In this document: in pieces, positions 1 through 64,000 of the stretch | Layout of the letters: each line of letters starts with the position of its first letter | Position numbering within the stretch: position 1 is the stretch's first letter | NCBI GenBank assembly: GCA_000961655.1 | Contig: LADR01000045.1 | Span: 62,001 to 126,000, forward strand | From: Desulfatitalea sp. BRH_c12 | Lineage (GTDB): Bacteria; Desulfobacterota; Desulfobacteria; Desulfobacterales; Desulfosarcinaceae | DNA length: 64,000 nt | Direction of reading: 5' to 3' | The notes under the pieces: model-generated | Databases searched by the model: none | What the model saw: only the letters and a program-made list of their open reading frames with translations | Told to the model about the DNA's origin: nothing | Translations under genes and position numbers: made by a program

Positions 1-1055
1 GGCGAAGCCGAATACATGGGAATACGGATCGCCGCGCTGCGGTTGCGGCTGGAGTAGGCCAGGTTGACCGGCGCTTCGAACCCGGGCACCAACCGTTTGT
101 AGGAGTTGGTGGTTGGATTGGAAAACGCGCAAATGGCGCGCGCATGTTTGAGGATGCCGCCGATGGCGTACAAGCCCATCTGACTGATGCCGGCGTACTT
201 GTCACCGGCGAACAGCGGCTGGCCTTCTTTCCAGATACTGATATGGGTGTGCATGCCGCTGCCATTGTCTTCGAAGAGCGGTTTTGGCATGAACGTCACC
301 GTATGGTTGTTGCGGATGGCGACATTTTTGAGCACATATTTGAACCACATCAACTGATCGGCCATTTGCAGCAGGGGCTTGAAGCGCATATCGATTTCGC
401 ACTGGCCGGCGGTTGCGACCTCGTGATGCTGGGCTTCGATCTCGATCCCCAAAGATTGCAGTACCAAAACCATCTCGGTTCGCAGATCCTGGAACTTGTC
501 CATGGGGGGAACCGGGAAATAGCCTTCTTTGTAGCGTGGTTTGTAGCCCAGGTTGGGGCCTTCGTCACGGGCGGTGTTCCAGACGCCCTCGATCGAATCG
601 ATTTTGTAAAAGGCCGTGTTGCTCTTGGACTCGAAACGGATATCATCGAAGACAAAGAACTCGGCTTCGGGTCCGATGTAGGCGGTGTCGCCGATGCCGC
701 TGCTTTTCAGATAGGTTTCGGCTTTTTTGGCGATATAGCGCGGGTCGCGGCTATAGGGCTCGCGGGTGACCGGGTCGGCGATGTCACAGATCAGCACCAG
801 GGTCGGCTCCTTGAAAAAGGGGTCGATCTTGGCGGTGGCCGGGTCCGGAATCACCAACATGTCGCTGGCATGAATCGGCTGCCAGCCGCGGATGCTGGAA
901 CCGTCAAAACCGTAACCGTCTTCGAAATTGCTCTCATCCAACATGCTGACCGGCACCGAAAAATGCTGCCATAATCCCGGAAAATCCATGAAGCGCAGAT
1001 CGACCATCTTAACGCCCTGCTCCTTGGCCAACTTGAGTACGTCTCTGGGTGTCAT
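1..1055 (-). CDS. glnA: Glutamine synthetase type I (3' end beyond window)
   Basis: ATP-dependent condensation of glutamate and ammonium to glutamine, a cytosolic dodecamer. The ATG at 1055 follows an AGGAG ribosome site, and the protein opens [20 protein letters not shown], then GLWQHFSVP and [14 protein letters not shown], the beta-Grasp start typical of GlnA. About 351 of the usual ~470 residues are inside the window; the C-terminus with the adenylylation loop is cut off. It is the last visible gene of the minus-strand run glnD-amtB-glnB-glnA, 180 nt downstream of glnB, so PII signalling and its main target are co-located. I saw no sigma-54 element in the 180 nt leader. Identity is firm; only completeness is unknown. 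Confidence 0.96.
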
Positions 1056-1235
1056 TACTTTACTTCTCCTTTCGATCCAATCAGGTATCGATCACCTATT
1101 ATGTGTAGAACCGTTATTAGAGCCATCCACGCCAAGCACCTATCTTGCAGGAAGCTCGTGGCGCATAAATCGACTGAATACCGCAACTTTTCACTTTGTA
1201 CTTTTATCTTTCCACTGCCACTCCAGCGAAGCCGG

Positions 1236-2944
<1,709 letters not shown>

Positions 2945-3069
2945 GGGACCACTCCTCCTTCAATTCAAGAAACCCGGATGATCGTTTAAAACCCTCGCGC
3001 CGTGCCAGGAGGCGCCGGACAAAGTCCCCCGGCCGACCGCCCCGGCATCGGGCGGGCAACCAGAAACAC

Positions 3070-5784
3070 TCATTGCAGAACACCTTCGATGGTCTTGCGT
3101 ATCAAGGCGACATCTTCGGGCGCATCCACCTTTTCGCCATCGAAACTGCGCACGTAAAAGACGTCCACGACCTGGTCGACGCGCGTTGCGCTCTTGGCCA
3201 CCCAGATGTCCAGCCGGCAGCGGAAAATGGCGTCCGTAATACGGTACAGCAAGCCGGGGAAATTCCAGGCAACCACCTCTATGATGGTGAAGAAACTGGA
3301 ACTTTTATTATCGATCAGCACTTTTTGCGGCCGATCGGCCGTCAGCGCTTTTATCGATCGGAAACCGTCCTGCTTCTGGGTCAACTCGGCCGAAAGATCC
3401 ATTTCATCCCGCAGGGCCGCCTCCAGGTGCCGCGCAGCGCGCTGCCAGCGTTCTTCTTCGAAAATCAGGTCGGGCGGCGGGTTGACCTCGAAGATGTCTA
3501 ATGCCACGTTGTTACGCCAGGTAAAAATGCGCACATCAAGGATATCGATGCCGTTCAAGGTCAGCACGCCCGCCACGCGTGACAGCAGGCCGGGGCGGTC
3601 CTTGGCGCACAGGGTAACCGTGCGTGTGCGGCCGTCGGCCGATGGGTCGATGCGCCAGACGAAACGCCGGTTTTGAAGCTGCCGGTAAAGGGCAATATGC
3701 TGCGGTATTTCAAAAGAAGAGGTGTAGAGCAGATAACGCGGCGACATATACTTCATCAGATCGACGATCACGGCGCGTTCTTCCGCAGTGGTTACGGATT
3801 CAACCATACGCTCTTTCTTTTCTTCGATGGTCCGCGTGGCGCGTCGCGAGACCAGTTCGCCTTTTTCCATGACATTCAGCGTCTTCAGAAAAAGCGAGCG
3901 CATCAGCGACGCGGTCCAGTCATTCCAGGCCTTGGGACCGGTGGCCATAGCATCGGCCAGGCTGAGCAGGTAGAGCATCTTAAGGCGTTCGGGTCTGACG
4001 ACACGCCGCGCGATGGACAACGCGGTCTCTTCATCATTGATATCCCTGCGCGTGGCGGTCTCGAAGAGCAACAAATGCTCGCGGATCAGAAACACCAAAG
4101 TGTCGACCTCTGCTTCAGTCAGCCCTTTTTCCTTTCCGATGCGCTCGGCCATCGGGGCGCCGCGTTCCGAATGGCCGCCGGTCGGCTCGGTTTTACCGAT
4201 GTCGTGCAGCAGGGCCGCCCATAAAAGCACCCGCCTGTTGCGGATCTCCTGGTAAATACGCTGACCTAAAGGGTCCCGACCATCCTCATTGCGTTCGGTG
4301 CCGATCTGGACGAGCAGTCCGACAGTGAGCAGCAAATGGCGCGCCACTGGATAAAGATGATACTGGTCGAACTGGATCCGATTGACCAACGTCTTGAATT
4401 CCGGGATGTATTGAACCAGAAAGCCTGTATCCAACATGGCGTCAAGCGCATTGAAACGCACGGATGGCCGCGCCATTACCTTTTCGAACGCATCCGCCAC
4501 GTCGGGCGAGCGCTGGAACCATTCCTGCCCCACCACGTCATTGAATTCACGCATCAGGCGTCGCGCTTCGGCGCTCAGGGGCGCTTTGTGCACCGCGCTT
4601 TCGACGAAAATTTGCGCCATCAACAACGGATCATTGAGCAAGGCTTCAGGCGAAGAGAAATTGAGCATGCCGCGGTTGAATTTCAGACCGGGCACCTGCG
4701 TTTCCTTCAGGGATTTATTTTTACGCTTCAATCGCTTGCGCTGGTCGAGCTCATAAATGAAGACGCTGTAACACTGCTTGATAAATTCCATATGGCCGTG
4801 CAGCTCACCCAGGAGCTGTTCAACCGGTAGATGCCCGTTGACCCCTTGCATGCCCATGGCTTCAGCGAGAGGCGTTTGGTGCTCCAGGTGCAGTTGATCC
4901 AGCTTGCGCCCCAGCAGCAGGTGCAGTTGGTTGCGCACGGACCAGACGAAATCCAAAGACTGATTCAGGCACTGGTATTCATCATGTGACAGGAAGCCAA
5001 AATATTCCAAATCGCGCGACTGCTTCACATTGGCCATAATGCGAGCGATCCACAGAATGGTGTGATAGTCGCGCAGGCCGCCCTGCCCTTCCTTAAGGTT
5101 GGGTTCCAGCAAAAAAGCGCCATCCCCAAAACGCATATGGCGTTCTTTATTGTTTTCCACCAACCGGGAGATAAGCGCTGCCGGGTTGGCGGTCAGCAGT
5201 TTGTCGCGCATGCGCGCCATGAGTTGATGGTACAGGGGCGACATGCCGCAGATAAACCTGCCGTCGAGCACCGACGTAAGCACCTCCATGTCCATTTTGG
5301 CCAGTTGGATACACTCTTTGACCGAACGCGTGGCGTGCCCCACCTCCAGCCCGATGTCCCACAGCGGATAAACAATTTCACGCACGAGAGCTTCGGCTTC
5401 GGGCGGCACCTTGTTTTCGAAAAGAAAGAGGAGATCGATATCCGAATGCACACACTGCTCGGCGCGGCCATAGCCGCCCAAGGCGATCAGCGCGCAGGGG
5501 GTGCGCATGGCACCCAGGCGCGGACCAACAGTGCTGCGGGCAAAACTGGATAAAAAGTATTCGTCAACCGCGGCGGAATGCGCCTTAAGAAAGTCCCTGG
5601 CCGGAGTCGACCCGACCGAGGCGAGAAGTTCACGGCGCCGGGCCACGAGGGCTTCAGCCGGTAGGTCGGTATCTATGCTTTCCTTTAATGACATTATGTG
5701 GTCGACTCTTTCCTGCCAACGCGGGCGTTCGATTGCATCTGCTGCCTTGAAACAATAGCTTAGATACCGCAAAAGATGTGCCAT
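3070..5784 (-). CDS. glnD: Bifunctional uridylyltransferase/uridylyl-removing enzyme
   Basis: Adds UMP to PII tyrosine 51 under nitrogen limitation and removes it when glutamine is high. The 904-residue protein has the GlnD layout: a nucleotidyltransferase domain with GGYGRAEQ at 103-110 and the metal-binding D-x-D of HSDIDLLF near 115-117, a central HD domain with LLHDIGKTEPTGGHS around 520-540, and two C-terminal ACT domains starting near 700 (VTLCAKDRPGLLSRVAG) and 810. All catalytic motifs are intact, so both activities are expected. It heads the glnD-amtB-glnB-glnA group and has its own sigma-70-like promoter at 5804-5832. No strong ribosome site precedes ATG 5784. Confidence 0.95.
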   Translation of the reverse strand: MAHLLRYLSYCFKAADAIERPRWQERVDHIMSLKESIDTDLPAEALVARRRELLASVGSTPARDFLKAHSAAVDEYFLSSFARSTVGPRLGAMRTPCALIALGGYGRAEQCVHSDIDLLFLFENKVPPEAEALVREIVYPLWDIGLEVGHATRSVKECIQLAKMDMEVLTSVLDGRFICGMSPLYHQLMARMRDKLLTANPAALISRLVENNKERHMRFGDGAFLLEPNLKEGQGGLRDYHTILWIARIMANVKQSRDLEYFGFLSHDEYQCLNQSLDFVWSVRNQLHLLLGRKLDQLHLEHQTPLAEAMGMQGVNGHLPVEQLLGELHGHMEFIKQCYSVFIYELDQRKRLKRKNKSLKETQVPGLKFNRGMLNFSSPEALLNDPLLMAQIFVESAVHKAPLSAEARRLMREFNDVVGQEWFQRSPDVADAFEKVMARPSVRFNALDAMLDTGFLVQYIPEFKTLVNRIQFDQYHLYPVARHLLLTVGLLVQIGTERNEDGRDPLGQRIYQEIRNRRVLLWAALLHDIGKTEPTGGHSERGAPMAERIGKEKGLTEAEVDTLVFLIREHLLLFETATRRDINDEETALSIARRVVRPERLKMLYLLSLADAMATGPKAWNDWTASLMRSLFLKTLNVMEKGELVSRRATRTIEEKKERMVESVTTAEERAVIVDLMKYMSPRYLLYTSSFEIPQHIALYRQLQNRRFVWRIDPSADGRTRTVTLCAKDRPGLLSRVAGVLTLNGIDILDVRIFTWRNNVALDIFEVNPPPDLIFEEERWQRAARHLEAALRDEMDLSAELTQKQDGFRSIKALTADRPQKVLIDNKSSSFFTIIEVVAWNFPGLLYRITDAIFRCRLDIWVAKSATRVDQVVDVFYVRSFDGEKVDAPEDVALIRKTIEGVLQ

Positions 5785-5803
5785 GGCTGAGATTGTATTC
5801 GTT

Positions 5804-5832
5804 TATTTATGATATCAATCACTTAATGTCAA
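5804..5832 (-). promoter_or_regulatory. Putative sigma-70 promoter of glnD
   Basis: Reading on the minus strand, a perfect TTGACA at 5832-5827 is followed after 17 nt by TAAATA at 5809-5804, inside an AT-rich stretch. A start near 5797 would give a very short leader before ATG 5784. The rest of the 326-nt gap to the next gene (5833-6046) shows no gene. Confidence 0.5.
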
Positions 5833-6046
5833 TGCTGAAAAATTTGAAATTTCAAATCAATTTACAATTTTGTAGATACCCTTGGGTTCAATCGCACAAT
5901 TTTGTCATTTGATTTCCAAACCGGCTTCGCCGAAAGGGCCCAATCCGGCGTCCATACTATCTGCGGCGATCCCACGGGGACATGCGCCCCTAGCCGGAAC
6001 CCTTTAGGCGCAAGCGGCCGAAGCCAGTCCGGTGATCAAGGTTCAG

Positions 6047-6069
6047 AAGAGGCGCCGTGAGCGCCTCTT
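6047..6069. terminator. Hairpin downstream of amtB copy 2
   Basis: A perfect 9-bp stem (AAGAGGCGC paired with GCGCCTCTT) with loop CGTGA lies 42 nt past the amtB stop. There is no T-run on either strand, so it may be a mRNA 3'-end stabiliser or Rho-linked site rather than a classical intrinsic terminator. Confidence 0.45.
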
Positions 6070-6110
6070 GGCCCTGCCTCCGATTCCGGCCCGAACGCTC
6101 GCACCTTCGC

Positions 6111-7517
6111 CTACTCCTGTTTCAACGCCATGGTCGCGCCGACCGGATGGGGCCGGTTTTCTTTCGCCCCGCCACCTGCCGGCATGATACCGCCGTGGCT
6201 GGACAGACCAAAGTCGGGATAGGCAACCCCACCATGCTCTGTCACATCCAGCCCTTCCAACTCCTCTTCGGGAGAGACACGCAAACCGACAATTTTGTCG
6301 ACCAGCTTGAACATTCCGAAAGCCATTGGAAAAGCCCAGATGAAACAGGCCGCGATCCCCAGCAACTGGACACCGACCAGAGCCATGCTCGTCCCGCCCG
6401 CATTGAACAAACCGGCTGCCAATGTGCCCCAGGCGCCATTGACGCCATGCACCGATACGGCACCGACCGGATCATCCACGCGAATGCGTTCGAAGAAAAG
6501 CACCGACAGTACGACCAGTACGCCGGCAACCGCACCAATAAGGATCGCGGATCCCGGACTGACATTGGCACATCCTGCCGTGATCGCCACGAGCCCCGCC
6601 AAGGCGCCATTGAGCGTCATGCCGATTTCGGGCTTGCCGAATTTCAGCCATGAGGTGAACAAGGCAGCCACTGCGCCCGTGCAGGCGGACAGATTGGTGG
6701 TTACAAAAATCAATGCGATGCTCTTATCAGCCACGGTCGTGGAACCGGGATTGAACCCGAACCAGCCCATCCACAGAATAAATACACCCAGTGCGGCCAG
6801 GGTCATACTGTGGCCCATGATGGGCTTGATCGCACCGTCTTTGCCATACTTGCCGATACGCGGCCCCAGCACAATGGCGCCGGCCAGTGCGGCCCAGCCG
6901 CCAACCGAGTGAACCACTGTCGATCCCGCGAAATCGATAAACCCAAGATTCTCCAACCAGCCGCCGCCATTGAGCAGCCCACCCCAGGCCCAACTACCGA
7001 ATATGGGATAAATAAAAGCGCTGATCACGACGCTGTAGGTCAGATAACCGACAAATTTGGTTCTTTCCGCCATGGCGCCCGATACGATGGTGGCGGCCGT
7101 GGCGGCAAAAACCACCTGGAACATCCAGAACGCCAGCACCCAGGGGTCCCCATCGGGCGTGTAGTCGCTCAGAAAAAAACCCGATGTGCCGAACCAGCCG
7201 GTACTGGACACGCCGAACATCAAACCGAATCCCACGGCCCAAAAGGCCAGACTGCCGAGCGAAAAATCCATCAGGTTTTTCATCATGATGTTGATAGCGT
7301 TCTTGGCACGCGTGAACCCGGTTTCAACCATGGCAAAACCGGCCTGCATAAAAAACACCAGCACGGCGGCCACCAGTGTCCAGACATAGTTTGCATGCGC
7401 CTGCACCAACTCAACCGCCGCCTTGTTGCTCAGTGGCGTAGGGTCGTCCGCCCAGGCAACACCCACGAGGCCGCCCAACAGCAGCAATCCAAAACCTGTG
7501 AATCCTATCGCTTTCAT
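6111..7517 (-). CDS. amtB: Ammonium transporter, Amt family (copy 2, with GlnK)
   Basis: Second ammonium channel, 468 residues from ATG 7517, which has a GGAG site nine bases upstream; the ATG at 7535 has none. A signal peptide (MKAIGFTGFGLLLLGG...AWA) precedes the longer Amt form starting VELVQAHANYVWTLVAAVLV. Pore histidines are in STVVHSVGG and AVSVHGVNGAWG. The cytosolic C-terminal tail VSPEEELEGLDVTEHGG, where PII docks, is followed by a ~30-residue glycine-rich extension. It is 38 nt downstream of glnK and belongs to the sigma-54 transcript starting near 7938, so it is probably the nitrogen-limitation-induced copy. Confidence 0.95.
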   Translation of the reverse strand: MKAIGFTGFGLLLLGGLVGVAWADDPTPLSNKAAVELVQAHANYVWTLVAAVLVFFMQAGFAMVETGFTRAKNAINIMMKNLMDFSLGSLAFWAVGFGLMFGVSSTGWFGTSGFFLSDYTPDGDPWVLAFWMFQVVFAATAATIVSGAMAERTKFVGYLTYSVVISAFIYPIFGSWAWGGLLNGGGWLENLGFIDFAGSTVVHSVGGWAALAGAIVLGPRIGKYGKDGAIKPIMGHSMTLAALGVFILWMGWFGFNPGSTTVADKSIALIFVTTNLSACTGAVAALFTSWLKFGKPEIGMTLNGALAGLVAITAGCANVSPGSAILIGAVAGVLVVLSVLFFERIRVDDPVGAVSVHGVNGAWGTLAAGLFNAGGTSMALVGVQLLGIAACFIWAFPMAFGMFKLVDKIVGLRVSPEEELEGLDVTEHGGVAYPDFGLSSHGGIMPAGGGAKENRPHPVGATMALKQE

Positions 7518-7555
7518 CAGCCCTGCTCCTTTCATTGAAAAAAAGTGCACCCCTA

Positions 7556-7993
<438 letters not shown>

Positions 7994-8040
7994 TTACATT
8001 ATTTATTAAATTGTATAAAATTTACTTGTAAAATTATTTT

Positions 8041-8082
8041 TACATTTTTGTATTCGATAAATCTAATATATACATTTTTGTA
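8041..8082. repeat. Pair of identical palindromes upstream of the acyl-CoA synthetase
   Basis: The 14-mer TACATTTTTGTATT occurs at 8041-8054 and again at 8071-8084, exactly 30 nt apart. Each contains the inverted repeat TACA-N4-TGTA. The spacing of about three helical turns on one face suggests cooperative regulator binding. The surrounding gap 7965-8230 is very AT-rich and holds no gene. Confidence 0.5.
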
Positions 8083-8230
8083 TTATTCCCGATGATTCCG
8101 GCTGATCTGGAAATCCTTTGACATCCGCGAGAACCCCAGCCAAAATAGTATTCAGCATTAAAGACCATTCTCACCGTAAGCAAGTTTCGCTCTCAACCGC
8201 TTGAACAACGCAAACCACAGGGAGGAAGAG

Positions 8231-9736
8231 ATGAACCTCGCAGAACTGCCTGAACGAGAAATCGAACGCTTTGGGGAACATGTCTCGGTCATCTTTAAGG
8301 ATCGCCAGTGGACGAATGTCGAGATGCGCAAAACTTCTTTGCAGTTGGCCAATGGATTGAAGGCCATCGGTCTGGGAAAAGGCGACAGAGTCATCATCCA
8401 GATGCCCAACTGCCCCGAGGTATACCATAGCTTTCAGGCTGTCTTCGCAATCGGCGCGGTTCTCGTTCCGATCAACTTCATGGTGAGCGATGCGGAGACA
8501 ACCTTTATTTATAAGGACACAGGCGCCAAAGCGATTATCAGCAGCAAGGATTTTCTGCCCAAAATCGAGGCTTGCCGAAAAGACGCACCGGATATAGAGC
8601 ATATCATCCTGATTGACCCCGACGTTCCGGCACCAGCAATCTCTTTCAATCAACTGGTGGAGGCCCATTCGGACCAGATCACGATCGAACCCACCCAGGA
8701 TGACGATTTGGCCGCTTTGATCTATACGGCCGGCACGACCGGTATGCCCAAGGGCGTCATGCATACCCATTACAGCCTGTTTATCAATGCCGACATGCAG
8801 AACAAAACGATCAACCTGCCCTCGGGCATGACCAGCGTGAGCATACTGCCCTTGTGCCATTCCTACGGTATCGCCAGCTTGAACTACGGTCACGTGGTGG
8901 GCGGCGGCAGAACGGTCGTACTCGCAAGCTTCGACATCGATGCCGTTTTTGCCGCCATAGAAAAATATCGCGCCAATATCATCGGCGCGGTGCCGACCAT
9001 GTATGTCTTCATGCTCCTGCATCCCAACCCGGAAAAGTACGATCTGAGTTCGATGAAGTATTGGATATCCGGCTCCGCGCCGCTGACGCAGGACACTTGG
9101 CAGCGCTTCAAGGAAAAGTTCGGGGCTGAAATCGTCGAGGGCTGGGGGTTAACCGAAGCGGGTGCCAACAATTCGGCCAACCCATTTCATGGCAAGAAGA
9201 AGATCCGATCGATCGGGCTGCCCATGCAGGGGACCATGATGAAGGTGATCGACGATGAGGGCAAGCAATTGCATGCTGGCCAACAGGGTGAAATTTTGAT
9301 TTCCGGGCCGATGGTGATGAAAGGCTATTGGAACAAACCGGAAGAGACCGCCAAGGTGCTGCGCGACGGCTGGCTTTATACCGGCGATGTCGGCTACCAG
9401 GACGATGAGGGATATTTTTTCATCACCGAACGCAAGAAAGACCTCATCATCAAAGGGGGCGAGAACATCGCACCGCGCGAAGTAGAAGAAGTTTTGTACA
9501 GCCATCCGAGCATTTCCGAAGCGGCGGTCGTAGGCGTTCCGGATGACCTCTACGGCGAAAACATCAAAGCCTTTGTGGTGCTGCAGCCAGGCCAGTGCGC
9601 CACGGACACGGAGATCATCGAATACTGCCAGGCTAAATTAAAAAGGTTCAAATCGCCAAAGGAAGTCGTTTTTTTAAAGGCGTTGCCCAAAAACCTGGTG
9701 GGCAAGATCCTGCGCAAGGAACTGCGCAAAATGTAA
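8231..9736 (+). CDS. Acyl-CoA synthetase (AMP-forming), FadD-like
   Basis: Activates a carboxylic acid to its CoA thioester via an acyl-adenylate. ATG 8231 has GGAGG nine bases upstream; a TTG-initiated frame from 8201 is less likely. The 501-residue protein carries the ANL signatures: the P-loop YTAGTTGMPKGVMHTH near 170-185, the adenylate motif EGWGLTEAGA near 300, GWLYTGDVGY near 385, and the C-terminal lysine region LPKNLVGKILRKEL. The substrate is not readable; family resemblance is to medium/long-chain fatty acid ligases. It stands alone on the plus strand and converges with rel. Two palindromes in the leader suggest dedicated regulation. Confidence 0.88.
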   Translation: MNLAELPEREIERFGEHVSVIFKDRQWTNVEMRKTSLQLANGLKAIGLGKGDRVIIQMPNCPEVYHSFQAVFAIGAVLVPINFMVSDAETTFIYKDTGAKAIISSKDFLPKIEACRKDAPDIEHIILIDPDVPAPAISFNQLVEAHSDQITIEPTQDDDLAALIYTAGTTGMPKGVMHTHYSLFINADMQNKTINLPSGMTSVSILPLCHSYGIASLNYGHVVGGGRTVVLASFDIDAVFAAIEKYRANIIGAVPTMYVFMLLHPNPEKYDLSSMKYWISGSAPLTQDTWQRFKEKFGAEIVEGWGLTEAGANNSANPFHGKKKIRSIGLPMQGTMMKVIDDEGKQLHAGQQGEILISGPMVMKGYWNKPEETAKVLRDGWLYTGDVGYQDDEGYFFITERKKDLIIKGGENIAPREVEEVLYSHPSISEAAVVGVPDDLYGENIKAFVVLQPGQCATDTEIIEYCQAKLKRFKSPKEVVFLKALPKNLVGKILRKELRKM

Positions 9737-9867
9737 AGACCGTTAGGCACCGGGCGAACACAAGGTCCGCCCCTGCAGGTAAGCAAGAGCCGTGCTGAAA
9801 AAGGAGTTGAAGCCAGCCCCGGATAGAGCATCGACGGGCTGACGGGTACACGAGCAAAGGGGCAGGC

Positions 9868-12012
9868 TCAACTCACCCGGTAGACTTCGAGCACCTGCTT
9901 TACTTTTTTGAGGCCGGTCAGAACTTGAGAGAGTTGCTCGGTATTGGTCACCTCGAGGGTGAAGAAGCTGGAGACCTCTTTATTTTCGCTGGTCTGGGAT
10001 TTGACACTGACGATATTGGCACCGGATTTGCTGATACTGATGGCCACATCAGCCAAGAGCCCCATGCGGTCGAGAGCACGGATCTTGATCTTTACGGGGA
10101 ACGATTCGCGGGTAGCGGCATCCCATTCGACCTCGATACTCCGCTCCGGGTTGGTTTTGATGGCATTGACGCACCCGGCGCGGTGTACCGTCACCCCAAA
10201 GCCGCGGGTGATATATCCCACGATCGGATCCCCCGGAACCGGCTGGCAGCATTTACCAAAGCGCACCAGAATGTCGTCGACCCCCTTGACGACCACGCCG
10301 CTGCCGCTCTTCTTTTTGCGCACGCGGCCCATAAGCCGGTTAAGCAGCGATTGCTGATCTTCGGCCTCATCCGGTTTGGGGACCAGCTTGCGCACCAATT
10401 GCAGCGGCGTGATCTTGCCGTAGCCAATGGCGATGATCAGGTCGTCCACGGACTTATAACCGAAACTCTCCACGGCTTCGTCCATTTCGGGCGACTTGAG
10501 CAAACTGTTGAAGTTAAGTCGCACCTTGCGTAATGCTTTTTCGCACATTTCGCGGCCCAGCGTCAGACTGCGTTCTTTTTCCTGGGTTTTGATCCATTGC
10601 CGGATCTTGGAGCGGGCTTTGATGGTTTTGACAAAGCCGAGCCAATCTTTGCTGGGCTGGTGCCCCTTCTGGGTGATGATGGACACGCTTTCACCGGTCT
10701 GCAGCTGATATTTCAGCGGCACCATGCGGCCGTTGACTTTGGCACCCACGCACTGGTCACCGACTTCCGAGTGAATCGCATAGGCGAAATCCACCGGTGT
10801 GGCGCCTTTGGGCAGTGATTTGATCTCACCGTTGGGCGTAAAAACGTACACGTCGTCCGGAAAAAGATCGATACGCACGTTTTCCAGAAACTCGTCCGGG
10901 TCTTTGATGTGGGCCTGGTTTTCCACAATGTTCTGCACCCAGGCAAATGCCTCGGCGGTTTTGGCATCCGTGGTTTTGCCCTCTTTATAACTCCAGTGTG
11001 CCGCAATGCCCGATTTAGCCACCTGGTCCATGTCGCGCGTGCGGATCTGGATCTCCATGCGTTCGCCGTAGGGTCCGATCACCGTGGTGTGCAGGGATTG
11101 GTACATGTTCGCCTTGGGCATGCCAATGTAGTCTTTGAACTTCTTCGCAATCGGCTTCCACAAAGCGTGCACCAGTCCCAATGCTTCGTAGCATTGAGGT
11201 ATGGTATCCAAAATGATGCGGAAAGCGATAATGTCATACACCTCTTCGAATTCGAGGTTTTGCTGCACCATTTTTTGATGGATACTGTAGTAATTTTTAT
11301 AGCGGCCCAACACCTCGCATGGCAGGTTGTTTTCGTCCATTTTCTGGCGGATGAAGGTTTTGACGGTCTCAACGTACCTGCTGCGCTCTTCGCGGCCTTT
11401 GGCAACCAGGCTTTCGATCTGTGCAAATGCTTCGGGCAGGATGTACTTGAAAGCGATGTTTTCCAGTTCGTTCTTGATCCAGAAGATACCGAGGCGGGAG
11501 GCGATCGGTGCGTAGATATCCAGCGTTTCCTGGGCGATCTTGCGCTGCTTGGCCGCGCTGGTGTGATACTGCAAGGTACGCATGTTGTGCATGCGATCGG
11601 CCAATTTGATCAGGATGACCCGGATATCATCCGCCATGGCCAGCAGCATCTTGCGGATGCTTTCGGCCTCGCGCGCCTGGGCGCTGGAAAACGGCAATGT
11701 GCTCAGCTTGGTGACACCGGAGACAATGTGGCGCACCTCGTTACCGAACATGTCGCCGATCTCTTCGGCCGTGGCGTGCGTATCCTCGATGACATCATGC
11801 AGCAAGCCGGCGGCCACGCTGACCACGTCCAGCTTCATATCGGCCAGAATGCCGGCCACCTCCAAGGGGTGCGACAGGTAAGGCTCACCGGAAAGGCGCA
11901 CCTGACCGTCATGGACCATTGCGGAAAAAACGTAGGCGCGGTCGATCAGATCCAGGTCGGCATCCGGATTGAAATCGGTAATTTTGTCGATGATGTCACT
12001 GATTCGAATCAT
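9868..12012 (-). CDS. rel: Bifunctional (p)ppGpp synthetase/hydrolase, Rel/SpoT type
   Basis: Makes and degrades the stringent-response alarmone. The start at 12012 (MIRISDIIDKITDFNPDADL) lies one base after the proS stop, giving 714 residues. The hydrolase HD domain is intact (LLHDVIED near 71-77; KLADRMHNMRTL). The synthetase domain has GRYKNYYSIHQKM and KKFKDYIG, the basic motif of bifunctional enzymes rather than the acidic motif of RelA. TGS, the zinc-finger-like GKCCQPVPGDPIVGY region and a C-terminal ACT domain follow. It is probably co-transcribed and translationally coupled with proS. Confidence 0.95.
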   Translation of the reverse strand: MIRISDIIDKITDFNPDADLDLIDRAYVFSAMVHDGQVRLSGEPYLSHPLEVAGILADMKLDVVSVAAGLLHDVIEDTHATAEEIGDMFGNEVRHIVSGVTKLSTLPFSSAQAREAESIRKMLLAMADDIRVILIKLADRMHNMRTLQYHTSAAKQRKIAQETLDIYAPIASRLGIFWIKNELENIAFKYILPEAFAQIESLVAKGREERSRYVETVKTFIRQKMDENNLPCEVLGRYKNYYSIHQKMVQQNLEFEEVYDIIAFRIILDTIPQCYEALGLVHALWKPIAKKFKDYIGMPKANMYQSLHTTVIGPYGERMEIQIRTRDMDQVAKSGIAAHWSYKEGKTTDAKTAEAFAWVQNIVENQAHIKDPDEFLENVRIDLFPDDVYVFTPNGEIKSLPKGATPVDFAYAIHSEVGDQCVGAKVNGRMVPLKYQLQTGESVSIITQKGHQPSKDWLGFVKTIKARSKIRQWIKTQEKERSLTLGREMCEKALRKVRLNFNSLLKSPEMDEAVESFGYKSVDDLIIAIGYGKITPLQLVRKLVPKPDEAEDQQSLLNRLMGRVRKKKSGSGVVVKGVDDILVRFGKCCQPVPGDPIVGYITRGFGVTVHRAGCVNAIKTNPERSIEVEWDAATRESFPVKIKIRALDRMGLLADVAISISKSGANIVSVKSQTSENKEVSSFFTLEVTNTEQLSQVLTGLKKVKQVLEVYRVS

Positions 12013-12013
12013 T

Positions 12014-13534
12014 TCAATAGGCCTTGGCGAACACCACGCGTCGCCGACTGGGTTGTCCGCAACAGATGCAGCGTCCGGCCTCATCCTCTGCATCGAAAGG
12101 CACACAGCGGATGGTAACGGTCAGATCCTCCTTGATTTTGGCTTCGCAGGCGTCGTTGCCGCACCAGTGCGCCAGGGCGAAACCGCCGTGGATTTCAGGT
12201 TTCTCTTTATCCTGCGGGGAAAAATAAGCATAAAAATCAGCCAAGGCATCGATGGGCCGCGTGTGGGCCGCGCGAAAAGCCGCGGCGCGCGCGAACAGGG
12301 TGGTCTGTATCTCATCCAGCAAAGTCCCCACCTGGGCGATAAACTGCGTCCGCGGCATGCTGGTTTTTTCTTTGTGGCCCTTGTCGCGCCGGGCCACGAA
12401 CACAGCGTCGTTGGCGATGTCGCGCGGTCCGATTTCCACGCGCAGAGGCACCCCTTTTTTGATCCAGTCCCAGCCGCGCGCGCCGCCGATCTCACGACGG
12501 TCCACCTCCACGCGCAAGGCACGTCCGGCATAGCGGACATCCGCCAATGCGGCGGCCAGCGCATCGGTATACGCCAGGACCTTGGCGCGCTCCTCCTCCT
12601 TGTGAACGATGGGCAACAGCACCACCTGGGCCGGGGCCACCTTGGGCGGCAGGACCAGACCATCATCGTCGCTGTGGGTCATGATCACACCGCCGATCAA
12701 GCGCGTGGAGGCGCCCCAGGAGGTGGTCCAGGCGTACGATTCCTTTTCCTCGGCGGTCTGAAAACGGATGTTGGAGGCTTTGGCAAAATTCTGTCCGAGA
12801 AAATGAGAGGTGCCGGCCTGCAGCGCCTTGCGGTCCTGCATCATGGCTTCGATACACTGGGTGTCGACGGCTCCGGGAAAACGCTCGGCCGGCGATTTAC
12901 TGCCCCGGATGACCGGCATGGCCAGAAACGTTTCCGCCATGCGCGCGTAGATCGCCAGCATCATGGCCGTACGCTCTTGGGCTTCTGCGGCCGAGGCGTG
13001 CACGGTGTGGCCTTCCTGCCAGAGAAACTCGCTGGTGCGCAAAAAAATTCGGGTGCGCATCTCCCAGCGCACCACATTGGCCCATTGATTGATCAGCAGG
13101 GGCAAGTCGCGATAGCTGCTGACCCATTTGGCAAAAGAGTCGCCGATGATGGTTTCGGAAGTGGGACGCACCACCAGGGGCTCGGTCAGGCGGCCGCCGG
13201 GCACCAGACCACCGTCGGGGCCCTTTTCCAGCCGGTGATGGGTCACCACGGCGCACTCTTTGGCAAAGCCTTCCACATGTTCGGCCTCTTTTTCGAGAAA
13301 GCTCAGCGGAATGAACAGCGGAAAGTAGGCGTTCTTCACTCCGGTGGCCTTGAACATGTCATCGAGTTCGCGCTGGATATTCTCCCACAGAGCATAGCCC
13401 CAGGGCTTGATCACCATGCAGCCGCGCACGGGTGAACGGTCTGCCATATCGGAAGCCTTGACAACCTGCTGATACCACTCCGGGTAATCCTCTTCGCGGG
13501 TCGGGGTGATCGCGGTTTTTATTTTCTGGGCCAT
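12014..13534 (-). CDS. proS: Prolyl-tRNA synthetase, short (archaeal/eukaryotic-like) type
   Basis: Charges tRNA-Pro. The 506-residue protein lacks the ~180-residue editing insertion of the E. coli type and has the extra C-terminal zinc-binding domain (AHWCGNDACEAKI ... GRCICCGQPS) of the ProS type 3 group. Class II motifs are visible: motif 2 in RWEMRTRIFLRTSEFLWQEGHT and the region TSHFLGQNFAKASNI. The gene ends one base before the start of rel, which has no good ribosome site of its own except inside proS, so the two are likely coupled. Confidence 0.95.
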   Translation of the reverse strand: MAQKIKTAITPTREEDYPEWYQQVVKASDMADRSPVRGCMVIKPWGYALWENIQRELDDMFKATGVKNAYFPLFIPLSFLEKEAEHVEGFAKECAVVTHHRLEKGPDGGLVPGGRLTEPLVVRPTSETIIGDSFAKWVSSYRDLPLLINQWANVVRWEMRTRIFLRTSEFLWQEGHTVHASAAEAQERTAMMLAIYARMAETFLAMPVIRGSKSPAERFPGAVDTQCIEAMMQDRKALQAGTSHFLGQNFAKASNIRFQTAEEKESYAWTTSWGASTRLIGGVIMTHSDDDGLVLPPKVAPAQVVLLPIVHKEEERAKVLAYTDALAAALADVRYAGRALRVEVDRREIGGARGWDWIKKGVPLRVEIGPRDIANDAVFVARRDKGHKEKTSMPRTQFIAQVGTLLDEIQTTLFARAAAFRAAHTRPIDALADFYAYFSPQDKEKPEIHGGFALAHWCGNDACEAKIKEDLTVTIRCVPFDAEDEAGRCICCGQPSRRRVVFAKAY

Positions 13535-13788
13535 GTCAGATCCTTTTTTAAGAAATTTGATTATGCAGTTCCCTCCAGTAAGACACAGGTATGGGGTGTC
13601 ATAAGAAGGTTACGTTGTCATTTTTAGAACCTTTAACAAAATGCATGCACGAAAAGCGTCCAACATAGGAAGGTGAGCATATCAAATAGACACAATGCCT
13701 CCCTTTACACTTTAAACTTTACACTTAACACTTCGTCCATAGTCGCTTGAGCGAACTCCATTATCAGATTAAGTAATTATAATATCAT

Positions 13789-14880
13789 CTACTTTCCTTC
13801 TTTTTTTTCGTATGCTTTTTCCCACTTATCTACTTCAGCCAACAGCGTTTCGACAAGCTTGTCCTGAGGCACTTTCCTTACAACTTTGCCCTTCTTAAAA
13901 AGAATGCCCTGGCCCTGGCCGCCGGCCACACCGATGTCGGCCTCGCGGGCTTCGCCCGGCCCGTTGACCACACATCCCATGATGGCCAGTTTAACCGGCA
14001 CTCGCCGCGTCAGCAGGGCCTTATCCACTTGCTCGACCACTGTCATCAAATCGATGCTGCAGCGGCCGCAGGTCGGACAGGAAATGATCTCGGGGCCATG
14101 CCGGCGGATGTTCAGCGCCTTAAGGATCTCAAAACCGACCCGCACCTCTTCGACCGGATCGCGGGTCAGCGACACGCGCAGCGTATCGCCGATGCCCTCG
14201 GCCAGCAGCATGCCGATGCCCAGCGCCGATTTGACCGTGCCCGCATACAGCGACCCGGCTTCGGTGATCCCCACATGCAGCGGGTAATCGACGCGAGCGG
14301 CCAGCAGGCGGTAGGCGTCGACCGTACGCGGCACATCCGAGGCCTTGATGGATATTTTGATCTGTTCGAATCCGGCCTTTTCCAGCAAAGCCACGTGGCG
14401 CAATGCGCTTTCAACCATGGCCGGGGCGGTAGCGCCCTGGTGGGTTTTTAAAAGATCTTTTTCTAGAGAGCCGCTGTTGACGCCGATCCGAATGGGCAAC
14501 CCCCGGTCGCGAGCGCAATCCACCACCGCCTGGACTTTGTGCCTGCCGCCGATATTGCCCGGATTGATGCGCAGCGCATCGGCACCGCAACGTGCGGCCG
14601 CCAGGGCCAACTGGTGATCGAAATGGATATCGGCCACCAGAGGAATCGTGATTCGGGATTTGATGGCGGCAATCGCCTCAGCCGCCTGTAAATCCGGGAC
14701 AGCCACCCGCACGATTTCGCAGCCGGCCGCCTCCAGGCGCTGGATCTGAGCCACCGTGGCAGCCACATCCTGCGTAGGCGTGTTGGTCATCGATTGGACG
14801 GTGATGGGCGCATCTCCACCCACAGGCACCTGCCCTACTTGGATCAACCTGGTTTTACGACGTTCGATATTGGTTGGCAT
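13789..14880 (-). CDS. ispG: 4-hydroxy-3-methylbut-2-enyl diphosphate synthase
   Basis: Penultimate step of the MEP isoprenoid pathway, converting MEcPP to HMBPP with a [4Fe-4S] cluster. The protein opens with RRKTRLIQVGQVPVGGDAPITVQSMTNTPT, the IspG signature. Cluster ligands are in SCPTCGRCSIDL and AIMGCVVNGPGEA. Its 363 residues match the short bacterial form; the lysine/glutamate-rich tail after residue 350 is not conserved. No clear ribosome site precedes ATG 14880. The 254-nt gap to proS holds no gene, only AT-rich sequence with a repeated TTACACTT motif. Confidence 0.95.
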   Translation of the reverse strand: MPTNIERRKTRLIQVGQVPVGGDAPITVQSMTNTPTQDVAATVAQIQRLEAAGCEIVRVAVPDLQAAEAIAAIKSRITIPLVADIHFDHQLALAAARCGADALRINPGNIGGRHKVQAVVDCARDRGLPIRIGVNSGSLEKDLLKTHQGATAPAMVESALRHVALLEKAGFEQIKISIKASDVPRTVDAYRLLAARVDYPLHVGITEAGSLYAGTVKSALGIGMLLAEGIGDTLRVSLTRDPVEEVRVGFEILKALNIRRHGPEIISCPTCGRCSIDLMTVVEQVDKALLTRRVPVKLAIMGCVVNGPGEAREADIGVAGGQGQGILFKKGKVVRKVPQDKLVETLLAEVDKWEKAYEKKEGK

Positions 14881-14993
14881 AACCGCAATCTATACTGGAT
14901 TCCGGTTGCAAATTCAACGGGGGGACAAAAAAGGATAGAAACGAGAGCGGTATCCTCAAGGGATGCAAGTTGACCCCGGCCCACTGACCCGGG

Positions 14994-15641
14994 TTACGGA
15001 TCGCTTGTCATTTCCGGAGAAGAAAACGGCAACTCGGTCGAGGGGCGAATATCGGCTTTGAATATGGTCTGCATGTACCCCAACACCATTTTTTTGTCGT
15101 CGGGATTGATGCATGCGATGCAATCTTCTGGAACGATCAGCTCGAATCCGCGCATGTAGGCATCCGCGGCGGTGAAGAAGACGCAAATGTTGCCGCTCAT
15201 CCCGGTGAGGATGAGGCGTCGCACATTGAGTCGTTTAAGCAGGATTTCCAGGGGAGTGGCGAAAAATGCCGAGTACTGGGGTTTCAAGATGAAATGATCG
15301 CCCTGCTGTGGAAACAGCTTCTCGGCAATTGGCTTGCCGGTGACCTGGTCGTGCAGGCAGTGGTCCACGAGTTGGCGAAAATCGGTTTGCCAGTTGCCAA
15401 AATTATCATTGGCATAGATCACCGGCATTCCCAAAGTCCTGAGGTGAATTTTCAAACCGGCCACATGGTCGGCCATGGTCAAGGCGTGCTTGAGCAACTC
15501 GGGGCCCTCGTCAAATTCCAGGTCATTGATCACGTCGATCAAGACGAGGGCCGTATCCCAGGCGTGCGTATTCGCATCGGGCGCTTTTCCCACGGTCCTC
15601 CCATCAGTCGCACTGCATGACGTTAATGGCGTCAAAGCCAC
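14994..15641 (-). CDS. Isochorismatase/cysteine hydrolase family protein
   Basis: Cytosolic alpha/beta hydrolase of the isochorismatase-like superfamily. The catalytic triad is visible: Asp in ALVLIDVINDL, Lys in LKPQYSAFF, and Cys in GMSGNICVFFTAADAY. The substrate cannot be inferred; nicotinamidase, ureidoacrylate-type and unknown amidases share this triad. The start is uncertain: the frame opens with GTG at 15641 without a ribosome site, while a GTG at 15593 has GGGAGG only three bases upstream. Neighbours (ispG downstream, MBL hydrolase upstream) give no functional hint. Confidence 0.8.
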   Translation of the reverse strand: MALTPLTSCSATDGRTVGKAPDANTHAWDTALVLIDVINDLEFDEGPELLKHALTMADHVAGLKIHLRTLGMPVIYANDNFGNWQTDFRQLVDHCLHDQVTGKPIAEKLFPQQGDHFILKPQYSAFFATPLEILLKRLNVRRLILTGMSGNICVFFTAADAYMRGFELIVPEDCIACINPDDKKMVLGYMQTIFKADIRPSTELPFSSPEMTSDP

Positions 15642-15740
15642 TGGCTGCGCATGAAATAAGGGGTTGGCTTTCCTTAGCGCCTACGGCCATTTTTTTGCAA
15701 TACGGTATTTTACTGATTTTACCTGCCGAATTGCAAAACG

Positions 15741-16367
15741 CTATTTCAGCGCGCAAAAAGGATTGGACTTCTTTTCGCGTCCGATGGTCGTGGCCTCCAT
15801 ATGACCGGTATAGACAACGACATCGTCGGGCAGTGTGAACAGCTTGGTGTGGATGCCACGTATCAGAGTGTTGAAGTCGCCGCCCGGAAAATCCGTGCGT
15901 CCGATAGAGCCTGCAAACAGGGTATCCCCGACGAAGACCACTTTGTCAGCATACAGCGAGATACCGCCGGGGGTATGGCCGGGGGTGTGCAGGATCTTGA
16001 AGGAAATTTTGCCGACAGCCACCGTGTCACCGTCTTGCAACAGGCGGTCGGGTTCGGGCGAATCTTCGGAGCGCATACCCCACATGGCCGCGCCACTGGC
16101 CAGCTGGCTGAGCATGGGCGCATCCAGAGGGTGGATCATCAACTCGGCGCCACTGGCCTTTTTGAGCGCTTTGTTGGCGCTGACATGATCGAAATGGCCA
16201 TGGGTGTTGATGATGGTCTTGAGCGTCAGTTTGTCGGCGGCCAGAGCCAGCAGTATTTTATCGGCATCTCCACCCGGATCGATAACGGCTGCATGGCGCG
16301 TTTCTTCGCAGCCGACGATGTAACAGTTGGCCTGCAGCGGTCCGACTGGCATGGTGCGTATGATCAT
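15741..16367 (-). CDS. Metallo-beta-lactamase-fold hydrolase (glyoxalase II-like)
   Basis: 208-residue MBL-fold protein from ATG 16367, which has AGGA five bases upstream; the open frame extends further but the extra 132 residues overlap nusB in another frame. Metal-binding motifs are complete: THGHFDH near 58-64, HTPGHTPGG, GDTLFAGSIGR and TGHMEATT. The short length without a C-terminal HAGH domain fits the YcbL-type single-domain group, which often hydrolyses thioesters; the true substrate is unknown. It is 67 nt downstream of nusB. Confidence 0.85.
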   Translation of the reverse strand: MIIRTMPVGPLQANCYIVGCEETRHAAVIDPGGDADKILLALAADKLTLKTIINTHGHFDHVSANKALKKASGAELMIHPLDAPMLSQLASGAAMWGMRSEDSPEPDRLLQDGDTVAVGKISFKILHTPGHTPGGISLYADKVVFVGDTLFAGSIGRTDFPGGDFNTLIRGIHTKLFTLPDDVVVYTGHMEATTIGREKKSNPFCALK

Positions 16368-16434
16368 GGGTTTCCTTTCTTGCATTGGGTGACATTCGTT
16401 CAGTGTACTTCGCATGGACGGGCCCCATACGGTC

Positions 16435-16917
16435 CTAATCATCGTCCATGTCATCAGGATCAGGTTCTTCGTCCATGAACGGCAACGGCACGGGGGATAT
16501 TTCCAGCTGGCCCTTATCGATGGCCATGCGAATGCTGTCCAGTATGCCGTTGATGAACGCGCCAGATTCGGGGGTCCCGAATCTTTTGCCGATGTCAATG
16601 GCCTCGTTAATCGAAACTTTTGCTGGTATATCGGCACTGTAAAGCAGTTCGTACACCGCGATACGGAGGATGTTGCGATCCACGCAGGCCATGCGCCGCA
16701 TCTTCCAATTGCTGGAATAGCGCTCGATAACCGTATCGATATGGGCCTTGTGATCCAGAACACCTTTGACCAGGTACTCGAAAAATGCGTAAAAACGCTT
16801 GCCTGGGGGAAAAGAGCCGCAATAATCGCTGAGCATCTCTCCGGAGAAGGCCGAGTTCATATCCATGCTGAATAAGGCTTGCATGGCCAATTCTCTTGCT
16901 TGTCGACGGGTTCCCAT
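16435..16917 (-). CDS. nusB: Transcription antitermination factor NusB
   Basis: RNA-binding subunit of the rRNA antitermination complex with NusE. ATG 16917 (MGTRRQARELAMQALFSMDM) is the conserved NusB start and lies two bases after the ribH stop. Helical motifs YLVKGVLDHKAHID and KVSINEAIDIGKRFGTPESGAFINGILD are characteristic. The C-terminus carries a very acidic tail (EEPDPDDMDDD) beyond the usual end. The ribH-nusB pairing is widely conserved in bacteria. Confidence 0.95.
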   Translation of the reverse strand: MGTRRQARELAMQALFSMDMNSAFSGEMLSDYCGSFPPGKRFYAFFEYLVKGVLDHKAHIDTVIERYSSNWKMRRMACVDRNILRIAVYELLYSADIPAKVSINEAIDIGKRFGTPESGAFINGILDSIRMAIDKGQLEISPVPLPFMDEEPDPDDMDDD

Positions 16918-16919
16918 AA

Positions 16920-17393
16920 TCAGATCTTTTCCACCGCGTCCATCAGGTTGGCCATCTCGACAGCGGCTATCGCCGCATCCCAACCTTTGTTGCCGCCTTT
17001 GCTGCCGGCGCGTTCAATGGCCTGTTCCAGCGAATCGGTGGTCAACACGCCAAAAATGATCGGCAGACCGGTTTCCAGACTGACCATCGCGACGCCCTTG
17101 GAAACTTCGGCACTGACATAGTCGAAGTGCGGCGTCGCGCCGCGAATCACCGCTCCGAGGCAGATGATCGCATCGTGGCGTTTTTTGAGTGCCAGTTGGC
17201 GGGCCATCAAGGGGATCTCGAAAGCACCGGGCACTTTAAGGACATCGACATCCTCGTCGCGGGTGCCGCTGCGGATCAGGGCATCCAAAGCGCCGTCGAC
17301 CAGCTTATCGGTGATAAAACTGTTAAACCGGCTCACCACGATAGCGAACTTTTTTCCTTCAGCCACTAAATTGGCTTCGACAATATTGGGCAT
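16920..17393 (-). CDS. ribH: 6,7-dimethyl-8-ribityllumazine synthase
   Basis: Condenses the RibA/RibB products to lumazine, the penultimate step of riboflavin synthesis; normally a 60-mer capsid or pentamer. ATG 17393 follows GGAGG. The 157 residues carry [18 protein letters not shown], the [15 protein letters not shown] loop and [13 protein letters not shown] with the catalytic histidine region. It is the last enzyme gene of the ribD-ribE-ribBA-ribH block. The 166-nt gap to ribBA has no gene. Confidence 0.96.
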
Positions 17394-17559
17394 CTTCTAC
17401 CTCCGAGGGTTCATCACGCAAGATCACTATGCATGGCCACGCAGATGGTGGCGGATCAATTCTTCCACGCGCGGATCACAAATAAGGTTCCCGCGCAGCG
17501 CGCGGGAACGAAAACGAGAACGACATCATTGCACTTACAATGGCGTAGCGCTTCATCGG

Positions 17560-18780
17560 TTACTGGCTATGCACATCAAGTTGCAGCAGGTGTCCCATCT
17601 TGAGTTTTTTGCATTCCAGGTAGCAGCGGTTAAACTCATTGGGGGCCACTTCAATGGGGATCTGCTCGACAATACTCAACCCGTAGCCGTCCAGACCGAC
17701 CATTTTCTTCGGATTGTTGGTCAACAGCCGCATCTGGCGCACGCCCAGGTTGCGCAGCATCTGGGCGCCCAAGCCGTAGTCGCGCAGGTCGTCTTTGAAA
17801 CCAAGTTCGCGATTGGCTTCCACGGTGTCGAGTCCTTGCCTTTGCTGCAGGTCATACGCTTTCAGCTTGTTGACCAGACCGATGCCGCGGCCTTCCTGGC
17901 GCAGATAAATGACCACACCCGCGCCTTCTTTTTCCATCATGGCCATGGCCTTGTGCAGCTGGTCGCCGCAGTCGCAGCGCAACGACCCGAAGATGTCGCC
18001 GGTCATGCATTCCGAGTGAACGCGCACCAAAATCGGTTGAACCGGGTCGATCTCGCCCTTCACCAGGGCGATGTGCAATTGGTCGTCCACATCGTTTTCA
18101 AAGGCGATGATCTTGAACTCGCCGCCATGCTCGGTAGGAATGATGGTTTCGGCCGCCCGATGCACAAACAACTCGTTGCGCATGCGGTACTCCACCAGAT
18201 CGGCAATGGTCACGATGCCGATACCATGTTTTTCACTGAATTCAATCAGCGACGGCATGCGCGCCATGGTGCCGTCATCGTCCATGATTTCACAAATCAC
18301 ACCGGCCGGTTTGAGACCTGCCAGGCGGGCCAGATCCACCGATCCTTCGGTTTGCCCCACGCGTACCATGACGCCGCCGTCGCGGGCGCGCAGCGGGAAG
18401 ATGTGACCGGGACGCACCAAATCGCTGGCCTTGGCATCTTCAGCCACGGCGGTCAGGACGGTTTTGGCACGGTCAGCTGCGGAAATGCCCGTCGTCACCC
18501 CGAACTTGGCTTCGATGGATATGGTAAAGCCGGTTTGGAAGGGGGAGGTGTTGTTCTTGACCATCAAGGGCAGTTCAAGCTGGTCGCATTTATCGCTGGT
18601 CATGGACAGGCAGATCAGTCCGCGGCCGTACTTGGCCATGAAATTGATGGCCTCGGGGGTCACCTTTTCGGCGGCCATGGTCAGATCGCCTTCATTTTCG
18701 CGATCTTCATCGTCGACCAGGATAACCATTCTTCCGGCGGCGATCTCTTCGATGGCTTGCTCAATCGTTAAACGTGCCAT
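17560..18780 (-). CDS. ribBA: Bifunctional DHBP synthase / GTP cyclohydrolase II
   Basis: Supplies both precursors of riboflavin. Residues ~1-200 are the RibB domain ([34 protein letters not shown]) and ~205-406 the RibA domain, with zinc ligands in [20 protein letters not shown] and catalytic residues in [10 protein letters not shown]. Both halves look complete, so both activities are expected. Ribosome site GGAG lies 11 bases before ATG 18780. I searched the leader for an FMN riboswitch and saw none. Confidence 0.96.
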
Positions 18781-18880
18781 GGTTTTAAATTCTCCATTCG
18801 AAATTCATGCGCAGGCGGAGTGTAATCTCCCGTCAGTGCAATACAAAAAGGGTCATCGCGCCGACCGGCAGGGTCGCGCG

Positions 18881-19543
18881 CTATCGATCCAAAAATCCCG
18901 ATTTCGCCAAAAAGGCCATGTCGATGCCGCGCGCGGTGTCTTGGGCGCCCTCCTGGCCACGGGATACGAAACGCTCAACATACTTACCGATCAGATCTGT
19001 TTCAATATTAAAAGCATCCCCGACCGTTTTGCAGCCGATAGTGGTCACCTGGGCCGTATGGGGGATGATACTCACCTGGAAGCTGTCGTCATCGCAGCGG
19101 TTGATGGTCAGGCTCAATCCATCCACGGCCACCGATCCCTTGACAATCATAAAGCGCGTCAGCGCGCGTGGCACGCTGAAGGTCAGCAACAGGACATTGG
19201 CGACGGTCTCACGAAGCGTCAGATAGCCCATGCCGTCGATATGACCGGACACCAGGTGCCCGTCCAGCCGGTCGGACAAACGCATGGCACGTTCCAGATT
19301 GACACGCTCGCCACCCCTGGCGTCGGCAAAGGTGGTTTTGGAAAGTGTTTCCGGCGAGACATCGGCCGTAAAGCGGCCGCTGCGCAACGATGTCACCGTC
19401 AGGCAGGCGCCGTTTACGGCAATGCTGTCGCCGAGGCGGGTGCCGTCCAAATCGAAATCAGCGGCCACAGTCAGCACCCGGGCCTGCCCGGCCGACCGCA
19501 CGCCCAAGATCGTGCCTTGTCCTTCTACAATACCTGTGAACAT
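18881..19543 (-). CDS. ribE: Riboflavin synthase alpha subunit
   Basis: Dismutates two lumazines into riboflavin. Two tandem lumazine-binding barrels are visible: the first starts [12 protein letters not shown] and the second near residue 97 with [14 protein letters not shown]. The 220-residue length is normal. It is 11 nt downstream of ribD and 100 nt upstream of ribBA. Confidence 0.95.
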
Positions 19544-19554
19544 CGATATCCTGT

Positions 19555-20673
19555 TTAGTAGGTTTCAGGTGTTAACTTTTTCCTGTACCCTTGCACCATC
19601 ACATCTTCCCCAACCATCTCCAACGTCATATCGTGGATCGCCAGTGCCTCCCGCATAAACGCGGGGCCCTGTCCACGGAACATGGGGACGCCATCGTCGC
19701 CGCCCAGGATTTTGGGTGCATAGAAAATAACCACTTTATCAACGATGTCCGCAGCCAAAGCACTGGCCGCCACCTGCGCGCCACCTTCGATCAAGACGCT
19801 GGTAATGCCCATCTTGCCCAATTGAACCATCAAGGCGCACATATCGATGCGGCCTTTTTTGAGGGGAACATCCAGAATGCGCGCCCCACCGGCCGCCAAA
19901 CGCCGCCGGTCTTCCTCTGATGCCGCCGGTCCGCATACGATGTACGTCGGGGCACTGGACGACTGCGTCAGCATCCGCGCCCTTTTGGACATGGACAGAC
20001 GCGTATCGAGCACCAGGCGAATGGGATCGATCCCCGGGCCTTGGGTGAGCCGCGTCGTCAATTGAGGGTCGTCCGCTTTGACGGTGCCCGCTCCGACCAT
20101 GATCGCATCCATGGCGTGCCGCAGGCAGTGGACCCGGTTGCGCGCCGCTTCCCCGGTCACCCAACGGGCATCGCCCGTGCGCGTTGCGATGCGCCCATCG
20201 AGCGTGGCCGCCAGTTTAAGTACAACGAAAGGCCGCCCGGTTTGGATGAACGTGATAAAACTTTCATTCAGCTGCCGCGCTTCGCGCTCGCGCACCCCGC
20301 ACAGCACTTCAATACCGCGCGATTGCAAATAGGCATTGCCGCCCCCTTTAACAGTCGGGTTTGGGTCGGCCATGGCCGATACCACGCGCCGAATGCCGGC
20401 GGCCAGAATCTTCTCAGTGCACGGCGGCGTGCGCCCCTGATGATTGCAAGGTTCCAAGGTAACGTACAAGGTGGCGCCCGCCGCACCATCCGCGGCGTCA
20501 TCGATGGCATGCACCTCGGCATGCGGTCCGCCCACATTCTGATGATACCCGCGGCCGATTACCTCGCCATCTTTGACGACGACTGCCCCAACCAGGGGAT
20601 TGGGCGCCACACGGCCTGCGCCCTGGGCCGCCAGCGCCAATGCCATGGCCATGTAATCTTTATCTTCCATCAT
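19555..20673 (-). CDS. ribD: Bifunctional pyrimidine deaminase/reductase of riboflavin synthesis
   Basis: Deaminates and then reduces the pyrimidine intermediate. The N-terminal cytidine-deaminase-like domain has PHAEVHA and [12 protein letters not shown] (zinc ligands), and the C-terminal reductase domain begins near [17 protein letters not shown], with [14 protein letters not shown] near the end. Length 372 is typical. It starts the rib block, 32 nt after nrdR; the start may be either of two adjacent ATGs at 20673 and 20670. Confidence 0.95.
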
Positions 20674-20704
20674 GTCCCCGCGTCAGTGCCGCTCTTGCCA
20701 AAAA

Positions 20705-21166
20705 CTATTTGGCGCGTTCATTCAAAAGGGTTTTCAGCTCGGCCACAAAGTCGTTGACGTCTTTAAACTCGCGGTAAACCGAGGCAAAACGCACATAGGC
20801 AATGTCGCTGAGCGAATGCAGCTTGAACATGATCTTTTCGCCGACGATCTTCGAAGGAATTTCCTTTTCGCCGGTTTCGCGCAAGTCGCGTTCCAGATCG
20901 TCGATAAAATCCTCGATGACATTCATGCTGATGCTCAGCTTCTGGCAAGCCTTCTGCATCCCCGAGCGAACTTTATCCCGGTTGAACACTTCACGGCGAC
21001 CGTCTTTTTTGACGATCATGATGGGGATCTCTTCGATGTGCTCGTACGTAGTGAAACGCCGCGTGCAATCGATGCACTCCCTGCGCCGCCGTATCACCGC
21101 ACCATCTTTGCTCACCCGCGAGTCAATCACCTTGTTGTCCATCTCCCCGCAAAAGGGACATTTCAT
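20705..21166 (-). CDS. nrdR: Ribonucleotide reductase repressor NrdR
   Basis: Zinc-ribbon/ATP-cone repressor of nrd genes. The N-terminus [17 protein letters not shown] ... [10 protein letters not shown] gives the four zinc cysteines, followed by the ATP-cone ([19 protein letters not shown]). The start ATGA overlaps the stop of comEB, so the two are translationally coupled. A GGAGG ribosome site lies within comEB. nrdR next to dCMP deaminase and glyA makes a nucleotide/one-carbon group. Confidence 0.96.
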
Positions 21167-21645
21167 TCAGGCACCTCCGTCTGGCTGCTGGACCACTTCA
21201 CAAGTTCCACTTCCGCTTCGGCCAACATTTCACTGGATAAAGCATCGGCATAACCGGATTCATAGACAATCCGGACAATTCCCGCGTTGATGATCATTTT
21301 GGCACAAATGGCGCATGGCAGATTGGTGCAGAACAAGGAGGCGCCTTTGATGGAAACACCGTGATAGGCCGCCTGGATGATGGCGTTTTGTTCGGCGTGG
21401 ATGCCGCGGCACAACTCGTGCCTTTCACCCGATGGCACGTTGAGTTGTTGGCGCAGGCAGCCCGTTTCAGCGCAATGGCGTACCTGGCTTGGCGCCCCAT
21501 TGTAACCGGTGGCCAGCAATCGACGGTCCTTAACCAATACCGCGCCGACCGCACGCCGCAGGCAGGTGGACCGCTTGGCCACCAGGCAGGTGATGTCCAT
21601 GAAATAGGTATCCCAGGAAGGACGCACATTTTCAGCCATCATCAT
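21163..21645 (-). CDS. dCMP deaminase (ComEB-like)
   Basis: Zinc-dependent deamination of dCMP to dUMP for thymidylate synthesis. I chose ATG 21645, preceded by AAGGTG, giving [20 protein letters not shown]; the frame is open for eight more codons. Zinc and catalytic residues are in [11 protein letters not shown] and [12 protein letters not shown]. About 160 residues, typical of ComEB/DCTD proteins. It overlaps nrdR by four bases. Confidence 0.92.
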
Positions 21646-21800
21646 ATTCACCTTTTCTCGCAGCACCACCGCACGTCATCGAACATAGGCTCTTGATCGG
21701 AAACATATCTTATGGACGGTCAAGGCAACTTCAGCCGACAGATACCTTCGTTTAACACGTAAGACTTGTCATTTGCCCGTTGGCATGCCGGCAAAGCCGG

Positions 21801-23045
21801 CTATGCATACAACGGAAACGCACTGCAAAGCTCGGCGACTTCCAGGCGTGTACGCTCCAGAATCCGCTGGTTATCCAGATTTTTAAGCACTTCGACGATC
21901 AACCCGGCGATTTGGCGCATCTCTTCGGTTCCCATGCCACGGCTGGTAATGTAAGGCGTTCCAATACGGATACCACTGGTGATCAAGGGCCCGTGCTGAT
22001 CGAAAGGCACGGCATTTTTGTTCACGGTGATACCGGCATGGCCCAGAGCGGCCTCCGCCGCTTTGCCGGTGATATCCCAGGCGGTAAGGTCCACCAGCAT
22101 CAGGTGATTTTCGGTTCCCCCGGACACCAACTGCAGGCCGGCGCTCTGCAGTCCGCCGGCGAGCGCCTGGGCATTGGCCAGCACGCTTTGCTGGTACAGT
22201 TTGAACGTGGGCAACAGGGCCTCTTTGAAAGCCACCGCCTTGGCGGCAATCACATGCATCAGTGGTCCGCCCTGTATTCCGGGAAACACTTCACTGCGCA
22301 GTTTATCCCCACAGGCGGCCTTGGCCAGAAGCAAGCCGCCGCGCGGGCCGCGCAAAGTCTTATGGGTCGTGGAGGTCACCACATCGGCATAGGGTACCGG
22401 CGACGGGTGCAGGCCGGTGGCGACCAATCCGGCGATATGGGCCATATCGACCACGAAATACGCGCCGACTTCGGCGGCAATGTCGCTGAAGGTTGCGAAG
22501 TCAAGAATACGTGGGTAGGCGCTGGCTCCGGCCACGATCATCCTGGGGCGATGTTCGCGCGCCAGACGCCGGACATCCGCATAATCGATCATACCCGTCT
22601 CGCGCGCCACGCCGTAATGTACAAAATGGTATAGTTGGCCCGAAAAACTGACTCTGGCGCCGTGGGTCAGATGCCCACCATGGGCCAAATCCATGCCCAG
22701 AACCGTATCGCCCGGCTGCAACAGCGCAAAGTAGGCCGCCATATTGGCTTGCGAACCAGAGTGCGGCTGCACATTGGCGTAATCCGCGCCGAACAGCGCG
22801 AGCACCCGTTCAATGGCCAACCGCTCGGCCACATCCACGTACTCGCAACCGCCATAGTAACGTTTGCCCGGATATCCTTCGGCATATTTATTGGTGAGCA
22901 GACTGCCTTGAGCAGCCATCACGGCTCGGCTGGCGATGTTTTCGGAGGCGATCAACTCCAGATGATTGGTCTGACGCTCCGACTCCTGGTCCAAGACACG
23001 CGCAATCTCAGGGTCCACTGTAGAGAGATGATCGTTGTTCAACAT
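21801..23045 (-). CDS. glyA: Serine hydroxymethyltransferase
   Basis: PLP enzyme interconverting serine and glycine with tetrahydrofolate. ATG 23045 ([20 protein letters not shown]) matches the family start and gives 414 residues; a 47-codon upstream extension is unlikely. The PLP lysine is in [15 protein letters not shown], and [20 protein letters not shown] is the N-terminal signature. It sits between rpiB (154 nt upstream) and comEB, providing one-carbon units for thymidylate. Confidence 0.95.
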
Positions 23046-23198
23046 TCCCCCTTTATCGATGTGTAGCGGCGAGGCCGCTATTTTGTTCGATTTTTTGAAT
23101 CCATGATGATCCATTACGTTCAAGCCACCATGAAGATTCTGAATTAAGCCATTTACGACGGGCTTTTCGGTGCCCGCCGCGAACAAGGGCCCTTCACG

Positions 23199-23621
23199 CT
23201 AAAACAGATCCAGGCGACGCTGGTGCCGGCCGCCCTCAAAAGGTGTTTCCAGCCATGTGCGGACAATCTCCAAGGCCAGCACATCACCGATCACCCGCCC
23301 TCCCATGACCAGGATGTTGGCGTCATTGTGGCGCCGGCTCATGGCCGCCGAGAAGAGGTCATTGCACAAAGCGGCGCGCACATGGGCGAAACGGTTGGCC
23401 ACCATGGACATTCCTATCCCGGTGCCGCACAGCAGGATGCCTCGCGCATATCGCCCTTCGGACACATGCGCGGCCACCTGTTTTCCAATCTGTGGATAAT
23501 CCACAGACGCATCACTGAACGCACCCACATCTTCCGGTGCGTATCCTTTTTCGGTCAGATAGGCTTTGATAATTTCCTTGAGACCGAAAGCAGCATGATC
23601 GCAGCCCATTACCAGCGTCAT
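23199..23621 (-). CDS. rpiB: Ribose-5-phosphate isomerase B
   Basis: Interconverts ribose-5-phosphate and ribulose-5-phosphate; ribulose-5-phosphate also feeds RibB. The 140 residues show GCDHAAFGLKEIIKAYL, the catalytic cysteine loop ILLCGTGIGMSMVANRF and the RRHNDANILVMGGRVIG region. ATG 23621 has AAGGAG seven bases upstream. It lies directly downstream of the fabF terminator, so probably begins a new transcript that continues into glyA. Confidence 0.94.
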   Translation of the reverse strand: MTLVMGCDHAAFGLKEIIKAYLTEKGYAPEDVGAFSDASVDYPQIGKQVAAHVSEGRYARGILLCGTGIGMSMVANRFAHVRAALCNDLFSAAMSRRHNDANILVMGGRVIGDVLALEIVRTWLETPFEGGRHQRRLDLF

Positions 23622-23673
23622 TGCGCTACTCCTTCAGCAGTTGGTAGATTCCCACCCGTAAAGGGACGGCTTA

Positions 23674-23699
23674 CCTGCGGGGACGAATCGCCCCGTAGG
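23674..23699. repeat. Hairpin in the rpiB leader
   Basis: CCTGCGGGG (23674-23682) pairs with CCCCGTAGG (23691-23699), nine base pairs with one G-T wobble, about 55 nt before rpiB. It resembles dispersed intergenic hairpins of the CCCCGTAGG type rather than a known riboswitch. The remaining gap 23700-23865 shows no gene. Confidence 0.4.
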
Positions 23700-23865
23700 G
23701 TTTGCGTATTGAAACAGACCCCATATGGTGTGGTTATAACGGCTCTTCATAGCTTTATATGCACAGGACCGCAAGTTAAAAAACCCTTGCAATTCTGGTT
23801 ATTCGGGGCAATTGCACCCATTGCTCACGATTGCGGACCGCCGCCATGCGTTGCTGCTCGGCTCA

Positions 23866-23908
23866 AAGAAAAAAGTCCGCACCCCGAAACTTTCCGGAGC
23901 GCGGACTT
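23866..23908 (-). terminator. Intrinsic terminator after fabF
   Basis: On the minus strand AAGTCCGC (23908-23901) pairs with GCGGACTT (23880-23873), with an extra inner stem in the loop, followed by a T-rich run at 23872-23865. It lies 20 nt past the fabF stop and ends the rpmF-acd-fabG-acpP-fabF transcript. Confidence 0.85.
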
Positions 23909-23928
23909 GGTTTTCTAAAAAAACGCTG

Positions 23929-25170
23929 CTACCCGCTGTACTTTTTAAGAATCAGGGATGCATTGGTACCGCCGAAACCAAAAGAGTTGGTCATGACGTA
24001 GCTCACCTCCGCCTTGCGGGCGACGTGGGGAACATAGTCCAGGTCACACTCTTCGCCCGGGTTGTCCAGGTTGATCGTCGGGGGCAAAATGCCGTTTTTC
24101 AGCACGAGTGTCGAAAAAACGGTTTCAATCCCGCCAGCGCCGCCGAGCAGATGCCCGGTCATCGATTTGGTGGAACTGACCGGCACATTGCGCGCGATGT
24201 CGCCGAACACCTTCTTAATGGCCCGCGTCTCGTATAAATCGTTGAGCGGCGTCGATGTCCCGTGGGCATTGATATACCCGATCTGGGAGGCCTGAATGCC
24301 GGCGTCGTCGATCGCCGCCTGCATGCAGCGCGCAGCACCTTCCCCATCCGGGGGCGGCGAGGTCATATGATACCCATCACCGCTCATGCCGTATCCCGCC
24401 ATCTCGGCATAAATCTTGGCACCGCGCGCCAAAGCGTGGTCCAGGGCTTCCAGGATCACAATGCCACTGCCCTCGCCGACCACAAAACCATCCCGGTCCT
24501 TGTCGAAAGGACGCGAGGCCCGCGATGGATCGCCGTTACGCGTGGACAAAGCCTTCATGGCACCGAAACCGGCGATGCAGGTCCGCGTGATGACCGATTC
24601 CACGCCGCCGGTGATCATGGCATCGGCTTTGCCGTATTTGATGATCTCATAGGCATCGCCGATCGCGTGGGCGCCCGCCGCACAGGCGGTGGCGACGGAT
24701 GAATTGGGCCCCTTGGCGCCGAATTGAATGGAAATCATACCCGGGGCCATGTTGCCGATAATCAAAGGAATGAAAAAAGGGCTGACTCTTTTAGGGCCGG
24801 CGTTTTCTACTGTACGCGCCGTGACCTCCAGCATATTCAGGCCACCCAGCCCACACCCGGTCAACACCCCAACACGGTGCCCATTCTGGTTATCTATTAT
24901 GAGACCGGAATCTTCAACGGCCATTCTGGCTGCAGCGATGGCATAAGCGATGAACGTTTCCGTTCGTTTGGCATCTTTCTTGGGCATGAAGTCTTCAGCA
25001 TTGAAACCTTTGACTTCAGCGGCGATCTTGGTTCCATAATCGGTCGTATCGAACCGGGTGATTTCGCCGATTCCGGATTTTCCGGCAATCAGTGCGGACC
25101 ACGTCTCATCAACGCCAATGCCCAAGGGTGTGACCAAGCCGATTCCGGTTACCACTACCCGTCTTTCCAA
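23929..25170 (-). CDS. fabF: 3-oxoacyl-ACP synthase II
   Basis: Elongating condensing enzyme of type II fatty acid synthesis. I place the start at TTG 25170 (then ERRVVVTGIGLVTPLG), because a GGAGG lies five bases upstream and the product matches FabF N-termini; the in-frame ATG at 25206 has no ribosome site and the GGAGG would lie inside its coding region. Catalytic Cys-His-His are in ATACAAGAHA, NAHGTSTPLND and SMTGHLLGGAGGIE. It follows acpP by 200 nt. Confidence 0.95.
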   Translation of the reverse strand: MERRVVVTGIGLVTPLGIGVDETWSALIAGKSGIGEITRFDTTDYGTKIAAEVKGFNAEDFMPKKDAKRTETFIAYAIAAARMAVEDSGLIIDNQNGHRVGVLTGCGLGGLNMLEVTARTVENAGPKRVSPFFIPLIIGNMAPGMISIQFGAKGPNSSVATACAAGAHAIGDAYEIIKYGKADAMITGGVESVITRTCIAGFGAMKALSTRNGDPSRASRPFDKDRDGFVVGEGSGIVILEALDHALARGAKIYAEMAGYGMSGDGYHMTSPPPDGEGAARCMQAAIDDAGIQASQIGYINAHGTSTPLNDLYETRAIKKVFGDIARNVPVSSTKSMTGHLLGGAGGIETVFSTLVLKNGILPPTINLDNPGEECDLDYVPHVARKAEVSYVMTNSFGFGGTNASLILKKYSG

Positions 25171-25370
25171 AAGAACCTCCTTTGACACGTCCGCGCTCCG
25201 ATCCATAGTAGACAGGGGCCGCTGCCCAGCGGGCAGAAACCCCTGTCGGAATCATTGTCGGCCGGCACACCATTCGAGATCATATTTGTGATCGCAGCCT
25301 CGCGCCGGACAGAGGATCAACCTGTCGCGTCATCCGCTGCGGCGCCCGCCAAAATCACGCCCGCGCAAAA

Positions 25371-25598
25371 TCAGTGGGCATTGATGTAATCGATGGCATC
25401 CTTCACAGTCACTAGTTTTTCAGCATCTTCATCCGAGATGTCGATATCGAACTCTTCTTCCATGGACATGATCAGTTCCACCAGGTCCAGTGAATCGGCT
25501 CCCAAATCATCCACGAAAGATGCTTCGGGCACGATTTCTTCCATATCCACGCTCAATTTCTCTGAAATAATCTTTTTGATTTTGTCTTCAACCGACAT
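25371..25598 (-). CDS. acpP: Acyl carrier protein
   Basis: 75-residue acidic ACP with the phosphopantetheine serine in [18 protein letters not shown] precedes ATG 25598. It lies between fabG and fabF, the conserved order, and serves as the substrate carrier for both. Confidence 0.97.
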
Positions 25599-25690
25599 TG
25601 GATTCTCCTTTTTTGATGATAAGCACTCGGCCCCGGCTTCGCCGGATTGTTAGATGCAAAGTGTTGCCTTAAGTTTAAAGTCCTTGAATA

Positions 25691-26455
25691 CTACATGAAC
25701 ATGCCGCCACTGACATGCAGGACCTGACCGGTCATATAGGCGGCTGCGTCCGAGGCCAGAAAAGCGACGACTGCAGCCACATCTTCAACCTGGCCGGCGC
25801 GACCGAGCGGAATGGCGCTAAGCATGGCCGCCTTGACCTTTTCGGGCAGAACGGCGGTCATGTCCGTTTCGATAAATCCAGGCGCCACCGCATTGACCGT
25901 CACGTTGCGGGCGGCATATTCCCTGGCCGCCGTTTTGGTCAAGCCAATCAAACCGGCCTTGGAAGCCACATAGTTGGCCTGACCGATATTGCCCCTCACG
26001 CCGACGATCGAGGCCATGTTGATGATTCTGCCACCGTGCTGTTTGCCCATGATACGCGCGGCGATCTGGGTGCACAGAAACGGCCCCTTCAGATTGATGG
26101 CGAGCACTGCGTCCCAATCCGACTCTTTCATGCGCGCCATCATCCCGTCGCGCGTGATACCCGCATTGTTGACCAGCACATCGACGCGTCCGGCGTCAGC
26201 CATGATCTGGTCAAAAAACGCGGTCACCTCTTCGGAGACGGCCACATTGGCCCATATCCCGACCGCTTCGCAGCCGGCCTGCTTGACTGCCGCGATCGTT
26301 TCGGCCGCTGCCGCTTCTTCCGCTTCGCGATCGGCAGGCGAAAAGTAATTGAAGAAAATTTTGCTGCCCGGTGCCGCCAGGGTCTTGCAAATGGCCCGGC
26401 CAATGCCCCGCGAACCGCCTGTCACCACTACAACGCGCTGCGTGTTTTCGGTCAT
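25691..26455 (-). CDS. fabG: 3-oxoacyl-ACP reductase FabG
   Basis: NADPH-dependent short-chain dehydrogenase reducing beta-ketoacyl-ACP. Motifs: cofactor loop TGGSRGIGRAI near 12-22, NNAGITRDGMMARM, and catalytic Ser/Tyr/Lys in NMASIVG and YVASKAG. The FabG signature ITRDGMMARM supports the role over other SDRs. It begins two bases after the stop of the upstream acyl-CoA dehydrogenase, so the two are coupled. Confidence 0.92.
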   Translation of the reverse strand: MTENTQRVVVVTGGSRGIGRAICKTLAAPGSKIFFNYFSPADREAEEAAAAETIAAVKQAGCEAVGIWANVAVSEEVTAFFDQIMADAGRVDVLVNNAGITRDGMMARMKESDWDAVLAINLKGPFLCTQIAARIMGKQHGGRIINMASIVGVRGNIGQANYVASKAGLIGLTKTAAREYAARNVTVNAVAPGFIETDMTAVLPEKVKAAMLSAIPLGRAGQVEDVAAVVAFLASDAAAYMTGQVLHVSGGMFM

Positions 26456-26457
26456 GA

Positions 26458-28101
26458 TTACCTCTCGAAAATGATGTCCGCGATACGATCCATATCCGCG
26501 ACCCAGTTGGCACGCCCAGCCAACATCTCCTGGTAGGCGATATCGGCCAGATGCTGTTGTGCCACGGCACTGTCCAATCCGCCGCCCATTGCGATGCGCA
26601 CTGCATTTTCGCCGACCAGGCGGGTCACATCGCCTGCAAAAACCCTGGCGATGGCTTTGAACTTGTCTGCTTGCGGATCATTGGCCTGCGCCAATCGGAC
26701 GGCTTTGCGGCCCAGGGCGATGCCCACTTCCACGTGCGTCATCATGTCGGCCAGATCGAACATAACCGCCTGCTGACGGGTCAGTCGATTCTCATGGGCC
26801 AAATCGATGGTCTTGTTCAAGGCCCGCGCGGCCATGGCGTAAAAACGGCAACCGGCATCGGCTACCTGCGCATCGAGCCCGTCCATCTCGGCGGCCATTC
26901 GGCCATAGAACTCGCCTTTGGTTTTGCGGCTGGTTTTCCAGCGGAAGGTGCTGATAATGCTTTGCTGGATTTCGCTGGTACCTTCGTAAATGCAGGTGAT
27001 CTTAACATCGCGCTTGATTTTTTCCACGCCAAACTCGCGAATATACCCATAGCCGCCCAGCGCCTGGATGCAGTCGTTGGCCGTGCGATCGGCCGCTTCG
27101 GTGGTGAAAACCTTGCCTATGGCGCCTTCTACCTGCAAGTCTGCCTCGCTGCTGTCCAGCATCTGGGCCACTTCATCGATGTAGGCGTCGGCCGCGGCCA
27201 TGCGCACGACGTTGGGCACAATCAGTTTATGGGTATACCCCTGTTTTTCGGAAAGCGGCGAACCGAACTGGATACGCTCCTTGGCATAGGGAATAGCGAT
27301 TTCCAGTGCAGCCTCACCAGCCCCCAAGCCCATCGAAGCAACCATCAAACGCGTGTACCCGAACACCTTGTTGGCCTGCTTGAGACCTATGCCGGGCACA
27401 CCGCCGATCAGATTTTCGACCGGCACGTAGGCTTCGTCAAACGTCAATGGGGAGGTGTTTGACGCGCGGATACCGTGTTTTTCCTCGCCCTTGTGCTGCT
27501 TGAATCCAGGTGTGCCCTTTTCAACGATAAAAAAGGTGGGACCTTCAGGCGCATCGGCCAGCACGGTGACAATATCGGCGTAGCCGCCGGTGGATATGAA
27601 CTGTTTAGTACCGGTGATCTTGTACCCTTTGACCTGGCCGTTTTCAATGACCGGCTCGGCCTTGGTCTTGAGTGAGGCCAAATTGCTGCCAGCGCCCGGC
27701 TCAGTGACGGCATAGGCCACTAAGCAATTGCCTTCGGCGATCCTGCCCATCCACTTTTGCTTCTGCTCTTCAGTGGCACCTACCAATATAGGATCGGATC
27801 CCAACTGAATCGCAAAAAAACCGGTAGCCACACCCAAACAGATTCTGGCCGTCTCCTGGGTCACCTTGCAGCAGTCACGCGCGCCGCCGCCCATCCCACC
27901 GTAAGCCTCCGGAATAAACAACAGCTGCAACCCGATTTCGGGCCCCAGCATTTCCCGGATTTCAGCTTCAGGAAAAACTTCGGCCTTGTCCCATTCGAGA
28001 ATATTTTCTTTACTCAGCAGCTTTTTACGCAATTGGCGGACTGTATCCACCACCATTTGACGTGACTCGAGATCCAAACCTCGGCATGCGTTTTCGCTCA
28101 T
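26458..28101 (-). CDS. Acyl-CoA dehydrogenase family flavoprotein in the fab operon
   Basis: FAD enzyme of about 547 residues from ATG 28101 (a GTG two codons earlier is possible). The acyl-CoA dehydrogenase core is complete: CLVAYAVTEPGAGSNLASL, GTKQFISTGGYADIV, the RLMVASMGLGAGEAALEIA region, and the catalytic glutamate in YEGTSEIQQS near 380. A C-terminal helical extension of ~165 residues follows. It lies between rpmF and fabG where plsX, fabH and fabD usually stand, with a two-base gap to fabG. A role in fatty-acid synthesis, for example an enoyl-thioester step run in reverse, is only an inference. Confidence 0.88.
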   Translation of the reverse strand: MSENACRGLDLESRQMVVDTVRQLRKKLLSKENILEWDKAEVFPEAEIREMLGPEIGLQLLFIPEAYGGMGGGARDCCKVTQETARICLGVATGFFAIQLGSDPILVGATEEQKQKWMGRIAEGNCLVAYAVTEPGAGSNLASLKTKAEPVIENGQVKGYKITGTKQFISTGGYADIVTVLADAPEGPTFFIVEKGTPGFKQHKGEEKHGIRASNTSPLTFDEAYVPVENLIGGVPGIGLKQANKVFGYTRLMVASMGLGAGEAALEIAIPYAKERIQFGSPLSEKQGYTHKLIVPNVVRMAAADAYIDEVAQMLDSSEADLQVEGAIGKVFTTEAADRTANDCIQALGGYGYIREFGVEKIKRDVKITCIYEGTSEIQQSIISTFRWKTSRKTKGEFYGRMAAEMDGLDAQVADAGCRFYAMAARALNKTIDLAHENRLTRQQAVMFDLADMMTHVEVGIALGRKAVRLAQANDPQADKFKAIARVFAGDVTRLVGENAVRIAMGGGLDSAVAQQHLADIAYQEMLAGRANWVADMDRIADIIFER

Positions 28102-28142
28102 TGGCACGCGTCCTTTTGTAGCTAATATTTATTATAGGTGTG

Positions 28143-28325
28143 TTACTCTTTGTCTGTTTCGACAGCCGTGCGACCTTTGTATGCGCCGCAACTGGAACAG
28201 GCATGATGGGGCTGGATGGCCTCACCGCATTCCGGACAGTTGACGATGTTGGGCACATCCACTTTTTGGTGGGTACGCCGTTTGTCCCGTCTTGACTTCG
28301 ATATCTTGTGTTTTGGCAAGCCCAT
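28143..28325 (-). CDS. rpmF: Ribosomal protein L32
   Basis: 60-residue large-subunit protein starting MGLPKHKISKSRRDKRR at ATG 28325, with GGGGGA as the ribosome site; an in-frame TTG five codons earlier is rejected. The zinc ribbon has all four cysteines (CPECG and CSSCG). rpmF at the head of a lipid-synthesis operon is a widely conserved arrangement, though the usual plsX and fabH are missing here. Confidence 0.95.
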   Translation of the reverse strand: MGLPKHKISKSRRDKRRTHQKVDVPNIVNCPECGEAIQPHHACSSCGAYKGRTAVETDKE

Positions 28326-28396
28326 GAGCAATTCCCCCAACTATTTGATTATTAATGATTTTTTTCAAAATACCTTGTTTCCGAACACAAGCGCCT

Positions 28397-28425
28397 CTAG
28401 TAATTAAATTCAAATCCCTTGTCAA
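28397..28425 (-). promoter_or_regulatory. Putative rpmF operon promoter in a 461-nt divergent gap
   Basis: On the minus strand TTGACA at 28425-28420 is followed after 17 nt by TACTAG at 28402-28397, about 70 nt upstream of rpmF. The remaining gap to gltX (28430-28786) holds no supported gene; the gltX ATG has AAGGA just upstream. Confidence 0.45.
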
Positions 28426-28786
28426 GGAGTTTTATCGGCGGCGGAAACATACGACGCTTGTGCTGTTCCTATCGATATGCTATGCATCGCGTCTTGCCGC
28501 TCCGGGGCCTGAAATCCGCTTTGTCAATACAAACCAATTGATAAATGAAAAGGTAACATCCCCGCGCCGAGAACACATGACATTTTTGCGGCGCCCCAGG
28601 GAATCGGCGATGATTGCCAAAGCGGCCGGCAAACGACGGCAACTTGACTATTTTAATTTACTCATACCTCAATGAGCAAAGAGGCATGTCGCTTGCGACA
28701 AGCAAGAAAACGAATCAAGCGTTTACTTAGTACAAATCAAACGCACGGATAATGACTATCCTGCATAAGTCATTAAGGAAAAACAA

Positions 28787-30187
28787 ATGGCACCCGTCAG
28801 GACTCGTTTTGCACCCAGCCCCACTGGCTACCTGCATGTCGGCGGCGCACGCACCGCCCTGTTCAACTGGCTGTATGCGCGCCATACCGGCGGCAAGTTT
28901 ATTTTAAGGATCGAGGATACCGACGCGGCCCGCTCGACCGATCAATCGGTGCAAGCCATTTTCGAAGCCCTTAAATGGCTGGATATCGATTGGGACGAGG
29001 GCCCCTTTTACCAGAGCCAGCGCCTGGACATTTACAATGCGCACATTGATCGCCTGGTCGCAGCGGGACACGCCTACCACTGCACCTGCACCCCCGAGCA
29101 GATCGAAGCCATGCGCGAAAAAGCACGTGCCACTGGCGCCAAGCCGCGTTACGACGGGACCTGCCGTGAAAAAAAACTGGGGCCGTCATCCGATGCGGTC
29201 GTGCGCTTCAAATCCCCGACGATGGGCTCGACCCTCATCGAAGATGTGGTTAAAGGCCACATTGTTTTCAGCAATGATGAACTCGATGATTTCGTGCTGC
29301 GCCGCACGGACGGCATGCCCACCTACAACTTCGCCGCCGTGGTCGACGACGTGAGCATGGACATCAATACAATCATTCGCGGCGACGACCATATAATGAA
29401 CACGCCCAAGCAAATCCTTTTATATCATGCCCTCGAGGCACCCTTGCCGATATTCGCCCATGTTCCCATGGTGCTGGGCAATGACCGCACGCGCATGTCC
29501 AAACGCCACGGGGCCACATCCGTGACCGCCTATCGCGACATGGGACTGTTGCCCGAGGCGTTCATCAATTTTCTGGCCCGCCTGGGATGGTCCCATGGCG
29601 ATCAGGAGTTTTTCACGCGCGCGGAACTGATCGAAAAATTCAGCCTGCAGCGCGTGGGCAAATCGGCCGGCATTTTCGACCCGGTCAAACTCAATGCCCT
29701 CAATGCCGACCACATCCAGGCCGCCACGCCCGAGCACCTGGCCGGTCATCTCAAGCCATTCCTGGAAGCCCGTGGATGGCATAGCGATGACGAGGCCTTT
29801 CTGCACGGCGCCATCGCCACCTTGCAGCCGCGCAGCAAAACTTTGCTGGAAATGGCGCTGCAGGCCCATTTTTATTTTTCCGAAGAGATCACACTCGACG
29901 AACAGGCCGCCCAGAAATTCCTCACGCAAAACGTCTTGGAGCCGCTGCGCTATTTGCGCGAACAGCTGGCCGCGCTGCCGGCCTTCGGCGAAAAAGATCT
30001 TGAAACGGTGTTCGTGCAACTGATGGAAAAATTCAGTCTGAAGCTGGGCAAGATCGCCCAACCGGTGCGCGTGGCCCTGACCGGAACGACGGTCAGCCCG
30101 GGCATTTTCGAAATCATGACGGTGCTCGGCAAGGAACGTGTGCTGGCCAGGCTGGATAAAGCTATCGGGTATATTGTGGCCCGTTAA
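28787..30187 (+). CDS. gltX: Glutamyl-tRNA synthetase
   Basis: Class I synthetase of 466 residues. The HIGH-type motif is in FAPSPTGYLHVGGART and the KMSKS-type motif in RTRMSKRHGATS. The zinc-binding-like segment YHCTCTPEQIEAMREKA is present. Located 104 nt upstream of tRNA-Gln: in organisms lacking GlnRS, a nondiscriminating GluRS charges tRNA-Gln before amidation, so the adjacency may be functional, but discrimination cannot be judged here. Confidence 0.95.
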   Translation: MAPVRTRFAPSPTGYLHVGGARTALFNWLYARHTGGKFILRIEDTDAARSTDQSVQAIFEALKWLDIDWDEGPFYQSQRLDIYNAHIDRLVAAGHAYHCTCTPEQIEAMREKARATGAKPRYDGTCREKKLGPSSDAVVRFKSPTMGSTLIEDVVKGHIVFSNDELDDFVLRRTDGMPTYNFAAVVDDVSMDINTIIRGDDHIMNTPKQILLYHALEAPLPIFAHVPMVLGNDRTRMSKRHGATSVTAYRDMGLLPEAFINFLARLGWSHGDQEFFTRAELIEKFSLQRVGKSAGIFDPVKLNALNADHIQAATPEHLAGHLKPFLEARGWHSDDEAFLHGAIATLQPRSKTLLEMALQAHFYFSEEITLDEQAAQKFLTQNVLEPLRYLREQLAALPAFGEKDLETVFVQLMEKFSLKLGKIAQPVRVALTGTTVSPGIFEIMTVLGKERVLARLDKAIGYIVAR

Positions 30188-30250
30188 CCCCGTTAACCCG
30201 CTCCCTGTGGGTCCTTTTGGCGTCAATGGCAGAAAATCGATGAAATTTTC

Positions 30251-30279
30251 TTGACTCCGGGAGCCACATTCACTATGTA
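30251..30279 (+). promoter_or_regulatory. Putative tRNA-Gln promoter
   Basis: TTGACT at 30251-30256, 17-nt spacer, TATGTA at 30274-30279, placing transcription start about five bases before the tRNA. Confidence 0.5.
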
Positions 30280-30291
30280 CGAAAGTCTTGC

Positions 30292-30365
30292 TGGGGGATC
30301 GTCTAGTGGTAGGACTACGGACTCTGACTCCGTCTGCCGAGGTTCGAATCCTCGTCCCCCAGCCA
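30292..30365 (+). tRNA. tRNA-Gln, anticodon CTG
   Basis: 74 nt including encoded CCA. The acceptor stem TGGGGGA pairs with TCCCCCA (30355-30361), the anticodon arm ACGGA-CTCTGAC-TCCGT gives anticodon CTG, and the T arm GAGG-TTCGAAT-CCTC is canonical. The start with T opposite A at the end of the acceptor is typical of tRNA-Gln. Its 3' side borders a block of decayed mobile DNA, consistent with use as an integration site. Confidence 0.97.
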
Positions 30366-30377
30366 AATAGAATCAAT

Positions 30378-30411
30378 GGGTTACAGAATCATCTCTGTGA
30401 CCCTTTTTTTT
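30378..30411 (+). terminator. Intrinsic terminator after tRNA-Gln
   Basis: GGGTTACAGA pairs with TCTGTGACCC (one wobble) around a short loop, followed by eight T residues at 30404-30411. Confidence 0.9.
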
Positions 30412-30449
30412 CTGTGTGAGACTTTTGCCTGGCAAGTTCATAAACAGCT

Positions 30450-30845
30450 ATCGCCTAAGGTATCGCAGCTCCTTGTTCGCTGTGAATCCAGACACACGCT
30501 CACTCGAGCAAAAATTTCTCGATCATCTCCTGATTAATCTCACTATAAAGTTCGCCTTTTTTGAACCCACCTTTTTGCAAAGATACCGATACTCCGAATA
30601 ATGGCGTTCCGAATGATACGCTTTCACATAATCAAGGCGCCTATTGATCAATTCAAAAGAAAGCCATGTCGGTTGGCGTCGCCGGCTCCTGAATCTGGAG
30701 GCGCCGATTTTTTGATTTCCTCCCTTCTTTTTGCTTCCTCCGCCAGGGCGTCCTTTTTTGTCTTGAACCAGCCCTTGGTGTGCCTGGTTCCCTTCAGGGT
30801 GAAATCGTACCGGATGGTCTGCAGTATGACCCGAAAAGGGTGATT
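30450..30845 (-). pseudogene. Degenerate tyrosine integrase abutting tRNA-Gln
   Basis: Three consecutive frames on the minus strand together spell the N-terminal half of a tyrosine recombinase. The first has an arm-type DNA-binding segment (TIRYDFTLKGTRHTKGWFKT, then DALAEEAKRREEIKK). A frame change leads to a core-binding segment (FELINRRLDYVKAYHSERHY, SEYRYLCKK). A further shifted piece reads FTANKELRYLRR. The catalytic domain is missing and the frame is broken at least twice. The remnant stops just before the tRNA terminator, as expected for an integrase that once used this tRNA as attachment site. Confidence 0.7.
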
Positions 30846-30861
30846 GCTGGGACAATGCGGT

Positions 30862-31033
30862 TGCGGAAAGCTTCTTCATTCACTAAAAAAAGAATGGGAA
30901 AAGACACAGTTTATAGCACCCGTGATCGAGCAAGACGCGACGTCAACGATTATATCGAAATGTTTTATAACAGCAGACGGCTTCACTCTTTCATTAAATT
31001 CAAAAAACCGAACGACTTTGAAAAAAGAATCGA
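30862..31033 (+). pseudogene. IS3-family transposase fragment (OrfB C-terminus)
   Basis: One frame reads STRDRARRDVNDYIEMFYNS then RRLHSFIKFKKPNDFEKR, the C-terminal end of IS3/IS150-type OrfB transposases including the last catalytic glutamate helix region. Everything upstream of it is absent, so it is a dead fragment. No terminal repeats were recognised. Confidence 0.7.
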
Positions 31034-31110
31034 TTTTGACCACATCACTAGACTTTCCAACAGTAAAGACCGATTTGGGACAAACTTTACAAAAAGTGAA
31101 AAAAATCACA

Positions 31111-31140
31111 CAAAGTTACACAAAGTTACACAAATTTGCA
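31111..31140. repeat. Short tandem repeat
   Basis: The 10-mer CAAAGTTACA occurs twice in tandem (31111-31130), followed by a degenerate third copy CAAATTTGCA. It is AT-rich with no evident function, and sits between mobile-element debris and a lipoprotein gene. Confidence 0.6.
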
Positions 31141-31286
31141 CATTCCAAACAAGGTTTTACTAATTGTTTACATCTTAACCAACTGTAATTATTCGATACA
31201 CCTGAATATAAGTGAGGCATAATAATTGCAGCATTTTATCAGCTATTAATCTTGTTAAACCTTGAATTAATCAAATGAGGAGGGCC

Positions 31287-32159
31287 ATGAAAACAATTAA
31301 ATCCTGCATATTATTTTGTTTGGTTATGTTCCCACTGTTCATTACTGCTTGTGGTGGCGGCGGCAACGGAAGCGGTACTGGAACCTTATCCATGTCAGTC
31401 ACAGATGCTAAGCCATTACTTCCAGGTAATGTCACTAATTTATTCGTAGAATTTTCGGAAATCTGGGTTCACAAATCCGGTGGAGGATGGCAGCAATTAC
31501 CCCTGACAGAAACTCCTTACACGATTGACCTGTTGCAGTTTCAAGATGGCGATAAAACCGAATTGGTCCCCCCCGCAATACTTGATGCCGGGAAGTATAC
31601 TCAAGTGCGGTTTTTTGTTACCAATGCGATCATGCGGATGAGTAATGATGAAACCACAGACCAGATAATTGAAATCCCTAGTGAAAATTTAAAAACTGAC
31701 AAGAATTTTACAATCGATTTAACCGATGGGTCCGCCATAGATCTCATTATTCACTTTGATTTGAGCATGTCCGTTGTAGCTACAGGGACAGGGACATACC
31801 AAATGAAACCAGTCCTCCATCTATTTGAGGATCCCTTACAAGCAGCTATCATAAGCGGAAGCATCGACAATGCGTCTTTTGGCTTATCTGAAAAAGCGAC
31901 AGTAATGGTTCTTGACAGCAATGACATAATTTATACAAAAGCTGAGATCGAAAAATCAACTACTGATGACCCGACGGACTTCAGCATTTTCTGGTTGGTG
32001 CCTAATCAAATTTATACCGTACAAATTGATTTAAACCAGGATGGCACCATCGACTGTAATGAATATGAAGAGCTAATTCCTATGCTTGGGGAAGGAGATC
32101 AATATCCCTTAAATAGCGGCGTAGCGGTTATACTCGGTACTGATGATTGCGCCCCCTAA
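31287..32159 (+). CDS. DUF4382-type lipoprotein
   Basis: ATG 31287 follows a strong GAGGAGG. The protein starts with a lipoprotein signal peptide and lipobox LFITAC followed by GGGGNGSGTG, so it is predicted to be lipid-anchored and exported. Residues ~30-185 resemble DUF4382 (TLSMSVTDAKPLL ... NLFVEFSEIWVHKSGGGWQQ ... LDAGKYTQVRFFV); the C-terminal ~100 residues form a second beta-rich domain ending in an Asp-rich loop (DLNQDGTIDCNEYEE) like a calcium-binding site. Function is unknown. It is intact, AT-rich, and isolated among decayed transposons. Confidence 0.75.
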   Translation: MKTIKSCILFCLVMFPLFITACGGGGNGSGTGTLSMSVTDAKPLLPGNVTNLFVEFSEIWVHKSGGGWQQLPLTETPYTIDLLQFQDGDKTELVPPAILDAGKYTQVRFFVTNAIMRMSNDETTDQIIEIPSENLKTDKNFTIDLTDGSAIDLIIHFDLSMSVVATGTGTYQMKPVLHLFEDPLQAAIISGSIDNASFGLSEKATVMVLDSNDIIYTKAEIEKSTTDDPTDFSIFWLVPNQIYTVQIDLNQDGTIDCNEYEELIPMLGEGDQYPLNSGVAVILGTDDCAP

Positions 32160-32186
32160 TGTAAATTTATTTCACCTAATGCAATG

Positions 32187-32218
32187 AAAGGCAGGGTCTT
32201 TAAGGCTCTGCCTTTTTT
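32187..32218 (+). terminator. Intrinsic terminator after the lipoprotein gene
   Basis: AAAGGCAG and CTGCCTTT form an 8-bp stem extended by four further pairs, followed by a T run at 32213-32218. Confidence 0.9.
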
Positions 32219-32344
32219 AATCAGGAATAGACTTTTACCAATATCATAAGATATTGCTGACCTGTGACATCTTGCCAAGTTTTCAAATGCATCTTGCAAA
32301 TTCAAGTGAGAACTGTTGGCCAAACCAAATCCACTCTTGGCTGT

Positions 32345-32475
32345 ATAACACATTGAAAACCAAGACCGGCGACTTGCCGGCAGGTGTAACCTTATATCCT
32401 TCGACCGCGGTTCTGATCGGCACCCCGAAAGCCGGGGAGCAGCAGCGTCTATCCGCTGACCATCGCCGCCGAAAA
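32345..32475 (+). pseudogene. Fragment of a putative Ig-like (He_PIG) repeat protein
   Basis: Translation gives GDLPAGVTLYPSTAVLIGTP in one frame, continuing as VYPLTIAAENG after a frame change. This matches the LPAGLTL-GTP-AG pattern of putative immunoglobulin domains in large surface proteins. Only one repeat remains and it runs into transposase sequence, so it is a broken fragment, perhaps carried by the transposon. Confidence 0.4.
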
Positions 32476-32912
32476 TGGTTCAAACGCAAAATGGTCCAAA
32501 AACTTACTGGTCCTAATGCAATATCGGCCCTGGCATTGTCAAAGCAGGTTGACGTACCTCAAACAACACTGTCAAAATGGTTGCGAAATGCTGGAATTGA
32601 TACACCTTTTAGTTTCTCCGGTAAACCTAATGACACTGTGCAAATGAGGAGCCCCGTGACCAAAAAACGCCCGAACGACTGGAGTCCGGTTCTGAAAGTA
32701 GTTTTTATCGAGTTTAAAAGAACAAAAAATGATCAATCACCGCCAACTATCAAATCCGGCCACCCATCATCGGCCAAATGCGCATGTGGCAACCGGTCCT
32801 TGCCAGGTCTGGAGTTGGGATATAACTTACCTGCGCTCGCCGGTACGTGGAATGTTTTTCTACCTATACATGTTCGTTGATGTATGGAGTAGAAAAGTAG
32901 TCGCAATGCGTT
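32476..32912 (+). pseudogene. Internally deleted IS3-family element (OrfA and OrfB pieces)
   Basis: OrfA-type helix-turn-helix sequence is visible (KRKMVQKLTGPNAISALAL, then KQVDVPQTTLSKWLRNAGI), followed by RPNDWSP. After a frame change comes the start of an OrfB DDE domain, CQVWSWDITYLRSPVRGMFF and YMFVDVWSRKVVA, with the first catalytic aspartate in WDITYL. The middle and the C-terminus are missing. Its right edge, near 32912, cuts into a minus-strand gene (32912-32974). Confidence 0.75.
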
Positions 32913-32974
32913 CATTTTTTGCTATTTGTTAGCAGCGATCTGTAATACTTGCCTCCACAATTTTTCATAACCAT
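32912..32974 (-). pseudogene. 5' remnant of a gene downstream of the MerB-like selenoprotein
   Basis: ATG 32974 has AAGGAG eight bases upstream, and the frame reads MVMKNCGGKYYRSLLTN before running into IS3 remnant sequence and a TGA. It is the second position of the minus-strand unit beginning with the MerB-like gene (117-nt gap). It looks like the start of a second gene in the unit, truncated by the transposon. No family can be assigned from 17 residues. Confidence 0.45.
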
Positions 32975-33090
32975 GATCAGGTCTCCTTTACTTATCTTCG
33001 ACAGCTTGACAGTTTAATACCAGCAATGTTCTTCCATGGACTGAACCTGATGGATTCGCGGTACTGCATCCAGCAAAGACAGGTGGTTTA

Positions 33091-33801
33091 TTAATCTGAA
33101 ATTGGTGCCCAGAATAGTGAATTTCCTTTAATTTCCTTGATTTTTTCCAAAAAAAACGACTTATAGACTGATATGGATGATACATAATTCTTGCTCAATT
33201 TATCAGTGTGAAGTGGTGTGCTAAAAATCGTCATAAGATCATTGAGTGATAGAATACCTTCGTCGGTACCATCTTGAAATCCTGACCAGTTCCTCACATG
33301 TTCTTCCGACCGGAAGAGATTCATGCGGCCTCATGCGAAAGACCAGTTTTTTGCCCAATCGCTCAGTGGAACATTTGTATATGCCATAATCTCTGATGTG
33401 CTTTGGTTTTTTATTACCCCGTCGCACAAAACAACGCGGATGAACTCACCACAATCCAAACATGGCGCATCGACTTGAATTGTTTTACCGGGGAAGACCC
33501 AGCAAACTGCCAGGGCGTCAAAACCTCATGGTGTAAACCATTTTTGCTGTCCATCTACCGAAATACGGTATTGCGTCGGTAAGTTGCTGAAAGGACTAAA
33601 TGTAACAATGAAGTCTGTATGTGGATGCAACCACATGGCTCCCAACTTGGCATTCATCAATTCATGCAGTAGATTTTTACCCGAATCTGGTTGAATTTTA
33701 AATTCTCGTGAGATCTCGGTGTAATGTGGAGCGTGACCGGTTTTGACAAAGGTATTCATGATAAAATGATGGGTCCGGTTTAACGACAGCAGGTCAACCA
33801 T
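33091..33801 (-). CDS. MerB-like (organomercurial lyase family) protein with two predicted selenocysteines
   Basis: ATG 33801 follows AAGGAGG. Read straight through, the frame has TGA at codon 92 (33528-33526) and codon 157 (33333-33331) and ends at TAA 33091, 236 residues. Order: N-terminal winged-helix-like region (HHFIMNTFVKTGHAPHYTEI), FSNLPTQYRISVDGQQKWF, then TP-U-GFDALAV, a Cys cluster (DAPCLDCGEF), and SFA-U-GRMNLFRSEEHVRNW. From memory of E. coli MerB, U92 aligns with catalytic Cys96 (Asp95 with Asp99, Cys114 with Cys117) and U157 with Cys159. Both TGAs precede SECIS-like hairpins and conservation continues past each, arguing against decay. MerB cleaves carbon-mercury bonds; the substrate here is unproven and no merA, merT or merP is near. 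Divergent from the Sec-LysR gene. Confidence 0.8.
33302..33317 (-). promoter_or_regulatory. SECIS-like hairpin after TGA codon 157 of the MerB-like gene
   Basis: A perfect 6-bp stem TCTTCC/GGAAGA closes the tetraloop GGTC, with the loop 20-23 nt after the TGA. GGUC is the apical loop sequence of the E. coli fdhF SECIS. Confidence 0.72.
33498..33525 (-). promoter_or_regulatory. SECIS-like hairpin after TGA codon 92 of the MerB-like gene
   Basis: Starting directly after TGA, nt 11-13 CCC pair with nt 26-28 GGG, T14 is bulged, G15-T25 wobble, and GCA (16-18) pairs with TGC (22-24) around loop GTT. The GCA/TGC top, bulged U and loop G sit at nearly the same distances as in the E. coli fdhF SECIS. 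Confidence 0.6.
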
Positions 33802-33965
33802 AAATCCTCCTTTTTTTAATCGTTTCAAAAACTAACTTTGCCAACAATACCAAATATTTTCGCTTAAGTTACGCCTTTTCACTCGCCGTTCGTCTCTCAA
33901 TTTCTTTAATCGTTTTTCATGTTGACCTCATATTGTATATTTCGCAATTATTGATTAATAGGGAT

Positions 33966-33986
33966 AATCGATCGTGTCCAACGATT
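33966..33986. promoter_or_regulatory. LysR-type operator-like palindrome in the divergent promoter region
   Basis: AATCG (33966-33970), 11 nt, CGATT (33982-33986) forms a perfect interrupted dyad 43 nt before the LysR start. It lies in the 227-nt gap (33802-34028) shared by the two divergent selenoprotein genes. TTGACC at 33931 may be a -35 element for the LysR gene. The gap holds no other gene. Confidence 0.5.
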
Positions 33987-34028
33987 AATTCCGATACAAC
34001 CCATCGGATCTTACGATAGGAGAATGAA

Positions 34029-34913
34029 ATGGAATTCCGCCAACTTAGGACATTCCGCGTTGTTGCGGATAATTTAAGCTTTTCTAAAGCCGCAGAGCAG
34101 CTATTTATGGCGCAGTCCTCGGTATCCGCTCAAATCAGATTGTTGGAGGAAGAACTGGATTTGAAGCTATTTGACCGCATTGGCCGTCGTGTTGTCACTA
34201 CAGATGCTGGTCTGAAACTCTATGAATATGCCCGTCGCATAGAAGAAATGACTGATGAAATCCACTCAGAGGTGACCGGTGCTAAAAACGTCCGAGGGTC
34301 GTTGACAATCCGAATTCCCGAAACCTTGGCAACTATATACATGCCTCAAGTAGTGGATCGCTTTCACGAAGACAATCCACAGGCAAAACTGAATTTTATC
34401 AACTGTTCAGACGTACAACTGCGGGAGGAATTAAACTCAGGGCGCATCGACCTAGCCTTTTTGATGACGGACTCTATTCACTTAGGAGAGGTCAATGTTC
34501 GTATGCTTAGAACCGAAAATCTTGTCCTCATTTCGGGTCCAGCAAATTCGCTATCCAAGCGAAGAAAAGTAATGCCGGATGACTTGTATGGACAAACCGT
34601 ACTTTTGCCCAAAACCGACTGAAGTTATCGTAAGGCATTCGAGCGGTCGCTTGAAAGACAAAAAATATCGTCTCATAAGCTTGAGTTTTCAAGTATAAAC
34701 AGTATGCGGAATTGTCTAAAACGAGGGGTTGGTTATTCTATTTGTCCAGAAATATCGGTTAGTAAAGAACTTACCGATGGGAGTTTATCAAAACTCAGAT
34801 GGGGTTCAGAGCATTTTGAAACATCTGTAATTATGATATGGCATGCTGAAAAGTGGTGTTCCCCGTTACTCAAACATTTTATGATGTTATCTACGGATAT
34901 TATCTCCAATTAG
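34029..34913 (+). CDS. LysR-type transcriptional regulator with predicted selenocysteine at position 198
   Basis: Begins MEFRQLRTFRVVADNLSFSK, with the LysR helix-turn-helix AAEQLFMAQSSVSAQIRLLE and effector domain start SLTIRIPETLATIYMPQVV. TGA at 34620-34622 is codon 198; the same frame continues SYRKAFERSLERQK ... EFSSINSMRNCLKRGVGYSI and stops with TAG at 34913, giving 294 residues, exactly LysR length. By my alignment from memory, TD-U-SYRKAF lies over GH-C-LRDQ of OxyR, so U198 matches the peroxide-sensing Cys199; other LysR proteins also often have Cys there. A SECIS-like hairpin with loop GGTC follows. GGAG lies upstream of ATG 34029. It is divergent from, and probably controls, the MerB-like selenoprotein gene. 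The alternative is a nonsense-mutated pseudogene. Confidence 0.78.
34638..34655 (+). promoter_or_regulatory. SECIS-like hairpin after TGA codon 198 of the LysR-type gene
   Basis: TTCGAGC (34638-34644) pairs with GCTTGAA (34649-34655), seven pairs with one G-T wobble, closing tetraloop GGTC. The loop lies 23-26 nt after the TGA, within the window used by bacterial SelB. Confidence 0.7.
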
Positions 34914-34961
34914 TTACTTTTTGACCATCTATTTACCAGGTACAGATAGCCCAAAGGTCCA

Positions 34962-35235
34962 ATGAAAACATCCAGGGCAGCCCAAGTCTGGATCGAGTAC
35001 CACATGAACCATTCCAAAAAAATACGGTTCGTTCCTATAAGGTGGTGATCGAGCGCTTCTGCCACAGTACGGCGATGATAAAAACGATCAACTGACCTCC
35101 GACCAGATCCTTGCCTTCCTCAATCAACTCACTGAGGGCAACAAACCTTACGCCAAACGAATCAGATGCTCCCAGCTTTCATGCTTTTTTAATTTCGTGC
35201 ATAACAACATAATGCTCATTGCCCTGATTTGCTGA
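34962..35235 (+). pseudogene. Tyrosine recombinase fragment (N-terminal core-binding domain)
   Basis: From ATG 34962 frames give VWIEYHMNHSKK, then (shifted) NTVRSYKVVIERFC, DQLTSDQILAFLNQLTEGNK and PYAKRIRCSQLSCFFNF, the SAM-like N-terminal domain of phage-type integrases. At least two frameshifts and the absence of a catalytic domain make it dead. It differs from the integrase beside tRNA-Gln, so more than one element has inserted here. Confidence 0.6.
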
Positions 35236-35274
35236 GCGTGGGTTGTTCTCTCTATCCGCGGCTCACGCCGAAGC

Positions 35275-35420
35275 CAAGAGACCTCTAAGAGGTGAACCAG
35301 CCTCTGCCAGTTGTATAAGGTGGCTTCGCTGATGCATTCTTCGAAAAGGGTAACTGTTCGGTTGTGCGGTGGCCCCATCTATTTCAGCACGGCCTTTTTG
35401 AGCTCTGACGAATATCGCAT
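35275..35420 (-). pseudogene. Transposase OrfA-like fragment
   Basis: From ATG 35420 the frame reads MRYSSELKKAVLK, an in-frame TAG at 35381, then MGPPHNRTVTLFEECISEAT and LYNWQR. This is the N-terminal helix-turn-helix of IS3-type OrfA proteins. The rest is unrecognisable. The 636-nt gap between the LysR gene and the XRE regulator contains only this and the preceding fragment. Confidence 0.55.
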
Positions 35421-35549
35421 GCATGAACATGCCTCCCCGATCGCAATTAATTTTTCATAATTTGAGTTGACAAATGTTTCTTATAATGAAACAGATTCTT
35501 TCAAGCCTACATACAATAAATGCAATTCAACAAATAAGAGTATCCCAAT

Positions 35550-36128
35550 ATGAAACAAACATCTGTGCTCATAGAATCGGAAATAGGAAAGAGGATCAAG
35601 GCTCTTCGATTGGAAAAACGTATTACCCTGGAGAATCTCTCCGCCCAAACGGGTTTTACGAAAGGCTATCTCTCCAAAGTCGAAAAATCCGAAAAGGCCC
35701 CACCGGTTTCAACTCTTGGCACTATCGCCCGTGCCCTCAATACGACTATTTCGCACCTTCTGGGTGAAGACAACTATTCGCTGTCCATCAGTCTTGTCAA
35801 AAAAACAGAAAGACAGTTGATCACAGGTGGTGGGACAAGCGTTGGATATTCTTATGAAGCTGTGGCCCAAAAGTTTAACAACAAGGCGATGGAGCCCTTT
35901 GTTCTGACCCTCCCGGTCAACCCAAAGAAGAGAAAATTCTATCATCACATAGGACAGGAGATCCTTTTTGTTCTGGAAGGCACTATGAGGTTTTTTCACG
36001 GCACAGAAGAGTTGATCGCCGAAGAAGGCGATTGTGTGTATTTGGATTCGAGCATACCTCATTTCGGAGAATCCGTGGGCGAAAAAGCTGTCAAATGTTT
36101 CATGGTCGTTTTCAGCCCAGATAATTAA
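35550..36128 (+). CDS. XRE-family regulator with C-terminal cupin domain
   Basis: 192 residues. Residues ~12-68 form an XRE helix-turn-helix (IKALRLEKRITLENLSAQTG, FTKGYLSKVEKSEKAPPVST); residues ~115-185 form a cupin (GQEILFVLEGTMRFFHGTEE, CVYLDSSIPHFGES) with the ligand/metal-site histidine. Such regulators typically sense small carboxylates, amino acids or polyamines and control the neighbouring operon, here the liv/CoA-transferase genes 50 nt downstream on the same strand. Ribosome site is weak. Confidence 0.85.
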   Translation: MKQTSVLIESEIGKRIKALRLEKRITLENLSAQTGFTKGYLSKVEKSEKAPPVSTLGTIARALNTTISHLLGEDNYSLSISLVKKTERQLITGGGTSVGYSYEAVAQKFNNKAMEPFVLTLPVNPKKRKFYHHIGQEILFVLEGTMRFFHGTEELIAEEGDCVYLDSSIPHFGESVGEKAVKCFMVVFSPDN

Positions 36129-36178
36129 CAAAAACGCGCGCACATTTCAGGAAGCCTTATAACACGAAAGGAAATTGC

Positions 36179-37031
36179 ATGAGCGGCATTCCCGTTTTTT
36201 TCCTTCACGGCCTTGCCTACGCCGGACTTCTTTTTCTTGTCTCGGCGGGTCTCACCCTCATCTTCGGGATGATGAACGTCCTGAATTTCGCCCATGCGGC
36301 AATGTACATGCTGGGTGCCTACTTCTCCTACACTATCGTCATGCAGTTGACCGGACAATTCTGGATGGCGATGATCTTGGTCCCCTTGATCCTTTTTTTT
36401 ATTGACCCAGATCGTGACCGAACTCTTTCACCCTGCCGGTACAAAGGATTTCGCCCCTTACGCGAGCCAGCTCATTGCTGTCAAACCGGATGTCATTTTC
36501 ACGCCTAACTGGGGTAACGATCTTACGCTGCTGCTCAAGCAGGGCCGCCCTATGGGAATGAATCAAAAAGTGTTTTCCTACTACATCAATGATGAAGTGA
36601 CCATTCAGGCGCTTGGCAACGACGAGCTGATGATTGGTAACATGGGGGCGGAAATATATACGCTTTCCATTCCCACCAAAAAAAATGAGGAATTCGTTGC
36701 CAAGTTTTATAAGGACAAGGGATATTATCCGACGTGGCTGCGCGGCAAAGCCTATATCGCCACCATGTTCTGGGCCGAAGCTGTCAAGAAAGCCGGAACT
36801 ACCGACGTAGAAAAAGTCATCAAGGCATGGGAAGGCCTCACCTATGACGGACCCGCCGGCATCTGGACAATGCGCGCCTGCGATCATCAGGCGCAGGTAC
36901 CTTACTGGTATACCGAAATGGTGGCAAAAACATCTTATTTCAATCATGCCTTCAAAGCACCGGCAGGCATGATATCCTCAACAGCGGTGGAAGTGCCGTG
37001 TGAGGAGACCGGCTGCACCATGAAGAAGTAA
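36179..37031 (+). pseudogene. Deletion scar joining livH 5' part to a substrate-binding protein 3' part
   Basis: From ATG 36179 (AAGGA upstream) the first ~74 codons are the N-terminus of a branched-chain-type permease (AGLTLIFGMMNVLNFAHAAM). At about 36395-36402 the frame changes and the sequence becomes the C-terminal two-thirds of a periplasmic ligand-binding protein (HPAGTKDFAPYASQLIAVKP ... TGCTMKK, stop 37031). A deletion removed the rest of livH, presumably livM, livG and livF, and the start of the binding protein. Neither product is functional. An intact transporter of the same class exists at 46200-50840. Confidence 0.8.
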
Positions 37032-37226
37032 TGCTTCAACGAATCAGCGCCAAATGCGTCCTGAGCGTCTTGTCGCTCGGGATGCTGAGGCGGCTTCTTG
37101 TTTATGCCCGGACTATCGCTTCCTGTGACGGACGCGATTGGCATTCAGAAGCGATTTTAAACCGACATTTGCACAACTTTCCGCAAAGTTCAGATCGTTC
37201 CAAGATATGTCAAGTGAGGAGTTGAT

Positions 37227-38276
37227 ATGGGAGAAGTAAACAGCAAGGTCATGAGGGCCAAAGAGGCAGTCGCACGTTTTGTCCAAGACGGTGACGAACT
37301 GGTGATCGGCAACTATACCGTGGGAAGCTGCGCTGAGTTGGTCTATGAGATCATCAGGCAAAACAAGAAAGGTTTCACCCTGTATTCACAATCCGGTATC
37401 TTTGATGTCGAGGTCCTGGTCGCCGGCGGTTGCGTCGATCGCCTGGTTTCCACCTATGTGATGCGTTCCGGCGGCAAGAAAGGCGGATCAGCCGTCGAAC
37501 GGGCGCTGAATGCCGGCACGCTCCAGATCGAAGATTACACGAACTTCGATTACAATGCCCGGCTGGTGGCTGGAATGCATGGTTTTTCGTACATGCAGGT
37601 TCTGGAAGGTGTCATGGCCACCGACCTTTTCCGGAAGCGCGGATTCATGGGCGAGGACAAATTCCGGGTAATCAGATGCCCTTACACAGGCAAGGATACG
37701 GTCACGGTGCCTGCCGCGAATCCCGACGTGTGTGTGATTCATGTTCAGCGGGCCGATGAGTTCGGAAACGCGCAGTACTGGGGCGCCATGGGGAGTGTGG
37801 CAGCCGCGGCGCTGGCCAGCAAAAAAATCATCGTTTCCTGTGAAGAAATTGTCGACCATGAGATCATTCAATCGAGTCCCCATCTGACCATTATTCCTGC
37901 CTATCGGGTCAATGCGGTTGTGGAGATTCCCTGGGGCGCCCACCCGACGGAAGTTCTAGGCTATTACAATCTGGACTATTTCATGTACAACGGTTTATTT
38001 TCTTCGGCTGCGGCAACAGCCGACGGTTTGAAAGAGTGGATGGAAGAATGGGTATACGAATGTCCGGATCGTCCGTCCTACATAGAGCATTATATCCGTA
38101 AATTCGGCACCGCCGCTCTTGATGAAATCAAAGCCAAGCCTTTATACTCTGCTCCGGCCAATTACGGATCTGCCTTTCATTCGCGATGGGATCGCAACGG
38201 CAAAGAAAGAAGCATGGGTGTAACACGGGTGCAGCTGGAGAATTTGTTGAAAGAAAAAGGAAAACTATATGAGTAA
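37227..38276 (+). CDS. CoA-transferase family I, alpha subunit (glutaconate CoA-transferase A-like)
   Basis: 349 residues, GAGGAG before ATG 37227. Features of the GctA-like subunit: VQDGDELVIGNYTVGSCAEL near 20-40, the FDVEVLVAGGCVDRLVSTYV region, and VIHVQRADEFGNAQYWGAMG. It overlaps the beta subunit gene by eight bases, so the two form a heteromeric enzyme that moves CoA between a donor thioester and a carboxylate. Substrate not readable; related actinobacterial pairs act in steroid-ring degradation and others on glutaconate or 3-oxoacids. Confidence 0.85.
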   Translation: MGEVNSKVMRAKEAVARFVQDGDELVIGNYTVGSCAELVYEIIRQNKKGFTLYSQSGIFDVEVLVAGGCVDRLVSTYVMRSGGKKGGSAVERALNAGTLQIEDYTNFDYNARLVAGMHGFSYMQVLEGVMATDLFRKRGFMGEDKFRVIRCPYTGKDTVTVPAANPDVCVIHVQRADEFGNAQYWGAMGSVAAAALASKKIIVSCEEIVDHEIIQSSPHLTIIPAYRVNAVVEIPWGAHPTEVLGYYNLDYFMYNGLFSSAAATADGLKEWMEEWVYECPDRPSYIEHYIRKFGTAALDEIKAKPLYSAPANYGSAFHSRWDRNGKERSMGVTRVQLENLLKEKGKLYE

Positions 38277-39090
38277 ATCTTACACGTTGGATGAGCTGCT
38301 GGCCATTGCTGTGGCCAAGGAAATTAATGACTATGAAAACGTGGTTCTGGGTGTTGGGGTGCCGATGACAGCGGGGGCCTTGGCTAAAGCCCTTTTCGCG
38401 CCTCACGCGACTTTGATGATGGAATCGGGAATTGTCGACATCCGCCCTCTGTTGTCGCTGAACAACATCGCCGACGCACACTCCTGTAAAGGGTTTTCCT
38501 ATGCCACCGATCTTTTTTCCGCTTTTACAGCTACCTATCGTGGTTTTGTCGATGTCTGCTTCCTCGGCGTGGGTCAGGTGGATAAGTACGGCAATCTCAA
38601 CACGACAGTAATCGGCGACTATGATAAGCCGACTCTGAGGCTTCCAGGTTCCGGCGGCGCAGCCGACTTTATTTCATACTCCAAAAGAACTGTCCTGACC
38701 ATGCGGGGGGGCACGTTTGTGGACAAGCTCGACTATCTCACATCTCCTGGCTATCTGGAAGGCGGTGACAGCCGGGATAAAACGGGCTTGTTTCCCAAAG
38801 GTTCGGGACCCAGCGCTCTGATCAGCACAAAGGGAATTTTCCGGTTCGATCCGGTCACTAAGGAAATGTACCTGAGCCAGATCCATCCCGGTGTCAGTCT
38901 TGAAAACGTCCGAAAAGATATTCCCTGGGACCTGAAAGTGGCTCCGGACCTGACGGAAACAATGCGACCCACTGATGAAGAAATTGATTTTATCCGTGAT
39001 TTTGCACCGGAGCTGTCTGCCGGACGACAACTGGCGGTGGAATTGAGAGCCGCCTATCAAATGGAAAAATCGCGCTTGCATTGCGTGTGA
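38269..39090 (+). CDS. CoA-transferase family I, beta subunit (glutaconate CoA-transferase B-like)
   Basis: 273 residues starting inside the end of the alpha gene. The active-site region LMMESGIVDIRP carries the glutamate that forms the enzyme-CoA thioester in this family, and GVGQVDKYGNLNTTVIG and RLPGSGGAADF are typical. Partner of the preceding subunit. AAGGA precedes ATG 38269. Confidence 0.87.
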   Translation: MSKSYTLDELLAIAVAKEINDYENVVLGVGVPMTAGALAKALFAPHATLMMESGIVDIRPLLSLNNIADAHSCKGFSYATDLFSAFTATYRGFVDVCFLGVGQVDKYGNLNTTVIGDYDKPTLRLPGSGGAADFISYSKRTVLTMRGGTFVDKLDYLTSPGYLEGGDSRDKTGLFPKGSGPSALISTKGIFRFDPVTKEMYLSQIHPGVSLENVRKDIPWDLKVAPDLTETMRPTDEEIDFIRDFAPELSAGRQLAVELRAAYQMEKSRLHCV

Positions 39091-39123
39091 AAGATGCATT
39101 GGAATGCAGATCAGGAGGATGGA

Positions 39124-39885
39124 ATGCGATTAAAAAACAAAGTGGCAATCATCACGGGCGCCAGCAAGGGCATCGGTAAAGCCATTGCGATGGCGTTTGC
39201 CAGGGAAGGGGCTGCCGTTGTTATCGCCAGCCGCTCGATGAATTTGCTGACCGCCATTGAGAAGCAGGTCCAGGCGGACGGAGGTGAATGCCTGGCCCTG
39301 CCCTTGGATGTGCGAAACCCGGAAAGTGTCGATGCTATGGTCGATAAGACCATTGAAAAGTATGGCCGGCTGGACATCCTGGTAAACAATGCGGGCATTT
39401 CCATGGCGTGCCCTTCCGAAAACCTTTCCTTGAAAGATTGGAAAAACGCGCTGGAAACAGATTTGTATGGTGTTTTTTATGGATGTCAGGCTGCAGCGCG
39501 GGTGATGATTCCGCAAGGCAGCGGTTCTATTATCAATGTCACTTCGATTTACGGAATCGTTGCAGCGCCCGCCCGTTTGGCCTATTGCACTAGCAAGGCA
39601 GGCGCAAACATGCTGACAAAAGTTCTGGCCGCGGAATGGGCCGCAAAGAAGATCCGCGTGAACGCCATAGCGCCTGGATACGTCCGCACGGAATTGGTGG
39701 ATGGTGTTATTCAAAAGGGCATGATTTCACTGTCGGCTATTGAAAAAAGGACTCCCATGGGAAGACTCGGTGAGTCTGAAGATATGGTCGGGATCGCCGT
39801 ATACATGGCTGGCGATGAATCCTCGTTTTTGACGGGGAGCATTGTCAATGTTGACGGGGGCTGGGTGGCGTACGGATATTTGTAA
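39124..39885 (+). CDS. Short-chain dehydrogenase/reductase (FabG-like)
   Basis: 253-residue SDR from ATG 39124, which has AGGAGG five bases upstream; the open frame starts ten codons earlier. TGASKGIGKAI binds NAD(P), NNAGISMACPSENL follows, and catalytic Ser/Tyr/Lys are in NVTSIYGIV and LAYCTSKAG. It lies between the CoA-transferase genes and a 3-hydroxyacyl-CoA dehydrogenase remnant, so a role in 3-hydroxy/oxoacyl-CoA interconversion is plausible. It is not the housekeeping FabG (25691-26455). Confidence 0.85.
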   Translation: MRLKNKVAIITGASKGIGKAIAMAFAREGAAVVIASRSMNLLTAIEKQVQADGGECLALPLDVRNPESVDAMVDKTIEKYGRLDILVNNAGISMACPSENLSLKDWKNALETDLYGVFYGCQAAARVMIPQGSGSIINVTSIYGIVAAPARLAYCTSKAGANMLTKVLAAEWAAKKIRVNAIAPGYVRTELVDGVIQKGMISLSAIEKRTPMGRLGESEDMVGIAVYMAGDESSFLTGSIVNVDGGWVAYGYL

Positions 39886-39948
39886 GAAGGGTGTGACAAA
39901 CGTCAACGAAGTTGAATCGACAAATATTTATCGAGGAGGAAGTCAATA

Positions 39949-40361
39949 ATGAAAGCAGATCAAATTAAGACGATTGCGATCGTCGGGGCGGGTGATATGG
40001 GCCATGGCATTGCAGAATATGCGCCCTGGCAGGCTTGCGTGTCCACCTCTACGACATTAAAGAAGCCTTTGTAGAAAAAGGGACGCAACGCATTGAGGCG
40101 AGTTTGAAAAAAATGGTCTCCAAGTCAAAGATGACTAACGAAGAGATGTCCCGCGCCATGAGCGCCATTCATAGCTTCACAGTCCTGAGCGAAGCGCTCA
40201 AAGGGGTGGACTACATGATCGAAGCCGCACCCGAAATCATGGATCTGAAGCTCAAGATCTTTAAGGAGGCCGATATCCATGCACCTGCTCATGCGATCTT
40301 GGCGTCCAACACCTCCAATATGAGCATTACCAGGATCGGCGCCGCCACTATAAGAGTTTGA
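39949..40361 (+). pseudogene. 3-hydroxyacyl-CoA dehydrogenase, frameshifted and truncated
   Basis: ATG 39949 has GAGGAGG upstream and encodes IKTIAIVGAGDMGHGIAEYA, the NAD-binding start of 3-hydroxyacyl-CoA dehydrogenases. A single missing base near 40022 shifts the frame; the next frame continues AGLRVHLYDIKEAFVEKGTQ to ILASNTSNMSITRIGAAT and stops at 40361. The catalytic C-terminal domain is gone. Two independent lesions, so inactive. Its loss suggests the CoA-transferase/SDR pathway here is decaying. Confidence 0.8.
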
Positions 40362-40436
40362 TTACATATTAGTTTCCCATCTATCTGGCAGCATCAAGCC
40401 TCCGATCGGCGCCAGAGGATAGCTGGAATCATCGAC

Positions 40437-43379
40437 CTAATCACAACTTGTTTGTTTACTTCCATAGATTGCCTTGAGGAGTTCAGCCGATGAAGCCGTT
40501 TTGGCGACGAATGTTTCAGCACCGGAGTCGAGTATATCGCGGCCGGCCTGTTCATCTTCGAACATCGACAGTCCAATAATCCGCACGTCGGGCAATTCGG
40601 CTTTAATCCGGCGGGTGGCCTCGATGCCGTCCATTTCAGGCATGGATATATCCATTACGATCACGTCGGGTTTTAGCTGAAAGGCTATTTGGACAGCCTC
40701 CCGGCCATCGGCCGCTTCCCCCAAAATGTGAATATTCGGCTGTCCAGATATCAGCCGGATCAAACCCTGGCGCATGACCTTATGATCGTCGACAAAAAGA
40801 ACCCGCAGCTGTTCACTTCCGGAACAAGCCACAGGGTTGATGAAAAGCGGTTGTTCTTTTAGACTCTGCATGCCCTCTTTTGAAGCGGCACTGATCGGAA
40901 GTGTAAGCGAAATGCGGCTACCAGCGCCCGGCAGGCTTTCAACCTCCAGGTCCCCTCCCATTCGACGGGAACGCTCCCGTATGCTGAGCAATCCAAAGCC
41001 GGTACCCGCCAGGATAGCGTCGTTGGCCTTATCGAACCCCTTGCCCCGGTCGCTTACTGTGACGGTGAGACAACTGGCGCCGCACGAAAGCGCGACACGG
41101 GCTTCATTGACCCCGGCGTGCTTGATGGTATTGAACAGAAGCTCTTGAACGGCCCGGAATATAAGCACCTTTGCAGGGCCATTCTCAATGTGGATCGAAC
41201 TATCCGCTTCCAACAAGACCTCTATTCCGAACTGCTCACGCATTTGCCCCGCCAGCCACTGCAAGGCCGAATACAGGCTGCCGCGGTGCAGAACAGGCGG
41301 GCTCAATTCGTGCGCCAGGCGGCGCGACTTGGCGATAGACTCTTCCAGGATTTGAGTGACGCTTGCCAACACAGGTTCGGTGGACGAGCCGCCGCTAATT
41401 GCCTGAAGCTGAAACCGGGCGGCCGCCAGCAGTTGTTGTAAATCATCGTGAAGTAAATGGGCGATCCGCTGCCGTTCCCGCTCCTCCGTCTCAATCAGTT
41501 CCACGGATAGCGCCTGAAGCTGTTTCGTCCGTGCCTCGGCAAGCTGGGTGCGTTCCGACACCTGCTGTTCCAAGGTTTCATTGAGCCGCACCAAGGCGTG
41601 CTCTGCTTGTTTCAGCGCTTCGATATTCAACACAGTTCCGAACCAGCGAATGATCCGGCCCTCTTTATCGTGGATTTTTCGGCCGATAACCCTGAACCAC
41701 TCGTATACACCGTCATGTCGGCGAATACGGTATTCCAATTCATAGGGCGCGTTTTCTTCTACTGCCTTATGCCAGGCGGATAACGCACGGGATTGATCGT
41801 CCGGATGCAGCAACCGGTTCCAGCCGTTGCCAAGATGTTGATCCATAGGCACGCCCGTATACTCCACCCACTGTTGACTCTGGTAATCGCAAAAACCGTC
41901 CGGGCGCGTTGTAAAGACCATGCCCGGAATTGATTCCAGTGTCTGACGGTAGAAGGATTCGCTTTCGAGGATTTTACTTTGATAGGCTCGCTCCTCGCTT
42001 TGATCGCGAAATGCCAGAACCACACCGGTGATCTCGCCCTCTGCGTTTCGAATGGGTGCGCCGCTGTCGGCAATCGGTCGTTCCCCACCAGTTCTGTCTA
42101 CCAAAAGCGTGTGATTGGCCAAACCCACCACCATACCGCTACGAACCACTTTGGCCACCGGGCTTTCTACCAATGCACGGGTATGTTCGTTGATGATATG
42201 GAAAACCTCTTCCGAAGACCTTCCCCGGGCCTCCTCATCGCGCCAGCCGGTCAGTTCTTCGGCAACGGAATTTAAAAGTTCCACGTGTCCTTGGGTATTT
42301 GTAACGATAACGGCATCACCGATGGACTTTAAGGTGACGCTATGGCGTTCCGTGATCGCCCGCAATTCGGCCTCGGTTTGGTATAACGTCAGATACTGTC
42401 TTTTTTGCTCATATTGGCGTGCAAACATTGCGAAAGCCCCAAGCATCGCCAGCAAACATGCCAAAAGACCGATAATCAGAAGAGCTCGCGATCGCCATGG
42501 CGCAAAAATTTCCTCTGCATCAACTTTGGCAACCATAAACCAGGGTGATTCCGGAACGGGCAAAAGGACTGATACAACCTCAACACCTCGATAATCATTT
42601 CCTATGGCGACACCTCGTTCACCTCTAATGGCCATTGCCGCAGGAAGGTCTGATTGACTCAAGGGAATACGCAGTTTAAGCGCCGTATCAGATTGATGGC
42701 GAATGGAATTGAGGAATAAAACATCATCGCCGTCACCCCTCACCAAGAGTGTTTCCGCGCTGTCGCTTTTTACCGGCCAGGACTGGACCAACGGGTATAA
42801 AAATTGAGAGGGGTCACTTACCATTATTACCGCACCGGCTGGCCTTGTTTGCTCTTTATCGAAGAAAAGGGGCGTAACGGTTGAAATGTGGGGTTCCGGG
42901 TACGCTTTATCCGTGTGAAGCTCCGTCAGGATCGGCATGCGATCTCGAAAAGCTGTGGTCAATTCCAGAGCTAATTGTTCGGGATCTTCAAGAGGCCCAT
43001 TTAAATTGAAGCGTATCGTGCCGTCTGCGGATACCAAAAGAATATTTTCGATTTTGTGCTGTCGCCGAAATACTTCAAGCTCCGGAATCAATACATTGTG
43101 GATTTCATTTTGACGACCGCCGGTCAGCCATTCGATCAAGTGATCTACCAGACGGGGCCGAGTCAGTATCTCAGCACCTTCCTGCAGTCGATCCTTACGC
43201 CAGGCCACGATTTGGTCAATTTTGAGCCGGGCGATTGAAACTAAATTCTCTTCGGCCTCCTGTTGTAGCGACTTCTTTTCGATATGAAAATAAACCCCAA
43301 TCAAACCAATAATAATGACAGCGAATACTAAAAAAACGATCTTGACCAAGGTGGGCAAGCTGTATTTCTTTGCTTTCAT
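40437..43379 (-). CDS. Membrane hybrid sensor kinase: Cache-PAS-PAS-HisKA_3-HATPase-REC
   Basis: 980 residues. A membrane anchor (~13-33) and a second transmembrane helix (~300-320) flank a periplasmic double-Cache-like sensor. Two PAS domains follow (~345-460 and ~475-600), then a NarX/DegS-type dimerisation domain with the phosphoacceptor histidine in RQRIAHLLHDDLQQLLAA, an ATPase domain (GTGFGLLSIRERSRRMGG), and a C-terminal receiver (LRVLFVDDHKVMRQGLIRLI; phospho-Asp in IVMDISMPEMDG). NarX-type kinases normally phosphorylate LuxR-type regulators; here the receiver lacks any output helix-turn-helix, so a separate response regulator outside the window is expected. No strong ribosome site. 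Confidence 0.88.
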   Translation of the reverse strand: MKAKKYSLPTLVKIVFLVFAVIIIGLIGVYFHIEKKSLQQEAEENLVSIARLKIDQIVAWRKDRLQEGAEILTRPRLVDHLIEWLTGGRQNEIHNVLIPELEVFRRQHKIENILLVSADGTIRFNLNGPLEDPEQLALELTTAFRDRMPILTELHTDKAYPEPHISTVTPLFFDKEQTRPAGAVIMVSDPSQFLYPLVQSWPVKSDSAETLLVRGDGDDVLFLNSIRHQSDTALKLRIPLSQSDLPAAMAIRGERGVAIGNDYRGVEVVSVLLPVPESPWFMVAKVDAEEIFAPWRSRALLIIGLLACLLAMLGAFAMFARQYEQKRQYLTLYQTEAELRAITERHSVTLKSIGDAVIVTNTQGHVELLNSVAEELTGWRDEEARGRSSEEVFHIINEHTRALVESPVAKVVRSGMVVGLANHTLLVDRTGGERPIADSGAPIRNAEGEITGVVLAFRDQSEERAYQSKILESESFYRQTLESIPGMVFTTRPDGFCDYQSQQWVEYTGVPMDQHLGNGWNRLLHPDDQSRALSAWHKAVEENAPYELEYRIRRHDGVYEWFRVIGRKIHDKEGRIIRWFGTVLNIEALKQAEHALVRLNETLEQQVSERTQLAEARTKQLQALSVELIETEERERQRIAHLLHDDLQQLLAAARFQLQAISGGSSTEPVLASVTQILEESIAKSRRLAHELSPPVLHRGSLYSALQWLAGQMREQFGIEVLLEADSSIHIENGPAKVLIFRAVQELLFNTIKHAGVNEARVALSCGASCLTVTVSDRGKGFDKANDAILAGTGFGLLSIRERSRRMGGDLEVESLPGAGSRISLTLPISAASKEGMQSLKEQPLFINPVACSGSEQLRVLFVDDHKVMRQGLIRLISGQPNIHILGEAADGREAVQIAFQLKPDVIVMDISMPEMDGIEATRRIKAELPDVRIIGLSMFEDEQAGRDILDSGAETFVAKTASSAELLKAIYGSKQTSCD

Positions 43380-43968
43380 GATTGAATCCCATTGACTTGA
43401 AAAATCTAACAGCCCGGACTTATTTGTGCAATTTCTGTAAACAAATGTACCCTACCTTATTGTGTGTAGGCTGATTTTACAAGTATGTGGTGATTACATA
43501 CCACCTGACCATCTATCTGCATGCCGCAGATAGCCTAAAACCCTGATGAGCAAGCGGGCAGGTATGAGCATAGTTTGGTTCCGGGTCAGGTTCAGGTGTC
43601 GCGCTCTGTGGTGCAGGGACTCTTGAGCCTAAAGATCGTTTGGATCAAAGCGACCCCATCCCCAAGCTGATGGGTGGGTATGGATCGCTGACGGTGATTA
43701 ATCAAATGTTGTTCTTTAAAGTCGAAAAAAGCTGTTCTCAGAGTCTATTTTGATTCCGTGATTAAAATTGGACTGCTGAGGGGTGCTGCTGGCCATGACT
43801 GCTTGGCTTTTAATCGGTTAAAATAGATCAAATCGGTATTATGGACGTATAAAACATTTGACAGTAGATGATGGGCGGGGTTATCCTTATATCTTTAGAC
43901 AGTCACACCATTATAATTACCGGAACAATGCCTCGTAAAACCTATACAGGCCATACAGAAGGAGCTGA
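43380..43968. other. 589-nt gap without a supported gene
   Basis: All frames are repeatedly interrupted. A small hairpin (GTGGT/ACCAC) lies around 43487-43505. The stretch TGACCATCTAT ... CAGATAGCC..AAA near 43506-43540 resembles 34922-34955 after the LysR gene, suggesting a shared insertion-element scar. Nothing else is identifiable. Confidence 0.4.
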
Positions 43969-43971
43969 ATG

Positions 43972-44190
43972 ATGGAAGACCGATGGCTATCCGTTGATGA
44001 GATTGCAGTCCATTTAGGCATAAAGCGGGATACGGTCTACAAATGGATTGGTGAACGCAAAATGCCTGGTCACAAGATAGGTCGGCTCTGGAAGCTTGAT
44101 AAGAAAGAAGTGGACGACTGGGTAAAGTCTGGCGCTGCTGGAGATAAAGATAATGAAGGCCTGGTACCAAAAAGGACAGATAAAAGATGA
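43972..44190 (+). CDS. Excisionase-type helix-turn-helix DNA-binding protein
   Basis: About 72 residues: WLSVDEIAVHLGIKRDTVYK then WIGERKMPGHKIGRLWKLDK, a winged MerR/excisionase-like domain (HTH_17). GGAG lies before the adjacent ATGs at 43969 and 43972. Such proteins are either phage/ICE excisionases or small regulators of adjacent genes. Its stop overlaps the ATG of a transposase-like remnant, and decayed mobile DNA surrounds it. Confidence 0.7.
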   Translation: MEDRWLSVDEIAVHLGIKRDTVYKWIGERKMPGHKIGRLWKLDKKEVDDWVKSGAAGDKDNEGLVPKRTDKR

Positions 44191-44345
44191 CGGATCTAAC
44201 GAACAATGATCATCGAAAACGTCTAAAATTTCTGACAAAAAAACCGGCCCGTGTTGAGGTGTTCGGGTTAATTCTGCTCATCTCGCTTCCAATATGACGT
44301 TTGATTGAGCGCTGCATTCGGGAATATTTGGGGTATCAAAAGTAC
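44187..44345 (+). pseudogene. Possible transposase C-terminal remnant
   Basis: The frame KRLKFLTKKPARVEVFGLIL, LISLPI, stop, RLIERCIREYLG resembles the helical end of IS1634-type transposases, with TGA where tryptophan is expected. The small reading frame 44187-44297 overlaps the preceding gene by ATGA but is probably not a gene. I saw no SECIS-like hairpin after this TGA. Confidence 0.35.
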
Positions 44346-44399
44346 GTTTAAAATTTTAACACCTGGACCATGTCATATTTATCTTTGAGGAGTAATCCT

Positions 44400-45782
44400 G
44401 TGGCAATTGACGGTGAGTTGGCGGAACTTGTTTTCGAACAAATGCATGGCGTCATCATAGTCGATACCAGCGCCCGCATTCTATATATAAACAAACAGTG
44501 GGCTGATCTTATTGGAGTAGATAGGAATGAGTCCGTTGGAAAACACGTTAAGGAAGTATTGCCTTCAACAAAGATGGATATTATTGTTGAAACCGGCAAA
44601 CCGATGAATTCGGACTTGTTCGAATTTAAAGGTCATACCTATGTTTGCAAGCGCGTCCCCCTGTTCAAGGATGGCAAGCTCATTGGCGCTTTCTCCTGCG
44701 AAATTTTCGAAAATATGGAGATTGCCGATGAGTTTATAAAAAAAATAAAAAAATTATCCGATGAACTTGATTATTATAAAAATGAAGTCCGTAAATTGCG
44801 AAGGGCGAATTATTCCATAGATAACATCAAGGGGGAAAGCAAAACGATCAAACATTTAAAAAAACAAATTTACAACGCGGCCGCCAGTAATTCTACCGTT
44901 ATTGTACAAGGCGAAACAGGTACCGGTAAGGAGTTGGTCGCTCATTCCATTCACGATCTAAGCACGCGCAATATAAATAATTTTATCAAATTAAACTGTG
45001 CCGCAATACCGAGCGAACTGATCGAATCAGAGTTGTTCGGATATGAAGAAGGTTCATTTACCGGCGCGAAAAAAGGCGGTAAACAAGGTATATTCGAATT
45101 AGCCCATATGGGCAGTCTTTTCCTGGATGAAATATGCGATCTTCCGCTGGCTGCTCAGGCTAAACTTTTGCGCGTTTTACAGGAAAAAGAAGTAAACAGA
45201 ATAGGAGGACATCGCAGCGTTCCCGTGGATGTCCGCATAATAACAGCTACGAATCAGGATATGGAGAAGATGGTTGAAGAAAAGAAGTTCCGTGAAGATC
45301 TTTATTATCGTCTGCATGTCATTCAGATTCTTGTTCCGCCCTTGCGTGATCGCAAGGAAGATATAGGTCCTCTGTGCCGAAGTATCATAGACAAACTGAA
45401 TTACAATCTCAATATGCGGGTAAAAAGCATCTCGGATCGAGCGGTTTATATGCTGCAAAAACATGACTGGCCCGGGAATATCAGGGAGTTGCAAAACGTG
45501 ATCGAAAGAGCCATGAACAAAGTTAACTATGATGATACTCTTGAAGAATTGCATTTTGATGAATTTAAAGAAAAATATTTGGAGCGAGGTATCACAAAAT
45601 ATGGAAAAAAATCAGGAAAGGGTCGCAGATTCTTAGAAAACATTGTAACCCAGACGGAAAGAGAAACGATCATCCGCACATTAAAATTGAATGCAGGGAA
45701 CAAAACAAAAACCGCTGCACATTTAAATATATCCCGTCCGCTTCTCTATCAAAAAATCAAGCGTTTAGGAATTAAAACGTAA
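44400..45782 (+). CDS. Sigma-54-dependent activator with PAS sensor domain
   Basis: I favour GTG 44400 (AGGAG seven bases upstream) over ATG 44370, which has no ribosome site. Residues ~5-115 form a PAS domain, followed by a coiled linker and an AAA+ domain (GETGTGKE Walker A; GSFTGA, the sigma-54-contact loop with Ser for Ala; LFLDEICDLPLAAQAKLLRV Walker B; arginine finger region). A Fis-type helix-turn-helix ends the protein (KTKTAAHLNISRPLLYQKIK). There is no receiver domain, so it probably senses a ligand directly. A sigma-54 promoter 296 nt after its stop precedes the transporter operon, its likely target. Confidence 0.9.
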   Translation: MAIDGELAELVFEQMHGVIIVDTSARILYINKQWADLIGVDRNESVGKHVKEVLPSTKMDIIVETGKPMNSDLFEFKGHTYVCKRVPLFKDGKLIGAFSCEIFENMEIADEFIKKIKKLSDELDYYKNEVRKLRRANYSIDNIKGESKTIKHLKKQIYNAAASNSTVIVQGETGTGKELVAHSIHDLSTRNINNFIKLNCAAIPSELIESELFGYEEGSFTGAKKGGKQGIFELAHMGSLFLDEICDLPLAAQAKLLRVLQEKEVNRIGGHRSVPVDVRIITATNQDMEKMVEEKKFREDLYYRLHVIQILVPPLRDRKEDIGPLCRSIIDKLNYNLNMRVKSISDRAVYMLQKHDWPGNIRELQNVIERAMNKVNYDDTLEELHFDEFKEKYLERGITKYGKKSGKGRRFLENIVTQTERETIIRTLKLNAGNKTKTAAHLNISRPLLYQKIKRLGIKT

Positions 45783-45787
45783 ATTGT

Positions 45788-45814
45788 GACATACACTGTA
45801 AGTCTGGACATACA
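45788..45814 (+). repeat. GACATACA direct repeat, possible activator site
   Basis: GACATACA occurs at 45788-45795 and 45807-45814, 19 nt apart, about 270-290 nt upstream of the sigma-54 promoter at 46078, a usual distance for enhancer-binding activators. The rest of the 417-nt gap 45783-46199 holds no gene. Confidence 0.3.
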
Positions 45815-46077
45815 TTAAACCACGCTTTCCGCATTATGTGATCGGTGTACCGAGCGCTGTTTCTTTATTATGGATATAGATACTTGTATTGATAAGTTCA
45901 GAGAACCAATAAGCGCATTGATGTGCCTTCATCTTGGCTCTCAGGATAAACGTTTGATTATTTAATATCTATTTCATAACTCCAAAACGAATCCTTCCAG
46001 TGAAATCGCGCGACAACCGATAAAAAAATAATCAGATAAAACGAAAGTGTCTCAATGATTGCCAGTCATACAATGAA

Positions 46078-46093
46078 TGGCATGGATACTGCT
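46078..46093 (+). promoter_or_regulatory. Sigma-54 promoter of the branched-chain-type ABC operon
   Basis: TGGCATGGATACTGCT has GG and GC separated by ten nt and matches TGGCAYG-N4-(T)TGC closely. Transcription would start near 46105, about 95 nt before the binding-protein gene. Confidence 0.75.
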
Positions 46094-46199
46094 TAAGCAC
46101 CTTTACAAATTAATCTAACCGTTGAAAGAAAGGAAGCAGCGACAGAGTACAATCAAAATTAATTTCCAGAAAAGACAAAAAAAGGAGGAAGGAGTTGCC

Positions 46200-47393
46200 A
46201 TGAAGAAGAAAATAGTCATCAGCACACTTATAATGTTATCATTTCTGGTAATGACGGTGATCGGCATTTCACCAAGCATTGCCGCTGAAAAAGAATTTCT
46301 TATTGGGAGCGTAGGCTGCATGTCCGGACCGGCCGCCATGCTGGGCAAAAATCTCCGCATCGGTGTCGAGTTTGCTGTTGAAGAAATAAATAAAACCGGC
46401 GGCATTAACGGTATGAATGTGCGCGCGATTTTCCGCGATGATGAAGCCGATCCTACCAAAGCCCTGACTCTAGTACGAGAACTGGTCGAAAAAGAGAAAA
46501 TTCATGCCTTCATTGGCCCCACCAATACCACCTGCGCCATAGCCATTCAACCTTACCTGGTCGCAAAAAAGATCATCCAGCTTAATGGCGGTACGACCGG
46601 AACTGTGTTGATCGACCCTAAGGGGTTCCCTTACAGTTTCCGAACACACATTAATGATAAAGATCAGGCGATATTCCTTGTCAAAGAAGCTATCGCAAAC
46701 GGGTTTAAACGAATCGCTGTGGTACACGACACTTCGGCGTTGGGAATGGGCGTGCAGAAAGACATGAAGGACGTTCTTGACTCTCACGATATGACGGCAG
46801 CTACATTTGCTACTTACAATGCCAACGATATCGATATGCTGCCTGTTGCTCGAAAGCTAAAGTCCGCGGATCCCGATATCATCCTCATGTTCACCCTGAT
46901 GGCTGATGGCGCCAGACTTTTGAAAGCAATGGAAAGATTAGATTTCCTGCCCCCGAAAGTCGCTATTCAGGGGTACGCGGCCACCGCTCTGCCCATCTTC
47001 AGGGAATTAGCCGGAAATGCTTCTAAGGGTGTCTGGTCACTGGCTCCCTATAACTCAACCTACTCAAAAACCGATCCCGGCTTGCCTGAAGTTGTCGCCC
47101 TGGCTAAAAAGATTGAAGCAGCTTATCCGGGTGATAAAGGCAAGGATTTGAATCTTTTCACAATATTTTCATATTACGATTGCGCACAGCTCGTTCGCGT
47201 CGGGGTGGCAAGGTCAAAAAGCCTGGAAGCGGACCAAATCAAGGCAGCTCTGGAATCTCTGGACAGTTATGAAGGTGCTCAGGCCAACTATTCGTTCAGC
47301 AGCACCGATCATGAGGGGCTCGACCCGAGCAAACTGGTTACCGTGGATGCAAACCAACTTAAGCATGGAATGTACTTGCGGGTAGAGAAATAG
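46200..47393 (+). CDS. ABC transporter periplasmic substrate-binding protein (LivK-like)
   Basis: ATG 46200 has AAGGAG five bases upstream; a 26-codon extension upstream is rejected because the chosen start gives a clean signal peptide (KKKIVISTLIMLSFLVMTVI ... SIAAEKE). The mature protein is a type I periplasmic binding protein: FLIGSVGCMSGPAAMLGKNL, EEINKTGGINGMNVRAIFRD, GPTNTTCAIAIQPYL. Ligand is probably a branched-chain amino acid or a carboxylate (aromatic acids are also taken up by this class). First gene of the sigma-54 operon. Confidence 0.9.
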   Translation: MKKKIVISTLIMLSFLVMTVIGISPSIAAEKEFLIGSVGCMSGPAAMLGKNLRIGVEFAVEEINKTGGINGMNVRAIFRDDEADPTKALTLVRELVEKEKIHAFIGPTNTTCAIAIQPYLVAKKIIQLNGGTTGTVLIDPKGFPYSFRTHINDKDQAIFLVKEAIANGFKRIAVVHDTSALGMGVQKDMKDVLDSHDMTAATFATYNANDIDMLPVARKLKSADPDIILMFTLMADGARLLKAMERLDFLPPKVAIQGYAATALPIFRELAGNASKGVWSLAPYNSTYSKTDPGLPEVVALAKKIEAAYPGDKGKDLNLFTIFSYYDCAQLVRVGVARSKSLEADQIKAALESLDSYEGAQANYSFSSTDHEGLDPSKLVTVDANQLKHGMYLRVEK

Positions 47394-47459
47394 CATTCAT
47401 CCGGACGGTTGGGGCCTGCCTGCCGTCCGGATGTTTCCCGATATTTAAGGAGTATTTAC

Positions 47460-48332
47460 ATGCCTGAGCTTCTCATATCAGGTTTGGTCATGGGCAGCAT
47501 CTATGCCCTGCTAGCGCTCGCCATCAATATCATTTATTCCACCACCGGCATCATCAACTTTGCTCACGGCGAGTTGGTCATGCTGGGGGGCATGTTTGGC
47601 CTGGTATTGGTCGTCAATATCGGTTTGCCTCTTGTAGTCGGAATAGTCGTTGCCGGTGGGATCGTCGCAGTTTTTGCAATTCTTCTATACTACTCAACCA
47701 TAAAACCTTTTGGGGATAACTTGGGCGGATCACTGGGGTGGTTGATGGCTACCTTGGGGGCCGGCATCATTTTTCGCAATGTTGCCATGCTGATCTGGGG
47801 GTCGCATCCTCGTCCCTTCCCTCCTCTGGGCGGATCAGAACTCATCAACATTTTTGGCGTTAACATTTTGCAGCATGAAATTTGGGTTCTGGTGATAACA
47901 TTACTAATCGCCATTTTTTTTAATGTGGTTCTGGATAAAACCATTTTGGGCAGCGCCATCAAGGCGACAGCCAGTAACCGCAATACCACTCGGCTGATGG
48001 GGATAAGCGCTGAAAAAATGGTTTTAGCGTGTTTCGGAATGAGCGGCGCAGTCGCTGCGGTAGCCGGATTTTTAATCAGCCCGATTACCTTTGCGGGCCC
48101 GGAGATGACTGTTTCTATTGGGTTGAAAGGATTCGGCGCCGCTATTATCGGGGGACTCGGAAGCAGCCGGGGCGCTTTTGTTGGAGGCCTCATCTTGGGG
48201 ATCCTGGAGGCTTTATCAATGACCGTTGTTACTCCGGGCTACAAAGATGCCATTGTTTTCCTTGTTATGATTCTGACCATCACCATCAAGCCAGAAGGGA
48301 TTTTCAACGTTACGTATGAAAAGAAAGTTTAA
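47460..48332 (+). CDS. livH: ABC transporter permease (LivH-like)
   Basis: 290 residues from ATG 47460 (AAGGAG upstream). About eight transmembrane helices, with the LivH signature STTGIINFAHGELVMLGGMF near the N-terminus and the cytoplasmic coupling loop SAIKATASNRNTTRLMGIS. The next gene starts 17 nt before its stop, indicating coupling. Confidence 0.92.
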   Translation: MPELLISGLVMGSIYALLALAINIIYSTTGIINFAHGELVMLGGMFGLVLVVNIGLPLVVGIVVAGGIVAVFAILLYYSTIKPFGDNLGGSLGWLMATLGAGIIFRNVAMLIWGSHPRPFPPLGGSELINIFGVNILQHEIWVLVITLLIAIFFNVVLDKTILGSAIKATASNRNTTRLMGISAEKMVLACFGMSGAVAAVAGFLISPITFAGPEMTVSIGLKGFGAAIIGGLGSSRGAFVGGLILGILEALSMTVVTPGYKDAIVFLVMILTITIKPEGIFNVTYEKKV

Positions 48333-50121
48333 TCCCCACTCCAGGTCCTTAAATACAGAGCAAAAGACTTTGTGGTTGATCGCAGGAATTGCGGTACTCG
48401 CTTTCTTGCTTGCTCCCGCTGTTGTTGAATCGTACTTTTTGCGTATTGTCAGCCTGGCCCTGATGTATCTGATTTTAACCACCGGCCTGAATATCATAGC
48501 CGGTTATACAGGACAGGTATCTCTTGGGCAAGCTGGTCTGTACGGAATCGGCGCGTACACCGGTGCAATCCTTGCCGCCAAATTGGGGATGCCTTTCTGG
48601 CTCTGTTTGCCGGCAGCCATGGCTGTGTCCGGCTTGTTCGGACTCGTCTTAGGAGCCCCCACGCTGAAAGTTTCAGGACACTATCTCGCTCTCATTACCA
48701 TCGGCTTCGGTGTGATCGTGGAAAAAATTCTGGTGGAGTGGCAATCCTTAACCGGCGGTCCCATGGGACTGGCAGTGCCAGCAGTAACGTTTTTCGGCCA
48801 CACACTCAGCGAACAGGGGTTTTACTATTTGTCATTAGGTCTCTGCATTCTGACTCTATGGATTACAAACAACATTATCCACAGCTACTTTGGCAGAGCC
48901 TTTTCAGCCATTCGTGACAATGAACTGGCGGCAAGTTGCATGGGGATCAATCTGACAAGATACAAATTGTTGGCGTTCGTTTTGAGTGCCGTATTCGCCG
49001 GTGCGGCCGGATGCTTATACGCCTTCTACAGCGCCTTTATAAGCCCGGACAGTTTTTCTTTCAGCTTGTCGATATTTTTTCTGCTCACCATTATTGTCGG
49101 AGGAGCCGGAACGATTGTCGGACCGATCATAGGAACGCTGTTATTGGTCATCCTTCCGGAGTATCTCCATTTTCTGGATAAGCACAGGCTTACAATATAC
49201 GGAGCTCTGCTTATTGTGTCGGTCATTGGAATGCCCCAGGGTATTGTTGGTGCAATTCGGAAGAAATTCCCGCGTATCATAAACTTCATGCCGCCGGCTG
49301 AAGTTTCGCATCATCCGATTCCCCGGAATACAGACAACTATTCCACCGGCAATATTCTGGAAATGCAAAACGTAACTAAGCGCTTTGGCGGACTGAAGGC
49401 AATCGATAACTTTTCCATGACGATTAAAAGCAAAACCGTCCATAGCCTGATCGGACCCAACGGCGCCGGAAAATCCACCTTAATCAATATCATCAACGGC
49501 GTATATCATCCCGATGAAGGCAAAGTGACTTTCAGGCAGAAGGATCTGATTGGCCATAAGCCGGATCGCATCGCGCTTGCCGGCGCAGGCAGAACGTTTC
49601 AAAACGTCCAATTATTTCGTAATTTAACGGTCTTAGAAAATGTCATGGTGGGCGGTCATGGAAAGCACAAAATCAACATATTCACAACCATTCTACGCAG
49701 TAAAAAAGCCCGTGAGGAGGAGCAGAGATCGTATCAGCAAGCATGGTCTCTGCTCAAGTTCATGGGGATAGATGACAAGGTCAGTGAATACGCAGCCAGC
49801 CTTTCTGCCGGGCAGCAGCGCCTTCTGGAAATTGCCCGCGCCTTGGCGATGGAACCCAAACTTCTTTTACTGGATGAACCAGCCGCGGGATTAAATGATA
49901 CCGAAATCAAGCAACTCATGAAAATTATTAAGGATATAAAAGAAAATGGCATCACGGTCTTTTTAATCGAGCATCATATAGATTTTGTAATGGATGTTTC
50001 TGATACCGTAACGGTTCTGAACTTCGGCAGCAAAATTGCGGAAGGAAAACCGAATGAAGTGCAATCTAATCCGGATGTAATCAAAGCATATTTAGGCACA
50101 GAGGAGGCAGACGTATGCTAG
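48316..50121 (+). CDS. Fused ABC permease-ATPase (LivM-LivG in one chain)
   Basis: 601 residues. Residues ~1-320 are a LivM-type permease (NIIAGYTGQVSLGQAGLYGI; FSAIRDNELAASCMGINLTR coupling loop). A short linker (~320-345) leads to a LivG-type ATPase with Walker A GPNGAGKST, signature LSAGQQ (Ala instead of the usual Gly), Walker B LLLLDEPAAGL, and the switch histidine in LIEHHIDFV. With the separate LivF ATPase this gives one fused and one free nucleotide-binding subunit. Overlaps livH by 17 nt and livF by 7 nt. Confidence 0.92.
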   Translation: MKRKFNPHSRSLNTEQKTLWLIAGIAVLAFLLAPAVVESYFLRIVSLALMYLILTTGLNIIAGYTGQVSLGQAGLYGIGAYTGAILAAKLGMPFWLCLPAAMAVSGLFGLVLGAPTLKVSGHYLALITIGFGVIVEKILVEWQSLTGGPMGLAVPAVTFFGHTLSEQGFYYLSLGLCILTLWITNNIIHSYFGRAFSAIRDNELAASCMGINLTRYKLLAFVLSAVFAGAAGCLYAFYSAFISPDSFSFSLSIFFLLTIIVGGAGTIVGPIIGTLLLVILPEYLHFLDKHRLTIYGALLIVSVIGMPQGIVGAIRKKFPRIINFMPPAEVSHHPIPRNTDNYSTGNILEMQNVTKRFGGLKAIDNFSMTIKSKTVHSLIGPNGAGKSTLINIINGVYHPDEGKVTFRQKDLIGHKPDRIALAGAGRTFQNVQLFRNLTVLENVMVGGHGKHKINIFTTILRSKKAREEEQRSYQQAWSLLKFMGIDDKVSEYAASLSAGQQRLLEIARALAMEPKLLLLDEPAAGLNDTEIKQLMKIIKDIKENGITVFLIEHHIDFVMDVSDTVTVLNFGSKIAEGKPNEVQSNPDVIKAYLGTEEADVC

Positions 50122-50840
50122 ACATTAAAGAAATTCGGGTTAGTTACGACAAAATTGAAGTCATTAAAGGTGTTTCATTCAAGATCGAGAAAGGCGAAAT
50201 TGTGGTCATTATCGGCGCCAATGGCGCCGGCAAGAGCACGATTATGAAAACCATTACCGGCCTTGTTAAGCCAACCAGCGGTCAAATATCATTTAATAAT
50301 GTTGATATTGCGAGACTGTCGGCAGAAAAGATTGTTGCAGCGGGCATTACCATGTGTCCCGAGGGAAGACAGGTCTTTCCCCAACACACAGTATACCAGA
50401 ATCTGATACTCGGCGCCTATCTCATTAAAAAAAACAGAAAAGTCGTTCAGACGAGAATAGAACAGATGTATCAACTCTTTCCCATTTTACTGGAGAGAAA
50501 AGACCAGCCAGCGGGAACGTTAAGCGGAGGAGAGCAGCAAATGCTGGCTATTGCCCGGGCCATGATGATCAATCCCGATCTTTTGCTGCTCGATGAGCCT
50601 TCTGCAGGATTGGCTCCTATCTTTGTAAAGAATATTTTTCAAATGATCAAACATCTTTCCAGACAGGGAACAACCATTTTACTTGTCGAACAAATGGCTA
50701 AAATGGCTCTTTCCATTGCCGACCGAGCTTATGTTCTGGAAACCGGCCGGATTGTAATTTCGGGTAGTGCACAAGAGGTGATGCATGATCCACGCGTTGA
50801 GGAAAGCTATTTGGGGCAGAAAAAACACTGCGCCGTTTAA
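50115..50840 (+). CDS. livF: ABC transporter ATPase (LivF-like)
   Basis: 241 residues, GAGGAGG before ATG 50115. Walker A GANGAGKST, signature LSGGEQQML, Walker B LLLLDEPSAGL, switch histidine replaced by Gln in LVEQMAKMA as is usual in LivF. Pairs with the ATPase half of the upstream fusion. Last gene of the transporter block; a 177-nt gap to the CoA-transferase contains no gene. Confidence 0.93.
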   Translation: MLDIKEIRVSYDKIEVIKGVSFKIEKGEIVVIIGANGAGKSTIMKTITGLVKPTSGQISFNNVDIARLSAEKIVAAGITMCPEGRQVFPQHTVYQNLILGAYLIKKNRKVVQTRIEQMYQLFPILLERKDQPAGTLSGGEQQMLAIARAMMINPDLLLLDEPSAGLAPIFVKNIFQMIKHLSRQGTTILLVEQMAKMALSIADRAYVLETGRIVISGSAQEVMHDPRVEESYLGQKKHCAV

Positions 50841-51017
50841 GATATCTGAGGTGACGAAGATGAGCGGTGAATTCAACTCTTATGCTTGACAGTCAATAGA
50901 AGCCCATCGAACCACAATAATAGAATATGCGCGATGGCGTGCTTGCCACTGCAAAGGGATATGTCTATGCTTCTGGCTTCGCTGTCTGGTAACTGAAGTA
51001 AAATGGAGGTGTCACAA

Positions 51018-52589
51018 TTGTTTAAAGTAATGACTGGAAAGCAGGCCGCCGAGTTAATCAATGATGGAGATAGCGTATCTATCAATGGGTTCGGTTCGGT
51101 GTCACATCCTGACGAAATAGACAAGGCGATCGAAGAGCGTTTTCTGGACACAGGAAAGCCTCGCGACCTGACCATGATTTTCGCCTCAGGACAAGGTCAT
51201 AACAAAAAAGGTGCATACGCTGACCGCTTGGGCCAGGAAGGATTAGTTAAGAAGGTCATCGGAGGCCATTTTGCCTTGATGCCGCAAATTCGCGAAATGA
51301 TCGCCCGGAATAAAATTCAAGCCTACAATCTTCCCCAAGGGGTGATTTGTCATCTTTTCCGAGCTTGCGCAAGCAACAAACCCGGAATACTGACTAAGGT
51401 CGGCATCCACACATTCATCGATCCCCGCTTCGGTGCCGGACGTCTTAATGAAATATCCAAGGAGACTTGGGTCGAATTAATGGAATTGAATGGCGAAGAA
51501 TATCTCTATTATAAAACGCCGCGGGTTAATGTGGCGATCGTACGGGGTACAACAGCCGATCCTAGTGGGAATATTACTGCTGAAAAGGAATCTTTGATTG
51601 TTGATGCGTTGCACATCTGCCAGGCAGCCAAAGCCAACAATGGGAAGGTCATTGTTCAGGTGGAACGCTTATCTACTAATCCAGCAAATCCCCGACAGGT
51701 AATTGTTCCCGGTGTTTTGGTTGATGCGGTGGTTCTGGCACCTGATCAGAAACAAACGATATCAGAGATATACAATCCGGCTTATTCAGGTGAAATCCGT
51801 ATGCCCCATGAACAAATCAACAGAGTTATAGATGAAATTCGTGAAATAGACCGTCGGGCAGGCGTTGCTAAAGAAAGAAGCTATGCCAGTATGATTATTG
51901 GCAGGCGCGCCGCCCAGGAATTGAGGCCCGGCAATGTTATTAATCTGGGTGTCGGCCTGCCGGAAATGGTTAGCATCGCCGCTCAGGAAAGAGGAACCAT
52001 CAATGACCTTATTTTTACTATTGAACCGGGGGTTATCGGCGGTGTGCCTTCGGTCGGAGGAAGTTTTGGTGCATCTTTCAACCCTGACATCATTTATAGC
52101 CAGGCCAGTCAGTTTGATTTCTACGACGGGGGCGGTCTGGACATTGCTTACATGGGCGCCATGGAAGTGGATCAAAAAGGCAACGTTAATGTCAGCCGCT
52201 TGGGCGACAAGGTGATCGGCGTAGGCGGATTCGTGAACATTACCCAGTCGGCCAAAAAAGTGGTGTACTGTTTTCCTTTTATGGGCGGCGGTCTGGATGT
52301 AAAATTTGACAACGGCAGCTTGACCATTGTGCGCGAGGGCCGCATAGAGAAATTCAGCAAAGAGGTACAGCAAATCAGCTTTAGCGGGAATTATGCAACT
52401 AAAAATCAGCAGCCTGTTTTGTATGTAACCGAAAGATGTGTGTTCAGTTTAACCATTGGCGGATTGGCGCTGATCGAGATTGCGCCGGGTATTGATCTTC
52501 ACAGGGACATTTTAGGCAAACTGCCTTTCCAGCCGATCGTATCTGATCAACTCAAAACAATGGATATGAACTGTTTCACAAGCCCATGA
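51018..52589 (+). CDS. Single-chain acyl-CoA:carboxylate CoA-transferase (YdiF/Pct type)
   Basis: About 523 residues. I favour TTG 51018, eight bases after GGAGG; ATG 51003 overlaps that ribosome site. The N-terminal half matches an alpha subunit (GKQAAELINDGDSVSINGFG) and the C-terminal half a beta subunit, with the catalytic glutamate in FTIEPGVIGGVPSVGGSFGA and MEVDQKGNVNVSRLG. Family members include propionate CoA-transferase and acetate/3-oxoacid transferases. Placed after the transporter genes, it probably activates the imported carboxylate or its catabolite with CoA. Confidence 0.88.
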   Translation: MFKVMTGKQAAELINDGDSVSINGFGSVSHPDEIDKAIEERFLDTGKPRDLTMIFASGQGHNKKGAYADRLGQEGLVKKVIGGHFALMPQIREMIARNKIQAYNLPQGVICHLFRACASNKPGILTKVGIHTFIDPRFGAGRLNEISKETWVELMELNGEEYLYYKTPRVNVAIVRGTTADPSGNITAEKESLIVDALHICQAAKANNGKVIVQVERLSTNPANPRQVIVPGVLVDAVVLAPDQKQTISEIYNPAYSGEIRMPHEQINRVIDEIREIDRRAGVAKERSYASMIIGRRAAQELRPGNVINLGVGLPEMVSIAAQERGTINDLIFTIEPGVIGGVPSVGGSFGASFNPDIIYSQASQFDFYDGGGLDIAYMGAMEVDQKGNVNVSRLGDKVIGVGGFVNITQSAKKVVYCFPFMGGGLDVKFDNGSLTIVREGRIEKFSKEVQQISFSGNYATKNQQPVLYVTERCVFSLTIGGLALIEIAPGIDLHRDILGKLPFQPIVSDQLKTMDMNCFTSP

Positions 52590-52639
52590 ACCATAACCGT
52601 GAAAACCTTCAGGCAAGATTGAAGTTGATGATTTTTTAA

Positions 52640-53040
52640 CTATGCGGCCAGCAACCGGTCCAACACCCGGCTATGTCTGGAGCAATTTGCTTGCACCAAC
52701 GTTATCCCTGGCGCCACTGTGATCACCGATGGCTGAAATGGGTACAAGTTCGTTTCAAAAGCATACACCTATCGCAAGATCATTGCGTCCAAAGCTGATG
52801 ATAAAAGCAGCGTTCTGCCCGGTGTCCACACGGTCGCATAATTATTAAAAAGGCTACTTGGTACCTTCCAGGGCCGATTCGCTCCCTCGCATCTTCAAAG
52901 TTATTTGGATGAATACGTGTCAGGTTCGATCGTCGAAAATCCCGTTACATCGGCAAAAGTTCTGACGTATTGCGCAACAGGTAACTTCATCAACAAAAAT
53001 GACGTACAAACAAATAGTCGGTGGTTCCCGCCATATCGCC
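52640..53040 (+). pseudogene. IS1595-family (ISXO2-like) transposase remnant
   Basis: Frames on the plus strand spell FACTNVIPGATVITDG, YKFVSKAYTYRKIIASKADD, SVLPGVHTVA, a stop, and LLGTFQGRFAPSHLQSYLDE, the C-terminal part of ISXO2-type transposases, broken by several stops and shifts. The remaining part of the 505-nt gap (52590-53094) has no gene. Confidence 0.65.
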
Positions 53041-53094
53041 TCTTGGCGAACTGAATCAAAATGTCACTTTAGCTTTAGATGAGGAGGAGAGACA

Positions 53095-54948
53095 ATGAAG
53101 GCAGTAATGAAAGCGGTAGCGAAAACTTTGCGCTTGTGCATGACGCTGGGCGCGGCGGCCTTAATGCTGTCCGCTTGCGGGGACGGTAGCGATAGCAATG
53201 GCATCGGTGGCATGATGGTCGCCGAGACGGACTACGGCATTCTCATCGGTACCGACACACATGCACCCGGCGTGCTGGCATGGCTGGGCGTGCCCTTCGC
53301 CAAGGCGCCGGTCGGCGGCCTGCGCTGGAAGGCACCGCAAAACCCGGAACACTGGACAGGACTCAAGGCCGCGCACGAGTTCGGCGATGCCTGCCTCCAG
53401 CATGGCCGCATCTATGGTCCCGGTGCCAACGATACATATGACGACACCATTGCAACGACGCTGAACCAAGCGGTAGGCTGCGAGGACTGCCTGAACCTGA
53501 ACATCTGGCGTCCGGCCAGCACGGAGTCGAACCTGCCGGTCATCGTCTTCTTCTATGGGGGCAGTAACGTCTCCGGCTACAATGCCGACCCCGCCTACAA
53601 CGGGGCAGAACTCGCGAAGAAAGCCAATGCGGTGGTAGTCAGTGCCAATTACCGCGTCGGCATCATGGGATGGTTGCGTCTGGTTCAATTCCAGAACGGC
53701 AATGCGCTCGACAGCTCCGGCAACTACGGCACGCTCGATACCATCAAGGCGCTTGAGTACGTCAACGAGAACATCGACAAATTCGGCGGTGACCCGGGGA
53801 ATGTGACCATCTGGGGTCAATCGGCGGGTGCCGTCAATGTATTTGCACTGATGGCCTCACCGCAAGCCGAGGGCCTGTTCCACAAGGCGGTTCCTATCAG
53901 TGGCGGTGCCACCTCCGTCCCTTCCGCCGCAGCACCGCTGCCGAGCATGAACTCCAAGGAGAAGCACGAGATGTACTCCAACACGCTGCTGTATGCACTG
54001 GTGATCGACAGCGGCCTGGCCACCGACGCCGCAACGTCGAAGGCTTACGTGGATAGCAAGACCGCGGCAGAAATCGCAACGTTCATGCGGGGTAAATCGG
54101 CAACAGATATCATCAAGACAGCCTTTACACCCCGTCCTGAAGGCATGGCGGCGACCGACAACAGCGCTGCAGTTGCAGCAAACGGGATTGTCGGCACTCC
54201 GGCATCGGCACCGATCCCCGAAGGTACGGTGATTCCGGTCGACGTCATCGACACGTTCAAGAACGGCACGTTCAATAACGTTCCTGTATTGGTGGGCAAT
54301 ACGCGCGACGAAGGCAAACTGTTCGGCACCATCCCGCCTGTGGTCTTTGGGGGGACCGGCCCTTCTTCGTTGAAGCCACTGTATAAAATGTCTGATGCCC
54401 AGCGCTTCATGGCTATGAAGAACTTCGATCCAGATGCAGCGGTGCCGAATACCACTCTGGCTGATCAGATCAACGCAGAGTTCCTGCCACTCGTCACGCC
54501 GCCAAGCTTCCCGCCCACGGAATACAACGGATGGACCAACGTCTACGGCAAGATGATCTTCACCACCTTGGGAGATCCGCTCACGCAGGGAGTTGCTGCA
54601 GAAGCGATGAACGCGCTCAAAATCCACCAGAATAATGTGTATTACTACATGTTCAACTGGGATGAGGAACCGTCACCGTGGAACGATGTGTATGGTGCGG
54701 CGCACGGCTTCGACCTGCCCTTCCTGTTCGGCAACTTCACCAAGGCTTCCCTGTTCTCGAAGGTAGTCGGTGGCAAATCCAATGAAGCGGGACGTTTGGC
54801 ACTGTCCGACGCCATGATCGCCAGCCTGGCGGCGTTCGCCCGGACGGGGGACCCCAACAACGCCTATTTGGGAGCGGTCTGGGAACCGTGGCCGAAGCAG
54901 ATCAACTTCGACGCCAGCAAGACGGCAGCGACCATCACGGTACAGTAG
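53095..54948 (+). CDS. Type B carboxylesterase lipoprotein
   Basis: 617 residues with GAGGAGG before ATG 53095. A lipoprotein signal ends in LMLSACGDGSDSN, so the enzyme is exported and lipid-anchored. The alpha/beta-hydrolase has EDCLNLNIWRPA, oxyanion loop VFFYGGSN, nucleophile serine in IWGQSAGAVN near 245, and the histidine region AAHGFDLPFLFGN near 545. Hydrolyses carboxyl esters; substrate unknown. Base composition is clearly richer in G+C than the flanking genes, and the gene lies between an IS remnant and its own terminator, suggesting acquisition by transfer. Confidence 0.88.
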   Translation: MKAVMKAVAKTLRLCMTLGAAALMLSACGDGSDSNGIGGMMVAETDYGILIGTDTHAPGVLAWLGVPFAKAPVGGLRWKAPQNPEHWTGLKAAHEFGDACLQHGRIYGPGANDTYDDTIATTLNQAVGCEDCLNLNIWRPASTESNLPVIVFFYGGSNVSGYNADPAYNGAELAKKANAVVVSANYRVGIMGWLRLVQFQNGNALDSSGNYGTLDTIKALEYVNENIDKFGGDPGNVTIWGQSAGAVNVFALMASPQAEGLFHKAVPISGGATSVPSAAAPLPSMNSKEKHEMYSNTLLYALVIDSGLATDAATSKAYVDSKTAAEIATFMRGKSATDIIKTAFTPRPEGMAATDNSAAVAANGIVGTPASAPIPEGTVIPVDVIDTFKNGTFNNVPVLVGNTRDEGKLFGTIPPVVFGGTGPSSLKPLYKMSDAQRFMAMKNFDPDAAVPNTTLADQINAEFLPLVTPPSFPPTEYNGWTNVYGKMIFTTLGDPLTQGVAAEAMNALKIHQNNVYYYMFNWDEEPSPWNDVYGAAHGFDLPFLFGNFTKASLFSKVVGGKSNEAGRLALSDAMIASLAAFARTGDPNNAYLGAVWEPWPKQINFDASKTAATITVQ

Positions 54949-54995
54949 GAAGGCATGGCGGACCCTACTTTTTCAAGTCTGGGGCATTGAGTAAG

Positions 54996-55032
54996 GGCGC
55001 ATCCGTCCGCAAGGTGGATGCGCCTTTTTTTT
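54996..55032 (+). terminator. Intrinsic terminator after the carboxylesterase
   Basis: GGCGCATCC (54996-55004) pairs perfectly with GGATGCGCC (55016-55024), followed by eight T residues. Confidence 0.93.
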
Positions 55033-55234
55033 GAATGAATCTGATCGCGACCACTGTCTTATGAGTTTAAACTGCAGTTCCTGTGAGACTTGTTTGAGAC
55101 ATCCCACATTCTGAGGGATCTGGATTAGTGTATGCAGAAAAGAAGTGGAGGCAACCGGATCAGAAAACGATCGGGCGATGCGTATAAAAGCATCGTACTT
55201 GAATCAAGTATAATATTTTCGCATTCTGTCAATT

Positions 55235-55297
55235 AAAAAAATGAGCCTGGAAAAACAGGCTGCCCCCGCATAGCGGGTAGCCCGGCTCGTCATTTTT
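55235..55297. repeat. Structured intergenic hairpin, bidirectional-terminator-like
   Basis: An A-tract (55235-55241), then GAGCC (55243-55247) pairing with GGCTC (55284-55288), an inner imperfect stem (GGCT-CCC with GGG-AGCC), then TTTTT at 55293-55297. It could terminate in either direction or be a dispersed hairpin repeat. No gene is seen elsewhere in 55033-55611. Confidence 0.4.
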
Positions 55298-55611
55298 GCG
55301 TGACCTTTTGGGTGCTACCCTTTATCAGACTCGAAAGGATGCCCGGCATGCTTCCGGGAAAAGGACAGTGACAAACCACAGAAACACATCTTAGGTGCTT
55401 TGGGCTATTCAAAATTCCATGTCTTCGAATTGTAAAACTTTTGTAAAAGCGCACCCCTGCCTTGTTATCCAATCATCGGTTTTATACAATAGATACGTTC
55501 ATGCTGACCGCAGATGATCCCCTGTCAGAATAACCATCAGTGGCGTTGGCTGAAGACGAATTGTTCGGATACCTTGGGACTACCAGTTATATGTATAGGA
55601 GTAAATGGAAA

Positions 55612-56724
55612 ATGCCATTACCAAAACTTGTCATTGGAGATCTAACAATCAATGTTCCTATTATTCAGGGGGGCATGGGGGTCGGCATTTCTCTTTCGGG
55701 GCTGGCATCTGCAGTGGCAGACCAGGGCGGTGTGGGGGTTATTGCGGCCGCCATGCCGGGTATTCATGAGCCGGACATTGCTACCAACAGTGATGCCGCC
55801 AATATCCGTGTATTGGAAAGAGAGATCAGAAAGGCGCGGCGAATGACCTCGGGGGTTATCGGTGTCAATATCATGGTCGCCTTGACCAATTACGCTGATA
55901 TGGTGCGCACGGCTATCGCCGAAAAGATCGATATCATCTTCTCCGGTGCCGGTTTGCCGCTTGACTTGCCGGGTTTTCTGAAAGCAGGCTCTGTAACCAA
56001 ACTGGTGCCCATTGTATCGTCGGCCAGAGCGGCCAAAATTATCTGTCAAAAATGGTTGGCGCGGTTCGACTATCTGCCGGACGCCTTTGTGGTTGAAGGC
56101 CCTAAAGCAGGGGGACACATCGGATTTAAACCGGACCAGATCGATGATCCCAAATTTTCCCTGGAAAAAATTGTGACCGAAGTAATCGAAATCCTTAAAC
56201 CCATTGAAGCAGAAAACGATCGAACGATCCCGGTCATTGCCGCTGGCGGCATCTTTAACGGCCAGGACATTTACGCGTTCATAGAAATGGGAGCAGCAGG
56301 AGTGCAAATGGGTACACGTTTTGTTGCAACCCATGAATGTGATGCCGATGCAGCTTTTAAACAAGCATATGTCGATTCCAAAAAAGAGGATATGGTGATC
56401 ATCAAGAGCCCGGTTGGGTTGCCTGGTCGGGCGGTTCGGAATGCCTTCATCGATGAGATCACCAAAGGGCGCCAAAAACCGTTTAAGTGCCCGTTTCACT
56501 GCATTAAAACATGTAACCCCAAAAAGAGCCCTTATTGCATTGCCATTGCTTTAGGCAATGCCCGCAAGGGCAAAATGAAACAAGGATTTGCATTTGCGGG
56601 TCAAAACGCCTATCGCGTTGACGAGATCATATCTGTCAAGGAGTTGATGACTTTGCTTCAAACAGAATACCACCTAACCGATATCTGTTCAAAAACTCAA
56701 ACCACTGAACTGGTAACGACATGA
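55612..56724 (+). CDS. Nitronate monooxygenase family flavoprotein (2-nitropropane dioxygenase-like)
   Basis: TIM-barrel FMN protein of about 370 residues. I take ATG 55612 (PLPKLVIGDLTINVPIIQGG) with AGGAG ten bases upstream; longer starts at 55591 or 55540 are possible. Motifs: IIQGGMGVGISLSGLASAVA, VIGVNIMVALTNYADMV, EGPKAGGHIGF, IPVIAAGGIFNGQDI, AAGVQMGTRFVATHEC. The C-terminus has a cysteine-rich segment (KCPFHCIKTCNPKKSPYC) that could bind a metal or Fe-S cluster, as in enoyl-reductase-like members of anaerobes. Oxygen-dependent nitronate oxidation is unlikely if the host is anaerobic; an FabK-like or other reductase role is possible. Confidence 0.8.
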   Translation: MPLPKLVIGDLTINVPIIQGGMGVGISLSGLASAVADQGGVGVIAAAMPGIHEPDIATNSDAANIRVLEREIRKARRMTSGVIGVNIMVALTNYADMVRTAIAEKIDIIFSGAGLPLDLPGFLKAGSVTKLVPIVSSARAAKIICQKWLARFDYLPDAFVVEGPKAGGHIGFKPDQIDDPKFSLEKIVTEVIEILKPIEAENDRTIPVIAAGGIFNGQDIYAFIEMGAAGVQMGTRFVATHECDADAAFKQAYVDSKKEDMVIIKSPVGLPGRAVRNAFIDEITKGRQKPFKCPFHCIKTCNPKKSPYCIAIALGNARKGKMKQGFAFAGQNAYRVDEIISVKELMTLLQTEYHLTDICSKTQTTELVTT

Positions 56725-57204
56725 GCCATTGCTAACGCGAACGGGTGGGTGGGCGCCGCCGGGTCAGGGACCACTTTCGCTGCAATAGCGCCGATAAACC
56801 TGGCATAGCCACTTTGACCGTCGCATAGCATATGGGCAACCGCACCTAACCAGCAGGTTGCGGCCAATTTACCTCTAACCAATCCCGGCGATTTTTTGCT
56901 GCAGCAAGTGCATTGGTTTTGCTGTGCGGCCCCATGTCCTGCGCGCACCTAATGCCTCACTAAATCTCACGGCTGACGTGGCGCGGACCACCCACCCGGT
57001 TCACCTCCTCCGTGCCAATCCCGAATACAATTGCCTTGCCAATTGTCACTGGAGCGAACTGGATTTGGATCAATGAGTGAAAAAAATGCAATGCAGTGAT
57101 ACACTTTGAAAATGATAGCGACTGGGTCATTCAGAGTCCGGTCATGGGGACGAGAGTATCCTGACTCAACATGAAACAACGGCTAAGCGAACAGGAGCTA
57201 AGAG
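56725..57204. other. 480-nt gap with inverted-repeat arm, no supported gene
   Basis: An open minus-strand frame at 56697-56948 has no recognisable family and no ribosome site. The GC-rich arm at 56978-57005 belongs to the long inverted repeat. A related GGGTGGGTGGG motif occurs at 56741. Confidence 0.4.
56978..57005 (+). repeat. Left arm of a 28-bp inverted repeat bounding 2.2 kb
   Basis: GTGGCGCGGACCACCC at the outer side continues to ACCCGG-T-TCACC. It is the reverse complement of 59188-59215 with a single mismatch at 57000. The enclosed segment carries the DUF2889-like and MFS genes. Confidence 0.8.
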
Positions 57205-57729
57205 ATGAAATTCGACAGGACAGTGAACCAGAAAATACATTCGCGGCAATTAGACATCGTCACTTACAAATGCACACCTGACTCCTTTATTGTTGAAGGC
57301 ACCCTTAAAGATGAACGCCTGGCGGACTCGTATGGGACTTCTGGAAAATTATTTCCGCCGGGCACCATTCATCACATGATCATACGGATAGCGGTGAAGG
57401 GACCCAATCTGGTTATCGACGATATCGAAGTCGAAATGCCCACGCTTCCGAATGAATTTTGCATCGAGACAATTAAATGTCTTGATCCCATAAAAGGCAT
57501 GTCCATTGTTTCCGGATTTACATCCAAGGTAAAAAAACTTGTGGGTGGCGTTAAAGGATGCGTCCATTTGGTGGCATTGTTGACGGCCATGGCGCCAGCG
57601 GCATTTCAGGGGGTTTTCAGTGGAATGGAACGGAAACTCCAGGGTCCACACATGGTAGAGAAAATGAAAGATACCTGCTGGGTCTGGCGTGCGAATGGTC
57701 CGTTGATGAACCAGATTAAAGAGACATAA
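57205..57729 (+). CDS. DUF2889-like protein
   Basis: 174 residues, AGGAG before ATG 57205. The order of features matches DUF2889: an opening R-x-i block with SFIVEGTLKDERLADSYG, the HHMIIRIAVKGPNLVIDDIE strand, a paired-cysteine region (FCIETIKCLDPIKGMSIVSG), and VGGVKGCVHLVALLTAMAPA. Function unknown; cysteines and the GCVHL histidine could bind a metal. Members often lie near acyl-CoA or hydrocarbon genes. Lies inside the inverted repeat with the MFS gene. Confidence 0.75.
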   Translation: MKFDRTVNQKIHSRQLDIVTYKCTPDSFIVEGTLKDERLADSYGTSGKLFPPGTIHHMIIRIAVKGPNLVIDDIEVEMPTLPNEFCIETIKCLDPIKGMSIVSGFTSKVKKLVGGVKGCVHLVALLTAMAPAAFQGVFSGMERKLQGPHMVEKMKDTCWVWRANGPLMNQIKET

Positions 57730-57945
57730 TACCGAAGTGTTGCATGACCGTGGGCACTTCTGATTTTCAGTAATCCCATTTTGGCCGAACGTGCTCTGGT
57801 TGCAGGCTGAAAATGACCTGCCCCATCGATGAAGTAGTGATTGTGCTCAGGTCACTTTTGAGGCCCACGTACAAAGGCTATCAGATCCCGCCGCATTCAT
57901 GTTCTCAAACGGCGCATTCCAGTATCATTCTTGGGCAATTGGTTT

Positions 57946-59130
57946 ATGCAAAAATATATCCTGTTTACCGTTCTATCCGCCATATTCATCGCATACGTGG
58001 GTATGGGCATAATAGTGCCGATCGTGCCCATATACGCTGCTGAGCTCGGGGCGACGGGATTCGCTCTGGGTGTCATCATCGCCGGATTCGCATTGAGCGG
58101 GGGTCTGCTGCAACCATTTGTCGGCGGTCTTTCGGATCGTTTCGGCAAGAAGGGATTTCTGACCGCAGGGCTTATCATATTCGGGCTGACCGGATACACA
58201 TATACCATGGCTTCATCCGTGACACACCTGGTGATCATACGCATCTTGCACGGCGCAGGATCCGCGATGATCATCCCCATAGCCATGGCTTATATGGCGG
58301 AAATCTCCGCCGGGGAAAAAACCGGGAAATACATGGGAATGCTCAATATAGCGATTTTCGCCGGAATCGGGGCCGGACCGGTGTTAGGCGGGTTTTTCCT
58401 GGATTTTTGGGGCCGGAATTCAGCTTTTTACGCCATGGCGCTGCTCAGCTTGTTGCCCGCGGCCCTTGTTGCCATTGTTCTTCCAGGTCACAGCGGCCTG
58501 GCAGTGGAAAAAAACGATCCCATGCTTGCCGTGTTTCGACGGATGCTCCACAGCCGACGGGTCATCGGCATTCTCATTTCAAGGATGGCAACCATGATCA
58601 TCATGGTTCCCACCTTTGCATTTCTACCGATCCTCATGAAGAATTACATGAGCGCAAGTGGCGCAGAAATAGGAATGGTGATCGCTAGTCGCACACTTAT
58701 CAATGCACTATTCCAGCTGCCCTTCGGCAACCTGGCGGACCGGTGGAATAAGAACCGACTTCTGTTCATTGGCAGCACAACCATCAGCATCGGCATAGTG
58801 TCTGTGCCCTTCGCCGACAGCTTCATAACGCTTTTGCTTTTATTCGCATTGATCGGGTTCGGCGAAGCGATTTCATGGCCTGCAATGGGCGTATTGGCGG
58901 CGGAAGAAGGTCGTGTGTTCGGGCAGGGTTCAATGATGGGTGTATTCAACACAGCTATGAGTGCAGGACTTTTTATCGGAGCAATGGGCGTGGGAGCCCT
59001 GGTGGATTTACTGGGTGTCTCCTGGGCATTTTACTTAGTGGGCGGATTTCTTTTTTTAAGTACGATCCTATCCGTGATCATGATCAGACGACCTGGGGAG
59101 AAAACAGCTATCCAGAAATCGGCTTTCTGA
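57946..59130 (+). CDS. Major facilitator superfamily transporter
   Basis: 394 residues, twelve predicted transmembrane segments. The MFS loop 2-3 motif appears as GGLSDRFGKKGFL and again in the second half as GNLADRWNKNRLL, typical of the drug:H+ antiporter family with ARILHGAGSAM-like motif C region (IRILHGAGSAMIIPIAMAYM). Efflux of a small molecule is likely but the substrate is unknown. The start is uncertain: ATG 57946 or TTG 57931, neither with a good ribosome site. Enclosed by the inverted repeat. Confidence 0.85.
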   Translation: MQKYILFTVLSAIFIAYVGMGIIVPIVPIYAAELGATGFALGVIIAGFALSGGLLQPFVGGLSDRFGKKGFLTAGLIIFGLTGYTYTMASSVTHLVIIRILHGAGSAMIIPIAMAYMAEISAGEKTGKYMGMLNIAIFAGIGAGPVLGGFFLDFWGRNSAFYAMALLSLLPAALVAIVLPGHSGLAVEKNDPMLAVFRRMLHSRRVIGILISRMATMIIMVPTFAFLPILMKNYMSASGAEIGMVIASRTLINALFQLPFGNLADRWNKNRLLFIGSTTISIGIVSVPFADSFITLLLLFALIGFGEAISWPAMGVLAAEEGRVFGQGSMMGVFNTAMSAGLFIGAMGVGALVDLLGVSWAFYLVGGFLFLSTILSVIMIRRPGEKTAIQKSAF

Positions 59131-59187
59131 TTATCCACTTCGGTCAAGTGAGATACGGGTGTGGGGCGACGTAAAAAGTCAATCCCC

Positions 59188-59215
59188 GGTGACCCGGGTG
59201 GGTGGTCCGCGCCAC
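59188..59215 (+). repeat. Right arm of the 28-bp inverted repeat
   Basis: GGTGA-C-CCGGGTGGGTGG followed by TCCGCGCCAC, reverse complement of 56978-57005 with one mismatch. It ends 35 nt before the atpG stop, so it also marks the border with the ATPase operon. Confidence 0.8.
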
Positions 59216-59249
59216 TCGCAATACCCAGCCCGGAGCCCGGTCGTTATAT

Positions 59250-60134
59250 CTAAAAGCTATCGGACGAGTTCAGCGCTTCAAAGCCGGACATGATATCCAG
59301 CAGTTCGGTGGTGATGCTCATCTGGCGCTGCTCCCGGTGCATTTTTCGCAAATCCTCTTCCAGTTCCGTAATGTTTTTTTCCGCTGCCTGCATGGCGACA
59401 AGCCGTGCTGCGTTTTCAGCAGCAATGGACTGGACCAGCGCCCGGTATAAACAGATGTACAAGTATTGTCCAAACAGCTGCCCGAACATTTCCGGACCGG
59501 GAAGCCCCAGAAGGGGCAGGCATTTGGAGGGCCAGGGACTGTCTTTGTGATGCGCGACCCAACTGTTGTCCAGCGGCAAAAAGGGATGGCAGGTTTGTTC
59601 ATAGCCTGCTTTTCCGGAAAGCACATTGTGGCAAAGGTAAAAAAACTCGGTCCCACGGGTGGTCTTCCAAGCCTCCAGTTTCCGGGTCATGTCGTTCACC
59701 ATAGTGTGGACCGTGTTGAGGCTCGCCGGGGCCTGATACTGAAGAGCCGCCTCGGACCCCTGGCCGGCAATGGTATCGACGACTTTTTCGCCCACACACC
59801 AAAAAGCAACGTCCATTCCGGTGCCGCGCAGTATTTGGTATTCGGCCACGGCTGCGCTCGCAATCAGTTGATTGAACTGCCCGCACATGCCTTGATCTGT
59901 CCCGATGACAATAATGACCCCTTTTTTCTTCAGGACGGCGCCGGGCTTTACCCCGCCGTAGCGGAACAGGGCCTGCCAGCCATGGTCGACGACACGCCGG
60001 TAGGCTTCCAGCGAGGCCACCGCGCGCTCGTATTGCCGAATATTTACAGCAGCCAGGGCCTTCATGGTTTTAACCACCGAGAGAAGATCCTGTGCGGTTC
60101 TTATTTTTTTGTCCAATACTTCGAGTGTCTGCAT
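59250..60134 (-). CDS. atpG: N-ATPase gamma subunit
   Basis: Central-stalk subunit, 294 residues. The N-terminal helix [35 protein letters not shown] and the C-terminal helix [16 protein letters not shown] are gamma signatures; [19 protein letters not shown] matches the conserved core. The middle is more diverged than in housekeeping F-ATPases, as is usual for N-ATPases. Its start lies 65 nt inside the atpA coding region. Last gene of the operon. Confidence 0.9.
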
Positions 60135-61656
60135 CGATCCACTTGTGATTCTTCAATAGTGTGACGAGCGCCTGTTCGATCTTCGTCCATAACGGATCGC
60201 CGGAGCCGATGGTCTCGATGCGCTCCTCGAGTTCCGGAACGACTGCATCGATATTTTCTAAAAGCAGGTTCTGGGCTTCCGCCATTTGATTTTCAGGCAT
60301 ATCGTCCAGAAGACCTTGGGTAACGGCCAGCAGCAATACAATTTGGTGGGCTGTGCGCAATGGAGAGAACTGGTCCTGTTTCAAAATTTCCCGCACCCGG
60401 ATGCCATGCTCGAGGGTTTTCCGGGTATGATCGTCCAGGCGGGCGCCGAAACGGGCAAACGATTCCAGTTCCTGGAATTGGCTGTAGGAAAATCTCAAAT
60501 CGCCAGTCACTTTCCGATAGGCCGGAATTTGGGCTTTTCCCCCTACCCGCGAAACCGATTTGCCCACATCCACAGCCGGAAGAATGCCTTTCTGGAACAG
60601 ATCCGGAGTAAGATACAGCTGACCGTCGGTAATCGAGATCAGATTGGTGGGAATATAGGCCGAGATGTTCTGGGCTTCGGTTTCGGCTATGGGCAGGGCC
60701 GTGAGACTGCCCCCTCCCAGGTGCGGTTTCAGATGGGTGGCCCTTTCCAGGAGCCGGGAATGAATATAGAAAATATCACCGGGAAACGCCTCGCGGCCCG
60801 GCGGCCTGCGCAACATCAATGACAGCTGCCGGTAGGCCAGGGCATGCCGGGTCAGATCGTCATAGACGATGAGGGCATCTTCGCCCTGCTGCATGAAATA
60901 CTCTGCCATAGTGGTGGCGGCGTAGGGGGCGATGTACTGCAGCCCCGCCGGATCCCCCCCCTCGACGACCACGACCGTGGTGTACGCCATGGCGCCCTGA
61001 TCTTTAAGATCGGCAATGACTTTGGCAACGCCTGCGCTTCTCTGTCCGATGGCGCAATAGATGCACTTGACCCCTTTTCCTCGCTGGTTGATGATGGTGT
61101 CCAAGGCGATGGCGGTTTTTCCCGTCTGCCGGTCTCCCAGAATCAGCTCCCGCTGCCCCCGGCCGACAGGAATCAGAGCGTCAACCACTTTAAGGCCCGT
61201 TTGCAACGGTTTTACTACCGGAGACCGGTCCAGAATCTGCGGGGCTTCTTTCAGCACTGCATGGCGGGCGTCTTCCCGTATGGGGGTAAGTCCGTCCAGG
61301 GGACGGCCCAGCGGATCGACCACCCGTCCCGCAAAATTCCGGCCCACGGGCACATCCAGGATACGGTGAGTCCGCGAAACATTCTGCCCGGCCGCCAACC
61401 GATCGTTTTGTCCGAAAAGAACAATGCCCACCCGGTCGGGGAGAATGTCCAGCACCATGCCCAGGCTGCCATCGCCGAAAACGACCAGTTCCTCATATTT
61501 GACCCGGCTCAAGCCCCCGGCCCAGACAATGCCTCCATCCACCGAGCGAATGGTTCCGATTTCTTCGGTTTCCGGAAGAGGGTTATAGTCCTCCATCCCT
61601 TTTCCAATGGCTCGGGAAACATCGTCGAGGATGGTATTGAGATCAAAATTGCTCAT
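60070..61656 (-). CDS. atpA: N-ATPase alpha subunit
   Basis: 528 residues from ATG 61656 ([20 protein letters not shown]). Walker [12 protein letters not shown] near 170-180, the [20 protein letters not shown] segment with the arginine-finger region downstream ([10 protein letters not shown]), and the conserved visit to [16 protein letters not shown]. The ATG overlaps the atpF stop (ATGA) and the C-terminus overlaps atpG, a tightly coupled arrangement. Confidence 0.94.
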
Positions 61657-62408
61657 GCTGCATTCCGCGTTTTTGAGGGAAGAACCAGAAGAATTTCCCT
61701 TTCCAGGTCCTTCAGATATTTCTCGAGGTTCCAAGCCACCTTCTTGTCGCGTGCCACCACTTCAAGGCCCATTCCCAAACTCTGGGAGACTTCAAACGCG
61801 ACCGGCCTGCAAGACGGGAACCACTGGATGAATGTTTCCCGGATGTTTTCTTTGGTTTCAGCAGACAGTTCGAACCCGGATAAAAAGCGGATGGGGCCGG
61901 TATAGGTCACGCTGTGGAAGTCTTTTTTGTCAGCTTCCATTTTTTTCATGAACACAGCGATGATCCGTGATTCCATCTGCTGGTCGGCCAGATCGCGGAT
62001 GATCTTGTCTCCCATGCGCATAACGTGCCGGACGGCATCGCCTTTCAGTTTCATCAGAAAGGCCTGCCGGTCCTGGTCCACCTGGTCGAGCCAGGCCAAG
62101 CGCAGATCGTTGATTTCTGTCCGAAGACTTTCGATTTTCTCTTCACGCCATCGATCAACATCCATTTTGGCATCGGCCATTAATTTGGCCTTATCTTCCA
62201 GAAAGGCCTGCTGTTGTGCGGCCATGGTGGCGGCCCGCTGCCTGGCTTCCTTTTCCGCTATTTCGGACTGCGCCACAGCCTGTGCGATGCGCTCTTCCCG
62301 TTCTTGCATGACCCGCATCACAGGTTTGTATAAAAACCGTTTCAGCAGCAGAACAAGGACCAGAAAATTGACGATTTGGGCAACAATGGTGAACCCGTCG
62401 ATCAGCAC
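61653..62408 (-). CDS. atpF: N-ATPase b subunit with delta-like C-terminal region
   Basis: 251 residues. One membrane helix ([20 protein letters not shown]), then a long charged coiled coil (~30-130), then ~110 residues ending in [20 protein letters not shown] that resemble the delta C-terminus. N-ATPase operons lack a separate delta gene, and the extended b takes its place. Overlaps atpA by four bases. Confidence 0.9.
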
Positions 62409-62411
62409 GGT

Positions 62412-62693
62412 TTACCCTCCGACCCTGGAAAGAAAATAGTTCCAGAAAGGATTGGCAAAAATCAGGATCATCGTTACCACAAAACAGTAGATGGCCGTTG
62501 ATTCCACCATCGCCATGCCGACAAAAAGGGTGCGGGTGATGGCATTGGTTTCATCGGGCTGCTGGGCAATGGCTGCCAGTGCCTGGGCCAGCGCCCGCCC
62601 TTCGCCAATGGCAGGACCTATGGCCCCGATGCCGATGCACAAGCCCGAGGCCATTATGGAGGCGACGGCCACCCATGCTAAATCACTCATCAT
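62412..62693 (-). CDS. atpE: N-ATPase c subunit with sodium-binding signature
   Basis: 93 residues, two transmembrane hairpin helices, AAGGAG before ATG 62693. Ion-site residues resemble sodium-type rotors: Glu31 (AIGEGRA, at the place of Gln32 in Ilyobacter), Val63-Glu64-Ser65-Thr66 and Tyr69 (MVESTAIY). Proton-type c subunits lack the Glu/Ser/Thr set. This supports Na+ translocation. Confidence 0.93.
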   Translation of the reverse strand: MMSDLAWVAVASIMASGLCIGIGAIGPAIGEGRALAQALAAIAQQPDETNAITRTLFVGMAMVESTAIYCFVVTMILIFANPFWNYFLSRVGG

Positions 62694-63388
62694 CGTGTCT
62701 CCTTATGTCGTTTAGTGGGCGTGGATTGAATTTCCATGGCGGCACCAATGTACACTGCAGCCAGAATGGCAAAGATATAGGCTTGGACAAAGCCCGTGAG
62801 CAGCCCCAACAACTGCATCAAGATCGGGAGAAAAAGCGGCGCGATAAGCAACAGGATAGCCCCGATCATGTTGCCGCTCATAACATTGCCGAAAAGGCGC
62901 ACGGCCAACGCAAGGGTTCTGCTGAGTTCTCCCATGATATTGAAGGGCAGCATGAAAAACGATGGCTTGAAGTAATTCGAAAGATAGGTGCTAAACCCCG
63001 CTCTGGCGATGCCGTAAATGGGAACGGCCAGGAAAACCAAAAGCGCCAAGGCGGTCGTGGTGGAAAGAGATCCGGTGGGCGCGTGAAATCCGGGCACGAC
63101 GGAAAGGGTGTTGGAAACGGCGATAAACAGGAACAGCGTCCCCAGAAAAGGCAGAAATCCTCTGGGTTGCACATGGGTGACGTCTTTTAATTGGCGCTCG
63201 ATGGTCGCGACGACCGCCTCCAAAATGCTCTGTCGGCGGGAAACCGCACCGCCCGGGGAAAGTTGCCGGGTGAGAAGCCAGGATCCGGCGGCCATCACGG
63301 CCATGATCAGCCAGGTGAAGACAATGGTCCCATTCAAGACAAAGATGCCGTGTTGCCAGTAGATGATGTTGTCCGGACTAATGTGCAC
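62690..63388 (-). CDS. atpB: N-ATPase a subunit
   Basis: Membrane stator half-channel. The start is probably GTG 63388 (then HISPDNIIYWQHGIFVLNGT), though GTG 63397 is close to GGAGG; the longer frame to 63460 runs into atpR. The essential arginine is in TLALAVRLFGNVMSGNMIGA and the C-terminal helix FVQAYIFAILAAVYIGAAME is typical. Overlaps atpE by four bases and atpR by eleven. Confidence 0.92.
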   Translation of the reverse strand: MHISPDNIIYWQHGIFVLNGTIVFTWLIMAVMAAGSWLLTRQLSPGGAVSRRQSILEAVVATIERQLKDVTHVQPRGFLPFLGTLFLFIAVSNTLSVVPGFHAPTGSLSTTTALALLVFLAVPIYGIARAGFSTYLSNYFKPSFFMLPFNIMGELSRTLALAVRLFGNVMSGNMIGAILLLIAPLFLPILMQLLGLLTGFVQAYIFAILAAVYIGAAMEIQSTPTKRHKETR

Positions 63389-63680
63389 CGATTTCACCGC
63401 CTCCTTTTGCCGGGCCCAAGTGGCGTACGACCACAAAGCGCATGAGGACGAATGCGGCAACGCTCCCCAGAAATGCCGGCACGCTGTGGTTCAGGGCCAA
63501 CCAGAAGCCCCCTGACGCCATCAGGGCGCGCACCAGAAAGCTGGCTGCCAAGAACCGCCCGCGATGGCGGACCCGGTGGATTGCCTGCAAGGTCCACCAG
63601 AGCCCTCCGAAAAAAAGCGTGGCGAGAATGCCGCCCCAGGCCATCGCCACCCCCACGACGAAAAGATCACTCGCCATCAT
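63378..63680 (-). CDS. atpR: N-ATPase accessory membrane protein AtpR
   Basis: 100 residues with three predicted transmembrane helices (LFVVGVAMAWGGILATLFFG; FLAASFLVRALMASGGFWLA; VPAFLGSVAAFVLMRFVVV). AtpR is found only in N-type ATPase operons, between atpQ and atpB. Its conserved Arg-containing helix 2 has been suggested to interact with the c ring. Overlaps atpQ by 14 nt. Confidence 0.85.
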   Translation of the reverse strand: MMASDLFVVGVAMAWGGILATLFFGGLWWTLQAIHRVRHRGRFLAASFLVRALMASGGFWLALNHSVPAFLGSVAAFVLMRFVVVRHLGPAKGGGEIGAH

Positions 63681-63993
63681 TTTCTCTTTCTCTGCGGATG
63701 TTTTCCCTTTCCCGGTTAATCCAGCGCCAGGCGTTGGCGCAGCCCAGAACGACGCCGATCACCAGAAACATCAGGGTCCATGAATATTGCCCCGGATGCT
63801 TGATATCGATCCAGAGTCCGATAAATATCCCCGCTACCGTGGGAACGGCCACCGACCATCCCACCAGGCCGAACATGCCCAGGCCGAACCAGAACTTGTC
63901 CTGCTTTTTCTTTTCCGCCCGTATTTTGCGTTGTTCGCGGCGATGAACGTCCCGGGAGAAGGCCCGCTCCTTTTTGTCGAAGTTTTCAGGCAT
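63667..63993 (-). CDS. atpQ: N-ATPase accessory membrane protein AtpQ (AtpI-like)
   Basis: 108 residues: a basic N-terminal region (~1-35), two transmembrane helices (FGLGMFGLVGWSVAVPTVAG; TLMFLVIGVVLGCANAWRWI) and an Arg/Glu-rich tail. Matches the AtpI/AtpZ-like protein AtpQ of atpDCQRBEFAG operons. ATG 63993 is seven bases from the window edge; atpC and atpD are expected just beyond. Confidence 0.85.
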   Translation of the reverse strand: MPENFDKKERAFSRDVHRREQRKIRAEKKKQDKFWFGLGMFGLVGWSVAVPTVAGIFIGLWIDIKHPGQYSWTLMFLVIGVVLGCANAWRWINRERENIRRERENDGE

Positions 63994-64000
63994 GCTTCCC

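Follow-up and report, generated by a model that had tools for sequence, protein, structure and literature searches.

Does a gene of Desulfatitalea sp. BRH_c12 encode a MerB-family protein in which both catalytic cysteines are replaced by selenocysteine (Sec), and, if so, on what would such a protein act? The gene lies in the 64,000-nucleotide stretch of DNA that was analysed (the window). In MerB itself, Cys96 and Cys159 are the mercury ligands, and Asp99 serves to transfer the proton. A first-pass annotation, made from the letters alone, placed the gene at 33091–33801, and these coordinates are right; the strand, which it did not give, is the minus strand, the frame on the plus strand being closed. 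Read with TGA as Sec, the gene is translated into 236 residues with exactly two internal TGA codons, as had been claimed, at residue 92 (33526–33528) and residue 157 (33331–33333), and its final stop is not TGA. The motif AGGAGG is found by eye directly upstream of the merB ATG.

The assignment of this protein to the MerB family is upheld by the Pfam model MerB (PF03243), which covers residues 71–190 with 65.8 bits (E 4.9e-18; gathering cut-off, 27 bits). The equivalences to E. coli MerB that had been proposed also hold. In a HMMER alignment of a family profile, built from 13 sequences, with E. coli MerB (1S6L), U92 falls on Cys96, D95 (33517–33519, minus strand) on Asp99, C114 on Cys117, and U157 on Cys159; both thiol/selenol columns, the acid column, and the Cys117 column of MerB are therefore filled. 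The AlphaFold2 model has a mean pLDDT of 89.4, and a Foldseek search with it returned 11 PDB matches at E ≤ 0.001, every one MerB or MerB2, with TM-scores by query of 0.49–0.65. The lyase is thus like the characterised enzymes (E. coli 1S6L/3F0O; MerB2 5C17) in family, predicted fold, and these four columns, and unlike them in having Sec for both catalytic Cys; its identity to them in the Foldseek alignments is 12–18%. The NCBIfam MerB models NF009710 and NF033555 gave no match to it at E ≤ 1. Cut at its UGAs, as in conventional gene calling, this one gene falls into pieces of 91, 64, and 79 residues, none of which attains the Pfam MerB cut-off of 27 bits (best, 17.6 bits).

Two internal stops could also mark a decayed MerB pseudogene that has taken two nonsense mutations, and the surrounding DNA, from 31 to 36 kb, is low in GC and holds truncated genes. 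The relatives of the gene argue strongly against such decay. A scan of the genome_contigs collection gave 14 relatives, and TGA occupies both columns in 13 of the 13 that are readable (L010, masked and out of frame, was left out). These 13 are metagenome-assembled records named Nitrospiraceae, Desulfarculales, Desulfarculus, Deltaproteobacteria, Thermodesulfobacteriota, Chloroflexi, Dehalococcoidia, Herpetosiphon, and Candidatus Abyssobacteria. In a read-through survey of the window's phylum, 60 MerB matches were found in 50 of 395 genomes; the two catalytic columns read TGA/TGA in 36 of them (including 35 loci besides the window), Cys/TGA in 5, and Cys/Cys in 16, with 3 partly covered. The joint alignment of 73 rows (59 survey loci, 13 genome_contigs loci, and the window) has 49 TGA/TGA rows (here UU), 5 Cys/TGA, 16 Cys/Cys, and 3 partly covered, with only Cys or TGA at both columns wherever they are covered; TGA was entered as C for aligning, which biases TGA onto Cys, but visual inspection shows that the flanking motifs match as well. 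Among the UU rows, two proteins are present twice, once from each collection, which leaves 47 distinct TGA/TGA sequences. In addition, the remaining frame of the window's gene is intact, with 42–58% identity to 12 aligned relatives. A pseudogene is thereby refuted for the family and very unlikely for this copy, and a sequencing error is excluded by the occurrence of the same TGAs in many separate assemblies.

The UU rows are split by a quick tree into the window's subfamily A (n = 40; SH-aLRT 98 for the group that also takes in two fragments) and a distant subfamily B (n = 9; SH-aLRT 100). The latter comprises L079, L082, L083, L084, L087, L088, L089, L091, and L093, which have TGA at both catalytic columns and hairpins of their own. 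The acid column holds Glu in 35, Asp in 4, and Lys in 1 (L002) of the 40 members of subfamily A, and Asp in all nine members of subfamily B. Two sister rows on very short branches, L050 and L072, differ at the second column (Cys and TGA, respectively), in what is apparently a recent Cys/Sec swap. On the starred branches of the quick tree, the UU label must have changed twice or more; since subfamily B joins long branches, we are unsure whether the presumed dual-Sec state of the two subfamilies originated once or twice.

The annotation had also described a SECIS-like hairpin after each TGA. The first (33498–33514, minus strand) has 6 bp and a 5-nt loop, AGUUU, starting 17 nt past the UGA; the second (33302–33317, minus strand) has 6 bp and a GGUC loop starting 19 nt past it. 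One fixed geometry per site, picked after inspecting energy-based folds, was applied across the relatives: a 5-nt loop, 17 nt after UGA-1, closed by 6 bp or more, and a 4-nt loop, 19 nt after UGA-2, closed by 5 bp or more. In subfamily A, the site-1 geometry is present in 42 of 42 sequences, with GGUCU as the commonest loop (25), and the site-2 geometry in all 39 testable ones, with GGUC in 35; L014 stands outside the latter count, its hairpin region being cut by a contig end. Subfamily B has hairpins at 9/9 first sites, farther downstream, and at 9/9 second sites. As a control, the Cys codons of relatives are followed by the identical geometry, at a minimum of 5 bp, in only 1 of 21 cases at site 1 and 2 of 17 at site 2. 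The fixed site-2 geometry is absent from all five Cys/TGA genes; one of these, L039, instead forms an 8-bp stem under a 3-nt loop, and an energy-based hairpin rule is satisfied by three of the five. That rule is passed by 49 of 51 first sites (the failures being L065 and the window) and 50 of 53 second sites (the failures being L002, L042, and L044). For the window's hairpin 1, an alternative fold of the 45–46 nt stretch has lower energy, and the loop AGUUU is unique within the set. The dinucleotide z-scores of the window's 46–47 nt stretches are −0.12, −1.38, and −0.69, and folding energy alone is a weak test of these hairpins.

Synonymous conservation points to the same two places. Over 177 scored columns in 40 sequences, the mean synonymous excess is 0.204 at codons 93–107 and 0.295 at codons 158–172, against 0.037 elsewhere; the top 8-codon windows are codons 158–165 and 95–102, and the excess was equalled by 46 of 20,000 random column sets at site 1 and by none of 20,000 at site 2. 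Geometry and synonymous conservation hence support both hairpins, even though the window's site 1 fails the energy-based rule. GGUC loops resemble the loop of the E. coli fdhF SECIS. They are also rare: on both strands of the window, a GGUC tetraloop on a stem of at least 6 bp, 14–27 nt downstream, follows only 3 of 2240 TGA triplets. Among these are UGA-2 of the lyase and the UGA in the LysR-type regulator gene described below. The third, at 56396 on the plus strand, has 11 bp including 7 G-U pairs and is probably due to chance.

The genome has the machinery that such decoding needs. A check for sel genes, which had been proposed for this locus, found selA (613.8 bits, cut-off 268), selB (379.5, cut-off 242), tRNA-Sec (selC; 72.4, cut-off 47), and selD (372.6, cut-off 125). 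The selD gene (L033; G000:C66:111700-112626) has one in-frame TGA of its own, as has known selenoprotein SelD. All 28 UU genomes have a selA match, which says little, since 359 of the 395 phylum genomes have one as well. The UGAs might alternatively be decoded as cysteine or another amino acid, or UGA might be reassigned in this genome, and it is true that Cys is the alternative residue at both columns. Against this stand the full Sec machinery, the conserved hairpin after each UGA, and the use of TGA as terminator by 10 of the 39 frames in the window that run for 300 codons or more from stop to stop (a set that includes some frames which are not genes); TGA thus appears to be a normal stop in this genome, and decoding as anything but Sec is highly improbable. 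Pseudogene decay, sequencing error, and code reassignment were all rejected on these grounds, namely that the TGAs recur in relatives and that TGA is an apparent normal stop. The features of a bacterial selenoprotein (UGA aligned with Cys, downstream hairpins, and sel genes) were all found, and the lyase very probably incorporates selenocysteine at both positions. Its family, fold, columns, recoding signals, and genome machinery are supported by comparison. Of the conditions that the annotation had set as refuting, those open to computation came out in its favour: where the two columns are covered, homologues have only Cys or TGA, the sel genes are present, and the TGAs recur in separate assemblies.

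The annotation named no described MerB selenoprotein, but reviews list a single-Sec MerB relative, SaoL (NF040728), the MerB-like organometallic lyase of the SAO system. SaoL, known to us via a review, was reportedly defined by Haft and Gwadz in 2023. Might the window's lyase be an ordinary member of that single-Sec family? SaoL is its sole NCBIfam match, at 43.8 bits, other models giving none at E ≤ 1. However, the curated cut-off of SaoL is 140 bits; it is passed at 175.3 bits by L039, which has Cys on the Cys96 column and Sec only on the Cys159 column, and from which the window's subfamily stands apart as a group of its own in the quick tree (SH-aLRT 98). In a 2026 review that inventories 119 prokaryotic selenoprotein families, the MerB entry is SaoL only, with one Sec in a CU motif (PMC13188914), whereas the lyase has two Sec and an Ala before U157. 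Plain membership of SaoL is accordingly the least credible of the readings considered here. For SaoL the review cites PMC2398784; neither MerB nor alkylmercury occurs as a word in the main text of PMC2398784, PMC5029168, or PMC12013277. An earlier list, in its accessible part, includes an "alkylmercury lyase MerB-like protein" (PMC9312934). The inventory's table also names NF041115, "Metal-binding protein (putative mercuric reductase)", which likewise has two Sec and a name derived from mercury (PMC13188914); its listing places it in a different family, and its motif is UxxU and not two separate catalytic columns. In the accessible portions of the literature on MerB, alkylmercury lyase, or organomercurial lyase together with selenocysteine, a double-Sec MerB was not found, although an earlier mention by Haft (2023/2025) is possible.

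With Sec at both catalytic positions, a mechanism close to that of MerB can be proposed. SelB and tRNA-Sec would insert Sec at each UGA, directed in each case by its own downstream hairpin. Sec92 and Sec157 would then hold the mercury of an organomercurial (e.g., methylmercury) as a bis-selenolate, and Asp95 (Glu in most of the subfamily) would help proton transfer to carbon; the hydrocarbon would depart, and the diselenol would keep Hg(II) until its transfer to a cellular thiol or selenol. Regulation aside, a dual-Sec enzyme of MerB fold working by such a MerB-like mechanism is a reasonably likely reading of the locus. Substrate, catalysis, Hg release, and regulation are points that we infer; of the interpretation originally offered, the dual Sec at catalytic positions is well supported, and the organomercurial-lyase activity belongs with these inferred points. 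According to a review, Hg-C bonds are broken more rapidly by selone mimics of organomercurial lyase than by the corresponding sulfur compounds (PMC11639659). On the other hand, very tight Hg-Se binding could hinder product release.

It is somewhat more likely than not that the lyase acts mainly on organomercurials. The gene hgcA, which encodes the corrinoid protein of mercury methylation, is present in the window's genome (G000:C24:485010-485993; 443.8 bits, cut-off 275). In the phylum, hgcA exceeds its cut-off in 19 of 28 UU genomes and in 95 of 367 others (Fisher p = 1.0e-5, a crude comparison); within 12 families, 17 of 26 UU genomes have it against 13.3 expected, a value reached by 3.3% of shuffles, the family lists omitting 16 and 79 unmatched genomes. 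The link between the UU gene and hgcA, strong crudely and weak within families, is suggestive. A dual-Sec protein of MerB fold might instead act on another substrate, for instance an organic compound of arsenic, tin, or selenium, or it might only capture a metal ion. The distance of the lyase from characterised MerB (best single-sequence PDB match, MerB2 at E 0.011) would allow this, as would the naming of SaoL, its nearest named family, as an organometallic rather than a mercury lyase. The genomic surroundings are in keeping with it as well: comparison of 38 neighbourhoods with each other found no conserved operon around the lyase. Seven clusters occur in at least four neighbourhoods. Three of them, with 15, 14, and 5 loci, consist of the lyase or of a frame on the strand opposite it. 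The other four, judged by how up to three example sequences of each begin, look like general families (response-regulator or signalling proteins, short-chain dehydrogenases, ABC ATPases, and cysteine synthase), mostly far from the lyase. Genomic context therefore names no substrate, because no family but the lyase itself recurs beside the lyase. Against a different substrate speak the metal-binding columns, which stay Cys/Sec, and the acid column, which stays Asp/Glu in nearly all rows, besides the excess of hgcA, weak as it is within families. A substrate other than organomercurials is thus a possibility of lesser weight, though a real one.

Divergent from the lyase gene, across an intergenic region read by eye (33802–34028), lies a second gene with an in-frame TGA. 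It encodes a LysR-type regulator of 294 residues (34029–34910, plus strand; stop TAG at 34911–34913) that is matched by both Pfam domains, HTH_1 and LysR_substrate. Its putative Sec codon, residue 198 (34620–34622, plus strand), stands at a column that holds Cys in 35 of 35 aligned Cys-type relatives (16 + 19), and is followed by a SECIS-like hairpin (34638–34655, plus strand) of 7 bp with a GGUC loop starting 22 nt past the UGA. In L003, a homologous regulator, likewise divergent, stands past a CMD-family gene and has TGC at this codon. A search of the order (336 genomes) gave eight more homologues with one TGA (52–77% identity), at the same codon in 8/8; the lower-scoring matches listed have no TGA. 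All nine share the hairpin 22 nt downstream, with a majority stem UUCGAGC/GCUCGAA and the loop GGUC, once GGUU. Pairing holds in 96.8% of 63 cells; L151 and L156 have a single mismatch apiece, and two of the pairs show changes on both sides. With the partner slid, 32–48% pair, and the observed pairing was reached by 15 of 500 shuffles. The column of residue 198 adjoins that of OxyR Cys199; equivalence to Cys199 was considered and rejected, since the partner of residue 198 is His198, an offset of one column that all three alignments show. The nearest NCBIfam model is NF040786 (LysR_Se), with 155.1 bits under a cut-off of 250. This selenium metabolism-associated LysR family, in the accessible part of its source, is not described with a Sec residue (PMC5322559), in contrast to the putative Sec198 of the regulator. 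The inventory of 119 families lists no LysR regulator (PMC13188914), and the accessible portions of the literature on selenocysteine with LysR or transcription factors yielded no published Sec-containing LysR regulator; the protein is possibly the first of its kind.

This putatively Sec-containing LysR-type regulator may control the lyase next door. Of the nine Sec-LysR genes, only the window's copy adjoins a lyase; the neighbourhoods of the other eight contain no MerB gene (in L174, the best match has 15 bits), so that the argument for such control is the position in the window. The neighbours differ elsewhere. For example, L174 has a divergent C_GCAxxG_C_C protein (Pfam), as has L147 by eye, and in L175 the neighbour is a small protein. 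In L173, one frame from the Sec-LysR gene, an AhpD-like protein running downwards from 6714 on the minus strand has a CxxU motif (GCYPU) and is a selenoprotein candidate in its own right.

The lyase gene and the divergent regulator gene lie in a stretch (31000–36000) of 39–45% GC, with flanks mostly at 49–59%, shortly past a tRNA gene (30292–30362). The stretch looks like acquired DNA, and, given its low GC and the truncated genes nearby, the window's copy of the lyase could be newly acquired. Beyond it, at 36179–37031 on the plus strand, the start of a branched-chain amino acid permease overlaps the end of a periplasmic binding protein in another frame, in what looks like a deletion scar.

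These results bear on how organic mercury is followed in anoxic environments. To our knowledge, the genes that make methylmercury (hgcA) are well tracked, whereas those that destroy it in anoxic settings are not. Double-Sec genes make up 36 of the 60 MerB-family matches in the phylum sample, and, given that the fragments of the window's gene, the one gene so examined, all fall below the Pfam MerB cut-off, merB surveys built on ordinary gene calls would probably fail to detect genes of this type. A diselenol lyase would also allow a direct test of whether selenium brings faster Hg-C cleavage or merely tighter capture, and a Sec-bearing LysR regulator, if confirmed, would extend selenocysteine to a large family of gene regulators. 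Both proteins could even form a selenium-based organomercury circuit, in which a regulator sensing a ligand or oxidant through Sec divergently controls a diselenol organomercurial lyase in an hgcA-bearing host. This reading is speculative and rather improbable, and is rated lower because the MerB gene is missing from the eight other Sec-LysR neighbourhoods. If it were true, selenium-using bacteria would hold a large reservoir of methylmercury demethylases that have so far gone uncounted, and LysR-type transcription factors would gain their first selenoproteins in the regulator family.
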